A stretch of DNA of 64,000 nucleotides from Qipengyuania qiaonensis (lineage in GTDB: Bacteria; Pseudomonadota; Alphaproteobacteria; Sphingomonadales; Sphingomonadaceae), in assembly GCF_019711515.1 (NCBI RefSeq), contig NZ_JAIGNO010000004.1, positions 186,001 through 250,000 on the forward strand. Direction: 5' to 3'. The notes under the pieces are model-generated. The model had not been told where the DNA came from. It ran no database searches and saw only the letters and a program-made list of their open reading frames with translations. The translations under genes and the position numbers were made by a program. Positions 1 through 64,000 of the stretch are shown here, piece after piece; position 1 is the stretch's first letter, and each line of letters begins with the position of its first letter.

Positions 1-858
1 TTGCTCCGCGATAGCGATCCGCGGTTCCGGACGCCGACGCCCGAAATGCTGGATGAAGCTACACCAGAAGAGTTCCGTGACGTTTGGGAGCCCCTGCTGA
101 AACAGGGTCCGGTCGAGGTGCTGGTATTCGGCGAATTCGACAAGGCGGCAACGATCGAAACGCTGCGCAAGACTTTCGGTGCTTTGCCGCAGCGCGACGC
201 TGCTCCGGCCGATGTGCTCGACCGCGGAGTGGATTTCCCGGAAGCAGGCGAAACCGTAGTGAGCTATCACCGGGGCGATACCAATCAGGCTGCAGCAGTA
301 GTTGCTTGGCCGAGTGGCGCTGGGGTCGAGAATCTGCGTGAATCACGCCATCTCGAAGTGCTCGCATCCGTGTTCAACAACCGCCTGATGGATGCGATGC
401 GGGAGCATGCCGGCGCCAGCTATTCACCCGTAGTGCGGTCCGACTGGCCGAGCGACGTCAACAGCGGCGGCCGGATTGCCGCACTTGCCCAGTTGCGCCC
501 GGAAGACGTGCCGGTGTTCTTCGCGGAAGCCGAACGGATCGCCAAGGAACTGGCAACCGAGCCGGTGGGTGAAGACGAGTACAACCGGGTGGTCGAACCG
601 CTGCGGCAATATGTCAGCCGGGCCTCGACCGGGAACCTGTTCTGGCTCTACCAGCTAGAAGGATCGACGGTCGACGCTCGCCGGATCGAAATGCTACGCT
701 ACCTGCTGGCCGATTACACGCAGGTTCCGCCTGCCGAGTTGCAGGCGTTGGCACAGAAATATTTCGGCTCGCGCGAAGGGTGGCGGCTGGCGGTGATCCC
801 GCAGGGTCAGGAAGTGGCGACAGCGACCAGTGCGGGAGAAGCCGCCGCGGGAAGCTGA
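1..858 (+). CDS. M16 family zinc peptidase, C-terminal part (5' end outside window)
   Basis: This is the last 285 codons of a pitrilysin-type (M16) metallopeptidase. The frame is open to the left edge, so the TTG at base 1 is not a real start. The visible part matches the second, non-catalytic half of M16 proteins. It has a beta-strand stretch ending in VLVFGEFD, then a long helical region with NNRLMDAMREHAGASYSP, which resembles the conserved R-Y segment that helps bind substrate in the C-terminal domain. The zinc-binding HxxEH motif would lie upstream and is not in the window. M16 proteins of this type are usually periplasmic or membrane-anchored and degrade peptides. Family call is confident; substrate unknown. 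Confidence 0.8.
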   Translation: MLRDSDPRFRTPTPEMLDEATPEEFRDVWEPLLKQGPVEVLVFGEFDKAATIETLRKTFGALPQRDAAPADVLDRGVDFPEAGETVVSYHRGDTNQAAAVVAWPSGAGVENLRESRHLEVLASVFNNRLMDAMREHAGASYSPVVRSDWPSDVNSGGRIAALAQLRPEDVPVFFAEAERIAKELATEPVGEDEYNRVVEPLRQYVSRASTGNLFWLYQLEGSTVDARRIEMLRYLLADYTQVPPAELQALAQKYFGSREGWRLAVIPQGQEVATATSAGEAAAGS

Positions 859-980
859 TCCGGCCACTGCAATCGGCTTTTTAAGCTGGCCAAGCAAATG
901 CTGCTTGCGACATGATGTCCACTCGTCTGCTACAGACTGGTATAGAGGCGCCTATTCCCGCGTCGTAAACGGAAGAGACA

Positions 981-2354
981 ATGGCTACCAATTGGGCACC
1001 CGATAGCTGGCAAGGGTTCAAGGCACGGCATTTGCCGACCTATCCCGATGCAGCAGCTCTCGCGGATGCGACCACCACGCTCGCAACGCATCCACCGCTT
1101 GTTTTCGCGGGCGAAGCGCGCGCGCTGAAGGCCGATCTTGCCGAGGTTGCGGAAGGCCGCGCTTTCCTGCTGCAGGGCGGCGACTGCGCCGAAAGTTTCG
1201 CCGAATTCCACCCGAACAATATCCGCGACACATTCCGGGTGCTGCTGCAGATGGCGGTCGTCATGACCTTCGCCAGCAAGAAGCCGGTGGTCAAGGTGGG
1301 GCGCATGGCGGGCCAGTTCGCCAAGCCGCGCAGTTCCGACACGGAGACGCAAGGGTCGGTGACCCTGCCGAGCTATTTCGGCGACAACATCAACGGTATC
1401 GAGTTCGAAGAGGCCGCCCGGACGAACGATCCCCAGCGGATGGTTCGCGCTTATTCGCAGGCTGCCGCGACGCTGAACCTGCTGCGCGCTTTCGCGACGG
1501 GCGGCTATGCCAATCTGCGCCAGGTCCATCAGTGGACGTTGGACTTCATGGGGCGCAGCCCTTGGGCGGACAAGTTCTCCGACATTGCCGACCGGATCGG
1601 CGAGGCGCTCGACTTCATGGAGGCCTGCGGGGTCGATCCGCAAGTGCTGCCGCAATTGCAGCGCACCAGTTTCTACACCAGCCACGAGGCGCTGCTGTTG
1701 CCTTACGAACAGGCGCTGACGCGGCGCGACAGCCTGACGGGCGATTGGTACGATTGTTCGGCGCATATGGTCTGGATCGGCGACCGGACTCGGTTCGAGA
1801 ACAGTGCACATGTCGAATTCTGCCGCGGCATCGGCAATCCGCTGGGCATGAAATGCGGGCCGAGCCTTGAAACCGATGCGCTGCTCAAGCTGCTCGAGAC
1901 GCTCAATCCCGCGCGCGAGCCGGGGCGGATCGTCCTGATCAGCCGGTTCGGTCACGACAAGGTGGAAGATGGCCTGCCGCGCCTCGTCCGCGCGGTGAAA
2001 GCCGAAGGGCACCCCGTGGTGTGGAGCTGCGACCCGATGCATGGCAATGTCGTCAAGTCGGATAGTGGCTACAAGACGCGGCCGTTCGACCGCATCCTGA
2101 CCGAAGTGAAGGGCTTCTTCGCCGTACATCGCGCCGAAGGCACGCATCCCGGCGGCATCCATGTGGAAATGACCGGGCAGGATGTGACCGAATGTGTCGG
2201 CGGCGCGGTCGCGATCACCGACGACGCTTTGGGCGATCGCTATCACACGCATTGCGACCCGCGCCTGAACGCTGCGCAATCGCTCGAGCTGGCGTTCCTG
2301 ATTGCCGAGATGCTCAACGAGGAGCAGGCCGTTCGCCGCGCCGACGCGGCCTAA
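981..2354 (+). CDS. aroG: Class II 3-deoxy-7-phosphoheptulonate (DAHP) synthase
   Basis: Catalyses the first shikimate-pathway step, condensing phosphoenolpyruvate and erythrose 4-phosphate to DAHP in the cytosol. The 457-residue product is the usual length for the plant-like class II enzyme. Family signatures are GGDCAESF at about residue 66, whose Cys69 is the metal ligand, [15 protein letters not shown] at 105-119, and a later [18 protein letters not shown] block. The ATG at 981 follows a purine-rich GGAAGAGA. It stands alone, 126 bases before the next gene's leader. Class II enzymes are the common form in Sphingomonadales. Feedback regulation cannot be read from the sequence. Confidence 0.96.
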
Positions 2355-2528
2355 GCCGCGCTTGCCGGCCGGAACTGTTCGGCACGCGCCGGATTGTGCA
2401 AGCGATATGCTTTACTCGATTGTTCGGGCAGGGTTTTTCGCCCCGGGCCTTTAAACGGTCATCGATATGCGCCATTATTGGAGGTGGTTGCCATTTCCTG
2501 GCCGCCGCAACGTAAGGGGGGACAGACG

Positions 2529-3782
2529 ATGCCCCATGCCCAGCCGAAATCGCTCCGGACGCTCGGGGAAGCTCTCGCGGCGCGCTATGCCGCCGTCAGG
2601 GGGTTGAGCGAAGCCCTTGTCGCGCCTCTTTCCGATGCCGACGCGACGATCCAGTCTATGGAAGATGCGAGCCCGGCCAAATGGCACCTCGCGCATACCA
2701 CGTGGTTCTGGGAAACCTTTTTGCTGCGCGACAATGCGCAGGACTATGCGCTTTACGATGCTGATTGGCCCTTCATATTCAATTCCTACTACGAAACCGA
2801 GGGCGAAAGGATAGCGCGGTTCGCGCGCGGAATGCTCTCGCGTCCGAAGCTCGGCGATATTCTGGAATGGCGCGCGCATGTCGACGCAGCGATGGGTCCG
2901 CTGCTCGATCGCGAAGATCTCACCCCGTTGATCGAATTGGGATTGAGCCACGAACAGCAACACCAGGAACTGCTCCTCACCGACATCAAGCATGCGCTGT
3001 TCCAGAATCCGCTGGGTGTGGCCATGTGGGACGGACCGGGTAGCAAGAGCCAGTGTAGCGATGGCGATTGGTATGCACATCCGGGGGGGGTGGCTCGGAT
3101 CGGCCATCAATCGGATGGGTTCTCCTTCGACAATGAAGGGCCGGTGCACCGCGTCCTGCTTGAGCCTTTCGCTCTGTCGTCGCGGCTCGTCACCAATCGC
3201 GAGTGGGACGAGTTCATTGCCGACGGAGGTTACGACACTGCGACGCTGTGGCTATCCGATGGTTGGGCCTGGGCTCGCGAAAATGGCGTTCGTGCGCCGC
3301 TTTATTGGCGCGACGGCGAACAATTCACGCATTCCGGCTGGCAGGGCCGCGATCCAGATGCACCGGTGACGCACATCTCCTATTTCGAGGCAGACGCCTT
3401 CGCTAGCTGGGCTGGCATGCGCCTGCCGACCGAGTTCGAATGGGAAGCCATCGCACGCGGCCAGGAAGGCACGTTGCCGGCCCATGATGCGCACGACGGA
3501 AATCAGTTGGACGAAGCCGCGCCGCCCTTGCCTGTCGGAAGCGAAGGGCTGTTTGGCGATTGCTGGCAGTTTACCCGGTCGGCCTATTTGCCCTATCCGC
3601 GCTTCCAGCCCGCCGCCGGCGCGGTGGGCGAGTATAATGGCAAGTTCATGAGCGGTCAGTTCGTCCTCAAGGGCGCCAGCTGCGCGACGGCGCGCGGTCA
3701 TTCGCGGGCAAGCTACCGCAACTTCTTCTACCCGCACCAGCGCTGGCAATTTACCGGCATCAGGCTGGCAAAGGATATCTGA
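2529..3782 (+). CDS. egtB: Ergothioneine biosynthesis protein EgtB (hercynine oxygenase)
   Basis: A non-haem iron sulfoxide synthase that joins trimethylhistidine (hercynine) to a thiol donor using oxygen. The 417-residue protein has an N-terminal DinB-like domain and a C-terminal formylglycine-generating-enzyme-type domain. The iron triad is visible as His56 in KWHLAHTTW plus His141 and His145 in HEQQHQE. The ATG at 2529 is preceded by AAGGGGGG; an upstream in-frame ATG at 2394 lacks this. Its TGA shares one base with the egtD start (TGATG), so translation is coupled. A run of eight G at 3083-3090 sits inside the reading frame. With EgtD alone beside it, this may be a two-gene EgtB/EgtD pathway using cysteine or gamma-glutamylcysteine as the sulfur donor. 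Confidence 0.95.
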   Translation: MPHAQPKSLRTLGEALAARYAAVRGLSEALVAPLSDADATIQSMEDASPAKWHLAHTTWFWETFLLRDNAQDYALYDADWPFIFNSYYETEGERIARFARGMLSRPKLGDILEWRAHVDAAMGPLLDREDLTPLIELGLSHEQQHQELLLTDIKHALFQNPLGVAMWDGPGSKSQCSDGDWYAHPGGVARIGHQSDGFSFDNEGPVHRVLLEPFALSSRLVTNREWDEFIADGGYDTATLWLSDGWAWARENGVRAPLYWRDGEQFTHSGWQGRDPDAPVTHISYFEADAFASWAGMRLPTEFEWEAIARGQEGTLPAHDAHDGNQLDEAAPPLPVGSEGLFGDCWQFTRSAYLPYPRFQPAAGAVGEYNGKFMSGQFVLKGASCATARGHSRASYRNFFYPHQRWQFTGIRLAKDI

Positions 3783-4780
3783 TGAATACGAATAGCGGCA
3801 TTGCACTTGTCGATCTGGACGAGGATGGCGTCGACCGCGCTTTCCGCGCCGACGTCCTCAAGGGATTGCGCCAGCGGCAGAAGGCCGTTCCCGCGCGCTG
3901 GTTTTATGACGAAGAAGGTTCGCGCCTGTTCGAGCGGATCACGCAGCTCGACGAGTACTATCCCACCCGTGCCGAAACCGAGATCCTGGAAGCGAGGAGC
4001 GACGCGTTTGCGGAACTGGTCGGGCCGGGAAGGGCGGTGGTCGAATTCGGCTCGGGCAGTTCGGTCAAGACTCCGCTGCTGCTTAAAGCGATCGACCCGG
4101 CCGCTTACGTTCCACTCGACATATCGGGCGATTTCCTCCGCATGAGCGCGGCCGCGCTAGCCAAGAATTTTCCCGATCTTCCGGTATATCCGGTAGAGGC
4201 CGATTTCATGCGCCGGGTCGGCCTGCCTCAAGAAGTCGAACCATTGAAGAAGCTGGGCTTTTTCCCTGGGTCGACAATCGGCAACATGGTTCCGCGTACT
4301 GCCGTAGACCTGCTGCGCTCGATGCGCGCGACGCTTGGCGCGGATGACGGCGAGAGCCCGCTGCTGCTGATCGGCATGGATATGGTCAAGGATCACCGGG
4401 TGCTGCAGGCTGCCTACGCCGATGCCGAAGGTGTGACGGGGGCGTTCAACATGAACCTCGTGGCGCGGATCAATCGTGAACTTGGCGGAACGATTCCGGC
4501 TGAATCGCTGGAACACAAGGCAATCTGGAACGACAAACTCGCCCGGGTAGAGATGCATCTTGTCGCCACGCGCGACATTGCCTTTGCCGTGTCCGGAGAA
4601 GAATTCTCAATGCGGTCGGGCGAGACTATCCATACCGAAAACAGCCACAAATTCACTCGTCGAAGCGCCAACCTGCTATTGCTTGCCGGCGGCTGGACAC
4701 CTGTGAAGAGATGGCTCGATCATGAGAAACGGTTCTCGGTTATTCTTGCCCGCGCTACGGAGCAGCGTGACGCGCCGTGA
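3782..4780 (+). CDS. egtD: L-histidine N-alpha-methyltransferase EgtD
   Basis: Trimethylates histidine to hercynine with S-adenosylmethionine, the first step of ergothioneine synthesis. The 332-residue length is typical. Recognisable segments are YYPTRAETEIL at 60-70 and the SAM-binding VEFGSGSSVKTPLLL around 88-101. The C-terminal region includes ENSHKF, a conserved stretch in this family. It begins on the last base of the egtB stop codon, so the two proteins are made together. No egtA, egtC or egtE is visible nearby. Confidence 0.96.
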   Translation: MNTNSGIALVDLDEDGVDRAFRADVLKGLRQRQKAVPARWFYDEEGSRLFERITQLDEYYPTRAETEILEARSDAFAELVGPGRAVVEFGSGSSVKTPLLLKAIDPAAYVPLDISGDFLRMSAAALAKNFPDLPVYPVEADFMRRVGLPQEVEPLKKLGFFPGSTIGNMVPRTAVDLLRSMRATLGADDGESPLLLIGMDMVKDHRVLQAAYADAEGVTGAFNMNLVARINRELGGTIPAESLEHKAIWNDKLARVEMHLVATRDIAFAVSGEEFSMRSGETIHTENSHKFTRRSANLLLLAGGWTPVKRWLDHEKRFSVILARATEQRDAP

Positions 4781-4822
4781 TTGGCCGCTCTATTCATGGA
4801 CGCGTCACGGCCGTGTTCCTAT

Positions 4823-5491
4823 ATGGATGACATGGAATTAGAGCCCGTCTTCAGCGCCATAGCCGATACATTGCGTGCCATTCCGCGCTCCGAGCTGCTG
4901 ATCGCGGCCGTTGCGGCAATGGTCCTTGGATGGTTCGGTGCGATGATCGCCAAACGTTCCATGCTCGGTGGTTGGTTGCGCATGGTGAGTTCGCTGGCGC
5001 TCGGGTTGATTCTGCTGACCGTCGTGCTGCAGCTCTCCCGTTTCGATCCTCGCTTCGATGTGGCAGTCCCGCAGATCGGCTTGCCCGAACAGGTCGTGGC
5101 GGGTGGTGAGACGCGCATTCCGCTCTCGGCCGATGGCCATTTCTGGGTTCGCGCCGAAGTCAACGGCGCGCCCGGAAACTTCATGATCGATACCGGCGCC
5201 ACTCTGACCGCGATTTCAGCCCCGCTGGCGCAGCGGGCCGGGCTCGAGCCGCGGCGGGGCGGAATCCCGATCATGCTGGGTACCGCCAACGGCACCGTAC
5301 AAGCCCATGTCGCGACTATCGACAGCCTCACCTTCGGAAATGTCAGTGCCAGCGGCACGGATGCTGCGATCGCTGAGAATTTTGGCGACTTCAACGTCAT
5401 CGGCATGAACGTGCTTGCTCGCCTTGGTTCGTGGCGGGTTGAGGACAACACTTTGATCCTCGTTCCCCGCGCCGAGGATATGATTTCGTAA
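4823..5491 (+). CDS. Membrane-anchored retropepsin-like aspartic protease (TIGR02281 type)
   Basis: A 222-residue protein with two predicted membrane segments (about 25-43 and 55-71), followed by a single retropepsin-type domain with the active-site motif MIDTGAT at 121-127 and a second conserved patch IGMNVLARLGSW. Such proteins carry one Asp per chain and work as dimers. The protease domain is expected in the periplasm. Targets in Alphaproteobacteria are unknown. The ATG at 4823 is chosen because the membrane segments follow directly. In-frame alternatives exist at 4781 (TTG) and 4796, and none has a good ribosome site. It lies 42 bases after egtD. Confidence 0.8.
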   Translation: MDDMELEPVFSAIADTLRAIPRSELLIAAVAAMVLGWFGAMIAKRSMLGGWLRMVSSLALGLILLTVVLQLSRFDPRFDVAVPQIGLPEQVVAGGETRIPLSADGHFWVRAEVNGAPGNFMIDTGATLTAISAPLAQRAGLEPRRGGIPIMLGTANGTVQAHVATIDSLTFGNVSASGTDAAIAENFGDFNVIGMNVLARLGSWRVEDNTLILVPRAEDMIS

Positions 5492-5537
5492 AATCCGGCG
5501 TTTGACCAAGCGCGCCTAGCCGCTAGGGCTGGATGTG

Positions 5538-6281
5538 ATGGACGGTACGACCCTGCTCCCCGCCCCGCTGCCGCTTGGCGATCTGCTTGCGCAGAAACCC
5601 ATCGCGCTGTTTCTCGACTTCGACGGCACATTGATAGAAATCGCGCCACGTCCGGGCGATATCCACGTTCCGGACGGACTGCCGGAACACCTGCAAATAT
5701 TGGGCGACCGGCTCGGCGGCAGACTTGCACTGGTCAGCGGCCGAGCGCTGGACGACCTGGCGGCGCATTTGGGAGAGGTCGGGATTTGCCGTGCAGGATC
5801 GCACGGTGCCTCGCGCTTGCTCGGCGATGGAACGCGTCTTGGCGAAGAACCGCGTGGGCTGGCCGACGGGGCGATCGCCGAACTCCGGGCATACGCCGAA
5901 GAGAATGGTCTTTTTTACGAGGCCAAGGCCCATGGCGGCGCGTTGCATTTTCGGGGGCAGCCTGAAAAGCAGGAAGCTGCGCTGGCCTTTGCCAGTGATT
6001 TCGCCGGGTCGCGTGGCCTCAGCGTCACCAAAGGCAAAGGGGTGGTCGAACTTGTCCAGCCGGGTGCGACCAAAGCTGGCGCGGTCGAAGCCTTCATGAA
6101 AATGTCGCCATTTGCCGGTGCCATGCCCGTTTTCGTGGGCGACGACGTAACCGATGAGGATGGCTTTGCCGGCGCCGAAAAATACGGCGGTTTCGGCATT
6201 GCCGTGGGCGAGCGCCCCAGCCAGCGGGCACGATACCACCTCGACAACGTTGCTGCAGTGCACCATTGGTTGGAGATATGA
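5538..6281 (+). CDS. otsB: Trehalose-6-phosphate phosphatase OtsB
   Basis: Dephosphorylates trehalose 6-phosphate to trehalose in the cytosol. The protein is about 247 residues and is a HAD-superfamily enzyme with the nucleophile motif FLDFDGTL at 25-32 and a late acidic motif FVGDDVTDEDGF that binds magnesium. The ATG at 5538 has an in-frame GTG just before it (5535); AGGGCTGGA lies upstream. Its stop overlaps the next start by one base (TGATG). otsA, which makes the substrate, follows one gene later, so otsB-GH15-otsA form one trehalose operon. Confidence 0.95.
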   Translation: MDGTTLLPAPLPLGDLLAQKPIALFLDFDGTLIEIAPRPGDIHVPDGLPEHLQILGDRLGGRLALVSGRALDDLAAHLGEVGICRAGSHGASRLLGDGTRLGEEPRGLADGAIAELRAYAEENGLFYEAKAHGGALHFRGQPEKQEAALAFASDFAGSRGLSVTKGKGVVELVQPGATKAGAVEAFMKMSPFAGAMPVFVGDDVTDEDGFAGAEKYGGFGIAVGERPSQRARYHLDNVAAVHHWLEI

Positions 6282-8065
6282 TGCAGGCCGATCTCGAGCT
6301 TTCACCCATAGGCAATTGCCAGGTCAGCGCCCTGGTCGATCGCGAAGGCGCTATCGTCTGGGGCTGCGTTCCGCGCGTCGATGGCGATCCGATTTTCTGC
6401 TCGCTGCTCAACGGCGACGTGCGCGATCGAGGTATCTGGCGCTTCGAATTGGAGGGCCAGACGAAGGCGACCCAACGCTACGAACGCAACACGGCGATCG
6501 TGATCACCCGGCTCGAAAGCGAGGATGGCAGCGCCGTCGAGATTAACGATTTCGCGCCGCGTTTCGAAAGCTCGGGCCGGATGTACCGACCTGTCGCCTA
6601 CGGCCGGATCGTCCGGCCCGTTGCCGGAGCGCCGCGTATGCGCGTCGTCCTCGCACCGACGAAAGAGTACGGTGCTAAGTTCGCCGAAACGACCAATGGT
6701 ACAAACCACATTCGCTATCTGATCGGCCCGCAGGCGCTGCGCCTGTCGACCGATGCGCCGGTGGGCTATGTGCTCGAAGGGCGCAGCTACCGTGTCGAGA
6801 GCGATCAGCATTTCTTCCTTGGTCCGGACGAACCCTTCGTCGGTAATATCCGCAGCGAAGTGCGACGTATGGAAGCCATGACGGCACGGTACTGGCAGCA
6901 CTGGGTGCGGGGGCTGCATATCCCGCTCGAATGGCAGGAAGAGGTGATCCGCGCGGCGATCGCACTCAAGCTGTGCCAGCACGAGGAAACCGGGGCGATC
7001 GTCGCTGCGCTCACCACCTCGATCCCGGAAGCGGCGAATAGCGAGCGCAACTGGGACTATCGCTACTGCTGGATCCGCGACAGTTACTACACGGTTCAGG
7101 CGCTAAACCGCCTCGGTGCGCTGGATGTGCTGGAGAAATATCTCGCCTATCTGCGCAACATCGTCGATCAGGCGCGCGGTGGGCAGATCCAGCCGCTCTA
7201 TTCGGTCATGGGCGCGGACGAACTGCACGAATTCGAGGCGGGACATCTCGCCGGCTATCGCGGCATGGGCCCGGTGCGCGTCGGCAATGCCGCCTACAAG
7301 CAGGTACAGTACGATTGCTATGGCCAGATCGTTATGCCGACGGCGCAGGCGTTCTTCGACACCCGCCTGCTCCGCATGGCCGACGAACGCGATTTCGCAC
7401 ATTTGGAAGAGGTGGGCGAGGCGGCGTGGGCCAAGCATGACAAGCCTGATGCGGGCCTGTGGGAATTCCGCACGCGGCAGGAAGTGCACACCTATTCCGC
7501 GGTGATGTGCTGGGCCGCCTGCGACCGCCTTGCCAATGTCGCCGCCCGGCTCGGCAAGGGCGATCGGGTCTCCCTATGGCAGGAAAGGGCCTCCGCGATA
7601 CGAACCAAAATAGAAAAAATGGCCTGGAAGGAAGAAGGACAGCACTACGGCGCCAGCTTCGAAAACGGCTATCTCGATGCGAGTCTGCTGCAGATGGTCG
7701 AACTGCGGTATCTCAAGCCGGAAGACGAGCGCTTCCTGAAGACCTTTGCCGCTGTCGAGCGCGACCTTCGCCGTGGCAATCACATGCTCCGCTACGCTGC
7801 CGAAGACGATTTCGGCGCGCCTGAAACCGCGTTCAATGTCTGTACTTTCTGGCTGATCGAAGCGTTGGGACTTGTTGGGCGGCGAGAAGAGGCGCGCGAG
7901 ATTTTCTGTTCGATGCTTAGTCACACGACCATGTCCGGCATGCTGAGCGAGGATCTGGATTACGAAACCGGCGAATTATGGGGGAACTTCCCCCAGACCT
8001 ACTCGCTAGTTGGTATAATCAACTGTGCAGGCCTGTTGAGCAAACCCTGGAGCCAAGTTCGCTGA
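6281..8065 (+). CDS. Glycoside hydrolase family 15 protein, trehalase-like
   Basis: A 594-residue protein with an N-terminal trehalase-type beta domain (SPIGNCQVSALVDREG near the start) and a GH15 alpha/alpha barrel. GH15 landmarks are NWDYRYCWIRDSYYTVQAL and the C-terminal SEDLDYETGELWGNFPQ, which carry the usual catalytic acid region. GH15 includes glucoamylases and the mycobacterial/archaeal-type trehalases. The TREH-like N-terminus and the position between otsB and otsA favour a role in trehalose turnover. TGGAG at 6271-6275 is well spaced from the ATG at 6281; an ATG at 6278 is the alternative. The substrate assignment is inference. Confidence 0.88.
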   Translation: MQADLELSPIGNCQVSALVDREGAIVWGCVPRVDGDPIFCSLLNGDVRDRGIWRFELEGQTKATQRYERNTAIVITRLESEDGSAVEINDFAPRFESSGRMYRPVAYGRIVRPVAGAPRMRVVLAPTKEYGAKFAETTNGTNHIRYLIGPQALRLSTDAPVGYVLEGRSYRVESDQHFFLGPDEPFVGNIRSEVRRMEAMTARYWQHWVRGLHIPLEWQEEVIRAAIALKLCQHEETGAIVAALTTSIPEAANSERNWDYRYCWIRDSYYTVQALNRLGALDVLEKYLAYLRNIVDQARGGQIQPLYSVMGADELHEFEAGHLAGYRGMGPVRVGNAAYKQVQYDCYGQIVMPTAQAFFDTRLLRMADERDFAHLEEVGEAAWAKHDKPDAGLWEFRTRQEVHTYSAVMCWAACDRLANVAARLGKGDRVSLWQERASAIRTKIEKMAWKEEGQHYGASFENGYLDASLLQMVELRYLKPEDERFLKTFAAVERDLRRGNHMLRYAAEDDFGAPETAFNVCTFWLIEALGLVGRREEAREIFCSMLSHTTMSGMLSEDLDYETGELWGNFPQTYSLVGIINCAGLLSKPWSQVR

Positions 8066-9456
8066 GCGGAGACCCTCGCCTTATCGTCATATCGAACCGC
8101 GTTGCGGTGCCAAAGGCGCGCGGGGCTGCGGGGGCGCAGGGTGGGTTGGCAGGTGCACTCCATGCGGCGCTGAAGGACCGAAAGGGTTTGTGGTTTGGCT
8201 GGTCCGGTCAGGAAAGCGAAAGCGGGCGTACCGGTCACATCGATACCCAGACCAATGACGGCGTGACCACGGCGACGATCGATCTTTCGCAGCGCGATAT
8301 CGACGAGTATTACACCGGTTACGCCAATTCGACGCTGTGGCCGTTGTTTCACTATCGCCTCGATCTTGCCGAGTACGAGCGCGAGACGGGCAAGGGCTAC
8401 GAGCGGGTCAACGAACGCTTTGCCGAACTGTCCGCGCCACTCATCGAACCCGACGATGTTGTTTGGATCCACGATTATCACTTGATACCGTTGGGCGAAC
8501 GGCTGCGGTCCAGAGGAATCAAGAACCGCATCGGCTTCTTCCTCCACATACCATGGCCGCCAACGCGACTGTTCGTTTCGTTGCCCTATCACGAAAGGCT
8601 GGTGCGCACGCTGCTCTATTACGACGTCGTCGGCTTCCAGACGCAGGAGTGGCTCGACAGCTTTCTGCACTACTGTGAGAACGAATTGCGTGCCGAAGTG
8701 GACGAGACAACCGGCCAGGTCAGCTTCGAGGGCCGCACTACTTTCGCCCGCGCCTATCCTATCGGGATCGATTGGGACCAATTCTCCAAGTTGGGACAAA
8801 CAGGCCAGGCACGGCAGGCGCAGCAACGGTTGATGAGTTCGACCCGGCGGCGGCTGGCCATGATCGGAGTCGACCGCCTCGACTATTCCAAGGGCATTCC
8901 CGAGCGGATCGATGGGATCGGGCGCTTTTTCGACAGGAACCCCGAAAGCATCAAGGATCTGGTTTTTATCCAGATCGCGCCGCCCAGCCGTGAAGATGTC
9001 GAAAGTTATCAGGCGATCCGCGAGGAACTGGAGCGTAAATGCGGCCAGATCAACGGCGCGCGTAGCGAAGTGGACCTGGTTCCGATCCGCTACGTCAACC
9101 GCGGCTACAGCCACGCGGAACTGTTCGGCTTTTTTCGAGGCTCGAAGATCGGGCTGGTCACGCCGCTCCGCGATGGGATGAACCTCGTCGCCAAGGAATA
9201 TGTCGCTGCACAGGATCCCGAAGATCCGGGCGTGCTGATCCTGTCGCGCTTCGCGGGGGCTGCTGCGCAATTGCAGGATGCCGTTCTGGTCAACCCGCAC
9301 AGCCCGGATGATATCGCCCACGCCATAAAGACTGCGCTCGACATGTCACTTGCCGAGCGAAAGCGCCGGTATGAGCAAATGGTCGTTACGGTGCGCGACG
9401 ACAACGTCCAGAACTGGACAGCGGATTTCCTGCGCGACCTGTCGCAGCCGGCTTAG
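8062..9456 (+). CDS. otsA: Trehalose-6-phosphate synthase OtsA
   Basis: A GT20 enzyme that makes trehalose 6-phosphate from UDP-glucose (or a similar donor) and glucose 6-phosphate. Landmarks are RLIVISNRVAVP at the N-terminus, GGLAGAL, WIHDYHLIPLGERLR, RLDYSKGIPERI and PLRDGMNLVAKEY. The start is unusual: no ATG, GTG or TTG lies in frame between an ATG at 7978, which would overlap GH15 by 88 bases, and the conserved N-terminus. A CTG at 8062 overlaps the GH15 stop as CTGA, with GGAG about nine bases upstream, and gives 464 residues, the family's usual length. I prefer the CTG, but the ATG at 7978 is possible. Confidence 0.93.
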   Translation: MSGDPRLIVISNRVAVPKARGAAGAQGGLAGALHAALKDRKGLWFGWSGQESESGRTGHIDTQTNDGVTTATIDLSQRDIDEYYTGYANSTLWPLFHYRLDLAEYERETGKGYERVNERFAELSAPLIEPDDVVWIHDYHLIPLGERLRSRGIKNRIGFFLHIPWPPTRLFVSLPYHERLVRTLLYYDVVGFQTQEWLDSFLHYCENELRAEVDETTGQVSFEGRTTFARAYPIGIDWDQFSKLGQTGQARQAQQRLMSSTRRRLAMIGVDRLDYSKGIPERIDGIGRFFDRNPESIKDLVFIQIAPPSREDVESYQAIREELERKCGQINGARSEVDLVPIRYVNRGYSHAELFGFFRGSKIGLVTPLRDGMNLVAKEYVAAQDPEDPGVLILSRFAGAAAQLQDAVLVNPHSPDDIAHAIKTALDMSLAERKRRYEQMVVTVRDDNVQNWTADFLRDLSQPA

Positions 9457-9581
9457 GGTGTTGTATCTGCGCCGGTACGGGGCAGAAAGCATGGATAGAT
9501 TGGCGCCCGACTTTCTTTGGTCCGTAGCATTCGGATAGGGTGGAATTGCGCAAGTCATCCTGCGCTGCCACGGTCGGTGAC

Positions 9582-10361
9582 ATGATTCGCGACGCATTCC
9601 TCGGCACTCAGGGCATTCACAATTTCCGCGATTACGGTGGCTGGAGCACGCAAGACGGCGGCAGCGTGCGGACTGGAGTGCTCTTTCGCTCAGGGCATCA
9701 TGTCGATGCGACCGACGCTGATCTGGCTGCCATCGCGCCGCTGGGTATCCGCACGGTGATCGACTTGCGCGGCGAAAGCGAGCGTGCGGCCAATCCTTGC
9801 CGCCGGGTACAGGGCTTCGACGGGACGGTGGTTTTCTACGAGGGTGAGACGACCTCCAGCCCTCCGCATATGGACATCCGGCCGGACAGCAGCTTCTCCG
9901 ACTTCGCGCGTGGGCGCATGTTGGCCGTTTATACGCGCATGGCAGACAACCCGGCGATGATCGAGATGTTCGGGCGCTATCTCAATATTCTGGCCCAACG
10001 CGATGGGGCTAGCCTGGTCCATTGTTATGCAGGCAAGGATCGCACGGGGGTGGCAGCGACCATGCTGCTTCATATCCTGGGCGTGTCTGTCGAGAACCAG
10101 CGACGCGAATTTCTGCGCACCAATGACAGCCCGACCTACGCGGTCCTCGCACGTCAGTCGCTCCCGGGCATCGAGGCGCGGCTTGGGCGTAGAATCGATG
10201 AAATTGCCGCCCGCGACCTGCTCGGTGTGCGCGAAGAATATCTCGACCGCTATCTTGAGATAGCCACTGCGCGCCATGGCAGCTTGGACGGTTACCTCGA
10301 AAAAGCGATAGGTGTGGATGATGCACTGCGCGATGCGTTGATTGCACGGTTCTTGGCGTGA
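9582..10361 (+). CDS. Tyrosine-protein phosphatase (Y_phosphatase3 type)
   Basis: About 259 residues with the cysteine-phosphatase loop CYAGKDRTG (CX5R form) preceded by His, and an N-terminal NFRDYGGW segment typical of the PF13350 tyrosine/serine phosphatase family. An Asp in DLRGESER may be part of the active site. Targets are unknown; relatives act on phosphotyrosine proteins or phosphoinositides. ATG 9582 starts just before the conserved region; a GTG at 9540 is an alternative giving 14 more residues. It sits between otsA and trxB on the same strand, but 125 bases from otsA, so operon membership is uncertain. Confidence 0.85.
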   Translation: MIRDAFLGTQGIHNFRDYGGWSTQDGGSVRTGVLFRSGHHVDATDADLAAIAPLGIRTVIDLRGESERAANPCRRVQGFDGTVVFYEGETTSSPPHMDIRPDSSFSDFARGRMLAVYTRMADNPAMIEMFGRYLNILAQRDGASLVHCYAGKDRTGVAATMLLHILGVSVENQRREFLRTNDSPTYAVLARQSLPGIEARLGRRIDEIAARDLLGVREEYLDRYLEIATARHGSLDGYLEKAIGVDDALRDALIARFLA

Positions 10362-10422
10362 CTCTGACGCCGGCCGTTCCCATATAGCCGTTTCACCTGT
10401 TCAGACTGACGGATTTGACGAT

Positions 10423-11409
10423 ATGGCTACCCATCGCACCAAGATGCTCATCATCGGCTCCGGCCCGGCCGGCTATTCTGCGGCCATTTACGGCGCGCGC
10501 GCGATGATGGAGCCGATCGTGGTGCAGGGCCTGCAACCGGGCGGCCAGCTGACCATTACCACCGATGTCGAGAACTACCCCGGCTTTGCCGATGTCATCC
10601 AGGGGCCCTGGTTGATGGAGCAGATGCAGAAGCAGGCCGAACATGTCGGCACACGGATGATGTGGGACACGATCGTCGATGTCGATGTATCGAACGGCTC
10701 GCCCTTCAGGGCAGTAGGGGATAGCGGCGACGAATACATTGCCGATGCGCTGGTGATCGCGACCGGGGCGCAGGCCAAGTGGCTCGGTGTTCCGGGGGAG
10801 CAGGCGCTGGGCGGCAAGGGCGTATCGGCCTGTGCCACTTGCGACGGGTTCTTCTATCGCGGCAAGAAGGTCGCGGTAATCGGGGGCGGCAATACGGCGG
10901 TCGAGGAGGCGCTCTACCTCACCAATCATTCGGACGATGTGACGCTTATTCACCGCCGCGATGAGCTCAGGGCCGAGAAGATCCTGCAGGAACGCCTGCT
11001 CAACCACCCAAAGATCAGTGTGATCTGGAACAAGACGGTCGAGAGTTTCGAGGCAGGCCCGACCGGAGCGCTCGGCCATCTGAAGCTGCGTGATACGGTG
11101 ACGGGCGAGATGAGCGAATTCGCCACCGAGGGCGCCTTTGTGGCGATCGGCCACGCGCCTGCTACCGAACTGTTCAAGGGCAAGCTGCCGATGGACGCGG
11201 GCGGTTATTTGTTGACCGAAGCGGGTTCGCCCAAAACCGAGGTTCCCGGCGTGTTTGCCGCGGGAGATGTGACCGATCAGGTCTATCGCCAGGCGGTCAC
11301 GGCTGCAGGCATGGGCTGCATGGCCGCGCTCGATGCCGAGCGCTTCCTTGCCAATCTCGAGATCGACGCGGACGGCCATGCACATGCAGCCAAGGAAGCT
11401 GCGGAATAG
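10423..11409 (+). CDS. trxB: Thioredoxin-disulfide reductase
   Basis: Reduces thioredoxin with NADPH through FAD and a redox-active cysteine pair. The 328-residue length is standard. The FAD-binding GSGPAGYSAA is at 12-20, the redox motif CATC at 137-140, and the NADPH-binding GGGNTAVEEAL starts at about 154. The C-terminal FAD motif GVFAAGDVTD is present. ATG 10423 begins the conserved part; the open frame extends upstream to 10342 without support. Together with EgtBD and glutathione reductase (44406) it belongs to the cell's thiol-redox network. Confidence 0.96.
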   Translation: MATHRTKMLIIGSGPAGYSAAIYGARAMMEPIVVQGLQPGGQLTITTDVENYPGFADVIQGPWLMEQMQKQAEHVGTRMMWDTIVDVDVSNGSPFRAVGDSGDEYIADALVIATGAQAKWLGVPGEQALGGKGVSACATCDGFFYRGKKVAVIGGGNTAVEEALYLTNHSDDVTLIHRRDELRAEKILQERLLNHPKISVIWNKTVESFEAGPTGALGHLKLRDTVTGEMSEFATEGAFVAIGHAPATELFKGKLPMDAGGYLLTEAGSPKTEVPGVFAAGDVTDQVYRQAVTAAGMGCMAALDAERFLANLEIDADGHAHAAKEAAE

Positions 11410-11468
11410 GCCAAGCTGCCCGGTTATCGCCGGGAGCCGGTTGGGCCTGCCGATTACCGGCGGGCCAG

Positions 11469-11909
11469 CTACATATGGATGTCGAAGACTGCGATTGCCG
11501 CGTGGAATATCAGAGCGATCAATGCGAAGCTCGACAAGGCAAACAGCACGAACCGCACCAGCACGACATTCGCAGTTGCCTGAACGAGCGAGTGAGTGAT
11601 CCGCAAGCCGACATAGATCCACGCGATCAGCGCGTTCATTCCATCGCCCCAGCCGATCATCGCCAGCAATAGCGCGACAGCGTAGAACAGTGTCGGCGCT
11701 TCATGCAGGTGATTATAGTTGTCGGCCTTCCAGTTGGCCGAGTCCGGCAGCTTATCGCGCAGGCTGGCACCCGTCGATCCGACCATCCTGGTGCCTTCTA
11801 TCCCGGCTTTCGACATAGCCGGGATGCGGGTGGCGTACATCCATATCCACATGATCATCGTCCATGCCATGAGCACGATGACGGGTTGGAGGATTTGCGA
11901 TTCGATCAT
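11469..11909 (-). CDS. MAPEG family membrane protein (copy 2 of tandem pair)
   Basis: A 146-residue integral membrane protein with four hydrophobic segments and the MAPEG-like motif NYNHLHEAPTLFYA. MAPEG proteins include glutathione transferases and peroxidases of the membrane, but bacterial members are mostly uncharacterised. The reading frame also opens at an ATG at 11918. GGAG lies directly against that codon but nine bases from the ATG at 11909, so 11909 is the better start. It begins 5-14 bases after the stop of the paralogous gene at 11924-12373, which indicates one operon. Its 3' end meets trxB across a 59-base gap holding a CCCGG/CCGGG hairpin. Confidence 0.82.
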   Translation of the reverse strand: MIESQILQPVIVLMAWTMIMWIWMYATRIPAMSKAGIEGTRMVGSTGASLRDKLPDSANWKADNYNHLHEAPTLFYAVALLLAMIGWGDGMNALIAWIYVGLRITHSLVQATANVVLVRFVLFALSSFALIALIFHAAIAVFDIHM

Positions 11910-11923
11910 CGAGTTCATCTCCG

Positions 11924-12373
11924 TCAGGCCGGCGCAAGGGCGGGGTCGTGAAACAGCGCCAATACCAGCGCGCGATAGGCGAGGTAGATCAGCGCAAATG
12001 TAGATACGAGGAACAGCAGGAACCGTATGCGAACGATATTGACCGTCGCCTGCCAGATCGAATGAACGATGCGCAGGGCGACATAGGCCCAGGCGAACAC
12101 GATATCGAGCGCAGTCGCACCGAGCAGCGCGATGATAACGCTGGCGGCATAGAACAGCGTCGGCTGTTCCATAAGATGCGCATAATTATGCGCCTTCCAG
12201 TTAATCCGGTCGTCGATCACGCCTTCGAGATCCTGTCCGCGACCGCCGGGCTTGGCATTGGCGAGCCCGCCCGCCTTGTTCAAGGCCGGCAGACGGGTGA
12301 ATGCCATCCAGAACAATACGATCAGCGACCATGCGACAAGCACCGCCGCCGGCGCGAGCATTTGGGCTAGCAT
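11924..12373 (-). CDS. MAPEG family membrane protein (copy 1 of tandem pair)
   Basis: A 149-residue membrane protein with the same layout as its downstream neighbour: an N-terminal membrane helix, a polar loop with NWKAHNYAHLMEQPTLFYA, then three further hydrophobic helices. The two share the NWKA-NY-HL-E-PTLFYA core, so they come from a tandem duplication. AAGGGGAG lies nine bases before the ATG, giving strong support for this start. The function is unknown; MAPEG relatives handle glutathione or lipid peroxides. The btaAB operon lies directly upstream on the same strand. Confidence 0.83.
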   Translation of the reverse strand: MLAQMLAPAAVLVAWSLIVLFWMAFTRLPALNKAGGLANAKPGGRGQDLEGVIDDRINWKAHNYAHLMEQPTLFYAASVIIALLGATALDIVFAWAYVALRIVHSIWQATVNIVRIRFLLFLVSTFALIYLAYRALVLALFHDPALAPA

Positions 12374-12441
12374 CTGTGAATTCTCCCCTTCGACCCGTGG
12401 TTTCGAGACTGCGGATGTCGCGGAAGATTGTCAATTGCAAC

Positions 12442-13092
12442 CTAGCCGGGCGGGCGTCGCAAGGTGGCGCGCTGGAAGTAGTCCCACGGGCCGGTCTCGA
12501 ATTCGCAATCGAGCGCGTTGATGGCGCAGGCGCGCAGCGTAGCCTCATGGAGTTCGACACGCGGGCTGACGTGGAACCGCGCGAGCCAGCTACGCAGTGC
12601 TTCGGCAAAAGGTACCGGCATGGTAGCAAGCGGACCGAAATCGACGACGTGCAACGATCCACCCGGAGCGAGGAGGCGGGCGGCGTGCTGAAGGGCGCCT
12701 TCCCAATCGGGGATCATCGACAGCGAATAGGATAGCACCACGCGATCGAACGATCCGCGTCCGAAGGTCGCGACTGGATCGAAACTGCACGCGTCGCCCT
12801 GAGCCAGTCGCGCGCCGGGCCCCAGCGTATCGCGCGCGCTCTTGAGCATCTCTTCGCTGATATCGAGGCCGTGTGCGACCGTTCCCGGCCAGCGCCGGCG
12901 GATCGCCGCGAGATTGCGCCCCGTTCCGCACGCGATTTCCAGAACCGTCGCCCCGCTTGGCGCGTCCAAATGCTCGATCAGACCATCGCGGCCGAACAGG
13001 TAGTACTTGCGGGTAATGTCGTAGATGTGCCGCTGGCCGCGGTAGATCCCGTCCATCAGCGCGGCGTGGCTCGCCGCCTGTACCTCGCTCAT
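12442..13092 (-). CDS. btaB: Diacylglyceryl-homoserine N-methyltransferase (BtaB)
   Basis: A 216-residue SAM-dependent methyltransferase with motif I VLEIACGTGRN and the BtaB-typical N-terminal segment IYDITRKYYLFGRD. BtaB adds three methyl groups to diacylglyceryl-homoserine to give the betaine lipid DGTS at the cytoplasmic membrane. Its start overlaps the stop of the gene before it by ATGA, and that gene is BtaA, which makes the substrate. Context and motif agree, so the call is strong even though the general methyltransferase fold alone would not be specific. Confidence 0.9.
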   Translation of the reverse strand: MSEVQAASHAALMDGIYRGQRHIYDITRKYYLFGRDGLIEHLDAPSGATVLEIACGTGRNLAAIRRRWPGTVAHGLDISEEMLKSARDTLGPGARLAQGDACSFDPVATFGRGSFDRVVLSYSLSMIPDWEGALQHAARLLAPGGSLHVVDFGPLATMPVPFAEALRSWLARFHVSPRVELHEATLRACAINALDCEFETGPWDYFQRATLRRPPG

Positions 13093-14306
13093 CCAGCGAA
13101 CTCGTAGAGGTGCACGCCGCCATAGATGGACGACCGGTCACGCGCCGTCAGCTCGGCGGATCGGGCCGCGTGATAGGTCCAGCGTTCGAGCAGGCCGTCG
13201 TTTAGCCGGCCCGGCAGCAGGCTCGGTTCGGCGGCAGTGCGGAACAGTACGCGAGCGCCGGGGCGGGCGGTGCGGATGATCTGCGCCCACAGCTCGTTGA
13301 GCTGGCGGTCGTCCATCCAGTCCTGCGCGTCGAGCAGCACGTAGCGATCTTGGCTGCGCGCATCGCTGCTGCGCAGATAGTCGACCATGTTGGCGTTGCG
13401 CACGTCGAGCCGGTCGATCCGCGCCTGCATGGCGCCCCAGTTACGGCGTTCCAGATAGGGCGGCAGCGGGGCAGCGGCGCAGCGGTCGTAACCGCGCCCG
13501 AAGGCCTGCCAGGCGAAGTAGTTGTCCTGCACCGAGAAGTCGCAGGCGAGCTTTTCGAGCCGGCGCTTGAGCACCACCGCCATCTTCTCGTCCCCGGCCA
13601 GCGCCTTGTACTGCGCCGGCGGGATGCCGAGGCCGAAGAGCGAGGCCGGGTGGTCGGTCAGCCAGCGGACGAACTTCTTGTCGAACACCGGTGCCAGCTC
13701 GGCTTCGAACACGGCGCGCTGGTCTTCCAGCGATCCGGCTTCGAGCACGCGCGCTAGGTCGATGCGATAGAGCTTGGCGGCGAGGTGTGCGATGCCGATG
13801 AACCCGCCCAGGAGCCCCTGGCGATAGATGCCGCGCGTAAAGTGGCCGATGCGTTTGCGCCCCGTGAGATCGCGGCTTTCCCAGTATTTGCGGCTTTCCC
13901 GATCGAGATGCGGAGCGATCATTGTCTTGTAGACGGCGCCGTTTTCCTTGTGATCGGCTTCGGCGAAGAAGCGGCGGAAGCGTTCGTAATTGGGCAGGTT
14001 GCGGATCGCCGCGATCTTGAGCTTGCCCAGCGCGACATGGGCGCGGTTGAGATCGACCGCCACCACTTCCGCCGGGTCGGCAGTGAGGTAGGAGAGGGCA
14101 TTGCAACTGCCGCTGGCGATGCACATCACGCGCATGCCGGGGCCGATTTCCAGCCCTTCCATATCGACGACCGGATCTTCCCAGATTTGCGCGTAGACCA
14201 GCCCCTTGAAGGCCAGCGCGAATGCCCTGTCGAGCAGCTTCTCGCCCGGTTTCGCATCCTTGCGGACCACCGCGTCGTCGATGATCCGTTTTGCCACTAC
14301 CGCCAT
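13089..14306 (-). CDS. btaA: SAM:diacylglycerol 3-amino-3-carboxypropyltransferase (BtaA)
   Basis: Transfers the aminocarboxypropyl group of S-adenosylmethionine to diacylglycerol, the first step of betaine lipid (DGTS) synthesis. The 405-residue protein is of the DUF3419/BtaA family, with GLVYAQIWEDPVVDME near the N-terminus and a SAM-binding stretch VMCIASGSCNALSYL. ATG 14306 is nine bases after AAGG; a GTG at 14312 is an in-frame alternative. The ATGA overlap with btaB shows coupled translation. In other Alphaproteobacteria this pair is switched on by phosphate starvation so that phospholipids can be replaced; a weak Pho-box-like repeat lies upstream here. Confidence 0.92.
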   Translation of the reverse strand: MAVVAKRIIDDAVVRKDAKPGEKLLDRAFALAFKGLVYAQIWEDPVVDMEGLEIGPGMRVMCIASGSCNALSYLTADPAEVVAVDLNRAHVALGKLKIAAIRNLPNYERFRRFFAEADHKENGAVYKTMIAPHLDRESRKYWESRDLTGRKRIGHFTRGIYRQGLLGGFIGIAHLAAKLYRIDLARVLEAGSLEDQRAVFEAELAPVFDKKFVRWLTDHPASLFGLGIPPAQYKALAGDEKMAVVLKRRLEKLACDFSVQDNYFAWQAFGRGYDRCAAAPLPPYLERRNWGAMQARIDRLDVRNANMVDYLRSSDARSQDRYVLLDAQDWMDDRQLNELWAQIIRTARPGARVLFRTAAEPSLLPGRLNDGLLERWTYHAARSAELTARDRSSIYGGVHLYEFAG

Positions 14307-14358
14307 GAACACAAGCCTTCGGAAAGTTACGATCTGCCTTCGTCCCTAGGTCGCGCGC

Positions 14359-14376
14359 ATGTCGCTCGTATGACGG
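14359..14376 (-). promoter_or_regulatory. Weak Pho-box-like direct repeat upstream of btaA
   Basis: Read on the minus strand, the bases are CCGTCAT, four others, then GCGACAT, spaced 11 bases apart like the two halves of a PhoB site (CTGTCAT-N4-CTGTCAT). Ten of 14 positions fit, mostly in the first half. It lies about 50-70 bases before the btaA start, a sensible place. The match is poor enough to occur by chance; the known phosphate control of btaAB in other species is the main reason to list it. Confidence 0.25.
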
Positions 14377-14386
14377 TTTCCACAGC

Positions 14387-15337
14387 CTAGCCGCGCAGCG
14401 TTCCGGCATAGCTTCCGGCATCGGTGTTGCCGCCGGTCAGCATGATGACGGTGTCCTCGTCCACCGGCACCTTGCCGGCCAGCACGGCCGCCAGCGCCGC
14501 CGCCCCGCCGGGTTCGGCGACGAGGTTGAGCCGGGCGAAGGCGAAGCGCTGCGCCGCGCGTACTTCCTCGTCGGTCACGGCAACGCCCGGCTCGGCACGG
14601 CCCTGCAGCACGCTCATATTGATCGGCTTGGTGGCATCGGGCTGGAGCGCATCGCAGATGGTGGTTGGCGGGTTTTCGCCCACTCGCACGATCTCCCCCG
14701 CCGCAAGCGACTGGCCAACCATGTCCCAGCCGGCGGGTTCGACTATATGGATGGCGCTGTCCGGGCAGGCGAGGGCCAATCCCGCCGCGAGCCCGCCGCC
14801 ACCGCAGCAGGCGACGAGGCGCGATGGCGCGCGCGCCAGCTGCGCTGCTGCTTCGATCCCTGCGCTGCCCTGTCCTTCGATCACCCAAGGATCGCCGAAA
14901 GCATGGACGAGCACAGCGCCGCGTTCCTCGATCAGCCTGGCGGCAACCTCGTCGCGGTCTTCGCCGGGCCGGTCGTACGGCACGATTTCCGCGCCCAGTG
15001 CTTGTGTAGCCTCCAGCTTCACGCGCGGCGCATTGCGCGGCATGACAATGGTTGCGGCGATACCGAGGCGTCGCGCCGCCCATGCGACGCCCTGTGCGTG
15101 ATTACCCGAAGATACGGCGACGACCCCGCGCGATCTTTCTTCCTCGCTGAGATTGGACAGCCGCCACCAGCCGCCGCGAATCTTGAACGCGCCGACGGGT
15201 TGCAGGCTCTCCGCCTTCACATGGCACCCGATGCCGCCGATCTCGATTGGCAGGAGCGGAGTGGGCGGCAGGATCGCGGCGATCGAGCGGGCGGCCGCCA
15301 GCACGCCATCGCGAGTCGGTATGCGCGGATCGTTCAT
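14387..15337 (-). CDS. Threonine/serine dehydratase (PLP-dependent)
   Basis: A 316-residue fold-type II PLP enzyme that deaminates threonine (or serine) to 2-oxobutyrate (or pyruvate). PVGAFKIRG holds the PLP lysine (Lys52), and the phosphate-binding glycine loop CCGGGGLAAG is present. It is a single-domain form without the C-terminal ACT domain of biosynthetic IlvA, so it is probably catabolic or unregulated by isoleucine. Serine racemase-like activity is possible. The ATG at 15337 (MNDPR) is preferred over an upstream in-frame ATG at 15361. It is transcribed away from the polyamine gene at 15571. Confidence 0.88.
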   Translation of the reverse strand: MNDPRIPTRDGVLAAARSIAAILPPTPLLPIEIGGIGCHVKAESLQPVGAFKIRGGWWRLSNLSEEERSRGVVAVSSGNHAQGVAWAARRLGIAATIVMPRNAPRVKLEATQALGAEIVPYDRPGEDRDEVAARLIEERGAVLVHAFGDPWVIEGQGSAGIEAAAQLARAPSRLVACCGGGGLAAGLALACPDSAIHIVEPAGWDMVGQSLAAGEIVRVGENPPTTICDALQPDATKPINMSVLQGRAEPGVAVTDEEVRAAQRFAFARLNLVAEPGGAAALAAVLAGKVPVDEDTVIMLTGGNTDAGSYAGTLRG

Positions 15338-15570
15338 CGGTTCGTCGCTCCAGCGGAACACATGGACCGCATGTTACACTGTACAAGGGAGAAAAAGTCC
15401 GGGGCCCTCGATGAGCGGCAAAGGCAGCGGGCGAGGGAGGAGAAGAGCGTGGTCATACGCTGCCCTATGCCGAATTTCGCCGGAGTAGGAAACGAGAGTG
15501 GCGGATCGATTGGCGCGGCTGGTGCATTTCGCTAGGGGACCGCCAAGATTCGAATTCGGAGAATATACAC

Positions 15571-16797
15571 ATGTCGACAGTCCTCGTGATCGGTGCCGGC
15601 GGCGTCAGCTCGGTCTGCGTCCACAAGATGGCGATGAACCCCGATATCTTTTCGGAAATCCATCTTGCGAGCCGGACGAAGAGCAAGTGCGATGCGATCG
15701 CCGCTTCGGTGAAAGAACGCACGGGCGTGGATGTGAGCACCTACGGGATCGACGCCGAGGAAGTCCCGGCGATGGTCAATCTGATCCGCAAGCTGGGTCC
15801 GGAACTGGTCGTCAATCTGGCCCTGCCCTATCAGGACCTGCCGATCATGGATGCCTGTCTCGAAGCGGGTGTCGCCTATCTCGACACCGCGAATTACGAG
15901 CCCAAGGACGAAGCCAAGTTCGAATATCACTGGCAATGGGCGTATCATGATCGCTTCAAGGAAGCCGGCCTGATGGCGCTGCTGGGGTCGGGCTTCGATC
16001 CGGGCGTGACCAGCGTATTCACCATGTGGCTCAAGAAGCACAAGCTCAAGACCATCCGCCAGCTCGACATTCTCGATTGCAATGGCGGCTATCACGGCCA
16101 GGCCTTCGCCACGAATTTCAACCCGGAAATCAACATCCGCGAAGTGACCGCGCCCGCGCGTCACTGGGAAAACGGCCAGTTCGTCGAGACCCCGGCAATG
16201 GCCAAGCGTGTCGAATTCGACTTCGAGGAAGTCGGGCCGAAGAACATGTACATGATGTATCACGAGGAACTGGAAAGCCTCGCCAAGTTCAACCCGGAAA
16301 TGGAGCGCGCGCGCTTCTGGATGACCTTCGGCGACGAGTACATCAAGCACCTGACCGTGCTACAGAATGTCGGCATGACGCGGATCGATCCGATCAAGTA
16401 CAAGGGTCAGGAAATCATTCCGCTGCAGTTCCTCGCCGCCGTGCTGCCCAAGCCCGAAACGCTGGGCGAAACGACCAAGGGCAACACCAATATCGGCGTG
16501 ATCGCGACCGGCGAAGCGCTCGACGGCCCAAATGGTGAAAAGGGGGGCGAGAAGACGTTCTACATCAACAACATCTGCTCGCACGAGGCGGCATACGAGG
16601 AGACCGGCAACCAGGCGGTTTCCTATACCACCGGCGTTCCCGCGATGATCGGTTCCGCCATGATGGTGACCGGCAAGTGGAGCGGAGACGGTGTGTTCAA
16701 CATGGAAGAGATGGACCCCGATCCCTTCATGGACATGTTGAACGGACATGGCCTGCCGTGGCAGGTGAAGGAACTGGACGGGCCGGTGGATTTCTGA
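15571..16797 (+). CDS. Carboxynorspermidine/carboxyspermidine dehydrogenase (saccharopine dehydrogenase family)
   Basis: A 408-residue NAD(P)-dependent enzyme that condenses aspartate semialdehyde with a diamine to give carboxyspermidine or carboxynorspermidine. The N-terminal Rossmann motif is VLVIGAGGVSS at 4-14, and the rest follows the LYS1-like saccharopine dehydrogenase family. GGAG lies about ten bases before ATG 15571. The family also contains saccharopine dehydrogenases of lysine metabolism. The decarboxylase NspC three genes on decides for the polyamine role. Ten bases after its stop begins the inverted-repeat unit with the GxxExxY gene, which splits the polyamine cluster. Confidence 0.92.
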   Translation: MSTVLVIGAGGVSSVCVHKMAMNPDIFSEIHLASRTKSKCDAIAASVKERTGVDVSTYGIDAEEVPAMVNLIRKLGPELVVNLALPYQDLPIMDACLEAGVAYLDTANYEPKDEAKFEYHWQWAYHDRFKEAGLMALLGSGFDPGVTSVFTMWLKKHKLKTIRQLDILDCNGGYHGQAFATNFNPEINIREVTAPARHWENGQFVETPAMAKRVEFDFEEVGPKNMYMMYHEELESLAKFNPEMERARFWMTFGDEYIKHLTVLQNVGMTRIDPIKYKGQEIIPLQFLAAVLPKPETLGETTKGNTNIGVIATGEALDGPNGEKGGEKTFYINNICSHEAAYEETGNQAVSYTTGVPAMIGSAMMVTGKWSGDGVFNMEEMDPDPFMDMLNGHGLPWQVKELDGPVDF

Positions 16798-16806
16798 TCG
16801 CTCTTT

Positions 16807-17260
16807 GATTCACACGAAGACAAGAAGATGCCCCGCGAAGACGATCTTGAGCACCTAGCCAGCCGCGTGATCGACTGCGGATACCATCTTCATCGTGATC
16901 TTGGACCTGGACTTCTCGAGACCGCTTACGAGGCATTGATGGCGGAAATGCTTCGTCGAGCTGGGTTCGGCGTCGAACGGCAAGTAGCAGTTCCCCTCCG
17001 CTATCAGGATGTGGTTGTAGACAACGCGTTCAAGATCGAACTGCTCGTGGAGGGGCGCCTTGTCGTCGAGTTGAAATCGGTCGAAAAACTGATCCCGGTA
17101 CATGGAAAACAGGTTCTCACCTATCTGCGGTTGATGAACCTGCCGCTGGGGCTTCTCATGAATTTCGGACAGGGCACTTTCAAGGAGGGCCTGCGGCGCA
17201 TCGCCAACAATTATCGCGGCGAGATCCCGAAGCGATGACATCTTCGTGTCTTCGTGTGAG
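16807..17260. mobile_element. GxxExxY unit: gene enclosed by terminal inverted repeats
   Basis: A 24-base arm at 16807-16830 and an opposite arm at 17239-17260 form near-perfect inverted repeats. Over the 21 bases 16810-16830 and 17239-17259 there is one mismatch, with consensus TCACACGAAGACACGAAGATG. The left arm ends in the ATG of the enclosed gene, and the right arm starts directly after its TGA, so the unit is just gene plus arms. It lies between two polyamine-cluster genes with almost no other DNA. A second pair of the same arms, without a gene, is at 30145-30361. No transposase or target-site duplication is evident, so mobility is inference. Confidence 0.5.
16828..17238 (+). CDS. GxxExxY protein (PD-(D/E)XK nuclease-like family)
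   Basis: A 136-residue protein with the family's naming motif in GPGLLETAYEALM and the nuclease-like core FKIELLVEGRLVVELKSVEKL. In that core the usual Asp before LLV is Glu here, and ELK supplies the other acidic and lysine residues. Function is unknown across bacteria. The length is normal and the frame intact. The start codon is the end of the left inverted repeat, with AAGAAG in the repeat serving as a possible ribosome site. It interrupts the run of polyamine genes, consistent with later insertion. Confidence 0.9.
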   Translation: MPREDDLEHLASRVIDCGYHLHRDLGPGLLETAYEALMAEMLRRAGFGVERQVAVPLRYQDVVVDNAFKIELLVEGRLVVELKSVEKLIPVHGKQVLTYLRLMNLPLGLLMNFGQGTFKEGLRRIANNYRGEIPKR

Positions 17261-17261
17261 G

Positions 17262-18233
17262 ATGAAACATGCTCTGACCGGCTATCTTGCAGCGGCGCTC
17301 GTCCTATCAGGCTGCTCTTCTGCGCCGGCGCCCGAAGATGCGCCGCGCGCCGAGGTGAATGGCGACTGGGCTCAGGTTCCCGACGGCACTGCTTGGGGCG
17401 AAGTGAGTGCGGTCGATACCGACAGTCATGGCCACATCTTCGTGCTTCAGCGTGCTGGCCGTGTGTGGGAAGAACCGTTTCCGTCCGACCCGATCGCCGA
17501 GCCAGTGGTGTTCATGTTTGCCCGCGACGGCAAGCTGCTTGCCAGCTGGGGTGCGGGCGAAACGGTCATGCCACACGGACTCTCGGTCGACGAGGCGGAC
17601 AAGGTCTGGATTACCGACGTACAACGCGAACAAGTGCTGCGCTTCTCGCATGACGGCGAACGCGAGATGGCTATCGGGAAACGTGGCGGATCGGACGATC
17701 TTCCCGGCCATTTCGGCAGGCCAGCCGACATCGCATTCTCGGGCGACAAGGTATTCGTTGCCGATGGCTATGCGAACTCGCGCATCGCCGTGTTCGACAG
17801 GCAGGGAAATTTCGTCCGCCAATGGGGCCGCGAAGGCTCCGGTGCTGAAGGGCTTGCCATTCCGCACTCGGTGGCGGTGAACAACGGCAAGGTGTATGTC
17901 GCCGACCGCGAAAACGCGCGGATCAAGATATTCGGCGAGGATGGCGAACTTATCGACACCTTCGATACGCCCGGCCATCCCTATGCCGTCAAGCCGCTGC
18001 GAAATGGCTATTTCCTCTCGGTCGAGGGTCGCGATAGGGCCGACCGGGCGGGGGCGATCATTCGCGTGTGGCGTCCCGGCGGGACGATCGAACGCGTGCT
18101 CGACGCGCGTGGCGAAGGTCCGACCAAGGGGCATGACCTTGCGATCGGCGCGGACGGCACAATCTATCTTGCCGACCCCGAAGGTAGCCGCGTGCTGACC
18201 TTCGAACTGGCCCAGAATACGGAAGACGAATAA
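17262..18233 (+). CDS. NHL-repeat beta-propeller lipoprotein
   Basis: A 323-residue exported lipoprotein: MKHALTGYLAAALVLSGCSS is a signal peptide with lipobox LSGC, so it is anchored to a membrane by Cys17. The rest is a series of NHL-type blades with recurrent VFVADGYANSRIAVFD, VYVADRENARIKIF and IYLADPEGSRVLTF segments. Related propellers occur in peptidyl-alpha-hydroxyglycine lyases, but nothing here proves that activity. The ATG at 17262 is two bases after the right inverted repeat. Its TAA overlaps the nspC start (TAATG), so the two are translated together; why a lipoprotein is tied to polyamine synthesis is unclear. Confidence 0.85.
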   Translation: MKHALTGYLAAALVLSGCSSAPAPEDAPRAEVNGDWAQVPDGTAWGEVSAVDTDSHGHIFVLQRAGRVWEEPFPSDPIAEPVVFMFARDGKLLASWGAGETVMPHGLSVDEADKVWITDVQREQVLRFSHDGEREMAIGKRGGSDDLPGHFGRPADIAFSGDKVFVADGYANSRIAVFDRQGNFVRQWGREGSGAEGLAIPHSVAVNNGKVYVADRENARIKIFGEDGELIDTFDTPGHPYAVKPLRNGYFLSVEGRDRADRAGAIIRVWRPGGTIERVLDARGEGPTKGHDLAIGADGTIYLADPEGSRVLTFELAQNTEDE

Positions 18234-19411
18234 TGGAAACCAAAGCCGGCGATCCCGGAGCCTTTGCGCAGTTCGGCCTCGACCGCGTATCCTCGCCCGC
18301 CTTTGTGGTGGATGCGGCGAAGCTGCGCGCCAATTGCCAGGTGCTGGCGGATATCCGCGACGAGGCGGACATCAAGGTGCTCGCCGCGCTCAAGGCCTTC
18401 TCCATGTGGTCGACGGCGCCGATCATCGGCGAGTATCTCGACGGGGTATGCACCTCCGGCCTGTGGGAAGCGCGGCTCGCGAGCGAATTCTACGATGGCG
18501 AGATCGCGACCTACTCCGCGGCGTACAAGCCGGAAGAACTGGAAGAGGTTTGCCGCCTGTCCGACCACGTGATCTTCAACTCGCCCGGCCAGTTGGAACG
18601 CGCCACGTTGATCCTCGAACAGGCGAGGGCGGCGGGGCAGGATTTCGACGTCGGGCTGCGTATCAATCCGATGCATGCCACGGGCGAGGTGCCGCGTTAC
18701 GATCCGTCGAGCCCCGGCAGCCGGCTCGGCTTTCCGCTCGATCAGCTGACGCCCGAGATCATGGCGCAGGTCGACGGAATCCATTTCCACAATCTGTGCG
18801 AACAGGATTTCGAGCCGCTCCATGCGACATGGGACAAGGTGTTCGACGCGATCGAGCCGTGGTTCGGGCAGCTCAAATGGATCAATATGGGCGGCGGCCA
18901 CCACATCACCCGCGCCGATTATCAGCGCGAGGAGCTGGTCGAGTTCCTGCGCGATGCCAAGGAAGATACGGGCGCGGAAATCTATCTCGAGCCGGGCGAG
19001 GCGGTGGCACTCGATGCGGGCATTCTCGTCGGGACGATACTCGATACGGGCTTCAACGAACTGCCCGTGGCGGTGGCGGACATTTCGGCGACCTGCCACA
19101 TGCCCGACGTGATCGAAGCGCCCTATCGCCCCGCCATGCTCGGCGAGAGTGTCGACCACGAGACGCCGGAAGTGCGCATCGGCGGCCCGTCCTGCCTCGC
19201 CGGCGACGTGATCGGCGATTATCGGATTCCCGGCGGCGCGGAGGTCGGCAAGCGTTTCGCCTTTCTCGACCAGGCGCATTATTCGATGGTCAAGACGAAC
19301 ACCTTCAACGGCGTCCAGCTTCCCGCGATCTACCTCTGGGACAGCGAAACCGACCAGCTCGAGCTGGTGAAGGAGTTCGGTTACGAGACCTTCCGCGACC
19401 GGTTGAGCTGA
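18233..19411 (+). CDS. nspC: Carboxynorspermidine/carboxyspermidine decarboxylase
   Basis: A PLP enzyme of the alanine-racemase fold (fold III) that decarboxylates carboxyspermidine or carboxynorspermidine to the polyamine. The 392-residue length is typical. The PLP lysine is Lys54 in VLAALKAFSMWS; HNLCEQ, the glycine-rich NMGGGHHI and the C-terminal active-site region CHMPD and GPSCLAGD also match. It starts on the last base of the lipoprotein stop. With the dehydrogenase at 15571 and ornithine decarboxylase at 21367 it completes a route from ornithine to spermidine. Its last 31 bases overlap the end of the opposite-strand GGDEF gene. Confidence 0.95.
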   Translation: METKAGDPGAFAQFGLDRVSSPAFVVDAAKLRANCQVLADIRDEADIKVLAALKAFSMWSTAPIIGEYLDGVCTSGLWEARLASEFYDGEIATYSAAYKPEELEEVCRLSDHVIFNSPGQLERATLILEQARAAGQDFDVGLRINPMHATGEVPRYDPSSPGSRLGFPLDQLTPEIMAQVDGIHFHNLCEQDFEPLHATWDKVFDAIEPWFGQLKWINMGGGHHITRADYQREELVEFLRDAKEDTGAEIYLEPGEAVALDAGILVGTILDTGFNELPVAVADISATCHMPDVIEAPYRPAMLGESVDHETPEVRIGGPSCLAGDVIGDYRIPGGAEVGKRFAFLDQAHYSMVKTNTFNGVQLPAIYLWDSETDQLELVKEFGYETFRDRLS

Positions 19412-21105
19412 AGCGGCAGGAGCGGGGCGGCGTCCGGATGTTCCGGCGCGGGAGTCCGCCGATCGAAGCACAGCCGGTCACGGCCGCCGCGCTTGGCGCT
19501 GTAGAGCAGCAGGTCGGCCTCGCGATAGCTCGTGGCGGGGTCTGCCGGATCGACCTGCGCCAGGCCCACACTCGCCGTTACCGGGTCGTCGAGCCCGGGA
19601 ACCTGCGCGTCGATCACATAGGGAATTTCGCGACGTACCCGGTCGAGGTCCAGCGCCGCGCGTTCGACGTGGTCTGTCTGCAGAACGACCGCGAATTCCT
19701 CCCCGCCCAGGCGCCAGGCGCCTACGAACGTACCGTCGGCCATTTCGCGCCGCAGCAAATCGCCGATCGCTTCGAGCACGCAGTCGCCCGTCGCATGGCC
19801 ATAAGTGTCGTTGACCGATTTGAAGCGATCGATGTCGATCAGGCCGAGCATTTCGCCGTCCTGCCATTCGCGCGCATCGTAGTCGCGCCGATTGCCGAGT
19901 TCGGTCAACGCGTCGTAGCGCGCCTCGCGCGCGAGATCGGTGCTGGCGGCCAGAGCTGCATCGCGCTCGCGGCGCAGCATATTCACGCGCCATCCGACCG
20001 CGGCCATCAGCGCCGCCGCCTCGAATGCGAGAGCAAGATAGAAACCGAAATCGGCGATGGGCGGAAGCGAATACAAGCCAAGATTGCGAGCCAGGCGTTC
20101 GATCGCGAACAGGAACGGCACGCTCCACGCCAGCGCGAAAACGCGCGCGGCCTCGCTGCCTCGATGCCAGGCCAGACCCGTCGCCACCAGTGTGACGACC
20201 GCGCCGGGGATGAAGGACAGATTGTAGGCGGTTCGCAGGCTGACGTCGAACAGGGCCCCCAATGGCAGGAAGAAGCCCGCGGCGAATGCCAGCAAGCCGC
20301 AGGCGATGGTCAGGCGGCGCATGCGCGGCCCCAGCATCTCGGGTTCGAAAAAGGCGAGCGCAAAGGGGGCCAGCAGGGCGATGGCCCAGGCGACGGCGGC
20401 ATAGGATACGACCGACCGCGCCCACAGCGAAAGGTCCGGGGCAACCAGAAAGACCAGCGATCCCGAAGTTGCGACATAGACCGCCAGCAGCAGCGAAAAG
20501 GCGAAGTGGAGGGCTGCGAACCGGCGGCGCAGCGCCAGCGTCATGAAGCCGCTCACCACGGCGGTGAGCAGCAGCATGCCAATGACGATGCCGAGGAGTA
20601 CCAGCGAGCCCGTCCGGTCGAGCGCGGCCGCCTTGGCGGGAACCACCCTGAGACTGTCTGCGACATCCGGCCCCAGAGGCCGGTCCACGCGCACATAGAG
20701 CGGCCCTTTGCCGTCGAATTCGGAGAGTGGCAGCGCGAACCGCGTCCCCGTGGTCCAGTTTTGCGCCAGAGTCGCGGGATCGATGACCCGCGTCATCATG
20801 CTGTCATCGGCCAGTGTCCGCGCCAATAGCAGGCCATCGGATGCCATGGCATCGCCGATAAGAACGGGATCGTCGGCAGAGACTGCCTCCGCAGGGATGC
20901 GCACCCAGCTATGCTTGCCGCGCGCATCGGCCTTGACCGTATTGCAGCGCCAGTCCGGTGCGGAAGCAGCTTCTTCTGCGGTCAGAACCTTGTCCGAGGG
21001 GAGGATGCATTTACCCGCTCCCTCGGCGGCGCGCGTCGCCCCGGCCGATATGGCAAAGCCGGCGACCGCCAGCAGAATCAGCAGATGATGAAACACGCGT
21101 CCCAT
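19381..21105 (-). CDS. Diguanylate cyclase with periplasmic sensor and 7TM region
   Basis: A 574-residue protein: signal or first membrane helix at 1-23, a periplasmic domain to about 170, seven or so hydrophobic helices resembling the 7TMR-DISM layout, then a GGDEF domain with RLGGEEF at 465-471. GGEEF is an active-site variant compatible with making cyclic di-GMP. No RxxD inhibitory site is seen five residues before it, so product inhibition may be absent. ATG 21105 starts the signal sequence; the frame is open further upstream without support. The 3' end overlaps nspC tail to tail by 31 bases. Confidence 0.88.
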   Translation of the reverse strand: MGRVFHHLLILLAVAGFAISAGATRAAEGAGKCILPSDKVLTAEEAASAPDWRCNTVKADARGKHSWVRIPAEAVSADDPVLIGDAMASDGLLLARTLADDSMMTRVIDPATLAQNWTTGTRFALPLSEFDGKGPLYVRVDRPLGPDVADSLRVVPAKAAALDRTGSLVLLGIVIGMLLLTAVVSGFMTLALRRRFAALHFAFSLLLAVYVATSGSLVFLVAPDLSLWARSVVSYAAVAWAIALLAPFALAFFEPEMLGPRMRRLTIACGLLAFAAGFFLPLGALFDVSLRTAYNLSFIPGAVVTLVATGLAWHRGSEAARVFALAWSVPFLFAIERLARNLGLYSLPPIADFGFYLALAFEAAALMAAVGWRVNMLRRERDAALAASTDLAREARYDALTELGNRRDYDAREWQDGEMLGLIDIDRFKSVNDTYGHATGDCVLEAIGDLLRREMADGTFVGAWRLGGEEFAVVLQTDHVERAALDLDRVRREIPYVIDAQVPGLDDPVTASVGLAQVDPADPATSYREADLLLYSAKRGGRDRLCFDRRTPAPEHPDAAPLLPLQLNRSRKVS

Positions 21106-21286
21106 TGCAGCGGCGCTAGCAGCAGATGTTTGCCTGTCGGTTAACCTTTGATCGAATTGGAGATAGTCGTATTTATCGCCTCTCGCTCCATCGCAGCTCA
21201 GGCCCGCCGCGCCCCGACGGCGGTTGCAATCCTGTCGTAACATTTCACTTGCGATTCATGAGCCACGATTTATATGCGCCGCTCCC

Positions 21287-21349
21287 GCTGCCCCAAGGGG
21301 ACTTCCTAACCGCAAGGCAGCTTGTCGTTTCATGGTCCGCAAGGGCCGT
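21287..21349 (+). ncRNA. Structured leader before ornithine decarboxylase (speF-type candidate)
   Basis: Two hairpins stand just upstream of the gene. The first pairs GCTGCC (21287-21292) with GGCAGC (21316-21321) around a 23-base loop that contains CCCCAAGGGG. The second pairs ATGGTCC (21332-21338) with GGGCCGT (21343-21349) and closes with a GCAA tetraloop. An AGGGGG ribosome site follows at once. A speF RNA motif is known upstream of ornithine decarboxylase in Alphaproteobacteria; I cannot test the match to its covariance model. The structures are seen, the identity is inferred. Confidence 0.4.
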
Positions 21350-21366
21350 TTAGGGGGTCCCTTGAG

Positions 21367-22569
21367 TTGCAGCATTTCCCTGAAGCCCGGTCCGTAGTTC
21401 GCGCTCTCGCGCCCGACGAACCCGTCATTCTGAACCGCCCGCACGCCGCTGCGCGCGCCGCCCGCTTCTTCGTCGAGAAGTTTCCGGGCAAGTCGCTCTA
21501 TGCGGTGAAGGCCAATCCCTCGCCCGATCTGTTGCAGATCCTGTGGGACAACGGCGTGACGCATTACGATGTCGCGTCGATCGCCGAAGTGCGGCTGGTC
21601 CGCGCGACGCTACCCGACGCGACGCTGTGCTTCATGCACCCAGTGAAGGCTCCGAGCGCGATCCGCGAGGCCTATCATCAGCACGGCGTGCGCACTTTCA
21701 GCCTCGACAGCGTGGAAGAGCTAGAGAAGATCGTCGGCGCTTGCCGTGGCGAGGATGGCGAACCGGCGCAGGATTTGCGCCTGTGCATCCGCCTGCGCGT
21801 CTCTTCCGAATATTCCGAGCTGAGCCTGGCATCGAAGTTCGGCTGCGACCTCACCGAAGCGCCTGCGCTCTTGCAGGAAGCGCGCCAGCATGCCGACTGG
21901 CTCGGCGTGTGCTTCCATGTGGGCAGCCAGGCGATGACGCCTTTCGCTTATGTCCAGGCGCTCGAGCGGGTGCGTATCGCCATCGGCGAAGCATCGGTGG
22001 TCATCGACATGATCGATGTCGGCGGCGGCTTTCCCTCGGTCTATCCGGGAATGGAGCCCCCGCCGCTGGAAGACTATTTCCAGATCATCCACCAGAACTT
22101 CTACAACCTGCCGATCGCCTACAACGCGGAGCTGTGGTGCGAACCCGGCCGTGCGCTGTGCGCGGAATACAGTTCGCTGATCGTGAAGGTGGAGAAGCGC
22201 CGCGGTGACGAGCTCTACATCAATGACGGCGCGTATGGCGCGCTGTTCGATGCGGCACATGTCGACTGGAAGTTCCCCGTGCGTGCGCTGGAAGACGACC
22301 TGATCAAGCCCGAGATGGATTTCGCCTTCTACGGCCCGACCTGCGACGATGCGGATTACATGCAGGGGCCCTTCGCGCTGCCCGAGGACATTCAGGCCGG
22401 CGACTACATCGAGATCGGCATGCTCGGCGCATATGGCGCGGCGATGAAGACCGATTTCAACGGCTTCGGCGCGGCAGAGCGGATCGTGGTCGAGGATGAG
22501 CCGATGGCGAGCCTTTACGACGGTAGCCGCGCACGCCCGGCGGCCGACAATGTGGTGAGCCTGCGCTAA
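21367..22569 (+). CDS. Ornithine decarboxylase (fold III, eukaryotic type)
   Basis: Decarboxylates ornithine to putrescine with PLP. About 400 residues with LYAVKANPSPD (PLP Lys48), the substrate loop HVGSQ, glycine-rich GGGFPS, CEPGRALC, and the C-terminal GPTCDDADYM whose Cys is the catalytic residue from the partner subunit. No ATG fits the N-terminus. TTG 21367 lies nine bases after AGGGGG and past the leader hairpins; a TTG at 21322 falls between the hairpins and is less likely. It feeds putrescine to the carboxyspermidine pathway encoded at 15571 and 18233. A long hairpin follows the stop. Confidence 0.95.
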   Translation: MQHFPEARSVVRALAPDEPVILNRPHAAARAARFFVEKFPGKSLYAVKANPSPDLLQILWDNGVTHYDVASIAEVRLVRATLPDATLCFMHPVKAPSAIREAYHQHGVRTFSLDSVEELEKIVGACRGEDGEPAQDLRLCIRLRVSSEYSELSLASKFGCDLTEAPALLQEARQHADWLGVCFHVGSQAMTPFAYVQALERVRIAIGEASVVIDMIDVGGGFPSVYPGMEPPPLEDYFQIIHQNFYNLPIAYNAELWCEPGRALCAEYSSLIVKVEKRRGDELYINDGAYGALFDAAHVDWKFPVRALEDDLIKPEMDFAFYGPTCDDADYMQGPFALPEDIQAGDYIEIGMLGAYGAAMKTDFNGFGAAERIVVEDEPMASLYDGSRARPAADNVVSLR

Positions 22570-22592
22570 ATCGTAGATAGCTGAGGATGAGA

Positions 22593-22630
22593 AAGGGCCG
22601 ACAGGACGGCTTTCCGTCCTGCTGACCCTT
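22593..22630. terminator. Long hairpin after ornithine decarboxylase
   Basis: A 17-position stem with 15 pairs, AAGGGCCGACAGGACGG against CCGTCCTGCTGACCCTT, closed by CTTT. It starts 24 bases after the decarboxylase stop. It lacks a clear run of T after the stem, so termination is likely but efficiency is unknown. Confidence 0.65.
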
Positions 22631-22653
22631 CCTTCAGTGCAACCCGAGACAAG

Positions 22654-22842
22654 CTACGGGCAATCCGGCTCTCCGGCCGTTTTCGCGATCTGGTCGTAAC
22701 TCAGACATTGGGAGTTGTCGGACGTGGCGTTCGGGGGCCATCCTGGCGCGTCTTCTTGGGGCCTTGCTCCGGCGCGGCGGCACCAAGCAATCCCGTAAAC
22801 GACCCGGTCGGGACCTGAAGAATACTCTTTTTCATGTCTCAC
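22654..22842 (-). pseudogene. Possible small broken reading frame
   Basis: A 62-codon frame ends in a plausible polar tail, SQCLSYDQIAKTAGEPDCP. A second start, a few bases inside it and in another frame, reads MKKSILQVPTGSFTGLLGAA, which looks more like a real N-terminus but stops after about 44 codons. Joining the two frames would give a more natural small protein, so this may be a frameshifted gene. I do not recognise a family. The rest of 22570-23001 holds the hairpin above and an inverted repeat CGGCTCG/CGAGCCG at 22930-22960, possibly the nitroreductase terminator. Confidence 0.25.
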
Positions 22843-23001
22843 ATCTTTGCAGGGGCTGGATCGATGCGCGAGATCAAGCCTTTTCGGGCCCGATTGCCGT
22901 CTAAACCTTGCTGTCAGATGAACGGATTACGGCTCGTCGCAGCTTGTGAACGGCGAGCCGATGAAGTGTTTCAACAATGCGGGCAAAGCGTGGGCCGGTC
23001 C

Positions 23002-23694
23002 TCAGGGGAAGCCCACGAATCTCGCGGCCTCGTGCACACTCTTGCGTTCGCTGACCACTGCATTTGCAGGAAAATTCTCGTCGGGCCAGCCCATGGCCAC
23101 GGCCTTCATAATGACCTGGTCGTCCGGTATCCCGGCATGTTCGCGCACCACCGGGCTTTGCATGATGCCCTGCGAGTTGATCACGCAGCCGAGGCCGCGC
23201 GACCATGCGGCGTTCACCAGCGCAGTGGTGACCGCCCCACAATCGAAAGGTGTGTCGTCACTGTCCGACAATTCGCGATCATAGGTCACAATCACGCAGA
23301 CCGGGGCATCGAACTGACGAAAACCGCGCAAGACCCAGTCCTGCCGCTTCTCCTTGTCGTCGCGCGCGATGCCCATGGCGCCGAATAGTTGCTTGGCCAC
23401 GCCGACCTGACGTTCACGGTGTACGCCCGCAAAGGGCTCTCCACGGCGAAATTCACGGCTGTCGGGTTCGCCGGCCAGAATACGTTCGGTATTGCCCTTG
23501 CGTATCCGATCGAGCGGCTCGCCCGTGATGATATGGAAATGCCAGGGCTGCGTGTTCATCGAAGTCGGCGAACGCATGGCGAGGGTGAGAACTTCCTCGA
23601 TCACCGCGCGCGGCACCGGCTTGTCGAGATAGCCCCGGATGGATCGACGGCCCATCACCACCTCTTCATAGGTCATGTCCGGGTTGCCGCTCAT
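23002..23694 (-). CDS. Nitroreductase family protein
   Basis: A 230-residue FMN-dependent oxidoreductase. The family N-terminus is RRSIRGYLDKPVPRAVIEEVL, followed by RSPTSMNTQPWHF and, late, AWSRGLGCVINSQGI. Such enzymes reduce nitro compounds, quinones or flavins with NAD(P)H; the substrate cannot be told. Two start codons are close: the ATG at 23694 is seven bases after GGAG and is preferred over 23700. It stands alone, with the cell-wall hydrolase gene upstream on the same strand ending 178 bases away. Confidence 0.9.
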   Translation of the reverse strand: MSGNPDMTYEEVVMGRRSIRGYLDKPVPRAVIEEVLTLAMRSPTSMNTQPWHFHIITGEPLDRIRKGNTERILAGEPDSREFRRGEPFAGVHRERQVGVAKQLFGAMGIARDDKEKRQDWVLRGFRQFDAPVCVIVTYDRELSDSDDTPFDCGAVTTALVNAAWSRGLGCVINSQGIMQSPVVREHAGIPDDQVIMKAVAMGWPDENFPANAVVSERKSVHEAARFVGFP

Positions 23695-23877
23695 CCTCAT
23701 TCTCCGTCGCTTTGCTGCGCCGGATTAGCGCGGCATCGCACAAGCGCAAAATACGCTACGGCATGGCTCGAAAGGGCCATGTCCAGCCTCGACAATCCCG
23801 GCAAACGTTCCGGGACGAGCCCTACAGTTCAAACTCGTCATGCTGCCATATGGCGTGGTGGGACACTGCGCGCAGGC

Positions 23878-25074
23878 TCAGGGAATGCGTGGCAGGCACC
23901 GGGCGGTGACTGGCTGTGCAATAAATCCGCAGTCGACATAGATTGTTTCTGCATTCCCCGCCCGCTCTGGCAGGAAGCTGAAGCGCAGCGTGCGGCGCGC
24001 CTCGCCCGATAGTGGAAGCTCGCCTGGGATATTCGCCGCGTCGTCCCACCCGTAAACCTGGCAATAGCGATCCCCCGGGCACAGCGCGCGGGCGCGCTCG
24101 ACGAGAGCGTCGGGGGAATCGCTGCGTGCAACGAGAACGAAATGCACGCCGGGTCCGGGTGAGGCGGGCGGCGTTCCGGCGGTCGCGGGGCCGGGGGACG
24201 ACGTGGATTGGCCGGTAATGCTGCGCACTGCCTCGCCGCCCTGCAACAGCGTGGGCAGCGGGTTGGCCGCGGCGACGGCCTGTGCCGTTGTGCGCAGCGC
24301 CGTCCAGTCCGGCTCGTCCCCACGGTAGCGGGCCGAGAGGGCATTTCCGCTGCCCCAGAACCCGCGCCACCGGAAGAAAATATGCGGGCCGACCTTGGCC
24401 ACCTTGTCGAGCTTGTCGCTCCACCAGGGATAGACGTAGTCGGCGTGGAAATGGGTCGCATTGCCGATAGTCGCGTCGGTTGCGCCATCCAGCATGGCAT
24501 CGGCCCGGGCCCGCGCCATGCGCCATGCTGCATCGGAATAGCGCCGCGCCAGCGAACCGTCGCAGGTGAAGCTGAACTGGCAGCCAGTGGGCCGCTGCGA
24601 ACCTTCGAACACTACGCCGCAGATCGTTTTGGCGAAAGCCGGATGGCGAGCGCGGTTGAGAACGACCTGCATCACTGCGCGCTGGTCTTCATTGCCGCCG
24701 CCGGCCTCGGCCATACCGGCCAGCGCCAGGCAATCGCGGGCCCGGATGCGGTCCGCGGAACTGCCCACGAACCTGAATGGCCGTGCAGAGCCGGGACCGA
24801 TGGAAGCGAAGTCGACCGCCGCATTGCGCGACTTTGCATCCGCCGCATCCAGTTCGCTGGTTACCACTGTGTCTTCGGCAGTGGCGGGAAGGGCGGCAAC
24901 CTCTGCTGCCGAAGTGCCGGCAACGGTCTTTGCGGGGCCGGAATTCTGGGGACTTGACGGTAAATTGCCGAACAGGCCCAGGCCAAGAAACGGCACGAGG
25001 ACGAGTGCGCCAAACGCCAGCATGGGCACGACCTGTCGCGGCCTGCGCGAAGGATCCTGCGGGTCGTCGTCCAT
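23878..25074 (-). CDS. SleB-like cell wall hydrolase
   Basis: A 398-residue protein anchored by an N-terminal membrane helix (VVPMLAFGALVLVPFLGLGL). The central Hydrolase_2 domain (PF07486, SleB type) has RDCLALAGMAEAGGGNEDQRA, whose Glu is the likely catalytic acid, and QVVLNRARHPAFAKTICGVV. It cleaves peptidoglycan in related proteins, probably as a lytic transglycosylase in the periplasm. A poorly conserved C-terminal part of about 150 residues with several cysteines follows. ATG 25074 is chosen because the membrane helix follows. It lies 52 bases after the YdeI-like gene, perhaps in the hemA operon. Confidence 0.85.
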   Translation of the reverse strand: MDDDPQDPSRRPRQVVPMLAFGALVLVPFLGLGLFGNLPSSPQNSGPAKTVAGTSAAEVAALPATAEDTVVTSELDAADAKSRNAAVDFASIGPGSARPFRFVGSSADRIRARDCLALAGMAEAGGGNEDQRAVMQVVLNRARHPAFAKTICGVVFEGSQRPTGCQFSFTCDGSLARRYSDAAWRMARARADAMLDGATDATIGNATHFHADYVYPWWSDKLDKVAKVGPHIFFRWRGFWGSGNALSARYRGDEPDWTALRTTAQAVAAANPLPTLLQGGEAVRSITGQSTSSPGPATAGTPPASPGPGVHFVLVARSDSPDALVERARALCPGDRYCQVYGWDDAANIPGELPLSGEARRTLRFSFLPERAGNAETIYVDCGFIAQPVTARCLPRIP

Positions 25075-25126
25075 CACGCCGGTCCAGCGGCAGTTGCGGG
25101 GATAGCCACGAGGGCCGGACGCGAGA

Positions 25127-25405
25127 TTATGCCTCGACCCATTTCCGCGCACTTTCGCGGCGATGCGGACAACCCGGCCAGCAGCATGGGCGCTTCTTGC
25201 CGCCGAGAATGTCCTCCTGCAGCCGCGCACGCCGCTTTTCGCGGGTGGCCTCCTGCTTTGCGGAAATGGTCCAGCAGATCCATTCGTTGCGCGCGAGCGG
25301 AGTGAGCATCCGCCATTTTTCCGCGAGTGCCGTGTTCCCTTCGAGCATGGCTTTCAGCTCGGAAGGGGTTTCGTGCCGGAAATCGGGGTTAGCGGCTGCC
25401 GCCAT
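25127..25405 (-). CDS. YdeI/OmpD-associated family protein
   Basis: A 92-residue cytosolic protein whose core TPLARNEWICWTISAKQEATR matches the YdeI/OmdA family (PF13376), members of which are short and poorly understood. The tail is rich in Cys and Arg (KKRPCCWPGCPHR). ATG 25405 is 11 bases after the hemA stop, which suggests co-transcription. A longer form from 25456 would overlap hemA. Function unknown. Confidence 0.75.
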   Translation of the reverse strand: MAAAANPDFRHETPSELKAMLEGNTALAEKWRMLTPLARNEWICWTISAKQEATREKRRARLQEDILGGKKRPCCWPGCPHRRESARKWVEA

Positions 25406-25416
25406 CGGCCGTCGGC

Positions 25417-26637
25417 CTATGCCGCCTTGCGCAGTTCCAGTTCCAGCCGATCCCATATCTCGACCAGCGCGTTGACGAGCTCGTCCATCATCGCTTCGGT
25501 ATGGGCAGGCCCGGGCGTGAAGCGCAGGCGTTCGGTTCCGCGCGGAACGGTCGGGAAATTGATCGGCTGAACGTAGACGCCGTATTCGGCGAGCAGGATG
25601 TCGCTGATCTTCTTGGCGCGGACGGGATCGCCGACCATCAGCGGGACGATGTGGGTCACGCTGGGCATCACCGGCAGGCCGGCATCGCGCATCTTCTGCT
25701 TGAGCAGTTCCGCGGCTGCCTGCTGACCTTCACGCTCGACGCTGGAACCCTTAAGATGACGCACCGCTGCCAGCACGCCGGCTACCAGCGCCGGACTGAG
25801 CGAGGTGGTGAAGATGAAGCCGGGCGCGTAGCTGCGGATGCAGTCGACGATCTTCCTGTCGGCAGCGATATAGCCGCCCATCACGCCGAACGCCTTGCCC
25901 AGCGTCCCTTCGATGATGTCGATCCGGTGCGCGGCCTCGTCACGCTCCGAAATGCCGCCGCCGCGCGCGCCGTACATGCCGACGGCATGAACCTCGTCGA
26001 TATAGGTCAGGGCGTTGTACTTCTCGGCAAGATCGCAGATCGCGTGAATCGGCGCGATATCGCCATCCATCGAATAGACGCTCTCGAAAGCGATCAGCTT
26101 GGGCGTCGCTTCGTCTTCTGCGGCGAGGAGTTCCTCGAGATGTTCGAGGTCGTTGTGGCGGAAGACACGCTTCTCGCAGCCGGAGTTGCGGATGCCGGCG
26201 ATCATGCTGGCATGGTTCAGCTCGTCGGAAAAGATCACGCAGCCGGGCAGCAGCTTGGCCACGGTCGACAGCGTTGCATCGTTGGACACGTAACCGCTGG
26301 TGAACAGCAGCGCCGCATTCTTGCCGTGCAGGTCCGAAAGTTCCGCTTCGAGCTGGACGTGGTAATGGGTGTTGCCGCCGATATTCCGCGTGCCGCCCGA
26401 TCCCGCGCCGACATCGTGCAGCGCCTCTTCCATCGCCTCGATCACCTTGGGATGCTGACCCATGGCGAGATAGTCGTTCGAACACCATACGGTGACCGGC
26501 TTGGGGCCGTTATGCCCGGCAAAGCAGCGCGCATTGGGAAAGGCGCCCTTGTTGCGCAGGATGTCGATGAAGACGCGATATCGCCCTTCCTCGTGCAGCC
26601 GGGCAATCGCTTCGTCGAAAATCTGGTCGTAGTTCAC
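25417..26637 (-). CDS. hemA: 5-aminolevulinate synthase
   Basis: Condenses glycine and succinyl-CoA to 5-aminolevulinate, the first haem-synthesis step of the C4 pathway used by Alphaproteobacteria. The 406-residue PLP enzyme has [12 protein letters not shown], the aspartate-containing [13 protein letters not shown] and the PLP lysine in EGTLGKAFG. Length and N-terminus ([14 protein letters not shown]) are standard. A Fur-like palindrome (26727-26739) is about 90 bases before the start. A YdeI-like gene follows closely. Confidence 0.97.
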
Positions 26638-26726
26638 TCGGGATGGGCCCCGTCACGGCACCGCTCAAGCGGCTGGATCGTCGGGCGACATAGGCAGAAA
26701 ACCGGCGAAATTCCACCGCGATCTTT

Positions 26727-26739
26727 GCGAATCATTCGC
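26727..26739. promoter_or_regulatory. Fur-like palindrome upstream of hemA
   Basis: GCGAATCATTCGC is a perfect 6-1-6 palindrome. It has the 7-1-7 form of a Fur site with a TGCGAAT arm and shares ATCATTCGC with the much stronger Fur box at 55933-55953. It lies 90 bases before the hemA start, next to the murI stop. It is short, so chance is possible, but iron control of haem synthesis is well known. Confidence 0.4.
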
Positions 26740-26741
26740 GA

Positions 26742-27536
26742 TTAAAACCGCTCAAGACGATCGATCCCATAGGTGGAGAAGGCATCTGTCAGGCGTTCGA
26801 AATCGGCCAGGTCCCCGGTAGTCACCGCGCGGTCGGGTGCCGTGCGCGCGAAGCTTTGCCCATCGGTCAGGTAAGCGATCCGCCGGGCAATACCTTTTGC
26901 GCCATCGACGAAAGTGACGGGGCGATCGAACACTTCGCCCAGCTCCTGTTCGAGCAGGGGGAAGTGCGTGCAGGCCTGCACAACCGTATCGATCCGATCC
27001 GCCCCCGCTTGCGCAAGAAGCCCGGCCAGTGCCCCGCGCACTTCCTCCGCCGCCACCGTTCCACCGCGCAGCTTGCGCTCGGCCAGAGCGACGAGTTCCG
27101 GGGTGCCGTGGCGCAGCATCCGCTTGCCTCCGGCGAACCTGGCCTCGAGATCGTCGACATAAGGCTGGCGCACCGTCGCCGCCGTGCCGAGGACGGCAAA
27201 CGTCCCGGTCCTGGTAGTCGCGGCGGCCGGTTTGATCGCCGGCACCGTTCCCACGATCGGCGTTTCGAGCACGTCGCGCACCATGCCGAGCGCGATCGTG
27301 CTGGCCGTGTTGCAGGCGATGCAGATCAGCCGCGGCTGCCAGCGTTCCGCCATGCGGCCCAGCAGCCCGGCGACGCGCGCCGCGACCTCCGCTTCGCTTT
27401 TCTCGCCATAGGGCAGCCCCGCCATGTCGGCGGCGTAGATGACCGGCGCTTGCGGCAGGAGCCGGCGCAATTCGCCCAGCACGGTCAGCCCGCCGACGCC
27501 GGAATCGAACAGGAGTATGGGAGCGGCGGGGCTCAT
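26742..27536 (-). CDS. murI: Glutamate racemase
   Basis: Makes D-glutamate for peptidoglycan. A 264-residue cofactor-independent racemase with DSGVGGLTVL at the N-terminus and the two catalytic cysteines in CNTAS and ACTHFPLL. Length is standard. The start MSPAAP at 27536 lies 33 bases from the end of the LuxR/EF-hand gene on the same strand, so they may share a transcript. Confidence 0.96.
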   Translation of the reverse strand: MSPAAPILLFDSGVGGLTVLGELRRLLPQAPVIYAADMAGLPYGEKSEAEVAARVAGLLGRMAERWQPRLICIACNTASTIALGMVRDVLETPIVGTVPAIKPAAATTRTGTFAVLGTAATVRQPYVDDLEARFAGGKRMLRHGTPELVALAERKLRGGTVAAEEVRGALAGLLAQAGADRIDTVVQACTHFPLLEQELGEVFDRPVTFVDGAKGIARRIAYLTDGQSFARTAPDRAVTTGDLADFERLTDAFSTYGIDRLERF

Positions 27537-27569
27537 GCCGGCAGCGCATGGCCCCGCGCGAGCCGGTCG

Positions 27570-28319
27570 TCAATTGCTGTGCGGCGCCTTGGCGAACGGG
27601 TTCGGACCATTGATCGACTTGCGCAGACCATCGAACCAGATCTCGTATTCGGCGAAGTCGATCTTGCCGTCGGAATTGCTGTCGGCCTGCGAAAGCGGGG
27701 CCATCTTCGCCATTCCCGGCACGCTTCCGTCGGCTTCGGGGCGCTCCTGAACCATAACGTGGCGGTCCGGCCCGATCTCATCGCGTTCGATTGCACCGGA
27801 ACTGTTCTTGTCGAGCATCGCGAAGGCTTTGGCGATGGCCTCATTGGGGTTGGCGCCATCGTTCAGGGTGGACGCTGTGATCCGCATTCCGGGCTTGATC
27901 GTCGGCGCGTCTGCTGCCGGCGCGCTGGTCAGTGCGAGGGAAATGGCAGTGGCAAGAAGAAGGCTCATCAGAATTACTCCGGGAACCGTGAGAAGGCCTT
28001 GCCGCAGCCCGGGGGTTCCCATCGCAGGGGCGGCATAGGCTCCTGACTGACCTCCCGGCCTCATCGCGGATAGGTCCGGCGCGCCGGATACGGTTCGACC
28101 GTAGTCGCTCGCGCCTGCCAGAAGCCGGGCCGCTTCGAGCGAACTCGCCACACCGAGTTTCTGCCGTGCCGACTTGAGCCGCTTCTCCACCGCGTGATGG
28201 GTTATGCCGAGGTCGAGCGCGATCTCCTTCGCCGTCGCGTGGGACAGCCATCTGTCCAGGCACTCGCGCTCCTTCTCGGTCAGGCGCGCGATGGCATCGT
28301 CTCTCTCGGCATCGGTCAT
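27570..28319 (-). CDS. LuxR-type HTH protein with membrane helix and EF-hands
   Basis: A 249-residue protein with an unusual order. A LuxR-type DNA-binding domain (about 12-65, with LTEKERECLDRWLSHATAKEI) comes first with no receiver. One membrane helix (109-130) follows, then a C-terminal part with two EF-hand loops, DKNSSGAIERDE at 170-181 and DSNSDGKIDFAE at 213-224. The predicted topology puts DNA binding inside and calcium binding in the periplasm, like ToxR or CadC. This suggests a one-component calcium sensor, which is inference. It is divergent from plsY, and repeated GGTACSG motifs lie between. murI follows 33 bases on. Confidence 0.8.
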   Translation of the reverse strand: MTDAERDDAIARLTEKERECLDRWLSHATAKEIALDLGITHHAVEKRLKSARQKLGVASSLEAARLLAGASDYGRTVSGAPDLSAMRPGGQSGAYAAPAMGTPGLRQGLLTVPGVILMSLLLATAISLALTSAPAADAPTIKPGMRITASTLNDGANPNEAIAKAFAMLDKNSSGAIERDEIGPDRHVMVQERPEADGSVPGMAKMAPLSQADSNSDGKIDFAEYEIWFDGLRKSINGPNPFAKAPHSN

Positions 28320-28345
28320 CGCGGCGAAATTCTAGCCGCCTGGTC

Positions 28346-28376
28346 CGGTACCGCAAGGTACGGTCGGCTGGTACCG
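28346..28376. promoter_or_regulatory. Three GGTACSG repeats between divergent genes
   Basis: GGTACCG at 28347 and 28370 and GGTACGG at 28357 are repeated within 30 bases. The first is part of the palindrome CGGTACCG. They sit 27 bases before the LuxR/EF-hand start and 70 before plsY. A binding site for that regulator is an obvious possibility but unproven. Confidence 0.35.
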
Positions 28377-28446
28377 TTACGCTTTGCTCGAAAATGGCGG
28401 CAGCCAGAGCTTCGCGATCACCGATCGTCGCGCTATGTGCCGCGGT

Positions 28447-29034
28447 ATGGATTCGCTTTTCCCTGCCCTGCTGGGCTATCTCATCGGATCGATCCCTTTC
28501 GGCCTGCTGCTGACCAAGGCCGCGGGGATGGGTGACGTCCGCAAGATCGGTTCGGGCAATATCGGGGCGACCAATGTTCTGCGGACGGGCAATAAGGGCC
28601 TCGCCGCGGCGACCTTGCTGCTCGATCTTGCCAAGGGTTTGGCCCCGGTGGTCATCGCGGGCCAGATCTGGGGCGAAGTTGCGATGGCCTTTGCCGCCGG
28701 GGCTGCCGTGCTGGGGCATTGCTTCCCCGTCTGGCTCGGCTTCAAGGGGGGGAAGGGCGTGGCGACCAATGCCGGCGTTTCCTTCGGCCTCGCCTGGCCG
28801 GTAGGCCTCGCCTACGCATTCGTCTGGCTCAGCATTCTGGCGATCTTCCGCATTTCCTCGCTCGCAGGGATGGCGGCCGTGGTCGCCGCCGCCGCCGCGG
28901 CGCCATTGTTCGGCTACCCACAATTCTTTCCCGTCCTCGCGGCGATAGCCTTGCTGATCGTCTACCTGCACCGGAGCAATATTACGCGGCTGATGAAGGG
29001 CGAGGAGCCCCGGGTCGGCGGCTCCAAGGGGTGA
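28447..29034 (+). CDS. plsY: Glycerol-3-phosphate acyltransferase PlsY
   Basis: Acylates glycerol 3-phosphate with acyl-phosphate in the inner membrane, starting phospholipid synthesis. The 195-residue multi-helix protein has the conserved SIPFG, GSGNIGATNVLR and GFKGGKGVAT motifs. ATG 28447 fits the first helix; an earlier in-frame ATG at 28384 adds a poor N-terminus. It overlaps dprA by GTGA. Confidence 0.96.
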   Translation: MDSLFPALLGYLIGSIPFGLLLTKAAGMGDVRKIGSGNIGATNVLRTGNKGLAAATLLLDLAKGLAPVVIAGQIWGEVAMAFAAGAAVLGHCFPVWLGFKGGKGVATNAGVSFGLAWPVGLAYAFVWLSILAIFRISSLAGMAAVVAAAAAAPLFGYPQFFPVLAAIALLIVYLHRSNITRLMKGEEPRVGGSKG

Positions 29035-30140
29035 ACGCGCCTGCACATCCGGCGCTTTCGCAGGAGGAAGCGTTCGCCCGCATCCGGTTGCTGCGCTCGC
29101 CCAATATCGGGCCGGTCAGCTATGCCATGCTGCTCCGGCGCTTCGGCACCGCTGCCGAGGCGCTGGGAGCGCTGCCCGATCTCGGCAAACGGGGCGGGCG
29201 GCAATATCGTGCGATCGCGGCGGACAAGGTCGAACGCGAGGTCGAGGCGGTGCGCAGGGCGGGAGCGAAATACCTCTTCCACGATCAACCCGATTATCCC
29301 GCATTGCTCGGCGAAATCGAAGGTGCGCCGCCCATCCTGACGTGGCGCGGCGATCTGTCGCTGGCGAGCAAGCCGTGCGTCGCGATGGTCGGTGCCCGCA
29401 ATGCCAGCGCGGCGGCGGTCAAGCTGGCGCGCGATTTCGCCAAGGGATTGGCGGAAGCGGGCTTCACCGTCGTCTCGGGGCTTGCCCGCGGTATCGACGG
29501 CGCGGCGCATGAAGGCGCTTTTCCGGCCACGATCGGCGTGATCGCCAGCGGGATCGACATCGTCTATCCGCCGCAGCATGAAGCCTTGCAAGAGCGCATC
29601 GCCAGCGAATGCCTGCTGCTCGCCGAACAGCCGCCGGGTACGGAGCCGCGCGGCAGCCACTTCCCCAGCCGCAACCGCATCATCGCCGGATTGGCGGGCG
29701 GCACGCTGGTGGTGGAGGCGGCGGTGAAATCCGGCAGCTTGATCACCGCGCGGCTGGCGGGCGAGGCGGGGCGGGAGGTCATGGCGATACCCGGCAGCCC
29801 GCTGGAGCCGCGCAGCCACGGCTGCAACCACCTGATCCGCGAAGGCGCCGTGCTGGTGCAGTCGCCGGAGGACGTGGTGGAACTGCTTTCGACATTCACT
29901 GGCGAGCCGCGCTCGACCTTCCGCGAACCTGCCACCGGTTTCGACTTCGAGCCCGGTGAACTGGCCGAGGCCGAACCCGCCGACATCGCCAGCTTGCTTA
30001 CCAACGCCCCGGTGGGTGTCGACGAGCTGATCCGCCAGTCGGGCGACAGCTCGGCGGCAGTGCAACTGGCGCTGTTGGAACTGGAGATCGCTGGGCGACT
30101 TGAGCGACATGCGGGTGGGCGGGTGAGTTTGGCAGGTTAG
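29031..30140 (+). CDS. dprA: DNA-processing protein DprA
   Basis: Loads RecA on incoming single-stranded DNA during natural transformation. The 369-residue protein has a Rossmann-like domain with SGLARGIDGAAHEGA and FPSRNRIIAGLAGG, an N-terminal helix-rich part, and a C-terminal winged helix. GTG 29031 overlaps the plsY stop (GTGA), giving coupled translation; an open frame continues far upstream inside plsY but is not coding. Presence of dprA is common even in species not known to be competent. Confidence 0.93.
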   Translation: MNAPAHPALSQEEAFARIRLLRSPNIGPVSYAMLLRRFGTAAEALGALPDLGKRGGRQYRAIAADKVEREVEAVRRAGAKYLFHDQPDYPALLGEIEGAPPILTWRGDLSLASKPCVAMVGARNASAAAVKLARDFAKGLAEAGFTVVSGLARGIDGAAHEGAFPATIGVIASGIDIVYPPQHEALQERIASECLLLAEQPPGTEPRGSHFPSRNRIIAGLAGGTLVVEAAVKSGSLITARLAGEAGREVMAIPGSPLEPRSHGCNHLIREGAVLVQSPEDVVELLSTFTGEPRSTFREPATGFDFEPGELAEAEPADIASLLTNAPVGVDELIRQSGDSSAAVQLALLELEIAGRLERHAGGRVSLAG

Positions 30141-30144
30141 GATT

Positions 30145-30361
30145 CGCGCAGAGATCGCGGAGGAGCGGAAATCGCCGAGAACGAAAGAGAAAGGTTGATT
30201 CACACAAAGACACGAAGATGTTTTGCGCTGAGCGGCGAAGACGCTCACACAGCTTACGTCGTTTCCACATAAGGCGCGGCTGTGCCGCGAGAGCAATATC
30301 TTCGTGTCTTTGTGTGAGACAATCCCCTCCGCGATTTTCGCCTTTCCGCGGCCTCTGCGCG
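30145..30361. repeat. 217-base palindromic element sharing GxxExxY terminal repeats
   Basis: The left arm (30145-30219) and right arm (30298-30361) are inverted repeats. The innermost 20 bases, TCACACAAAGACACGAAGAT, are identical on both sides and match the arms of the GxxExxY unit at 16807-17260 except for one or two bases. The outer parts (CGCGCAGAG then GCGGA-rich sequence) also pair with mismatches. The 78 bases between contain no gene, only a CGCGGC/GCCGCG hairpin. It begins four bases after dprA stops. It looks like a non-autonomous or decayed relative of that unit. Confidence 0.65.
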
Positions 30362-30533
30362 AAACAATTGTGTCGCTCTAAATAATAAAGGTTTATCGCT
30401 CCATTATATCTGGGTCGAAATTAGACCTGAATCAGGCAAACTTCTGCTTGACGCAAATTGCGCCGTGATACCATCCTTATAAATATCCAAAGGAAAGACG
30501 CATTGTGACAAATGGGTATTACAGGGGACACCA

Positions 30534-31070
30534 TTGATCCGTTCCATGACATTCAATCAACGCATGGCCGCTGTGATCTTCCTGATCTTCGCCGTCGGCT
30601 ATCTGCTGGCCGCTGAAGTTACAGGTCATGGTCGGGCGGGCGAGACCATCGTCGCACTGCTGGCATGGCAAGTCATTTGGGCGGTTTTGGCGCTCATAGG
30701 TCTGGCAGTCGCAGTCGCGCAGATTTTCTTTCGGCCGGGTGATGTGAGCGGGCGCCGGGCGTGGCTGGACCGGTTTTTGCCGATCCTGGCGCTCGCAATC
30801 GCTGTGCCGCTTGGCGGGTGGCTGGTCGGCGAGCGCTATCGCCTGATGCAACTCGATTTCGCCCGTGATTATAGGACGGAGCTATCCGGCGCTGCGCCAA
30901 GTGCGGTGACTTATTGGGAAGGCATGCCAGACGGCGGCATCGCCATCGTTCGCTCGCCGGGCCGCGATCCCGCGACTCTTCCGCAAACAAAGATGCTTGA
31001 CCTTACGGGCGAGCGGATCAAATCCTGCCGTGCGCTTGATGCCCAACTATGGTCGTGCCATTTCGATTAG
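30534..31070 (+). CDS. Unknown inner-membrane protein
   Basis: A 178-residue protein with three predicted membrane helices (about 11-29, 40-65 and 80-97), then a C-terminal soluble part with two cysteines. I do not recognise a family. The start is probably TTG 30534, five bases after AGGGGA; the first ATG (30546) is too far from it. The upstream 30362-30533 is richer in A and T than the rest and has a TTGACG at 30448 that could be a -35 box with TACCAT at 30469, a weak pair. It stands between dprA and topA, 72 bases from the latter. Confidence 0.65.
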   Translation: MIRSMTFNQRMAAVIFLIFAVGYLLAAEVTGHGRAGETIVALLAWQVIWAVLALIGLAVAVAQIFFRPGDVSGRRAWLDRFLPILALAIAVPLGGWLVGERYRLMQLDFARDYRTELSGAAPSAVTYWEGMPDGGIAIVRSPGRDPATLPQTKMLDLTGERIKSCRALDAQLWSCHFD

Positions 31071-31142
31071 CCGCTTGACGCCCTCTCAACCCCACCCCCA
31101 TCTTCGCGCGTGCACATACGCGTAGGGAATGCCTCACTTCAC

Positions 31143-33707
31143 ATGCAACTCGTCATCGTAGAATCGCCGGCCAAGGCGAAAACCATCGAGAAATATCTGG
31201 GCAAGGACTTCAAGGTTCTGGCCAGCTACGGCCATGTCCGCGACCTGCCGCCCAAGGATGGCAGCGTGCGACCGGACGAGGGTTTCGAGATGGACTGGGA
31301 ACTCTACCGGGACAAGCAGAAGCGCTTCAAGGAGATCGCCGACAACGCCAAGAAGGCCGACCGCCTGATCCTCGCCACCGACCCCGACCGCGAGGGCGAG
31401 GCGATTTCTTGGCATGTCCGCGAGCTGTTGCAGAAGCGCAAGGCGCTGCCTGCCGATGTCGAACGCGTCACCTTCAACGCGATCACCAAACAGGCCGTGA
31501 CCGACGCGATGAAGGCGCCGCGCGATCTCGATCAGGATCTGATCGACGCCTATCTCGCCCGCCGCGCGCTCGATTATCTCTACGGTTTCACGCTCAGCCC
31601 GGTGCTGTGGCGCCGCCTGCCGGGGGCCAAGAGCGCGGGCCGCGTCCAGTCGGTCGCGCTGCGGCTGATCGTCGACCGCGAGATCGAGATCGAACATTTC
31701 CGCGCCGACGAATACTGGTCGGTCATCGCCAAGCTGCAGCATGACGGGACCGAGTTCGACGCGCGGCTGGTCAAGTTCGACGGCGAGAAGCTCGACAAGC
31801 TGACGCTCGGCAATGAAGGCAGCGCCATGGCCGCGAAAAAGGCGGTCGAAGCGGCGAATTTCACCGTCGAGGAGGTCGAAACCAAGCCGTTCAAGCGCAA
31901 TCCCGCGCCCCCGTTCACCACGTCGACCTTGCAACAGGAGGCCGCGCGCAAGCTGGGCTTCTCGGCCAGCCACACCATGCGGCTGGCGCAGTCGCTCTAC
32001 GAAGCGGGCGCGATCACCTATATGCGGACCGACGGCGTGAGCATGGATGGCAGCGCGATTGCCGCCTGCCGCAAGGCGGTATCCGATCGCTATGGCGGTC
32101 ACGCGCTTCCCGACAGCCCGCGCATGTACAAGACGAAGGCCAAGAACGCGCAGGAAGCGCACGAGGCGATCCGCCCGACCGACTTCAACCGCGACCGTGC
32201 GGGATCGGGCGACGAAGGCAAGCTCTACGATCTGATCTTCAAGCGCGCCATGGCCAGCCAGATGGCCGCCGCCAGCCTCGAACGCACCAGCGTCACTTTG
32301 CGCGACGTGACCGGGCAGCACGAACTGCGCGCCACCGGCCAGGTGGTGAAATATCCCGGCTTCCTCGCCGTCTATCAGGAAGGCCGCGACGATGCCGACG
32401 ATGATGAGGACGGCCTGCTGCCGACCATCTCGAAGGGCGACAGCCCGCTCAAGAAGGGTGTCGACGCCAATCAGCACTTCACCCAGCCGCCGCCGCGCTT
32501 TTCCGAGGCCAGCCTGGTCAAGCGGCTCGAGGAACTCGGCATCGGCCGCCCATCGACCTATGCCAGCACCATCCAGACGCTGCGCGATCGCAACTATGTG
32601 CGGATGGAGAAAAACCGTTTCTTTGCCGAGGAATCGGGCCGCCTGCTGACGGCTTTTCTCGAGCGTTTCTTCCCGCAATATGTCGCCTTCGACTATACTG
32701 CAGGGCTCGAGGACGAACTCGATATCGTGTCCGACGGCAAGGAGGACTGGAAGAAGCTGCTCGAAGCCTTCTGGCGCGACTTCAAGCCCAAGACCGAAGA
32801 GGTGATGGACAGGAAGCCCTCGGAAGTGACCGAGGTGCTCGACGATTTCCTCGCCGATTATCTTTTCCCCGAACGCGCCGACGGCAAGGACCGGCGTCAT
32901 TGCCCGCTCTGCGAGACCGAAGGTCGCGACGGCGGACGGCTGGCGCTGCGGGGAGGGCGCTATGGTGCCTTCGTCGCCTGCGCCAACTATCCCGAATGCA
33001 CATACACCCGCCAGTTCGCCAAGCCGGGCGGCGCCGATGGCGACGATGGCGCGGATGACGGCGTCATGGGCGAAGACCCCGAGACCGGCCTGCCGGTCGA
33101 GCGCAAAAGCGGCCGCTTCGGCCCCTATGTCCAGTTGGGCGAGGGCAAGGACGCCAAGCGCGCGAGCATTCCCAAGGATCTCGACGATTTCGATCTCGAA
33201 TGGGCATTGAAGCTGCTCGGCCTGCCGCGCATCGTGGGGGCACATCCCGAAACCGGCAAGGAAATCGAAGCAGCGATAGGACGTTACGGGCCCTATCTCC
33301 GTCATGACGGCAAGTACGGCAAGCTCTCCTCGACACAGGAGGTATTCGATGTCGGCATGAACCGCGCGGTCGATATCCTGGCGCAGGCAGCCAACCGCAA
33401 GGGCGGCGGGCGCGGCAAGGCGGAACCGATCAAGACCCTGGGCGAACACCCGACGAGCGGCGGCGAGATGAAGGTCATGCCGGGCCGCTACGGTCCCTAT
33501 GTCACCGATGGCACGACCAATGCGACGATCCCGAAGGACATGAAACCCGAAGACGTCACCGACGCGCAGGCCATCGAACTGATCGACGCCCGCGCGGCGA
33601 AAGGGCCGGCGAAGAAGAAGACAACGCGCAAGAAAGCGGCTCCGAAGAAGAAGGCCCCGGCCAAGAAGAAGGCGGCCCCGAAGAAGGAGGGGGCAGCGAA
33701 GAAGTAG
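31143..33707 (+). CDS. topA: DNA topoisomerase I (type IA)
   Basis: Relaxes negative supercoils. The 854-residue protein begins MQLVIVESPAKAKTIEKYLG (Toprim domain) and has the catalytic tyrosine in GAITYMRTDG (Tyr293), SAGRVQSVALRLIVDRE and a C4 zinc-type segment with HCPLC and CANYPEC. Additional topoisomerase C-terminal repeats (ERKSGRFGPYVQLG, AIGRYGPYLRHDGKYG) follow. A lysine/alanine-rich tail of about 35 residues likely binds DNA nonspecifically. The ATG at 31143 starts the conserved N-terminus; an upstream ATG at 31110 does not. Confidence 0.97.
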   Translation: MQLVIVESPAKAKTIEKYLGKDFKVLASYGHVRDLPPKDGSVRPDEGFEMDWELYRDKQKRFKEIADNAKKADRLILATDPDREGEAISWHVRELLQKRKALPADVERVTFNAITKQAVTDAMKAPRDLDQDLIDAYLARRALDYLYGFTLSPVLWRRLPGAKSAGRVQSVALRLIVDREIEIEHFRADEYWSVIAKLQHDGTEFDARLVKFDGEKLDKLTLGNEGSAMAAKKAVEAANFTVEEVETKPFKRNPAPPFTTSTLQQEAARKLGFSASHTMRLAQSLYEAGAITYMRTDGVSMDGSAIAACRKAVSDRYGGHALPDSPRMYKTKAKNAQEAHEAIRPTDFNRDRAGSGDEGKLYDLIFKRAMASQMAAASLERTSVTLRDVTGQHELRATGQVVKYPGFLAVYQEGRDDADDDEDGLLPTISKGDSPLKKGVDANQHFTQPPPRFSEASLVKRLEELGIGRPSTYASTIQTLRDRNYVRMEKNRFFAEESGRLLTAFLERFFPQYVAFDYTAGLEDELDIVSDGKEDWKKLLEAFWRDFKPKTEEVMDRKPSEVTEVLDDFLADYLFPERADGKDRRHCPLCETEGRDGGRLALRGGRYGAFVACANYPECTYTRQFAKPGGADGDDGADDGVMGEDPETGLPVERKSGRFGPYVQLGEGKDAKRASIPKDLDDFDLEWALKLLGLPRIVGAHPETGKEIEAAIGRYGPYLRHDGKYGKLSSTQEVFDVGMNRAVDILAQAANRKGGGRGKAEPIKTLGEHPTSGGEMKVMPGRYGPYVTDGTTNATIPKDMKPEDVTDAQAIELIDARAAKGPAKKKTTRKKAAPKKKAPAKKKAAPKKEGAAKK

Positions 33708-33874
33708 TCTTCCGGCTTCGGCGATGCGCTTGACGGAAAGGGGGGGGGCAGCCGATTTCCCTCCTGCCGTCGGGCACCGAGCCGGTCGCTCGCCGTTTCC
33801 TCTCCATGCTGCGCCAGCCCAACGCCGATCCAACCCGCTCTCATCGCCAGCCGGGCGAGGAGGACGGTCTCCCC

Positions 33875-35215
33875 ATGCCCCGCCGGATCTGGGCGGTTGT
33901 GGCGATCAGTTTTGGCACAGCGCTATTCGTGCTCGATGGGAGCGTAGCCAATGTAGCGCTGCCGACCATCGGCCGCGAACTTGGCGTTTCGAACGGCGTG
34001 GTGACCAATGTAGTGACCGTTTACCAACTCGTGCTGGTGATGGCGCTGTTGCCCTTTTCCAGCATGGGCGACCGCATCGGGCATCGCACGCTTTACCAGA
34101 TCGGGCAGCTGATCTTCCTTGTTGCGTCGGCACTGACTTTTTTCGTCGAGGATTTTGCCATGCTGCTCGGCGTGCGCGCCTTTCAGGCGCTTGGGGCGGG
34201 AATGGCTCTGAGCGTTTCGGCGGCAATGCTGCGCGATATCTATCCTTCGAAGAGCCTGGGTAGTGGAATGGGGATCAACAGCGTGGTCGTTGCAAGCGCC
34301 GGGGCCATCGCGCCGACGCTGGGCGGGTTTCTGGTCGAGCATCTCGACTGGCGCTGGGTGTTCATCGTCGGCGCGCCGGCCGCTGCGCTGTCGTTGCTGG
34401 TCGGGCGCAGCCTACCAGATCCGGTGCGCCATCACGATCGCAAGCCCGAGCGGATCGGCGGGGCCTGGAATGCGCTGACCGTGCTGCTGCTGATCGGTGG
34501 GGTGCAATGGGCGACGCATGCCGAGAACTGGTGGCCGGGCACGGTGGCGACGGCGATGGGCGTTCTATCGCTCATTTTCCTTGTGCGTTACGAGCGGGCG
34601 CGCGCCAACCCGGTGCTGCCGATCGACCTGCTGGCGAGACCGGTACTCGGGCTCTCTGCGCTGGCGGCGGTAGCAGCATTCATGGCCAGCGGATCGCTGC
34701 TGATCGCGCTGCCCTTCCTGTTCGAGCAATCCTTCGGTTACCCGCCCGATCAGGTCGGCTTGCTGCTATTGCCGTTTCCGCTGACACTGCTGTTCGTCGC
34801 TCCGGCGGCGGGCTGGCTGTCGGACCGCGTGGATGCCACCAAGCTGGGGGTCGTGGGGATGACGCTGGCCATTGCCGGCCTCGTGCTGCTGATGCTGATG
34901 CCGGACAACCCAGGTGCTTTTCCGATCGCCTGGCGGCTGGCGCTGACCGCGCTGGGCTTCGGCCTCTTCATCGCTCCCAATTCGCGGCTGTTGATCGGTC
35001 AGGCTCCACGCGCTCGCTCGGCCGCCGCCGGAGGCATGCTCTCGACCTCGCGTTTGCTCGGCCAGACGCTGGGTGCGGCGCTGGTCGGCGTGTTGCTCGC
35101 TCAGGGGCTGGGACAAGGCCCGGCACCGATGATCGCCGCAATCGTGCTATGTGTCGTCGCTGTGGCCTGCGGCCTCGCGCGGTTCAATGCGGTGCGGCAA
35201 GAGCCTGCTACCTGA
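33875..35215 (+). CDS. MFS transporter, DHA2-type multidrug exporter
   Basis: A 446-residue membrane protein of about 12-14 helices. FVLDGSVANVALPTIGREL in the first helix and GDRIGHRTLYQIG between helices 2 and 3 are typical of the DHA2 (EmrB/QacA) drug:proton antiporters. ATG 33875 has GGAGGA about ten bases upstream and starts at the first helix; an in-frame ATG at 33806 gives a charged extension. Substrate unknown. A run of nine G (33740-33748) is in the leader. Its 3' end overlaps era tail to tail by eight bases. Confidence 0.88.
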   Translation: MPRRIWAVVAISFGTALFVLDGSVANVALPTIGRELGVSNGVVTNVVTVYQLVLVMALLPFSSMGDRIGHRTLYQIGQLIFLVASALTFFVEDFAMLLGVRAFQALGAGMALSVSAAMLRDIYPSKSLGSGMGINSVVVASAGAIAPTLGGFLVEHLDWRWVFIVGAPAAALSLLVGRSLPDPVRHHDRKPERIGGAWNALTVLLLIGGVQWATHAENWWPGTVATAMGVLSLIFLVRYERARANPVLPIDLLARPVLGLSALAAVAAFMASGSLLIALPFLFEQSFGYPPDQVGLLLLPFPLTLLFVAPAAGWLSDRVDATKLGVVGMTLAIAGLVLLMLMPDNPGAFPIAWRLALTALGFGLFIAPNSRLLIGQAPRARSAAAGGMLSTSRLLGQTLGAALVGVLLAQGLGQGPAPMIAAIVLCVVAVACGLARFNAVRQEPAT

Positions 35216-36104
35216 CCCAATCCAGCCCCATTTCCTCGAACATTTCCTTGTCCTCGCTCCACCTCTCGTCGGTCTTGACGTGCAGGAACAGGTGGACCTT
35301 CTGGCCCAGCAGTTCGCTCAATTCCTTGCGCGCGGCTTCGCCGATGGCCTTGATCTTCGACCCGCCCTTGCCGAGCACGATGGCGCGCTGGTTGTCGCGC
35401 ATCACCACGATCTGCTGGTGGATCTCAACGCTGCCATCGGGGCGCTGGATGTATTTTTCGGGCCGCACCGCGCTGTCATAGGGCAGTTCCTCGTGCAATT
35501 GGCGGTAGAGCTGCTCGCGGGTGATTTCGGTGGCCAGCAGACGCTCGCTCGCGTCGCTCACCTGATCCTCGGGATACATCCACGGACCTTCGGGCATCAT
35601 GCCCGCCAGCGCGGCTTTCATTTCCGGCACGCCATCGCCGGTCAGGGCAGAGACGAAATAGATTTCGGCGAAATCGACCTTGCTGCCGAGCTCCTGAGCA
35701 AGCGCAAGCAGCGGTTCCTTTTTCGCCACATCGACCTTGTTCAGCACCAGAATCTTGCGTTCGGGGCGCTGATCGAGCGCTTGAATGACAGGTTCCAGTT
35801 CGTGCCGACGCTGCTTGACCGGGTCGACCAGCAGCAACACCGCGTCGGCGGCCTCCGCGCCTTCCCACGCGGCGCTGACCATGGCGCGGTCGAGCCGACG
35901 CTTGGGCGCAAAGATGCCGGGGGTGTCGACCAGGATCATCTGGGTAGGGCCCTCCAGCGCGATACCCATCATGCGCGCACGGGTTGTCTGCGCCTTCGCG
36001 GAGGTGATCGCCACCTTCTGCCCGACGAGCTGGTTCACTAGGGTACTCTTGCCTGAATTGGGCGCGCCGAGGACGGCGACGACGCCGCATCTGGTATCCG
36101 TCAT
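35208..36104 (-). CDS. era: GTPase Era
   Basis: A 16S rRNA-binding GTPase for 30S assembly. The 298-residue protein has G1 GAPNSGKST at 13-21, G3 DTPG, G4 NKVD, and the C-terminal KH domain with VVMRDNQRAIVLGKGGSKIKAIG shared in parts by the family. Order lepB-rnc-era on the minus strand is the usual operon. A repeated hairpin lies between rnc and era. Confidence 0.97.
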   Translation of the reverse strand: MTDTRCGVVAVLGAPNSGKSTLVNQLVGQKVAITSAKAQTTRARMMGIALEGPTQMILVDTPGIFAPKRRLDRAMVSAAWEGAEAADAVLLLVDPVKQRRHELEPVIQALDQRPERKILVLNKVDVAKKEPLLALAQELGSKVDFAEIYFVSALTGDGVPEMKAALAGMMPEGPWMYPEDQVSDASERLLATEITREQLYRQLHEELPYDSAVRPEKYIQRPDGSVEIHQQIVVMRDNQRAIVLGKGGSKIKAIGEAARKELSELLGQKVHLFLHVKTDERWSEDKEMFEEMGLDWVR

Positions 36105-36126
36105 AGTCTCACCTGTTTGCGCACAG

Positions 36127-36200
36127 CCTTCGAAAGGCTCAGGCTGGGCGGATTCTGCCTAGCTTGGGACGGATACCGCTCACCCTGAGCTCGTCGAAGG
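36127..36200. repeat. Sphingomonad-type inverted repeat between rnc and era
   Basis: Two 25-base arms, CCTTCGA..GCTCAGG..GCGG and its reverse complement, with five mismatches, enclose a 24-base loop. The arm sequence resembles an interspersed extragenic repeat common in sphingomonads. It starts 22 bases before the era start codon and ends one base before the rnc stop. A structure forming in the lepB-rnc-era transcript is likely. Confidence 0.6.
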
Positions 36201-36201
36201 G

Positions 36202-36873
36202 TCACCCGTATTTCTCCATGAATTCCCGTGCCGCCTGCTTTTCGGCTTCCTGCTTGCTACCCGCGGTGCCTTCTGCCTCGCCGACCTTGTGAACTTTCAC
36301 CCGTACCGTGAACTTCGCTGCATGGTCGGGCCCGGAACGGTCGACCAGTTCATATTCGGGCGGGCGTCGCTGATTGCCGGCCGCCCATTCCTGAAGCGCG
36401 CTCTTGGGATGTTTGGACCTGCCGGCGCCGCCTTCGAGAGCAGGGCGCCACAGCTTAAGCACCAGCGTGCGCGCCGCTTCGAAACCATTGTCGAGGAATT
36501 GCGCGCCAAGCAGGGCTTCGATCACGTCGCCGAGGATATTGTCGCTGTCGCGCCCGCCATCGGCATTGGCCTGTTTGGAAATGCGCATATGCGGTGCCAG
36601 ACCGATGCCGCGCGCGACCTGCGCGCATGTCTCGCGACTGACCATGGCGTTGAGGCGCTGTGCCAGCTTGCCCTCGGGCGCACTGTCGTGAGCATAGAGC
36701 CAGTCGGCAATCGACAGGCCCAGCACCCGATCGCCGAGAAATTCCAGTCGTTCGTAATCCTGCTTCTCACCCATGCTGCCATGCGTGATCGCGGCGAACC
36801 ACAGTGCCTCGTCCTTTATCGTAAAGCCCGTACCGGTCAGCCAGTCCCGCGCTTCGGGTTTGAGCGCGCTCAT
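36202..36873 (-). CDS. rnc: Ribonuclease III
   Basis: Cleaves double-stranded RNA in rRNA and mRNA maturation. 223 residues: an N-terminal nuclease domain with ERLEFLGDRVLGLS at 41-54 (the catalytic acidic motif, with D-R in place of D-S) and DVIEALLGA, and a C-terminal dsRNA-binding domain. ATG 36873 overlaps the lepB stop by ATGA. The frame extends further upstream inside lepB without support. Confidence 0.97.
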   Translation of the reverse strand: MSALKPEARDWLTGTGFTIKDEALWFAAITHGSMGEKQDYERLEFLGDRVLGLSIADWLYAHDSAPEGKLAQRLNAMVSRETCAQVARGIGLAPHMRISKQANADGGRDSDNILGDVIEALLGAQFLDNGFEAARTLVLKLWRPALEGGAGRSKHPKSALQEWAAGNQRRPPEYELVDRSGPDHAAKFTVRVKVHKVGEAEGTAGSKQEAEKQAAREFMEKYG

Positions 36874-37766
36874 ATATCGCTTCCGATACGGTTCCAGCGT
36901 GCCGCGGTGAACCAGGTCCAGGGCAACAGCCATTCGGCGCTGCCATCGGTCGACCACAGCACCCGGCTGGCCCTGCCGACCAGCAGGTCCGCATCGACGA
37001 GACCTACGCCGCCATCGGGCACTGCCGGAAAACGGCTGTCGAGCGAATTGTCGCGATTGTCGCCCATCATGAACAGCTTGCCTTCGGGTACGACGACAGG
37101 ATCGGTATTGTCTGGATCGATGCGGATCGGAACGCCGCTGCTATCCCGCGCGATCCCGCCGGCACCATCGGTCAGGAAGCGCGGGCCGACATTGCCGAAG
37201 TCGATCGTCATGTAGCTTTTGCCCGAGGGCAGCGTTTCGCGGAATTGGCGATAGCGGCAGATCGTACCGTCCACGTCCTCGCCCCCGTCGCTGCGGCAAC
37301 CGGTATTCGCGCTCATCGGGATGTCGGCATAGCCCGCTTCCTGCTTTGCAAGCGGCTCGCCATTGAGGATAACGACTCCGTCCCGCACCGCCACGGTATC
37401 GCCCGGCAGGCCGATCACGCGCTTCACGTAATCGACGCCGGTCGCGGGGTGCTTGAAGATGGCGACATCGCCGCGCTCGGGCATATGCGCGAAGATACGC
37501 CCTTCGAATAGCGGCACCTCAGCCGGGAGCGAATATTTGGAGAAACCGTAAGGCCATTTCGCCGCGACCAGATAGTCGCCGTTGCGCAAATTGGGCAGCA
37601 TGCTTTCGCTGGGAATGGTGAAGGGCGAGAAGATGAAGCTGCGGAAGATCAGCACCGCAATCACTAGTTTGGCGACGAACCACAGGAAGCTGCCGAGCGA
37701 TTCCTTTTCTGCCGGTTCGGCGGCAGCGGTCTCCGGCGAATTCGTATCCAGCGTACGATCTGTCAT
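36870..37766 (-). CDS. lepB: Signal peptidase I
   Basis: Removes signal peptides at the inner membrane. 298 residues with one N-terminal membrane helix (about 27-46), catalytic serine in IPSESMLPNL (Ser55) and catalytic lysine in YVKRVIGLPGD (Lys115), then GDNRDNSLDSR. It is the first gene of lepB-rnc-era, divergent from pgi. Confidence 0.97.
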   Translation of the reverse strand: MTDRTLDTNSPETAAAEPAEKESLGSFLWFVAKLVIAVLIFRSFIFSPFTIPSESMLPNLRNGDYLVAAKWPYGFSKYSLPAEVPLFEGRIFAHMPERGDVAIFKHPATGVDYVKRVIGLPGDTVAVRDGVVILNGEPLAKQEAGYADIPMSANTGCRSDGGEDVDGTICRYRQFRETLPSGKSYMTIDFGNVGPRFLTDGAGGIARDSSGVPIRIDPDNTDPVVVPEGKLFMMGDNRDNSLDSRFPAVPDGGVGLVDADLLVGRASRVLWSTDGSAEWLLPWTWFTAARWNRIGSDI

Positions 37767-37835
37767 GCGGGGTTCTCAATCATCGTCGAAGTCCCTAGTC
37801 GCAGGAGCGCAGCCATTAAAGGATTTTTGCCCGCC

Positions 37836-39389
37836 ATGACCACAGCAGCCGAGCTCTGGACCCGCCTCGAAAACCTGCCGCGCCCGACGCTGGGCGAGCT
37901 GTTCAGCGCGGACCGCGACGGTGGCGAGGGTGCGGACGAGCCCGGCGGTGCCGATCGCGTGGCGATGCTTTCCGGTCGGATCGAGCTGGATGACGGCGGT
38001 ATCCTGTTCGACTGGTCGAAAACGCATCTCGACCGCGCGGCAATCGCGGCGTTCGAGGAACTTGCCGTGGCGATGGATTTTGCCGGTATGCGCGCCAAGC
38101 TATTCGGCGGCGAGGTGGTCAATCCGACCGAAGGTCGTGCCGCCGATCATGCCACGCTGCGCGGCACCGGCGATGAAGCCAAGGTGGAAGAGGCGATGGC
38201 GCTGATCGAACGTATGGGCATGCTGGTCGAGGCGATCCACCAGGGCGCTCTGGGCGAGGTCGAGCACCTGATCCATATCGGCATCGGCGGCAGCGCGCTG
38301 GGCCCGGCGCTCGGTGTCGATGCGCTGAGCCGCGACCTTTCCTATTGCGACGTCCACGTCGTCTCGAACATCGACGGCGTCGCACTCGAACAGGCCTTTG
38401 CCGCCTGCGATCCGGCCAAGACGCTGATCGCGGTCGCGAGCAAGACTTTTACCACCATCGAGACGATGACCAATGCCGAAAGCGCGCTGAAGTGGCTGCA
38501 CGACAATGGTGTATCCGACCCGGGAGGGCGCGTGATCGCATTGACCGCCAACCCGGAAGGCGCGGTCGAGTGGGGCGTCGACGAAACGCGCATCCTGCCA
38601 TTTCAGGAAAGCGTCGGCGGGCGCTATTCCATCTGGTCCTCGATCGGCTTTCCCATCGCCATGGCAGTGGGAATGGAAGACTTCCGCGCGTTCCTGGCGG
38701 GCGCGCGCGCCGTCGATGCGCATTTCCGCGATACCGACGGTGCAGCCAACCTCGTCCTGCGCGCGGCCTTCGCCGATCTCTACTACACGCGTGTGCGCGG
38801 TTGCCAGACGCGCGCCGTGTTCGCTTATGACGAGCGGCTCGGCCTGTTCCCCGACTATCTCCAACAGCTGGAGATGGAATCGAACGGCAAACGCGTCACC
38901 GCCGACATGCGACCGGTCGACGGACCGACAGCGCCGATCACCTGGGGCGGGGTCGGGACCGATGCGCAGCACGCTGTGTTCCAGCTGCTCCACCAGGGCA
39001 CGCATCTCGTGCCGGTCGATTTCATCGCCAGCATCGCGCCGGGCGACGATCTCGACCCCGCGCATCATCGCATTCTGCTGATGAACTGCTTCGCACAGGG
39101 AGCTGCACTGATGGCCGGCAAGGCGGGCGAGGATCCCGCGCGCAACTATCCCGGCGACCGTCCGAGCGCGACGATCCTGTGCGACGATCTCGACGCCGGG
39201 GCACTCGGTGCCCTCATCGCCTTCCACGAACATCGTACCTTCGCCAATGCCGTGTTGATGGGTATCAACCCCTTCGACCAGTTCGGCGTGGAACTCGGCA
39301 AGGCCATGGCCAAGGCAATCGAGAAAGGCGGCGAGGAATTCGACGCCAGTACGGATGCGTTGCTCAAGACGGCGGGTTTGGCGGGTTGA
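37836..39389 (+). CDS. pgi: Glucose-6-phosphate isomerase
   Basis: Interconverts glucose 6-phosphate and fructose 6-phosphate. 517 residues. HIGIGGSALGP near residue 150, ASKTFTTIETMTNA, and the late HAVFQLLHQGTHLVPVDF segment show the family. ATG 37836 follows AAAGGA; a TTG nine bases earlier is possible. The TGA overlaps the TTG start of the next gene (TTGA). Confidence 0.96.
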   Translation: MTTAAELWTRLENLPRPTLGELFSADRDGGEGADEPGGADRVAMLSGRIELDDGGILFDWSKTHLDRAAIAAFEELAVAMDFAGMRAKLFGGEVVNPTEGRAADHATLRGTGDEAKVEEAMALIERMGMLVEAIHQGALGEVEHLIHIGIGGSALGPALGVDALSRDLSYCDVHVVSNIDGVALEQAFAACDPAKTLIAVASKTFTTIETMTNAESALKWLHDNGVSDPGGRVIALTANPEGAVEWGVDETRILPFQESVGGRYSIWSSIGFPIAMAVGMEDFRAFLAGARAVDAHFRDTDGAANLVLRAAFADLYYTRVRGCQTRAVFAYDERLGLFPDYLQQLEMESNGKRVTADMRPVDGPTAPITWGGVGTDAQHAVFQLLHQGTHLVPVDFIASIAPGDDLDPAHHRILLMNCFAQGAALMAGKAGEDPARNYPGDRPSATILCDDLDAGALGALIAFHEHRTFANAVLMGINPFDQFGVELGKAMAKAIEKGGEEFDASTDALLKTAGLAG

Positions 39390-40258
39390 TCCATCTGCTC
39401 CGCGTCATACTCGCACTGCTGTTCTTGGGGACCGCGCCTCTCGCGGCGCAAGAGGAACAGCGAATTCTGTTCATCGGCAACAGCTTCACGCAGGGTGCGA
39501 ATTCCGCGGTGTTGCGCTATCGGCCCGACAGTGTGGCTGACCTGAACGACGAAGGGGTGGGCGGCATCCCCGCTCTGTTTGCGGAGTTTGGCAGGCAGGC
39601 CGGTTTCGATTGGGATGTGAGCCACGAATTGCAGGGCGGGACCACGCTAGGTTTCCATCGTCGCGAAAAAGGCCAGCTCATAGACCGGCTGTGGGACGTG
39701 GTGGTCATGCAGCAATATTCCGTGCTCGATCCCGACAAGCCGGCCGATTTAGCGGATACGCGCAAAGATGCGCCGGCGCTCGCCAAGATGTTTACCGCGG
39801 CCAATCCGGAAGTTCGCGTCCTGCTCATGTCGACCTGGAGCCGGGCGGATCAGATCTACCGGCCCGAAGGCCATTGGTACGGCAAGCCTGTAGGCCAGAT
39901 GGCCATCGACCTGCGGCGCGCGATCGATCTGGTCGCCCGCGAGGCGGACGACATCGACGGCGTAATCCCGGTCGGCGATGCGTGGAACCGCGCGATGCTG
40001 GCAGGGTTGGCCGATCCCAACCCTTATGACGGTCGCGATTACGGCAAAGTCGATCTGTGGAGCTACGACCACTACCACGCCAGCGCCGAAGGATCCTATC
40101 TCGAGGCTCTGGTGGTCTTCGCATGCGTCACCGGGTACGATGTACGCGACTTCGGCGCCAACGAACGTGCTGCGCATGAGTTGGGCATCGAGCCGAAGAT
40201 GGCAGTCGCCTTGCAGCAGATCGCGATGCAACAGATGGAGCAAGAGGCTACCCGCTGA
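39386..40258 (+). CDS. Secreted SGNH-like hydrolase
   Basis: A 290-residue protein with an N-terminal signal peptide (MIHLLRVILALLFLGTAPLA) cut around residue 21. It has an SGNH-type core: ILFIGNSFTQGANS (Ser33), and WDVVVMQQYSVLD. A late DLWSYDHYHASAEGSYL could supply the Asp/His pair of the active site. Substrates in this family are esters or glycans; not known here. The start TTG overlaps the pgi stop (TTGA), so it is probably in the pgi transcript. Confidence 0.75.
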   Translation: MIHLLRVILALLFLGTAPLAAQEEQRILFIGNSFTQGANSAVLRYRPDSVADLNDEGVGGIPALFAEFGRQAGFDWDVSHELQGGTTLGFHRREKGQLIDRLWDVVVMQQYSVLDPDKPADLADTRKDAPALAKMFTAANPEVRVLLMSTWSRADQIYRPEGHWYGKPVGQMAIDLRRAIDLVAREADDIDGVIPVGDAWNRAMLAGLADPNPYDGRDYGKVDLWSYDHYHASAEGSYLEALVVFACVTGYDVRDFGANERAAHELGIEPKMAVALQQIAMQQMEQEATR

Positions 40259-40313
40259 GAGTTGTCTATCGGATTGGGATGACTGACATTTCCTGACGTG
40301 GTAGACGATCGCC

Positions 40314-40997
40314 ATGAAACAGTGGTTTACCTACCGCTACCTCGACCTGCTCGGCTCTATCTACATCTACAACGAGCACCGCGGGTACACTGCTCTCGAC
40401 CGGGTGCTGGAAGCGGTCAGGGCCAAGCATCCCGAAGCGGTCGAACTGATCGCGGCGGTCGAAAAGCACCGGGCGGACGAGCGCAAGCACTATACAATGT
40501 TCAAGCGCTGGTTCGAACTGCGCGGCAAGATGCCGATCGCACTCGACCGCATGTTCGGCCATATCGACCGGTTCATCGAGATCACTTTCGGATGTACCAT
40601 CGACAGCCTCGACACCGACGAGATCATAGCGAGCGACGACCTGTTCGAACGCCTGTGCCGGGTAATCTCGCTGACCGAGAAGCGCGGATTGAAGCAGGTC
40701 GAAATCCTGCTCGACCATCCGCTGGTCAAGCAGGATAAGGCGCTTCACCGCATCTTCGAGGTCGTCCATGTCGACGAGCCCGACCACTTCCTGCCTTATG
40801 ACAAATGGCTTGCCGAAAATGCCCGGCGGATGCCCAACCGCCGCGAACGGTGGATCGACCGGCTGATCCATTCCGAACTGCTGTTCATCAAGCTGCCGCT
40901 GCTGTTCCTGTGGTTCGGCGCGCCGCGACTGACCGAATGGCGCGATGCGGGAGAGGACAATCCTCGGCCCGTTCCCAAGGTTCTGGCGTCCGCCTGA
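40314..40997 (+). CDS. Ferritin-like di-iron protein, function unknown
   Basis: A 227-residue all-helical protein with carboxylate/His motifs of a four-helix di-iron bundle: NEH at 20-22, EKHRADERKH at 50-59 and DEPDH at 154-158, so two ExxH motifs about 100 residues apart. The C-terminal 40 residues are more hydrophobic (LLFIKLPLLFLWFG) and might contact the membrane. I know no function. It follows the SGNH gene by 55 bases and precedes a GtrA gene. Confidence 0.65.
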   Translation: MKQWFTYRYLDLLGSIYIYNEHRGYTALDRVLEAVRAKHPEAVELIAAVEKHRADERKHYTMFKRWFELRGKMPIALDRMFGHIDRFIEITFGCTIDSLDTDEIIASDDLFERLCRVISLTEKRGLKQVEILLDHPLVKQDKALHRIFEVVHVDEPDHFLPYDKWLAENARRMPNRRERWIDRLIHSELLFIKLPLLFLWFGAPRLTEWRDAGEDNPRPVPKVLASA

Positions 40998-41014
40998 GCG
41001 CAATCGGTCCCGGC

Positions 41015-41419
41015 ATGTTTTCGCGTTTCTTCACGCGCCGTACGGGCGGCATGCTGGTCCGCAACACGGTTGTCAGCACCGGTGTGTTTCTTATGGGGCT
41101 GGGCGTATTGTGGCTACTGGTCGAGCGCGCCGGTGTCGATCCGGTGATCGCGACCGGTCTCAGCTTCATCATTGCGAACAGCGTTCATTACGTTTTCGGG
41201 CGGACGTGGATCTTCGCCGGTTCGGACCGCAAGTTGTCGACCGGCTATGCGCTGTTCCTCATCAATGCCGTTGTCGGCCTGGCAGTGACGGTTGGCCTTT
41301 TCTGGGTACTGACAGAGTTCACACCCATCAACTATCTCGTCGTGCGGGTGATCGTCTCGGTCTTCGCCGGGCTGGCGGTGTTCGCGCTGAACGCGACAGT
41401 GAATTTCCGGCAGGTATGA
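41015..41419 (+). CDS. GtrA family membrane protein
   Basis: A 134-residue protein with four membrane helices. VRNTVVSTGVFLMGLGVLWLL and FIIANSVHYVFGRTWIF fit the GtrA family, which helps flip polyprenyl-linked sugars or assists glycosyltransferases. It starts 17 bases after the ferritin-like gene, likely co-transcribed. A second GtrA domain is fused to the glycosyltransferase at 50745. Confidence 0.82.
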   Translation: MFSRFFTRRTGGMLVRNTVVSTGVFLMGLGVLWLLVERAGVDPVIATGLSFIIANSVHYVFGRTWIFAGSDRKLSTGYALFLINAVVGLAVTVGLFWVLTEFTPINYLVVRVIVSVFAGLAVFALNATVNFRQV

Positions 41420-41425
41420 TGCGCT

Positions 41426-42666
41426 TCAGACCAGCGCGAAATACATGACCGCCAGCGCACCCATCACTACGACGCCCGCAAGGCTCAGCACCTTCATCGC
41501 TGGGCTGGGACGCGCCTTCTCGGGCATCTCGCAGCGGGTAACCACAAGATAGTTCAGCAGCGCGAGCAGCGGCGCGACGAGGAAGGTGGCCGAGGTCACG
41601 AAGTCGAGAAAGGCCGTAAACTCGCGCATCATCGTGAACAGCGCGACCACCGCCAGTACGGCGAGGATCAGGGTGCTGCCGACATATTGCGCGCGGGTAC
41701 CGGTCTCCTGCTCTGCTCCGCGCAATACCTGGATGGCAGCGGGCAGGGAGCGGGCATAGGCGTCGATCGCGGCGATTACGGTGGTCAGCATCACCGAGAG
41801 CGCGGCGATGGCGGCGAGTGCAGCAGCAGCGGGCCGAGCGCCTCGCGGTAGAGATCTATCAACTGGCCGGCGAAACCCGGCGCATCGGGCAGCGGCGCGA
41901 TCTGTTGTGCGTGCATCACGCCGGCGCCCATGATGCAGAAACATACCGCCATCAGCGTGGTCATGACATAGGGCCACAGGAAGCTCTTGCGCGCCTCGGC
42001 CAGCGAGGGGTGCGCATCTTCCGGAAGCGTGCGGTCGGCTTCGACCTTCCATAGCGACAGTGCCACGGAAACATCGACCGGATTGGGCATGAAGCCCGCC
42101 AGCGCGACGATGAACAATAGGGCGGTAGTCTGGCCGGCCCATGACAGATCGCCGAGCGTGTCCCACTCGACACGCGGCAGAACCATCACAGTCGTGATGA
42201 CGGTCGCGATCACGAGAAAGGCCAACAAAACCCCGTTTACACGGTCGAGCAGGCGATATCCGCCCAAAAGCAGCAGCAGCGAGGAGACGGCAATGACCAG
42301 CGACGCCATTACCGGGATCGACAGTGTCGGACCGAATATCGTCGCGAAGATTCCCGCCGTTGCCGCGCCCAGTGCCGCCCAGACGATCGGCACCAGCGGG
42401 ATAACGGCGATCAGGAACAGCCACACGGCCCACGCGCCGAGTTCGCGATAACCCGACAGCAGGGAGCGCCGCCGGACATGCGCATAATCCACTCCGAACC
42501 GATAGGCCGGATATTTGAGCAGATTGGCGAGCAGGATCACCGCCAGCAGTGCGACACCGAACATCGCCCCCGCACGCGTCGACTGGACCAGATGCGATGT
42601 GCCGATGGCGGCCCCGGTAAAAATCAGGCCGGGGCCGGCTAGGCGGCGCATGATTTCGTTCTTCAC
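41426..42666 (-). pseudogene. Nramp-family metal transporter, frameshifted
   Basis: A membrane transporter of about 413 residues split over two frames. The N-terminal 270 or so residues (GPGLIFTGAAIGTSHLVQST, MPNPVDVSVALSLWK) read in one frame from 42666. The C-terminal part (ALAAIAALSVMLTTVIAAIDAYARS onward) reads in another frame to 41426. The break is at a CAG repeat (41820-41830), equivalent to loss of one base. The metal-binding DPGN and MPH of classical Nramp are not present, so it belongs to a divergent branch. A sequencing error is the main alternative. Confidence 0.75.
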
Positions 42667-42955
42667 CGGCCGCTTTCCCTAGGATTCATAGGCTGCGGCG
42701 TGCCCCCAAGCCAATAGTCGTGCAAGCGAAATGATCGAACGTGCAGGCGAAAGAAATTGACTTTTTGCACTGCAACATCCATTTTCAGCGTATCGAAGCG
42801 CGCTAGCCAGCGTGAAGCGGCGATGTGGAAACATCCATCGCCCCGGCCGCGCCTCGGTCCAGTTTTCTCAAACTTCCCTGTTCACGCGGGCGGTTTCAAA
42901 CCCCGCGACCGCGCGACGAATCCGTCTGCGCGCCGCATATTCGATGCGAGTAATC

Positions 42956-44314
42956 ATGACTCAGTTTTCAGATCTCGGGCTGTCGCAGCCCGTCCTCCAG
43001 GCCCTCGACCTCAAGGGCTACACCGAACCCACGCCGATCCAGGCTCAGGCGATTCCACCCGTGCTGGAAGGGCGCGACCTGATGGGTATCGCCCAGACGG
43101 GTACGGGCAAGACCGCCGCCTTCATGCTGCCCAGCATTGATCGGCTGCGCGAGGCGGACCGGCAGACGCCGTTCAAGTCCTGCCGTATGCTGGTGCTGGC
43201 CCCGACGCGCGAACTCGCCGGACAGATTGCGCAGAGCGCCAAGGACTACGGAGCGCTTGCAGGCCTCAAGGTACATTCCATTGTCGGCGGGACTTCGGTC
43301 AACAAGGATCGCAACAAGCTGCATCGCGGCACTGACATCCTTGTAGCAACGCCGGGCCGTCTGCTCGACCTGATCGACCAGAACGCGTTCAAGCTCGACG
43401 GCGTCGAAATTCTGGTACTCGACGAAGCGGACCAGATGCTCGACCTGGGTTTCATCCATGCGCTGAAGCGCATCAGCCAGCTCGTGCCGAAGGACCGCCA
43501 GACGCTGTTCTTCAGCGCCACCATGCCCCGTTCGATCAAGGATCTCGCGGCGCAATATTGCCAGTCGCCGGTCCATGTCTCGGTGACGCCGGAAAGCACT
43601 ACGGCCGAACGGATCGACCAGTATCTCTTCATGGTTCAACAGGACGAGAAGCAGACACTGCTCGAACTGATCCTCGGGGAGCGCCACGACGTGCCCGGCC
43701 AGTTCGAGCGCGTGTTGATCTTCACCCGGACCAAGCACGGTGCGGACCGTGTGGTGAAGAAGCTCTCGCAAAAGGGCATTCCGGCCAATGCCATCCATGG
43801 CAACAAGTCGCAGCCTCAGCGCGAGCGGGCCCTGGGTGAATTCCGTTCCGCCCGCACTCCGATTCTTGTCGCGACCGATGTTGCCGCGCGCGGCATCGAC
43901 ATTCCGGGCGTCAGCCACGTGATCAATTACGAATTGCCCAACGTGCCCGAACAATATGTCCACCGCATCGGCCGCACGGCCCGCGCAGGCAAGGACGGCA
44001 TCGCCATCGCCTTCTGTGCCGAGGACGAGCGGGACTATCTCAAGGACATTCGCAAGAAGACCAACGCGGAATTCGAGCGCCTGCCCCTGCCCGATAACTT
44101 TCGCGCCGTGGTCGAAGGCATTGGCCCGACCAAGCGCGAACAGAAGCCGCGTCTCGCCAAGCCGAAAGTCCGACCGACCGGCGATGCCGCGAAGAAGCGC
44201 AAGCCCAAGAACAAGCACCCGAACCGTGCCGGCGCGCCCAAGCACGACGGTGCGCCCGGTGGCAACCGGCCGCCGCGCAGCCGCAACCGTAATCGGAGGC
44301 GCGCGGGGCGCTAA
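42956..44314 (+). CDS. DEAD-box RNA helicase, RhlE-like
   Basis: A 452-residue helicase: Q motif region, AQTGTGKTAAF (motif I), PTRELAGQ, TPGRLLDL, LDEADQMLDLGF (DEAD), SATMP, and HRIGRTARAG, followed by a basic tail rich in Lys, Arg and Pro that helps bind RNA. Such helicases assist ribosome assembly and RNA turnover, often in the cold. ATG 42956 or the in-frame ATG at 42944 is the start. The 277 bases upstream hold no gene and may be a long leader. Confidence 0.93.
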   Translation: MTQFSDLGLSQPVLQALDLKGYTEPTPIQAQAIPPVLEGRDLMGIAQTGTGKTAAFMLPSIDRLREADRQTPFKSCRMLVLAPTRELAGQIAQSAKDYGALAGLKVHSIVGGTSVNKDRNKLHRGTDILVATPGRLLDLIDQNAFKLDGVEILVLDEADQMLDLGFIHALKRISQLVPKDRQTLFFSATMPRSIKDLAAQYCQSPVHVSVTPESTTAERIDQYLFMVQQDEKQTLLELILGERHDVPGQFERVLIFTRTKHGADRVVKKLSQKGIPANAIHGNKSQPQRERALGEFRSARTPILVATDVAARGIDIPGVSHVINYELPNVPEQYVHRIGRTARAGKDGIAIAFCAEDERDYLKDIRKKTNAEFERLPLPDNFRAVVEGIGPTKREQKPRLAKPKVRPTGDAAKKRKPKNKHPNRAGAPKHDGAPGGNRPPRSRNRNRRRAGR

Positions 44315-44405
44315 TCCGGGCATGGCGGCGGCCTGCGTGTAACTCGCGACTTGCCGAACGCGTATGGCGGGCCATATCGCACGCCTGCGCAAAGGGAGCC
44401 GCTGC

Positions 44406-45758
44406 ATGTCCGAGCAATACGATTTCGACCTTTTCACCATCGGGGCCGGTTCGGGTGGCGTGCGCGCCAGCCGGGTGTCCGCGGCGCACGGGGCGAAAGT
44501 CGCGATTGCCGAGGAATTCCGCGTCGGCGGGACCTGCGTCATCCGCGGCTGCGTACCCAAGAAGATGCTCGTTTACGGTGCCCATTTCGCCGAAGATCTC
44601 GAGGATTGCGCCAATTTCGGTTGGGAAATCGGCGAAAGGAAGTTCGACTGGATCAAGCTGCGCGACAATGTCCTGAAGGATGTGGACCGGCTCGAGGGCG
44701 CTTACACCGATACGCTCGAGAACCACGACGTTACCATCTTCCAAGAGCGCGCCGAAATAACCGGCCCGCACGAAATCACCCTGGCAAGCGGCAAGACCGT
44801 CACCGCGAAATATATTCTCATCGCCACCGGCGCGCGTCCGCAGATTCCCGACATCGAGGGTGCCGAACACGCGATCACTTCCAACGAGGCATTTCATCTC
44901 GACGAATTGCCGAAGAAGATCATCATTGCCGGCGGTGGCTATATTGCCAATGAATTCGCGGGGATCTTCAACGAGTTCGGCAGCAAGGTCTGCATCGTCA
45001 ATCGCGGCGACCAACTGCTGCGCAGCTATGACGAGGCGCTGCGGGAACGCCTGCTGCTGATTTCGATGAAAAAGGGCATCGACTTCAAGTTCAACACCTC
45101 GTTCGAATACATCAAGCCTTGCGACGAAGGCGGCTTTTTCGTGAAGCTGACCGACAGCGAGGAGGAACGGGTCGACCAGGTCATGTTCGCCACCGGCCGC
45201 GTTCCAAATACCGAAGGGCTGGGGCTGGACAAGGCCGGGGTCGAACTGGGCGATAAGGGTGAGATCAAGGTCGATCGCTTCAGCAAGACCAATGTCGATC
45301 ACATCTATGCCGTGGGGGACGTGACGGACCGGGTGCAACTGACGCCGGTGGCCATCCGCGAAGGACAGGCCTTTGCCGATAGCATATTCGGCAAGGGCGA
45401 TCCGGTGGCGGTGGACCATTCCTGTATCGCCAGCGCCGTGTTCAGCCATCCGCCGATCGCCGCGGTCGGCATGACCGAAGGCGAGGCGAAGAACAAGCTC
45501 GGCTCGGTGAGGGTCTATCTGTCGGACTTCCGCCCGATGAAGAACGTGCTGGCGGGCCGCGACGAACGCAGCCTGTTCAAGATGGTCTGCGACGGCGACA
45601 GCGGCAAGATCGTCGGCATCCACATCATCGCACCCGAAGCGGCGGAAATGATGCAAGCCGCGGCCATCGCGGTGAAGGCAGGGCTGACCAAGGCCGACTT
45701 CGACGCGACCACCGCGATCCACCCCACCATGGCCGAAGAACTGGTGCTGATGCGCTAG
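44406..45758 (+). CDS. gor: Glutathione-disulfide reductase
   Basis: Reduces oxidised glutathione with NADPH. 450 residues; FAD motif IGAGSGGVRASR at 12-23, redox cysteines in GGTCVIRGCVPKK (Cys44, Cys49), NADPH site IIAGGGYIANEFAG, and the C-terminal IHPTMAEELVLMR holding the catalytic His-Glu pair. AAGGGAG is nine bases before ATG 44406. Overlaps the next gene tail to tail by four bases. Confidence 0.95.
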   Translation: MSEQYDFDLFTIGAGSGGVRASRVSAAHGAKVAIAEEFRVGGTCVIRGCVPKKMLVYGAHFAEDLEDCANFGWEIGERKFDWIKLRDNVLKDVDRLEGAYTDTLENHDVTIFQERAEITGPHEITLASGKTVTAKYILIATGARPQIPDIEGAEHAITSNEAFHLDELPKKIIIAGGGYIANEFAGIFNEFGSKVCIVNRGDQLLRSYDEALRERLLLISMKKGIDFKFNTSFEYIKPCDEGGFFVKLTDSEEERVDQVMFATGRVPNTEGLGLDKAGVELGDKGEIKVDRFSKTNVDHIYAVGDVTDRVQLTPVAIREGQAFADSIFGKGDPVAVDHSCIASAVFSHPPIAAVGMTEGEAKNKLGSVRVYLSDFRPMKNVLAGRDERSLFKMVCDGDSGKIVGIHIIAPEAAEMMQAAAIAVKAGLTKADFDATTAIHPTMAEELVLMR

Positions 45759-46858
45759 GCAAGGCGGTCGAGCGACAGATTCGATGGCCCCACTCCGACC
45801 GCCCGCAATTCGTCGGGCCACTCGCCGTTGGTTGCCAGTGCCTCGGCCGCGAGTGCCATTGCAGGCGACGTCTGCAGGCCGAAGCCGCCCTGGCCCGCCA
45901 GCCAGAAAAAGCCCGGCGCCTGTAGATCGAAGCCGCATATGGGCAGGCGGTCCGGGGTGAAGCTTCTCAAACCGGCCCATTTGCTGGCAAGGCGAGGGAT
46001 GGTGAGGGTGGTCGCCTGCTCCACGCGCCAAGCGGCGAGGGCGACGTCCTCTTCCTCGGGCTGGGCATCGCCCGGTGTACTCTCTCCCTCGTCCATGGGG
46101 CTGGCGAGCAAGCGATGGCTGCCCTCTGGCTCGATATAGAAGCCGGGGCCCACAGTCTTCGTGAAGGGCCAGCCGGATACGTCAATATCGGTGTCGAACG
46201 TAATCACCGTTCGTCGCAGCGGGCGGATCCCCACCGGAGCTACGCTGCCCAGCACTGCCACCTCATCCACCCAGGCGCCGGCAGCATTGACGACGATGCG
46301 CGCGGCATAACTCGCCCCGGGGGTGTCGACGATCCAGCGATTGCCATCATGTCCAAGCGAGATCACCGGTGCTTTGAACGTAAGCGAACCGCCAGCGGCA
46401 ATCAGCGCTTTGCGATGCGTTTCGAGCAAGGTGTGCGCATCCAGCTTGCGTCCGTGCCGATCGAACAAGGCGCCGACGATACCGCCATCGCCTTCGCGTA
46501 GGATCGGCACCTGCTCCTGTGCCTCGGCCACGGACAGGCGACGGACATGCGGCGACCATTCGCGGTAGGCAGATTCAAGTCGATCGAGCGCTTGTTCCTG
46601 CTGTTCGAGCGCCAAGAACAGTGCCGGGTGGGGCCGAGCGCCCGGCGCGTCCAGCAGCGGAATGCTCGCAGCGGTCAATGCGCGCACGAGCCAGCCATCC
46701 ATATCGAAATGGGCAAAGGCCGCGCTGCGTCCAGACGAATGAACCCCCGGCGCCTCCTCCGCCTCGCACACCATGGTCTTCCCGTGTCTTGCCAGCCGCG
46801 CCGCTGCCGACAATCCGGCGATCCCGGCACCGATGACGAAAAAATCGACCTGCTGCAT
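45755..46858 (-). CDS. FAD-dependent oxidoreductase (DAO family)
   Basis: A 367-residue flavoprotein with N-terminal FAD motif VIGAGIAGLSAAARLARHG and C-terminal SKWAGLRSFTPDRLPICG. D-amino-acid dehydrogenases such as DauA (D-arginine) have this fold; the amine substrate is not clear. GGAGG lies five bases before ATG 46858. Divergent from the SDR gene at 46928. Confidence 0.85.
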   Translation of the reverse strand: MQQVDFFVIGAGIAGLSAAARLARHGKTMVCEAEEAPGVHSSGRSAAFAHFDMDGWLVRALTAASIPLLDAPGARPHPALFLALEQQEQALDRLESAYREWSPHVRRLSVAEAQEQVPILREGDGGIVGALFDRHGRKLDAHTLLETHRKALIAAGGSLTFKAPVISLGHDGNRWIVDTPGASYAARIVVNAAGAWVDEVAVLGSVAPVGIRPLRRTVITFDTDIDVSGWPFTKTVGPGFYIEPEGSHRLLASPMDEGESTPGDAQPEEEDVALAAWRVEQATTLTIPRLASKWAGLRSFTPDRLPICGFDLQAPGFFWLAGQGGFGLQTSPAMALAAEALATNGEWPDELRAVGVGPSNLSLDRLA

Positions 46859-46927
46859 CTCGCCTCCGTTGCTCCGCGAAACCATTCCGATTAGTCTTCT
46901 CGCGACAGATGACAAGGGGGCAGTCAA

Positions 46928-47947
46928 ATGGCAGGAACGGTACTGGTGACCGGGGGCACGGGCTATATCGGCGGCGAGGTGATCGACCGGCTTCTGGCCA
47001 AGGGCTACACCGTTCACACCACCGTGCGAAATACGGCTAAGAGCGAGCCGAAGCTGAGGGCGCGCTGGCCCGAGGCAGGCGATCGACTTAAGGTCTTTCA
47101 GGCCGACCTGATGAGCGACGAGGGCTGGGCCGACGCCAATTCCGGCTGCGATGCGGTGGCGCATGTCGCCTCGCCGTTCCCGCTCGGTGTGCCGAAGGAC
47201 AAGGACGAACTCGTCATCCCCGCCCGCGAGGGCACATTGCGAGCCTTAAGCTTCGCGCATCGGGCGGGCATCGGCCGGTTCGTGCAGACCAGCAGCGCCG
47301 CCGCGATTGCCTATGGTCAGCCGGAAAAGGATCACTTCACCCATCTCGACTGGACCAATCTGACGGCCGGCGTTCCGCCCTATATCGAAAGCAAGACCGT
47401 GGCCGAGCGTGCCGCGCGCGACTGGGTGGCGACGCATGCGCCGGACATGATCTTCTGTTCGATCAATCCGGTCGCCGTCTTCGGTCCCGTCTACGATGAC
47501 GATATGTCGACCAGCGTGGAAATCGTGAAAAAGCTCGTCGACGGGTCCATCCCGTTGATCCCGAACATGGGTATCTGCGTGACAGATGTGCGCGATGTGG
47601 CCGAAGCACATGTCCGCGCGATCGAGGCCCCTGCCGGGAAGGTGCGCGGAGAACGCTTTCCCACCAGCGAGAAGTTCATGTGGATCCGTGAAATGGCCGA
47701 TGTGATCCGCGCCCGCGCGCCCGAATATGCGAGGAAGGTCCCCAGCAAGCCGATGCCCGATTGGCTGGTAAAGATACTCGCGCTGTTTATGGACGAGATG
47801 GCGCAAATCAAAGGCGAGCTTGGCAATATCCGCGATGTTTCCGGCAGACACACCGAAGAGGTGCTCGGCTTTACCTTCATCCCGGCGGAGCAGACGCTGG
47901 AGGATACGGTACGCAGTCTGGTGGCGAAGGGCATCGTGAAAGCGTGA
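46928..47947 (+). CDS. NAD(P)-dependent extended SDR (dihydroflavonol-reductase-like)
   Basis: A 339-residue oxidoreductase with VLVTGGTGYIGGEVIDRLL at the N-terminus and the YIESK catalytic Tyr-Lys pair. Extended SDRs of this group reduce aldehydes or ketones; substrate unknown. AAGGGGG precedes ATG 46928. Confidence 0.88.
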   Translation: MAGTVLVTGGTGYIGGEVIDRLLAKGYTVHTTVRNTAKSEPKLRARWPEAGDRLKVFQADLMSDEGWADANSGCDAVAHVASPFPLGVPKDKDELVIPAREGTLRALSFAHRAGIGRFVQTSSAAAIAYGQPEKDHFTHLDWTNLTAGVPPYIESKTVAERAARDWVATHAPDMIFCSINPVAVFGPVYDDDMSTSVEIVKKLVDGSIPLIPNMGICVTDVRDVAEAHVRAIEAPAGKVRGERFPTSEKFMWIREMADVIRARAPEYARKVPSKPMPDWLVKILALFMDEMAQIKGELGNIRDVSGRHTEEVLGFTFIPAEQTLEDTVRSLVAKGIVKA

Positions 47948-48055
47948 TCGAAATGACCGGCGCATCGCCATGGGACGGAATGAACCTGCCGCATTGCCAC
48001 TCGTACCTGGCCCCGCCAGAAGGCGCATGAAACGAATCGCTGACGGGGTATCTGC

Positions 48056-48610
48056 ATGAACATGCTGGCGTCGCGCGGGCAGCTGCGCGCAAGTTTCATT
48101 CGCTGGGCACTGTTTACGGTCCCGCTCTGCGTATTGCTGGGCTTTCTTGCCGGCACGGTGGGCAGCGCCAGCTCCCCATGGTTCCAGAGCCTCGTGAAGC
48201 CGGACATCTTTCCCGAACCCAAGTGGTTCGGTATCGTCTGGTCCGTCCTCTATGCGATGATCGGCTTTGCGGTGGCCATGATCGCCGCCGCCTGGGGTGC
48301 GCGCGGGAGGACCGCCGCGCTGGCCGTGTTTGCGGCACATTTCCTGCTTAACCTGTCATGGTCGCCGGTGTTCTTCGGCGCGCACCAGATCACCATCGCG
48401 CTAGCGATCCTGGGGGCAATCGTGCTGAGCCTGCTCGTCGTGATCGTACTGTTCTGGCGTGTGCGCCGGGGCGCCGCACTGTTACTGTTTCCGTATCTTG
48501 CCTGGGTCTGCTTCGCCACCGTGCTCAATTACGAATTCCTCCGCCTCAATCCCGATGCAGACGGGGCGAGTGGCGAAGGGCAGGTCGAGCGGGTGCGGAT
48601 CGGGAATTGA
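48056..48610 (+). CDS. TspO/MBR family protein
   Basis: A 184-residue membrane protein with five helices and the family motif residues in WFQSLVKPDIFPEPKWFGIVW and NLSWSPVFFGAHQ. In Alphaproteobacteria TspO modulates porphyrin and stress responses. It is the first of three closely placed genes (tspO, ubiK, recO), though recO is separated by a repeat. Confidence 0.92.
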   Translation: MNMLASRGQLRASFIRWALFTVPLCVLLGFLAGTVGSASSPWFQSLVKPDIFPEPKWFGIVWSVLYAMIGFAVAMIAAAWGARGRTAALAVFAAHFLLNLSWSPVFFGAHQITIALAILGAIVLSLLVVIVLFWRVRRGAALLLFPYLAWVCFATVLNYEFLRLNPDADGASGEGQVERVRIGN

Positions 48611-48641
48611 TCCGCGCAGGCGGTGCGCCTAGATAACTGCC

Positions 48642-48887
48642 ATGCAAAGCCAGAACCCGCTGATCGCCGATTTCGTCAAACTCGCCAATTCGGCAGCCGG
48701 TACGCTCGCCGGTATTGGTCGTGAGGCACGCGATGCCGCGCGGGAAAGGGCCAAGGAAACCTTCGGCGGCATGGACTTCGTCAGCCGCGAGGAATTCGAC
48801 GCGGTCAAGGCGATGGCCAGCAAGGCTCGCGAAGAAGCAGAAGACCTCAAGGAACGCGTAGCGGCGCTTGAAGCGAAGCTGAAATAG
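48642..48887 (+). CDS. ubiK: Ubiquinone biosynthesis accessory factor UbiK-like (BMFP)
   Basis: An 81-residue protein of the BMFP family: hydrophobic N-terminus NPLIADFVKLANSAAGT, a middle VSREEFDAVKAMASKAR, and a C-terminal coiled coil EDLKERVAALEAKLK. UbiK binds UbiJ and helps late ubiquinone steps; membrane association is through its N-terminus. The start is 31 bases after the tspO stop. Confidence 0.88.
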   Translation: MQSQNPLIADFVKLANSAAGTLAGIGREARDAARERAKETFGGMDFVSREEFDAVKAMASKAREEAEDLKERVAALEAKLK

Positions 48888-48889
48888 CC

Positions 48890-48955
48890 GTCAGCCCGGC
48901 GAAAGCCGGGATCGCTCGCCGGTTGGTACCCGACCCCGGCTTTCGCCGGGATGAC
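48890..48955. repeat. REP-like palindrome doublet
   Basis: Two 22-base units in inverse orientation, GTCAGCCCGGCGAAAGCCGG and its complement form at 48934-48955, each itself a CCCGGC/GCCGGG hairpin with a GAAA or TTTC loop. They are 22 bases apart and fill the gap between ubiK and recO. This unit is a known type of extragenic palindrome in sphingomonads. It may act as a terminator for tspO-ubiK. Confidence 0.75.
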
Positions 48956-48975
48956 GAGTGGTCTACGCGGTGACC

Positions 48976-49575
48976 ATGCATCTCACTGCACCCGCCATTC
49001 TCGTTGCCGCTCGCTCCCACGGGGAAACGGCGGTGATCGCGCGGATGCTGACCGAGCAAAGCGGGCTCGTTGCCGCCTATGTCGCAGGCGGGCGCGGGCG
49101 TCTGTTGCGGCCTGTGGTGATCCCCGGCAATATGGTCCAGGCCGAAATCCGCGCGAAGTCGGATAGCCAACTGCCGTTCGCGCGGCTGGAACTGGTCGCA
49201 AGCCGCGGGCCATGGCTGAACGAGCCGCTTCCCGCGGCAGCGATTGCATGGGTAACCGCGCTCACTGCCAGTGCGCTTCCCGAACGCAATCCCTATCCCA
49301 CGCTCTATGCCGCGCTTGGCGGGTTGCTCGACGCCATCTGTTCGGCCGAGGCGGCGCGGCAATGGGTCGAGGCGTTGGCGACCTACGAAGCGCTGCTGCT
49401 CCGCGAGCTTGGCTATGGCGGCGAACGTCCCGCAATAGCGGGCCTTGGGCAGGCCTTGGAAATTCTCGACCGGCAGGAGCCACTTATCGGTCGCTACCTG
49501 CTTGCCGACACGCATGCCGACGTCCTAGCTGCACGCGGACTCCTGAGACAGCGGCTGGCAAGGATGATTTCCTGA
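48976..49575 (+). CDS. recO: DNA repair protein RecO
   Basis: Helps RecA loading in gap repair. 199 residues, shorter than the usual 230-250, with N-terminal OB fold (MHLTAPAILVAARSHGET) and helical C-terminus with LLRELGYG. The shortened length is common in Sphingomonadales and the zinc cysteines are not seen. ATG 48976 fits; GTG 48958 is upstream. A repeat-like stretch separates it from leuB. Confidence 0.9.
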   Translation: MHLTAPAILVAARSHGETAVIARMLTEQSGLVAAYVAGGRGRLLRPVVIPGNMVQAEIRAKSDSQLPFARLELVASRGPWLNEPLPAAAIAWVTALTASALPERNPYPTLYAALGGLLDAICSAEAARQWVEALATYEALLLRELGYGGERPAIAGLGQALEILDRQEPLIGRYLLADTHADVLAARGLLRQRLARMIS

Positions 49576-49578
49576 GCC

Positions 49579-49618
49579 CGTCATGGCGAGGCGCCGGAAG
49601 CGACGAAGCGGTCCACGG
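49579..49618. repeat. Degenerate extragenic repeat before leuB
   Basis: CGTCATGGCGAGGCGCCGGA and the following GCGACGAAGCGGTCCACGG resemble the widespread CGTCATTGCGAGCGAAGCGAAGCAATCCA-type repeat. It lies between recO and leuB, 32 bases before leuB. Resemblance is by eye. Confidence 0.4.
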
Positions 49619-49650
49619 AGTTTCGCCGCTCGCAGCGACGAGGTATTGTT

Positions 49651-50718
49651 TTGAAGATTGCGGTATTTGCAGGCGATGGGATCGGACCGGAAGTCACCGC
49701 GCAGGCGCTGCGCGTGCTGGACGAAATGTCGCTGCCCGGCCTCACTCGGTTCGAAGGCGATGTGGGCGCTGCCGCCTATCGCCGCCACGGCCACCCGCTG
49801 CCAGAAGAGACGCTGGAGATGGCGCGTGCCGCCGATGCGGTCCTGTTCGGTGCGGTCGGCGATTTTACATGCGACGACCTGCCGCGCCATTTACGGCCCG
49901 AGCAGGCGATCCTCGGTCTGCGGAGCGAACTCGGCCTGTTCGCGAATCTGCGGCCCGCGGCGGGTTTTTCCGGCCTGGAGCACCTTTCGTCCCTGAAACC
50001 CGAAGTCGCGCGCAGCATCGATCTGCTCGTCGTGCGCGAACTCAATGGCGACGTCTATTTCGGCGACAAGGGCGAACGCGACAGCGCGGGCGGGCGCGAG
50101 GGATGGGACGCAATGTCCTATAACGAGGCCGAGGTGCGCCGGATCGCAGATACAGCCTTTCGCGCCGCAATGGGCCGCGGCAAGAAGCTGACCAGCGTCG
50201 ACAAGGCCAATGTTCTCGAAACCAGCCGCATCTGGCGTGAAACGGTGATCGAGGTGGCCAGGGAATATCCCGAAGTCGCGCTCGACCATATGTATGTCGA
50301 CAATGCCGCCATGCAGCTGGTGAAATCGCCCGGACAGTTCGATACCATCGTTACCGGCAACCTCTTCGGCGATATCCTGTCCGACCAGGCCAGTGCTTGC
50401 GTCGGATCGATCGGTCTGCTCGCCAGTGCCAGCCTCGGCGAACGTCGGACGGATTTCGGCACTTTCGGCCTCTACGAACCGATTCACGGCAGCGCGCCCG
50501 ACATTGCCGGTCAGGGCAAGGCCAACCCCATCGCGGCAATCCTCAGTCTTGCCATGCTGCTGCGCCATTCGCTCGGGCGTGAGGAAGAGGCCATGCGGAT
50601 AGAGCGTGCGGTCGAAGGCATTCTGGCCGAGGGGGTCTTCGGTGGCGACCTGGGAGGTACAGCCTCGACGGGCGAAATCGGCGATGCGATTGTTAGGAAG
50701 CTGCTAACCATATCTTGA
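49651..50718 (+). CDS. leuB: 3-isopropylmalate dehydrogenase
   Basis: Oxidises and decarboxylates 3-isopropylmalate in leucine synthesis. 355 residues; MKIAVFAGDGIGPEV at the start, RELNGDVYFG, VDNAAMQLVKSPGQFDTIV and GSAPDIAGQGKANPIAA match. The start codon is TTG, eight bases after GAGG. No leuA, leuC or leuD is beside it. Confidence 0.96.
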   Translation: MKIAVFAGDGIGPEVTAQALRVLDEMSLPGLTRFEGDVGAAAYRRHGHPLPEETLEMARAADAVLFGAVGDFTCDDLPRHLRPEQAILGLRSELGLFANLRPAAGFSGLEHLSSLKPEVARSIDLLVVRELNGDVYFGDKGERDSAGGREGWDAMSYNEAEVRRIADTAFRAAMGRGKKLTSVDKANVLETSRIWRETVIEVAREYPEVALDHMYVDNAAMQLVKSPGQFDTIVTGNLFGDILSDQASACVGSIGLLASASLGERRTDFGTFGLYEPIHGSAPDIAGQGKANPIAAILSLAMLLRHSLGREEEAMRIERAVEGILAEGVFGGDLGGTASTGEIGDAIVRKLLTIS

Positions 50719-50744
50719 GGATTGCGGCATAACCGGGTCAAGCA

Positions 50745-51893
50745 ATGGATATGACACCGGAATCGCAGCCTTCCATGGCTATGGCCGCCGCTACCAGTCT
50801 TGGTTCGCTGGAACTCGCCATCATCCTGCCGACGCTCAACGAGCGCGACAATCTCGCGCCGTTGATCGATCGTATAGAAGGCGCACTCGGCGAAAGCGGC
50901 TGGGAAGTCCTGGTTGTCGACGACAACTCCGCCGATGGCACCAGCGACGAAGCGCGCCGTCTTTCGCTGTCCGACCCGCGCGTGCGCGTGATCCAGCGCA
51001 TCGGCCGCCGGGGACTGTCGAGTGCGGCCATCGAAGGTTTCTGCGCTACCGCTGCGCCTTATGTCGCGGTGATGGATGCCGATCATCAGCACGATCCGAA
51101 GCTGCTTGTGGATATGCTGGCCTCGGTCAAGTCGGGCGAGGCGGAAGTCGCCGTCGCCAGCCGTTTCGCCGATGGCGCGAGCATGGCCGAATGGGGCCGC
51201 CCGGATCGCGAAAAGCTGTCCAGCGTCGCCAACATGCTTGCCCGCAAACTGACCGGCGTCGAACTGTCCGATCCCATGAGCGGCTTCTTCCTCTTGCCCA
51301 GTGCCACGGCGCGTATGCTGGTACCCAACCTCTCGGGCATCGGCTTCAAGATCCTGCTCGACCTCCTCGCCACCTCCGAAACGCCGCTCAAGGTGAAGGA
51401 TTTCCCGATGAATTTCTCCGCCCGCCGTTCCGGCGAATCCAAGCTCGACCGGGCGATTGCGCTCGATTTCCTCGCCGGTCTCTACGACAAGAGCTTCGGC
51501 AGGATCATTCCGACCCGTTTCGCGCTGTTCGGTACGGTCGGCGCGCTGGGTGTGCTGGTCCACATGGCTATTCTCTACGCGTTTATGCAATTGGCGAGCA
51601 TGAATTTCAGCTGGAGTCAGGCCGTTGCGACCTTCGGGTCGATGACTTTCAACTTCTGGCTCAACAACTTCCTCACCTATCGCGACCGGCGGCTCAAGGA
51701 TGCCGACAAGGTCTTCTGGGGCTGGGTCAGCTTCATCGCCGCCTGTTCGATCGGCGCTTTCGCCAATGTCGCGGTGGCCACGACGCTGAACGATCGCGGC
51801 CTGCACACGGTGTTCGCAGCGCTGGTGGGCATCGGGATCGGTTCGGTCTGGAACTACGCCCTGTCCAGCCGCTTCGTCTGGGGACGCTACTAG
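50745..51893 (+). CDS. Polyprenol-phosphate-mannose-synthase-like GT2 fused to GtrA
   Basis: A 382-residue fusion. Residues about 20-240 form a GT2 domain with ILPTLNERDNL, VDDNSADGT, VMDADHQHDP and SDPMSGFFLLP, the pattern of dolichol/polyprenol monophosphomannose synthases. Residues about 250-382 are four GtrA-type helices beginning RFALFGTVGALGVLVHMAILY. It would charge a membrane polyprenol with mannose (or glucose) and help move it outward. It points at the PMT-type gene, a possible user of that product. Confidence 0.9.
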   Translation: MDMTPESQPSMAMAAATSLGSLELAIILPTLNERDNLAPLIDRIEGALGESGWEVLVVDDNSADGTSDEARRLSLSDPRVRVIQRIGRRGLSSAAIEGFCATAAPYVAVMDADHQHDPKLLVDMLASVKSGEAEVAVASRFADGASMAEWGRPDREKLSSVANMLARKLTGVELSDPMSGFFLLPSATARMLVPNLSGIGFKILLDLLATSETPLKVKDFPMNFSARRSGESKLDRAIALDFLAGLYDKSFGRIIPTRFALFGTVGALGVLVHMAILYAFMQLASMNFSWSQAVATFGSMTFNFWLNNFLTYRDRRLKDADKVFWGWVSFIAACSIGAFANVAVATTLNDRGLHTVFAALVGIGIGSVWNYALSSRFVWGRY

Positions 51894-51937
51894 ATTTTGG
51901 CGTGAAACAGCGATGCGCTGCTCGCGCTGGACAGACG

Positions 51938-53209
51938 CTACCGCCAGGATTCGAACCACGCCCACACGGCGAAACTGTCCGGCCGCGCCAGTGGCGCGGC
52001 GCTGATGATCGGGTAGAACCAGGCGAATATCAGCACGCTGCCGACGATGGGGGCAAGCGCGGTCTTGCGCCACCCATTGTGCCAGAGCGCGTCGCAGGCC
52101 AGCGCCAGCGCGGCGAGCAGCGCCATGCTGGGCAGGGCGTAATGGTAATAGAACTGCACCGGCTTGTTCGCGAAGATCCAGAAGCCCAGGCTGACCGCGT
52201 AAATCAGCGTCGTGCCCAGCGCGGCCCAGTGGCGGCGTGCGATGCCATGCCACGCGCACCATGCCAGCGCGGGCAGGCCGAGCAGCATGGTCAGCGGGTT
52301 GCCGATCAGCATGATCCCCCGCTGCACGCCTTCGACCGGTTCGTAGAGATACCAGATCGCGCGCGCATTCAGGACCCATTGCTCCCAGGTCGACTGGTAG
52401 GGGTGGGGCTTGAGCACGTTTTCCTGCTGCGACAGCATGAACTCGTGATGGAAGATCAGCCCTTCGGTAATCGGGTTCTGGCGGAAGAAAAAGGCGGGCA
52501 GGAAGCTGGCCGCATAGACTAGCAGCGGCACGACACCCAGCCACAGCGCGGCCTCGACCAGGGTGATACCGGGCACGGGCGCGCCGCGGCGGCTGAGAAA
52601 CAGGCGGCGGCGCCCCGCGCTTGCACGGGCGAAGAAGAACACGATGCCGGGCAGGGCGGCGACTATCAGCGCGTTCCACTTCGCACCCATGGCGAGGCCG
52701 AGGGCGACGCCCGTCACGGCGAGCCGCCAGCGCCCTTGTTCGGGTTGGCGGATAGCGGCGGCGAAATGCCAGGCGGCCACGCTCAGGAAAGCGAGGTAGA
52801 AGATATCCAGCATCGCGATGCGCGCATGGATGAACAGGTGGAACCCCGTGGCGACCAATATGCCGTAGGAGAGCGTGGCGAAACGGCTCTGCGTACCGAA
52901 CCACAAAGCCCGCATCGCTGCGAACAGTGCCAGCGTTCCGAACAGGCTGGGCAGCAATCGCCAGCCCCACGGATTGTCGCCGAACATCGCCATGCCCAAT
53001 GCAATCAGCTCCTTGCCGACCAACGGGTGCTCGCGATTGGTGAAGGAGCCCATGGCAAGCAGTTCGCGCGCCGCCGGCAGATAGTGCACCTCGTCGAAAT
53101 AGGCGTAGGGGACGGATGCCAGATAGGGCAGGCAGGCAAACCAGAACGCGAAAGCCAGCGCGGCGCACCAGCGGATCGGATCCTGGGGTTGCTCGGGCGC
53201 GCGGCTCAT
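51938..53209 (-). CDS. PMT-family O-mannosyltransferase (GT39)
   Basis: A 423-residue multi-helix membrane protein with the catalytic acidic pair early in the chain (YFDEVHYLPAARELL) and NREHPLVGKELIALG, typical of protein O-mannosyltransferases. It uses polyprenol-phosphate sugars on the outer face of the inner membrane. ATG 53209 is preferred to a TTG at 53215. Convergent with the GT2-GtrA gene, which could supply its donor. The acceptor is unknown. Confidence 0.85.
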   Translation of the reverse strand: MSRAPEQPQDPIRWCAALAFAFWFACLPYLASVPYAYFDEVHYLPAARELLAMGSFTNREHPLVGKELIALGMAMFGDNPWGWRLLPSLFGTLALFAAMRALWFGTQSRFATLSYGILVATGFHLFIHARIAMLDIFYLAFLSVAAWHFAAAIRQPEQGRWRLAVTGVALGLAMGAKWNALIVAALPGIVFFFARASAGRRRLFLSRRGAPVPGITLVEAALWLGVVPLLVYAASFLPAFFFRQNPITEGLIFHHEFMLSQQENVLKPHPYQSTWEQWVLNARAIWYLYEPVEGVQRGIMLIGNPLTMLLGLPALAWCAWHGIARRHWAALGTTLIYAVSLGFWIFANKPVQFYYHYALPSMALLAALALACDALWHNGWRKTALAPIVGSVLIFAWFYPIISAAPLARPDSFAVWAWFESWR

Positions 53210-53252
53210 CGGCAAGCGGCTTAGGAAAGCCGCGCCCCCGCATCAAGCAGGT

Positions 53253-53639
53253 TCAGGAAGTTGTGCGCTTCTCCAGCCAGAACAGCCGCGCGACCATGGC
53301 GAGCAGGCCGATGCTGGCGGTAGAGACGACGAACAGCAGCCACAACGGCACGTTCATGCCCTGCGCCCGCGCCCGCGGCACGATGAAGAAAGTGGCGATC
53401 CCGACCGCGAAAAGCAGGTCCCACCAGACCTGGACGCCCCACATATTGGTGGTGTGGTTGACCCACACCGGCATCACGCCGTCGCTGATTACGGTGACGA
53501 GACTGTAGCCCAGGAACAGCCCGCACAATGTCGCCGCGATTACCGAACTGCCCGTCTCCTCGCGCGTGGTGGCGATATGAAGAATGGCGATCACCACAGC
53601 GGCAAGACCGGCAGCGGCGAAAATTTCGAGTGGTGTCAT
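53253..53639 (-). CDS. Unknown small membrane protein
   Basis: A 128-residue protein with about four hydrophobic helices (6-24, 33-52, 73-90, 99-120). No family recognised. It is divergent from the TetR gene at 53713, and two repressor-type palindromes lie in the 73 bases between, so it is very likely controlled by that regulator. Confidence 0.7.
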   Translation of the reverse strand: MTPLEIFAAAGLAAVVIAILHIATTREETGSSVIAATLCGLFLGYSLVTVISDGVMPVWVNHTTNMWGVQVWWDLLFAVGIATFFIVPRARAQGMNVPLWLLFVVSTASIGLLAMVARLFWLEKRTTS

Positions 53640-53662
53640 GACTTAAGGCTCCCGAGTCGAGC

Positions 53663-53705
53663 GTAGCGAATGCTACACTTGTAGCGCCATGTAGCACTCG
53701 CTACA
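53663..53705. promoter_or_regulatory. Two GTAGC-N4-GCTAC operators for a TetR regulator
   Basis: Site 1 is GTAGC-GAAT-GCTAC (53663-53676) and site 2 TGTAGC-ACTC-GCTACA (53690-53705); their centres are 28 bases apart. A lone half-site TGTAGC (53680-53685) sits between. They fill the gap between two divergent genes, one a TetR repressor. This arrangement indicates self-regulation and control of the neighbour. Confidence 0.7.
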
Positions 53706-53712
53706 AGGCCGT

Positions 53713-54252
53713 ATGTCGCCTGCCCGAATGTCCCGCGAAACGCTGCTGCCGCTGCTGGCGGCCCATGTCATGGAGCATGGCCTTGCCGATGCCTCGCTGC
53801 GTCCGCTGGCCAGGGCTGCGGGCACGAGCGACCGCATGTTGATCTACCACTTCGGCAACAAGGATGCGCTGATGGCCGCGCTGCTCGAACATCTTGCGGG
53901 GATGTTTGCCGCCGCGCTCGATTCGGCGTTTCCTCGGGAGCGGAGCCTGTCTCGCCGTGCCTGTGCCGAAACCGTCTACGCCGTCTCGGGACGGCCCGAA
54001 TTTGCGCCGTTTTTCCGGGTCTGGTGGGACATCGTATCCGGCTGTTCCAACGGCGATAGGGCGTATATCGAGGCCGCAGCCCGGATGATGGACCTGTTGC
54101 TCGCCTGGGTCGTCGATCACCTGCCCTTGGACGATCCGGACCCCGAAATGGGCGCGCGCGCAGTGATGACCGTGATCGAAGGCTCGCAGATGCTGCGCGC
54201 GGTAGGGCGCGAAGATATCGGCGAAGCGGGGCTTGCTACGCTGGAAGGCTGA
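53713..54252 (+). CDS. TetR family transcriptional regulator
   Basis: 179 residues; the N-terminal helix-turn-helix has ASLRPLARAAGTSDRMLIYHFGNKDALM in two pieces typical of TetR (residues about 27-54). The rest is a helical ligand domain with no close clue to the ligand. It starts eight bases after operator site 2. metZ begins 40 bases after its stop on the same strand. Confidence 0.9.
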   Translation: MSPARMSRETLLPLLAAHVMEHGLADASLRPLARAAGTSDRMLIYHFGNKDALMAALLEHLAGMFAAALDSAFPRERSLSRRACAETVYAVSGRPEFAPFFRVWWDIVSGCSNGDRAYIEAAARMMDLLLAWVVDHLPLDDPDPEMGARAVMTVIEGSQMLRAVGREDIGEAGLATLEG

Positions 54253-54292
54253 GCCGCTTGCCGCGCGGGCGCGCCGTGCTATCCCGCTGCCC

Positions 54293-55498
54293 ATGAAAAA
54301 GACCACCGGCATGGACCGTTCGATTACTTCACGATGGCGTCCCGCCACCCAGGCGGTGCGCGGCGGCACCTGGCGCAGCGATCATGGCGAAACCAGCGAA
54401 GCGCTGTTTCTGACCAGCGGCTACACTTACGACAATGCCCAGACCGTCGCCGATCGCTTTGCGGGCGAAGCCGAGGGCATGACCTATTCGCGCCTGCAGA
54501 ATCCCACGGTGGCCATGCTGGAAGAACGCATCGCCCTGATGGAAGGGGCAGAGGCCTGCCGTGCTCAGGCCAGCGGCATGGCGGCGATGACCACGGCGCT
54601 GTTATGCCAGGTTTCGGCCGGTGACCATGTGGTCGGTGCGCGCGCGGCCTTCGGTTCGTGCCGCTGGCTGCTCGATCATTTGCTGCCGCGCTTCGGGATC
54701 GAGACCACCGTGGTCGACAGTGCCGACAACGATGCATGGGAGGCCGCGATCCGGCCCAATACCAAGGTGTTCTTTTTCGAAACGCCTGCCAACCCGACGC
54801 TCGACGTGGTGGACCTTGCGTATGTCTGCGGCGTCGCCAAGGCGCACGACATAACGACCGTGGTCGACAACGCCTTCGCCACGAGCGCACTGCAAAAGCC
54901 CCTCGAATTCGGTGCGGATGTCGTCGCCTACAGCGCAACCAAGCTGATGGACGGGCAGGGCAGAGTGCTTGCGGGTGCCGTGTGCGGGTCGCAGGAATGG
55001 ATCGACGAAGTGCTGCTGCCGTTCCAGCGCAATACCGGCCCGAACATTTCGCCCTTCAATGCCTGGGTCGTCCTCAAGGGTCTTGAAACGCTCGACCTGC
55101 GCGCGCGCAAGCAGAGCGACAATGCCGTCGAGCTGGGGCAGTTCATCGAAGCGCGGGTGCCGAAGATGCTTCACCCCGGCCTCGAGAGCCATCCACGGCA
55201 CGAGCTGGCGACCCGCCAGATGGCCGCCACCGGGCCGATCTTCGCTTTCGACGTGGGCGACCGCGCAACCGCCTTCGCCATCCTGGACGCGCTGGAACTG
55301 GTCGATATCTCGAACAATATCGGCGATGCGCGCAGCCTGATGTGCCATCCGGCCAGCACGACCCATGCCGGGATGACGCCGGAGGCGCGCGACGAAATGG
55401 GCGTGACCGAGGGGCTGATCCGCATCAATGTCGGGCTGGAGGATGTCGATGACCTCAAAGAGGATCTCGACCGGGCGCTGTCCGCCGCCGGCCTCTAG
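54293..55498 (+). CDS. metZ: O-succinylhomoserine sulfhydrylase
   Basis: Makes homocysteine from O-succinylhomoserine and sulfide for methionine. A 401-residue PLP enzyme of the Cys/Met family: THAVRGGT-like ATQAVRGGTWRS, SGMAAMTTALL, FFFETPANPTLDVVD and the PLP lysine in AYSATKLMDGQGRV. ATG 54293 is likely; another in-frame ATG follows at 54311. No SAM-sensing riboswitch fits in the 40-base gap to tetR. Overlaps the next gene tail to tail by four bases. Confidence 0.93.
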   Translation: MKKTTGMDRSITSRWRPATQAVRGGTWRSDHGETSEALFLTSGYTYDNAQTVADRFAGEAEGMTYSRLQNPTVAMLEERIALMEGAEACRAQASGMAAMTTALLCQVSAGDHVVGARAAFGSCRWLLDHLLPRFGIETTVVDSADNDAWEAAIRPNTKVFFFETPANPTLDVVDLAYVCGVAKAHDITTVVDNAFATSALQKPLEFGADVVAYSATKLMDGQGRVLAGAVCGSQEWIDEVLLPFQRNTGPNISPFNAWVVLKGLETLDLRARKQSDNAVELGQFIEARVPKMLHPGLESHPRHELATRQMAATGPIFAFDVGDRATAFAILDALELVDISNNIGDARSLMCHPASTTHAGMTPEARDEMGVTEGLIRINVGLEDVDDLKEDLDRALSAAGL

Positions 55499-55908
55499 CG
55501 CCGCCAATTGTTGCGGGTAGCCAGCCGTTCCAGTTCGTTGCCCAGCGCATGGGCCGTGGTCATTGCGGCTGGACAAGGCGCATCGTCGGTCAGCACGCCG
55601 TGCACGTCCAGCCCCGCACCGCCGATCAAGGCGATCAGCAGCCCCTCGTCGCGGGTCATGCCCGCTGCGCAGCACGGTGCCAGCAGGATTCTGCGCCGCG
55701 ATGTCCTGGCCAGATCGACCACAAGCGCCCGCGTCAGAACCAGCAGCTTGCGAAAATCGCTGCCCGCTGCATCGAGTGCCAGCATGGTCGCCCGCGCATC
55801 GTGCAGGCCATGGGCGGCGAGCCGGCGGACGAGGACCAGCCCCAGCGTCTGGTGCCGCCGGGCGGGAAGCGGCAAGTCGAGAGCGGTCGAATCGTGCGAA
55901 TGGGCCAT
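55495..55908 (-). CDS. Unknown Fur-controlled protein
   Basis: A 137-residue protein with a Cys pair in RRILLAPCCAAGMTRDE and an N-terminal histidine-bearing MAHSHDS. It may belong to a sphingomonad-restricted DUF family (DUF6628 is my guess, not checked). AAAGGAG is six bases before ATG 55908, a strong start. A near-perfect Fur box lies 25-45 bases upstream, so expression in iron starvation is expected. Function unknown. Confidence 0.75.
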   Translation of the reverse strand: MAHSHDSTALDLPLPARRHQTLGLVLVRRLAAHGLHDARATMLALDAAGSDFRKLLVLTRALVVDLARTSRRRILLAPCCAAGMTRDEGLLIALIGGAGLDVHGVLTDDAPCPAAMTTAHALGNELERLATRNNWRR

Positions 55909-55932
55909 GCGATCTCCTTTCCACCTACCGTA

Positions 55933-55953
55933 TGCTAATGACAATCATTCGCA
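55933..55953 (-). promoter_or_regulatory. Fur box
   Basis: TGCTAATGA-CAA-TCATTCGCA: two nine-base arms that pair with one mismatch around a three-base centre. Fifteen of 19 positions fit the classical GATAATGATAATCATTATC. It lies 25 bases before the start of the gene at 55495-55908 and 76 bases before the divergent HCCA isomerase gene. The promoter of the former must overlap it. Confidence 0.72.
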
Positions 55954-56029
55954 AGTCATCAATTGAGATTTTTGCCTTTGAGTTTCATGCCCGGCTCTGG
56001 AATGTGCGTTGACGCAAGAGGAGGGGGTC

Positions 56030-56641
56030 ATGACCAGAACCGTGGAGTACATCTTCGATTTCGCAGCTCCGAACGGGTATCTTGCCTGGTATCCGCTCAA
56101 GGATATCGTGGCCCGCACCGGGGCGAAATTGACGGTGACACCGGTCTTCCTCGGCGGGATTCACAAGCTCACGGGCAATTCCCCGCCGATGATGCGCGAT
56201 GCGGATGTAAAGGGAAAGGTCCCTTACGCAGCGCTCGAATTCCAGCGCTTCCTCGACCGGCACGACATGACGCGGTTCAGCCTGCACCCGGCATTGCCGT
56301 TCAATTCGATCCTGCTGCAACGTGCGCTGGTGGCTGCGGCCAGCGAACAGGAACGACAGGCGCTGATCGATGCGCTGCTGCCCGCCGTGTGGGAACGCAA
56401 TATCGATTGCGGTAATACGGATGTGGTCGGGCAGGAACTCTCGGATGCGGGTTTCGACGCGGCGCGACTGCTTTCCGCGACCCAGGATTCGGATGTAAAA
56501 GAGGCACTTGGCGCCAATACCGCTCACGCGGTCGAGCGCGGCGCCTTCGGCATTCCTACCTTCTTCGTCGGCGGAGAGATGTGGTTCGGTAAGGAACGTC
56601 TCGGCCAGATAGAGGAATATCTGTCCGGCGGCAGGCCCTAG
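56030..56641 (+). CDS. 2-hydroxychromene-2-carboxylate isomerase-like (DsbA superfamily)
   Basis: 203 residues of the thioredoxin-fold kappa-GST/HCCA isomerase family: YIFDFAAPNGYLAWYPLKDI at the start, FLGGIHKLTGN, and FGIPTFFVGGEMWFGKERL at the end. It uses glutathione in naphthalene breakdown in known cases; the real substrate here is unknown. AGAGGAGGGGG stands just before ATG 56030. Confidence 0.88.
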   Translation: MTRTVEYIFDFAAPNGYLAWYPLKDIVARTGAKLTVTPVFLGGIHKLTGNSPPMMRDADVKGKVPYAALEFQRFLDRHDMTRFSLHPALPFNSILLQRALVAAASEQERQALIDALLPAVWERNIDCGNTDVVGQELSDAGFDAARLLSATQDSDVKEALGANTAHAVERGAFGIPTFFVGGEMWFGKERLGQIEEYLSGGRP

Positions 56642-56745
56642 GCTGCGAGAAGTATCAAAGCCGGAAGCGGCGCGAGCAGTGCGAGGTTCACGAAGGAATC
56701 CCCGCAGTGATCCTGCGTAAGGCGCTTGAAGAAGGCGATAATCAT
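56638..56745 (-). CDS. Possible 35-residue membrane peptide
   Basis: MIIAFFKRLTQDHCGDSFV then a hydrophobic stretch NLALLAPLPALILLAA and stop. The layout, a basic start and one membrane helix, suits a small membrane protein. A GGGGAA lies upstream. It overlaps the HCCA isomerase stop by four bases. No family is known to me. The remaining bases to 56940 show nothing else. Confidence 0.35.
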   Translation of the reverse strand: MIIAFFKRLTQDHCGDSFVNLALLAPLPALILLAA

Positions 56746-56940
56746 GTCCCAATTCCCCGATCGTTGCGTCCGGGCGCTGCCGAACCGATCCGCGTGCGGT
56801 AATAGGGTGTGTTTCTTAGGAGGGGGTCACGAGTCTCGGTAAACCGATTTTAACCTTTGCAAGTGCCCGAAACCGCGCTTGGTGGGGGAAATTCCTGTCC
56901 GGAAACTTGCACCTGCGGCATGGAGCATTAGGTTGAGGAT

Positions 56941-57342
56941 GTGATCAAGGAGCTTTTCCAGCATGCCGCCATCACCGACGGCATTACCGTTAGGGTAGCG
57001 GTGAATTTCCTGCCCGAGCAATCCCGGCCCGAAGCGGGCAAGTGGTTCTGGGTCTATCACATCCGTATCGAAAACGGTTCTCACGAACGCGTGCAATTGA
57101 TGACGCGCCACTGGCGCATTACCGACGGTGCGGGCATGGTCAGCCATGTCGATGGGGACGGTGTGGTCGGGGAGAAGCCGGTCCTGATGCCTGGACAGAG
57201 CCATGATTACGTGTCCGGCTGCCCGCTCGACACCCCGCATGGTTCAATGGAAGGATTCTACACCTTTCATGCCGAAGACGGTTCGCCGCTGGAAGTGCGC
57301 ATCCCCTTTTTCCCGCTCGCGGCACCGGCCACGGCAAACTGA
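56941..57342 (+). CDS. apaG: ApaG protein
   Basis: 133 residues of a beta-sandwich (ApaG/DUF525) protein: ITVRVAVNFLPEQSRP, YHIRIENGSHERVQLMTRHW, and CPLDTPHGSMEGFYTF match. Linked in enterobacteria to cobalt/magnesium resistance and ApaH, but function unresolved. Start is GTG 56941 after TTGAGGAT. Ends three bases from the convergent ppx. Confidence 0.93.
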   Translation: MIKELFQHAAITDGITVRVAVNFLPEQSRPEAGKWFWVYHIRIENGSHERVQLMTRHWRITDGAGMVSHVDGDGVVGEKPVLMPGQSHDYVSGCPLDTPHGSMEGFYTFHAEDGSPLEVRIPFFPLAAPATAN

Positions 57343-57345
57343 GGA

Positions 57346-58881
57346 TTACTCCTCTTCCTCCTCGTCGTCTCCCAGCCCCGAGAACTCGAAACTGCCGATC
57401 TTGATCTTCGGCTTGAGGTCGAGCCATTCTGCAAGGATTTCGAAGTCGAGCGTCGCGGGATAGTTGGCGAGCGGTGCGCGACTTTCGTCGAGACGCAGCA
57501 CGAGGGTCTTCTTCTTGCGCCTCAGCGCGCTAGTGGTCAGAGAAACCTTGCTCCCGCCACCGAGGCGACGCGCCAGGCGGAAGCCGAGACCCCAGGTCAT
57601 GCCTTCCCGCAGATCGTCGTCGCTGGCGAGGACGCGCAGCTTGTCGGGCAGTTCGGTGCGACCGATGCTGCCGAACAGCGCTGCGCACATCATCGCGCGG
57701 CCCCGCGCATCCAGATCGATCCAGCGCTTGCCCAGCGACCATTCGATCGCATGACTGTCGCGCAGATTGGGTTCGACCCGCTGGAGCGCCCCGGATAGCT
57801 GCGCTGCCGCGAGGCGGAGGCGCTCGTTCACGGTTCCGTCCCCGTCGGCGAGATCGACGGTCCAGGCTGCGAGCAGCGTCGCTTCGGTAATCGACGCATC
57901 GCGCGGCGCGGCATAAGCGGTGACCCCGGCCAGCAGCGGGTCGGCCTTCATCTGCACGGGTTCGAGGCGTGAATAGAGCAGCCCTTCGCGGATACCCCAG
58001 GACGAGAAGATGAGCTCGTCCGGCTCAACCGCGTCGAGCAGCGGGCGCAGCAGCGCCGCAGCGTCGGGCAGATAATCCGCGCGCATCGGACTTATTCCGC
58101 TGATTTCCATCAGCTTTTCCGGTTTCGCCGCCACCAGCTCCTTGGCCAGTCGGCGGGCGTCGTCGGGCAGCAGCGTGAAGCCGTGCGGGTCGGTAAGCGG
58201 GTATTCGAAATAACGCATCGCATAGGCGGCAAGCGCACGCCATGTGCCCCCGATCATATACATCGGACCGGGATGGGCGGCTGCCCAGCCGACCGAGGCG
58301 AGCTGTTCGAGCACCGCCGCCTCGAATGCTTCCGATCCCTTGGTGCGCAAGGCGGGTAGTCGGAGCGTGCCGAGCCTCAGGCTCGAAGCTTCGCGGCAGG
58401 CATTGTCTGCGATCGAGACCAGTTCGAGGCTGCCGCCGCCGAGATCGGCGACCACGCCCTGTGCCCCGGGAAACGCGCCCAGCGCTCCCATTGCCGAGGC
58501 GGTGGCTTCTTCCTCGCCCGAAAGGAGGCGCGGCTTGAGCCCGAGATCGGCCACGGCAGAAAGAAACTCCTCGCCGTTTTCCGCATCGCGCGCCGCGGCG
58601 GTGGCCACGGTCTGGACATCGTCGATACCCAGATCCGCGATGATCAGCGCGTAGCGGGCAAGTGCGGCCAGCGCTTCGTCGGAGGCTTCCTGCGGAATGC
58701 GTCCGGTTTCCGAAAGATCGCGGCCCAGCCGCGCGGCGACCTTTTCGTTCCAGACGACTTCGGGCGCGCGGCCCGTACCCTCGTAGATTACCATGCGCAC
58801 GGTGTTGGAACCGATATCGATGACCGCACGCGGCGGCTGGATCAACCTGCGTTGCCATTTGGCCGAACGGGATTTGCTCAC
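57346..58881 (-). CDS. ppx: Exopolyphosphatase, Ppx/GppA family
   Basis: Removes phosphate from polyphosphate or pppGpp. 511 residues: AVIDIGSNTVRMVIYEG at 19-35, LLSGEEEA, and VVADLGGGSLEL are the ASKHA-fold phosphate motifs; an HD-like C-terminal helical part follows. An acidic tail DDEEEEE ends the protein. GTG 58881 overlaps the ppk1 stop (GTGA), so synthesis and breakdown of polyphosphate are coupled. Confidence 0.94.
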   Translation of the reverse strand: MSKSRSAKWQRRLIQPPRAVIDIGSNTVRMVIYEGTGRAPEVVWNEKVAARLGRDLSETGRIPQEASDEALAALARYALIIADLGIDDVQTVATAAARDAENGEEFLSAVADLGLKPRLLSGEEEATASAMGALGAFPGAQGVVADLGGGSLELVSIADNACREASSLRLGTLRLPALRTKGSEAFEAAVLEQLASVGWAAAHPGPMYMIGGTWRALAAYAMRYFEYPLTDPHGFTLLPDDARRLAKELVAAKPEKLMEISGISPMRADYLPDAAALLRPLLDAVEPDELIFSSWGIREGLLYSRLEPVQMKADPLLAGVTAYAAPRDASITEATLLAAWTVDLADGDGTVNERLRLAAAQLSGALQRVEPNLRDSHAIEWSLGKRWIDLDARGRAMMCAALFGSIGRTELPDKLRVLASDDDLREGMTWGLGFRLARRLGGGSKVSLTTSALRRKKKTLVLRLDESRAPLANYPATLDFEILAEWLDLKPKIKIGSFEFSGLGDDEEEEE

Positions 58882-61064
58882 TTGGCGGCACCCCGCAAGG
58901 TCAGGCGGGGAACTTCGTGGGCTTCGAGCGCCGCGCCGCGGCCTGATAGCGAAGGGTTGGACATGAAATAATCGTGGCAGTTGAAGCCGCCTTCTCCCTG
59001 TCGAATGCGGTGATACTCCCCGTCCGAGTCGAGTTCCCAGCTCTGCTCTGTGTCGAGAATATTGGCCAGCATGACTTGCCCGAGGACCTGATCGTGCACG
59101 GTTTTATTGGTGATCGGGACCAATACTTCGACGCGGCGGTCGATATTCCGGCTCATCGCATCGGCGCTGGTGACGAAGACCTTGGCCTGCCGACTGGGCA
59201 GGTTGCGCCCGTTCGCAAAGGCCCACACGCGCGAATGCTCGAGGAAGCGGCCGATGATCGATTTGACACTGATGTTGTCCGATACGCCGGAAATGCCCGC
59301 CCGAAGGCTGCAGATGCCGCGTACCACCATGCGGATTTCGACTCCGGCCTGGCTCGCTTCGTACAGCTTGTCGATCATCGGCTTGTTGGTGATCGAATTC
59401 AGCTTGATCCAGATGCCGCTCGGCTTGCCCGCCTTGGCATTGGCAATTTCCTTGTCGATCAGCTGATACAGCTTCTCGCGCATCCCGACCGGCGAAATGG
59501 CGATCTTCTCGAGATGATCGGGTTCGATATAGCCGGTGATGAAGTTGAACATCTTCGCCGCATCGCGGCCCAGCGCCGGATCGGCGGTGAAGAAGCTCAG
59601 ATCGGTGTAGATTTTCGCGTTTACCGGATGGTAATTGCCCGTGCCGAAGTGGCAGTAAGTGCGATATCCGTCCTCTTCGCGCCTGACTACTAGACTGACC
59701 TTGGCGTGGGTTTTCCACTCCGTGAAGCCATAGATCACCTGGACCCCGGCGCGTTCCAGCTCGCTTGCCCAATGAATGTTCCGCTCTTCGTCGAAGCGGG
59801 CTTTCAGTTCGACTACGGCGGTCACGGCCTTGCCGTTGAGCGCTGCATCGATCAGCGCGGCGATCACAGGCGACTGATCGCCCGCGCGATAGAGGGTCTG
59901 CTTGATTGACACGACGCTCGGGTCGCGCGCTGCCTGGCGGAGGAAATCCACCACCACGTCGAAGCTCTCGAACGGGTGGTGGATGACGATGTCCTTCTCG
60001 CGGATCGCGCCGAAGCAGTCGCCGTCATGCTCGAGAATGCGCTCGGGATAGCGCGGGCTAAACGGCTGGAACTTGAGATCGGGACGCGGCTCCCGGCAGA
60101 TGACCGAGAGATCCGCCAGGCCGAGCATGCCCCCGGTCTTGACGATCATCGTCTCCTCGACCTCGAGCTGGTCGCGCAGCAGCGCCTCGGCCACCTCGTC
60201 GCAATCGTCGTCGAGTTCGAGCAGTACGGTGCGTCCGCGCCGCCGTCGCTGGATCGCAGTACGGAAATAGCGGACCAGATCCTCGGCCTCTTCCTCGATC
60301 TCGATGTCGCTATCGCGCAGTACCCGAAACAGCCCGTCGCCCAGAATCCTGAAACCCGGAAACATCTGCCCGGCAAAACGGCTGACAAGGCCTTCGATCG
60401 GGACGTAGATCGCCTTGGCTCCGGGCACGCGGACGAAGCGCGGGGCGCCCGGGGGGATCAGCACCATTTCGATAAGATCGGTCTGTCGTCGACCTCGCTT
60501 CAGGCGGAAAATGACCCCCATTCCCATATTGGCGACGAACGGGAAGGGATGGCTCGGATCGATCGCCTGCGGTGTGATCAGCGGCAGGATATCGCTTTCG
60601 AAATAGCGTTCGAGCCAATGCTGCTGCCGCTTGTCGAGGTCGTCCACGGCGGCGATGACAATGCCCTCCTGCGACAGTAGCGGACGCAGCACGTCGAGGC
60701 TTTCCTGCTGGCGGTCTTCCAGCGCGAGCACTTGTTCGCGGATCGCTTCGAGCTGTTGGCGCGGGCTCTTGCCGTCGATACCCTGCGTTTCGATCCCGCG
60801 CTGGACCTGCCCTTCGAGCCCGGCGATGCGGACCATGGTGAACTCGTCCAGATTGCTGGCAGAGATGGAAAGGAATCGCAGCCGTTCGAGCAGCGGGTAC
60901 CGTTCGTTCTCGCTTTCGGCCAGCACGCGGCGGTTGAAGGACAGCCAGCTCAGTTCGCGGTTGGTATAGCGGTCCTCGGGCGCAAGCTGCGCGGGCGTGT
61001 CGGCATCGTTGGCCGGTACGCGGGAGGTGGCTTCCGTGTTCATCTGGCTACGGGTGCGGGGCAT
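58878..61064 (-). CDS. ppk1: Polyphosphate kinase 1
   Basis: Polymerises the gamma phosphate of ATP into polyphosphate. 728 residues; NRELSWLSFNRRVLAE at the N-terminus, TLYRAGDQSPV, HWASELERAGVQVIYGF and HFGTGNYHPVNAKIYTDLS with the phospho-accepting His. Start 61064 follows GGAAG. Forms one operon with ppx. Confidence 0.96.
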   Translation of the reverse strand: MPRTRSQMNTEATSRVPANDADTPAQLAPEDRYTNRELSWLSFNRRVLAESENERYPLLERLRFLSISASNLDEFTMVRIAGLEGQVQRGIETQGIDGKSPRQQLEAIREQVLALEDRQQESLDVLRPLLSQEGIVIAAVDDLDKRQQHWLERYFESDILPLITPQAIDPSHPFPFVANMGMGVIFRLKRGRRQTDLIEMVLIPPGAPRFVRVPGAKAIYVPIEGLVSRFAGQMFPGFRILGDGLFRVLRDSDIEIEEEAEDLVRYFRTAIQRRRRGRTVLLELDDDCDEVAEALLRDQLEVEETMIVKTGGMLGLADLSVICREPRPDLKFQPFSPRYPERILEHDGDCFGAIREKDIVIHHPFESFDVVVDFLRQAARDPSVVSIKQTLYRAGDQSPVIAALIDAALNGKAVTAVVELKARFDEERNIHWASELERAGVQVIYGFTEWKTHAKVSLVVRREEDGYRTYCHFGTGNYHPVNAKIYTDLSFFTADPALGRDAAKMFNFITGYIEPDHLEKIAISPVGMREKLYQLIDKEIANAKAGKPSGIWIKLNSITNKPMIDKLYEASQAGVEIRMVVRGICSLRAGISGVSDNISVKSIIGRFLEHSRVWAFANGRNLPSRQAKVFVTSADAMSRNIDRRVEVLVPITNKTVHDQVLGQVMLANILDTEQSWELDSDGEYHRIRQGEGGFNCHDYFMSNPSLSGRGAALEAHEVPRLTLRGAAK

Positions 61065-61175
61065 GGGCTTCCAATATGACGGTTCGATTACAACCTAGTA
61101 TGCGAGTAGGTAGATGAAAGGTCCGGTTGCTGCATCTTGTTTCCTCCGCGTGTCGCATTTATGGCGCATCGCACC

Positions 61176-61973
61176 ATGAAGCGTACCCATCTGCCCCTCA
61201 ACGCCCTGCGCGTTTACGATGCCGCCGCCCGGCACCTTTCGTTCACCCGCGCGGCGGACGAGCTGGCGGTCACGCCGGCTGCCGTCGGCCAGCAGATCCG
61301 TGCGCTCGAGGATCATCTCGGCACGGTCCTGTTTCGTCGCACCAGCAAGGGCCTGGAACTGACCCAGGAAGGCGCCGCCGGCCTCGATGCGCTGCGCGAA
61401 GGATTTCTCAAATTCGAGGAAAGCGTTTCCGCCATGCAGGCGGGGCAGGCCTCGGACAGTTACACCATCGCCTGCCCGCGCGAATTCTACGCGCAGTGGC
61501 TGGCTCCGCGGCTGGCTCGGTTCGGCGAAGCGAGCCCCGACATCCGTTTCACCTTCGTTGCCGACGAAAACGCCGACTTCACCGAAGCCAATCTCGATTG
61601 CGCGATCCGGCTGGTCGACGGGCCCGGCGATCTGCAGGGCATCGAACTGGACGAAGCGCGCCGGGTGACAGTGGCGCGGGCGCAGGAGCATGGTGGTGCG
61701 CCCGATAAATGGATCGATTGGGGCCTGCCCCTGCAGGATGGCATCGCGGCCCACGTCACCGTGTCCAATGCGGGTCAGGCTCTGTCTTCCGCGCTGGCCG
61801 GGTTGGGCAAGGCGATCCTGCCCGAATTGCTGGCCAAGGAATCGATCGATGCGGGCAAGCTCGAGGTGCTCGACGGTCCCCACACCGGCACACGGGCCTA
61901 CTGGCTGGTCGCTCCGACGCCGCAATGGCGAACGAAGAAGGTCAGGGCACTCGTCTCATTCCTGTCGGAATAG
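61176..61973 (+). CDS. LysR family regulator (GcvA-like)
   Basis: 265 residues; N-terminal winged helix LPLNALRVYDAAARHLSFTR and AVTPAAVGQQIRALE, then an LTTR ligand domain. The start is ATG 61176 or 61161. GcvA-like LysR proteins often control amino acid genes; the target is unknown. It is divergent from ppk1. Confidence 0.9.
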   Translation: MKRTHLPLNALRVYDAAARHLSFTRAADELAVTPAAVGQQIRALEDHLGTVLFRRTSKGLELTQEGAAGLDALREGFLKFEESVSAMQAGQASDSYTIACPREFYAQWLAPRLARFGEASPDIRFTFVADENADFTEANLDCAIRLVDGPGDLQGIELDEARRVTVARAQEHGGAPDKWIDWGLPLQDGIAAHVTVSNAGQALSSALAGLGKAILPELLAKESIDAGKLEVLDGPHTGTRAYWLVAPTPQWRTKKVRALVSFLSE

Positions 61974-62065
61974 GGGCTGTCTTTCCACATGGAGACGACG
62001 GCGGAACCACGGGATCGGCAATATGCGGGATCTCGAGGAACCAAGCCGCCGATCGGCGCCGATTG

Positions 62066-62707
62066 TCAGCTTCTGCCGTCGAAATAGGCGAAAACGTCGG
62101 CAAGGCCCGGCGGGTCGGTCTCTCCCGCGAGCCGCTCCAGCGCCAGTGCGATGTCCAGCGTGTATTCGACCTGCGCGCCGTCCTGTCCCACATGCTCGCC
62201 CCCGAGCCGCCGGATGAAACTCCGTGCCGCCTCGTTCTCGGTCAGGACATGCGCAGCAAAGGCCTTCAGCCCTTCGGCGTGCGCATCGAGAAGCAGGGTT
62301 GCGGCCAGAAGCCGCCCGATGCCGAGCCCGTGATACGCATCCACGATACCGATTGAAAACTCCGCCACCGCATCCCCCGCATCGGGACGGATGGCACGCA
62401 CGACGCCCATCGCGGGCTGCGTCGGGTCGATGACGTCCAAAGCGCCCCAGGCAAGATGAAGCACCCCGTCGGCGTCGAGCAAACGCTCGATTACCCAGTC
62501 GGGCGGGCTGGCCCCACCCGAAAAGAACCGCATGTAGCGCGAACGCGAACTCATCCGTGCGATCCCCTCGCGCAGGCGATCCTCGTCGGCGGGCGTTACG
62601 GTGCGGATGCAGACCGCGCGACCGTCCGCCAGCCGCGTCTGGATCGAGGCGTCGCCGCAGGCGCCCGGCCAGCGTATGCCCGAGGCAGCATCGCCGCTGT
62701 CAACCAT
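62066..62707 (-). CDS. GNAT family N-acetyltransferase
   Basis: 213 residues with N-terminal VCIRTVTPADEDRLREGIARMS and an acetyl-CoA-type loop in YHGLGIGRLLAATLL, then ENEAARSFIRRLG. Substrate unknown. GGTGGAG fits the ATG at 62707 (six bases) rather than the ATG at 62713. Follows the outer-membrane-barrel gene by 65 bases. Confidence 0.85.
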   Translation of the reverse strand: MVDSGDAASGIRWPGACGDASIQTRLADGRAVCIRTVTPADEDRLREGIARMSSRSRYMRFFSGGASPPDWVIERLLDADGVLHLAWGALDVIDPTQPAMGVVRAIRPDAGDAVAEFSIGIVDAYHGLGIGRLLAATLLLDAHAEGLKAFAAHVLTENEAARSFIRRLGGEHVGQDGAQVEYTLDIALALERLAGETDPPGLADVFAYFDGRS

Positions 62708-62772
62708 CGCCATCTCCACCTGCGCAACCCGCCCCGGCTTTACGGACTTTCCGGGCCGCGCGCCAGCATTCG

Positions 62773-63705
62773 TCAAAATCGTCGCATCACACCAAGCCGG
62801 CCCTGGACATAGCTGTAACCCGACCCGACCGAACCGTTGTTCGATGGCGTATCGGTGTATATCGCCTCGCCGAAGACCGACCAGTTCTGCGCATTGTCCG
62901 GGCTGCGGAAGCGGACATTGGCGAAGTTCGACTGGCGCCAGTCGGTCGCCGCATCGCGCTGGACGCCGATGCCCCCGGCTCCGATAAGTTCCCACCCGCC
63001 TACGAACCGGCGAAGCTGGACCACGGGCATGACCTGCGCATACCAACGCGGCGAATAGTAATCGAACTCACCGGGTTCACCGTCGCGGAAATATCGCCCT
63101 CTCAATTGCAGGCTCAGGCCCCATTCCGGCTTCACCACATGGACATAGTTCGCGCGGGCATGAAGGCGCAGATTCTCCCCGCTGAACTCCTGTACACCGC
63201 CAAGTAGCGTGACGACGTTCTTTTCGTCCAGCGGCAGATCGATGGCCGCTCCGACGAAGGTGGAGTAGATGTCCTCTTCCAGCCCGCGCGGCGTTTCCAC
63301 CACGTCGCGTTCGATGAAGACTTCCTTGCGGAACGCGCTGTTGTCATGCACCGAAGCGGACCCGATAATGGTGTGCCCGTCGGTGCCTGCCAGGATGGAC
63401 CAGGTCCAGTCGCCGCTGGTGCCCGCATAGCGTCCGAAGATGCGTTCGCGTTCACGCGTGCCGGTGCCGGATGGGTCGTACCACGCCTTTTCGACCCGCA
63501 CCCCGATGCGGTCGTCCTCGCCGGCATTGCGCAGGTCGAAATCGATCGCGGTGCGCAGGATGTCCGTATCGTCGCTGTCGGTGGACACGAAGACTTCCGC
63601 GCCAATCGCTGGCGTGGGCTCCATGTCCTGCGCCAGCGCACTGCCGGGCAGGCCGCCGGCCATGATAAGAACGGATAGTGTTACGCTGTGACGCGTCAGT
63701 GCCAT
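62773..63705 (-). CDS. Outer membrane beta-barrel protein, exopolysaccharide context
   Basis: 310 residues with signal peptide (MALTRHSVTLSVLIMAGGLPGSALA) and alternating strands throughout, ending in a typical Phe (VMRRF). AGGAGG is nine bases before ATG 63705, a strong start. Homologues of this type often sit next to processive glycosyltransferases, as here. Role as export pore is inference. Confidence 0.7.
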   Translation of the reverse strand: MALTRHSVTLSVLIMAGGLPGSALAQDMEPTPAIGAEVFVSTDSDDTDILRTAIDFDLRNAGEDDRIGVRVEKAWYDPSGTGTRERERIFGRYAGTSGDWTWSILAGTDGHTIIGSASVHDNSAFRKEVFIERDVVETPRGLEEDIYSTFVGAAIDLPLDEKNVVTLLGGVQEFSGENLRLHARANYVHVVKPEWGLSLQLRGRYFRDGEPGEFDYYSPRWYAQVMPVVQLRRFVGGWELIGAGGIGVQRDAATDWRQSNFANVRFRSPDNAQNWSVFGEAIYTDTPSNNGSVGSGYSYVQGRLGVMRRF

Positions 63706-64000
63706 TGTTTGCGACCTCCTGTCAGTTCGGCGAAATAACCCCACACCGAAACCGGCTGCATCAGCAGCGGATAGATGAAAGCATAGAGAAGGAAGCCACG
63801 CAGGCTCTTCTCCATGGTGATGTCGTTGCGTTTCAGCATCCGTGTCTGGATGCGATAGATGACCACGTTTCACAGCGCGGCCAGCGGCAGTACCAGCAGG
63901 GTGATCGGCCCCGCCAGCCAGAAGACGCCCAGACAGGCGAGGATCAGGCCGGGAATGAAGGCGAAGGTGAAAGCCAGGTCGATGCTGACGAACAACAGGT
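63696..64000 (-). pseudogene. Processive glycosyltransferase (GT2-like) C-terminus with in-frame stop; 5' part outside window
   Basis: The frame entering from 64000 reads membrane helices (DLAFTFAFIPGLILACLGVF, then WLAGPITLLVLPLAAL) and meets TGA at 63870-63872. Beyond it the same frame continues with normal C-terminal sequence (NVVIYRIQTRMLKRNDI, LLYAFIYPLLMQPVSVWGYF, ELTGGRKQW) to a TGA at 63696, overlapping the barrel gene. A TGG to TGA change fits. Either the gene is broken, the protein ends early, or the base is an error. The GT2 identity rests only on this C-terminus. Confidence 0.55.

Follow-up and report, generated by a model that had tools for sequence, protein, structure and literature searches.

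GxxExxY nuclease-family genes packaged between inverted tandem-octamer arms suggest a mobile element of a little-studied kind

Inverted arms surround most of the GxxExxY genes sampled here, and arms of the same type also occur as short pairs without the gene, a pattern suggestive of a mobile element that has received little study. The copy in the window (the whole 64-kb stretch of DNA that was analysed) is packed exactly between inverted repeats, as the initial annotation had proposed. The two arms are 21 nt each and match at 20 of 21 positions, the left arm closes with the ATG at 16828-16830, the TGA at 17236-17238 directly abuts the right arm, and GxxExxY is the sole ORF filling the element (Table 1). 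The same annotation had placed the element between two polyamine genes. This holds on the left, where the neighbour is synthase-like (NF043000, E 1.4e-111, yet under the model's curated cut-off), but on the right the NHL-repeat gene separates the element from the decarboxylase homologue (TIGR01047, E 6.4e-112, also under the curated cut-off).

Table 1. Features of the window and recurrent insertion sites of the element.
Feature	Coordinates	Strand	Description
Carboxynorspermidine synthase homologue	15571..16797	+	Upstream neighbour; left border of insertion site A
Left arm TCACACGAAGACAAGAAGATG	16810..16830	+	Tandem CACGAAG-type octamers; final three bases are the start codon
GxxExxY gene	16828..17238	+	136 aa; PD-(D/E)XK nuclease fold
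Right arm CATCTTCGTGTCTTCGTGTGA	17239..17259	+	Left arm inverted; starts directly after the stop codon
NHL-repeat (beta-propeller) gene	17262..18233	+	Directly 3' of the element; variable passenger of site A within the genus
Carboxynorspermidine decarboxylase homologue	18233..19411	+	Right border of site A
Outer inverted pair, different arm type TTCGCGCAGAG...	30143..30363	.	37 nt, 81% complementary; encloses the short element (nested shells)
Gene-less short element, same arm type as the GxxExxY element	30195..30322	.	28-nt arms, 89% complementary, 72 nt between
Site A			Carboxynorspermidine synthase / decarboxylase gap; recurrent intergenic site
Site B			fabD / fabG gap; recurrent intergenic site
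Site C			Oxoacid:ferredoxin oxidoreductase beta / YdjM gap; recurrent intergenic site

The window protein is a full member of the GxxExxY / PDDEXK_3 family, scoring 120.4 bits against PF13366 (E 6.8e-35; curated cut-off 22) and 120.5 bits against TIGR04256 (E 4.4e-35; curated cut-off 35). It has the fold and the E...D...ExK residues of the PD-(D/E)XK superfamily; across 82 sequences the catalytic-type residues E31, E81 and K83 are invariant and D71 is present in at least 90%. Purifying selection keeps the nuclease gene intact: dN lies well under dS, and 17 of the 21 genus loci are intact, the broken or partial ones being L010, L024/L031, L025/L030 and L029. When the window protein was compared with PADLOC-DB 2.0.0, a collection for anti-phage defence, no family was matched. 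GxxExxY genes are widespread and, to our knowledge, without an assigned role, and we know of no nuclease of the family with tested activity.

The initial annotation had made its case depend on whether such arms flank other GxxExxY genes, and they do. A genome scan across many phyla yielded 579 loci, the best 80 of which were taken; one had too little flank, and among the 79 testable loci an inverted pair exceeded the 99th percentile (12.5) of 3624 controls from the same loci at 62 and the control maximum at 55. The 17 of these 79 loci with no arms above the 99th-percentile threshold count against a mobile cassette. In a class sample drawn evenly and including gene fragments, 15 of 28 loci exceeded the 99th percentile. 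Within the genus and its order, 21 of 22 loci (the 21 genus loci with two split ones joined, plus L011 of the same order) have an inverted pair scoring at least 16.5; this set was scored without separate controls, and the control percentile of 12.5 came from a narrower search interval. The exception is L025/L030, whose arms look degenerate by eye. The arms are mostly tandem 8-mers, roughly CRCRRAG-N, with a best period of 8 in 30, 9 in 7 and 10 in 2 of 39 hand-picked GxxExxY arms. A general arm word was present in 37 of 40 gene-bearing genomes; its reversed controls were close to zero in most genomes and high in G145, and in G144 the word did not rise above its control. Three genomes, G150, G152 and G156, have the gene and gave no match to the arm motif, again a point against a mobile cassette.

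Some arms are part of larger structures. The GxxExxY gene of G123 (L174, 1469-2299) has five arms on each side, like concentric shells. At L100, L110 and L114 the inverted repeat extends past the left arm into the end of fabD and its stop codon and is matched beyond the right arm; judging from these three loci, the palindromes seem to grow outward.

Arm pairs without a gene were observed both in the window and elsewhere in its genome (G000). An 18-mer arm word, allowing up to 3 mismatches, matched 4 times in the 64 kb against 0.03 expected; two matches are the gene's arms, and the other two form a second inverted pair (30200-30317) that holds no gene. With up to 2 mismatches the word has 9 forward and 9 reverse occurrences in the whole genome (0 for the reversed control), which has 9 inward pairs, namely 8 short gene-less ones and the GxxExxY element of the window. 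A second GxxExxY copy in this genome, between fabD and fabG, is interrupted by an internal stop codon, and its arms belong to another octamer type. The gene-less short pairs are dispersed and located between genes, and they are also nested, as at L265, L273, L278 and L280. Short elements of G047 have almost identical arms around mostly dissimilar cores of ~75 nt. Over 11 short-element cores the mean similarity was 0.47 compared with 0.37 for shuffles, so the cores are not wholly unrelated, and they have short GC-rich hairpin words in common. Close arm pairs that face outward (reverse then forward, ~17-18 nt apart) were seen in G060 and at L188 and L200.

The interior of the sampled arm pairs is either a short non-coding stretch or a single GxxExxY gene, and rarely anything else. 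The loci collected here, a gene-enriched set, contain 162 inward pairs, 69 of which enclose GxxExxY and 93 of which do not, and their interior length is two-peaked: 62 of the 69 have 380-480 nt inside, while 87 of the 93 have less than 250 nt and 6 are longer. The arm word led to 60 loci, with both arms of one element counted in some cases; these comprised 30 short elements, 14 with the gene, 1 other and 15 without a partner in the stretch examined. L101 accounts for two of the 6 longer gene-less pairs, its arms flanking parts of a gene for type I specificity. At this locus (3891-5605) arms stand around type I restriction specificity (HsdS) domains that adjoin a GxxExxY gene, and they might aid domain shuffling.

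Gene and arms tend to occur in the same genomes. The GxxExxY gene was found in 16 of 118 relatives. Any arm match, the gene's own arms counted, was present in 14 of the 16 gene-bearing and 7 of the 102 gene-less relatives, and inward pairs away from the gene in 7 and 2, respectively (p 7e-6). In the class sample, at least 4 arm matches were found in 5 of 22 gene-bearing and 10 of 362 gene-less genomes (p 8e-4). These 10 genomes, together with G028 and G060, which have arm pairs and lack the gene, argue against a mobile cassette, as does the low copy number of the gene-bearing form in the genus (1 to 3 per genome, rarely multiplied). Short arms matched the gene arms of their own genome better than those of other species when arm intervals were set by homology match (permutation p 0.0024), compared with p 0.17 when the intervals did not cover the arms of two genes in G047; the test covered 31 short arms from 5 genomes, mostly G047 and G000. 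Arm similarity and protein similarity correlated (Spearman 0.46, p 4e-4), also for different sites and genomes (0.28, p 0.006), in a Mantel test that is weakened for L013 and L032 because earlier arm intervals were used. Y1_Tnp matches occurred in 21 of the 118 relatives, with G000 and G047 among the genomes that had them; there were no Y1 transposase matches in G005, G008, G028, G035, G038, G041 or G060, all of which hold short pairs.

Three intergenic sites are re-used across Sphingomonadales (sites A to C, Table 1), and at 40 of 40 loci, genus included, the element is co-directional with the flanking genes. For the best 80 of the 579 cross-phylum loci, mechanical ORF calls gave co-direction with the upstream gene at 50 of 72 and with the downstream gene at 55 of 74, against a background of 158 of 270; these calls are unreliable, and because they misread several fabD/fabG loci the orientation rests on the 40/40 count. 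Most insertions lie no more than about a dozen nt behind the stop codon of the upstream gene, and those at site B roughly 20 nt ahead of the following start codon; the exact point varies by several nt. Four site labels placed on the gene tree changed 11 times compared with 29.9 when shuffled, and site B, with 17 loci of the tree, required 2 label changes compared with 14.8. Site A has been used by two unrelated GxxExxY lineages. In AU tests the gene and flank trees rejected each other at site B (1.5e-8 and 8e-53) and at site A (0.0013 and 0.0006), while at site C the flank data rejected the gene tree and the gene data did not reject the flank tree (p 0.32). Since lineages are faithful to their sites yet the trees conflict, plain descent does not account for the pattern, which calls for replacement or for transfer into the same gap. 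Vertical inheritance may explain part of the history, given the result of the gene data at site C and the correlation of gene and fabD distances at site B (Spearman 0.61, p 0.0005). A mosaic element was seen at L018 and L028 (~1440-1890; G021 and G005), its left arm and most of its gene 96-100% identical, its 3' end ~80% and the coding flanks ~90%. The contig of L114 bears the label Arthrobacter, but its fabD and fabG are sphingomonad-like (63-71% identity), and this assembly is probably mislabelled.

The initial annotation had named one outcome that would speak against a mobile unit, namely that every relative has this gene with its repeats at this position; instead, site A is occupied in 8 of 58 genus genomes, and the gene and flank trees there conflict. 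The empty form that the initial annotation proposed to look for in relatives exists for a short element. In the gap beside a conserved gene adjoining L282, G008, G038 and G000 have short elements with differing arms and cores, and G024, which shares 95-96% identity with G008 in the flanks, has 17 nt there in place of an element. The comparison of G008 with G024 revealed neither a target-site duplication nor a clean excision, the junction differing over ~17 nt, which stands against a mobile cassette. For a gene-bearing copy, a clean empty site with near-identical flanks was not found; the gaps seen are short ones in the more distant species G004, G010, G025 and G026. The broader claim, that this is an unusual element spreading a nuclease-like gene, is supported by the recurrence of the arms, by the presence of the gene in 16 of 118 relatives and by the tree conflict, and spread by its own nuclease is proposed below.

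On balance, we find it somewhat more likely than not that the element is a mobile cassette in minimal form, its PD-(D/E)XK nuclease acting on the hairpin arms and spreading arm-only elements as well. The anatomy of the element and its recurrence were observed here, and the action of the nuclease is inferred. The putative cassette would comprise ~450 bp, with one GxxExxY gene bounded by inverted tandem-octamer arms, and would settle in operon gaps just behind the upstream stop codon, along the direction of transcription. Inserted in this way, GxxExxY would owe its expression to transcription by the host and to the arm, whose purine-rich sequence is a likely ribosome-binding site. The nuclease would recognise its own arms, probably when they are extruded as hairpins, and cut there; repair or joining of the cut would then move the gene cassette and, in trans, gene-less arm pairs. 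By analogy with rRNA intervening sequences, an RNA role of the arms as an RNase III stem may exist besides the nuclease action. For the action in trans, the analogy would be a RAYT serving REPINs, and a similar proposal exists for the ORF of rRNA intervening sequences. In REPIN-RAYT systems, enzyme genes are bounded by repeats that are also found elsewhere as short inverted pairs, and the RAYT enzyme is thought to serve these REPINs. Similarly, the genomes here mostly have 1-3 enzyme genes, bounded by repeats that recur as gene-less short inverted pairs dispersed besides the enzyme gene, 8 in G000 and many in G047. The enzyme, however, is a PD-(D/E)XK protein (PF13366) rather than a Y1 HUH transposase, and single arms are tandem octamers rather than palindromes.

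An alternative that we regard as unlikely is an element acting at the RNA level like an intervening sequence (IVS), in which the arms would pair in the transcript, RNase III would cut the stem and the host mRNAs would be released; the nuclease would be secondary, and movement would be rare and by other means such as recombination or reverse transcription. Passages of PMC4990558 describe a 23S rRNA IVS of the same plan in Coxiella, 428 nt long with one small ORF, tandem heptamers before the start codon and RNase III excision. The likeness covers the length of ~430-450 nt, the small ORF between inverted ends, the tandem repeats near the ORF start, the insertion along transcription and a mobility long held possible (PMC4990558, in part). 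The window arms pair in the predicted transcript fold (MFE -180.9, z -2.7), and the 40/40 co-direction is what such an element would show, although co-direction can also stem from selection for expression or harmlessness. S23-type genes here also carry inverted arms: in GxxExxY-bearing genomes (L201-L230) 19 of 30 S23 loci have arms above the 99th percentile of controls, with a 7-nt period in 16 of the 19, and these arms follow the GxxExxY plan with a different word. An RNA-level element fits poorly with gene-less short pairs dispersed and nested between genes, and with a nuclease gene under purifying selection and intact in 17 of 21 genus loci. Moreover, the IVS ORF is an S23 four-helix-bundle protein, whereas the element here encodes a PD-(D/E)XK nuclease, is located between protein genes and not in 23S rRNA, has a mostly 8-nt arm period and is accompanied by dispersed short pairs.

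It is quite improbable, in our judgement, that each lineage is instead fitted to one intergenic target in a homing-like manner, cutting empty alleles and being copied by repair, with the arms as by-products or repair tracts. There is precedent in I-Ssp6803I, a PD-(D/E)XK homing enzyme, and the element resembles a homing endonuclease cassette as a small nuclease gene with a site-tied lineage and transfer between species into the same site; the few label changes at site B, the conflict of gene with flank trees and the insertion close behind the upstream stop codon all agree with it. Homing leaves the inverted arms and the dispersed gene-less pairs unexplained, and it is at odds with an inexact insertion point that shifts by several nt and with two unrelated lineages at site A. 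We hold it highly doubtful that an unrelated enzyme moves the arms as a MITE or REP family, with GxxExxY as cargo captured once or inserting into hairpins. Gene-less arms do outnumber gene-bearing ones in several genomes, gene-less genomes with pairs occur and in L101 arms enclose a type I specificity domain; insertion sequences and MITEs likewise have terminal inverted repeats, non-coding relatives of short length, nested copies and insertions in operons. The long interiors, however, are mostly GxxExxY (69 pairs, against 6 of more than 250 nt without it, in the gene-enriched sample), gene presence predicts short pairs, and arm similarity correlates with protein similarity as given above. The element also differs from insertion sequences and MITEs in having no transposase and in arms made of tandem short-period repeats, and no target-site duplication is visible at the G008/G024 junction.

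In the literature searched, which did not extend to subscription papers and preprints, neither a description of such a GxxExxY arm element nor any of six arm words was found. PMC8934634 mentions GxxExxY in passing, the name also appears in PMC12085832, and PF13366 is named in PMC9756366. A term search of the main text of a review of prokaryotic MITEs (PMC10969869) found neither 'nuclease' nor 'tandem repeat'.

Returning to the mobile cassette, we tentatively suggest that GxxExxY proteins could be the mobilising enzymes of phylum-spanning minimal elements, each with a lone hairpin nuclease and no transposase, and that S23 genes with heptamer arms, including the rRNA IVSs, could form a sister class. 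If this is true, a large orphan family gains a function and one common class of hairpin repeats in bacteria gains a candidate maker. We know of no precedent for transposition that relies on a solo PD-(D/E)XK nuclease, and a plan shared with S23 genes would bring the nature of rRNA intervening sequences within reach of simple tests.
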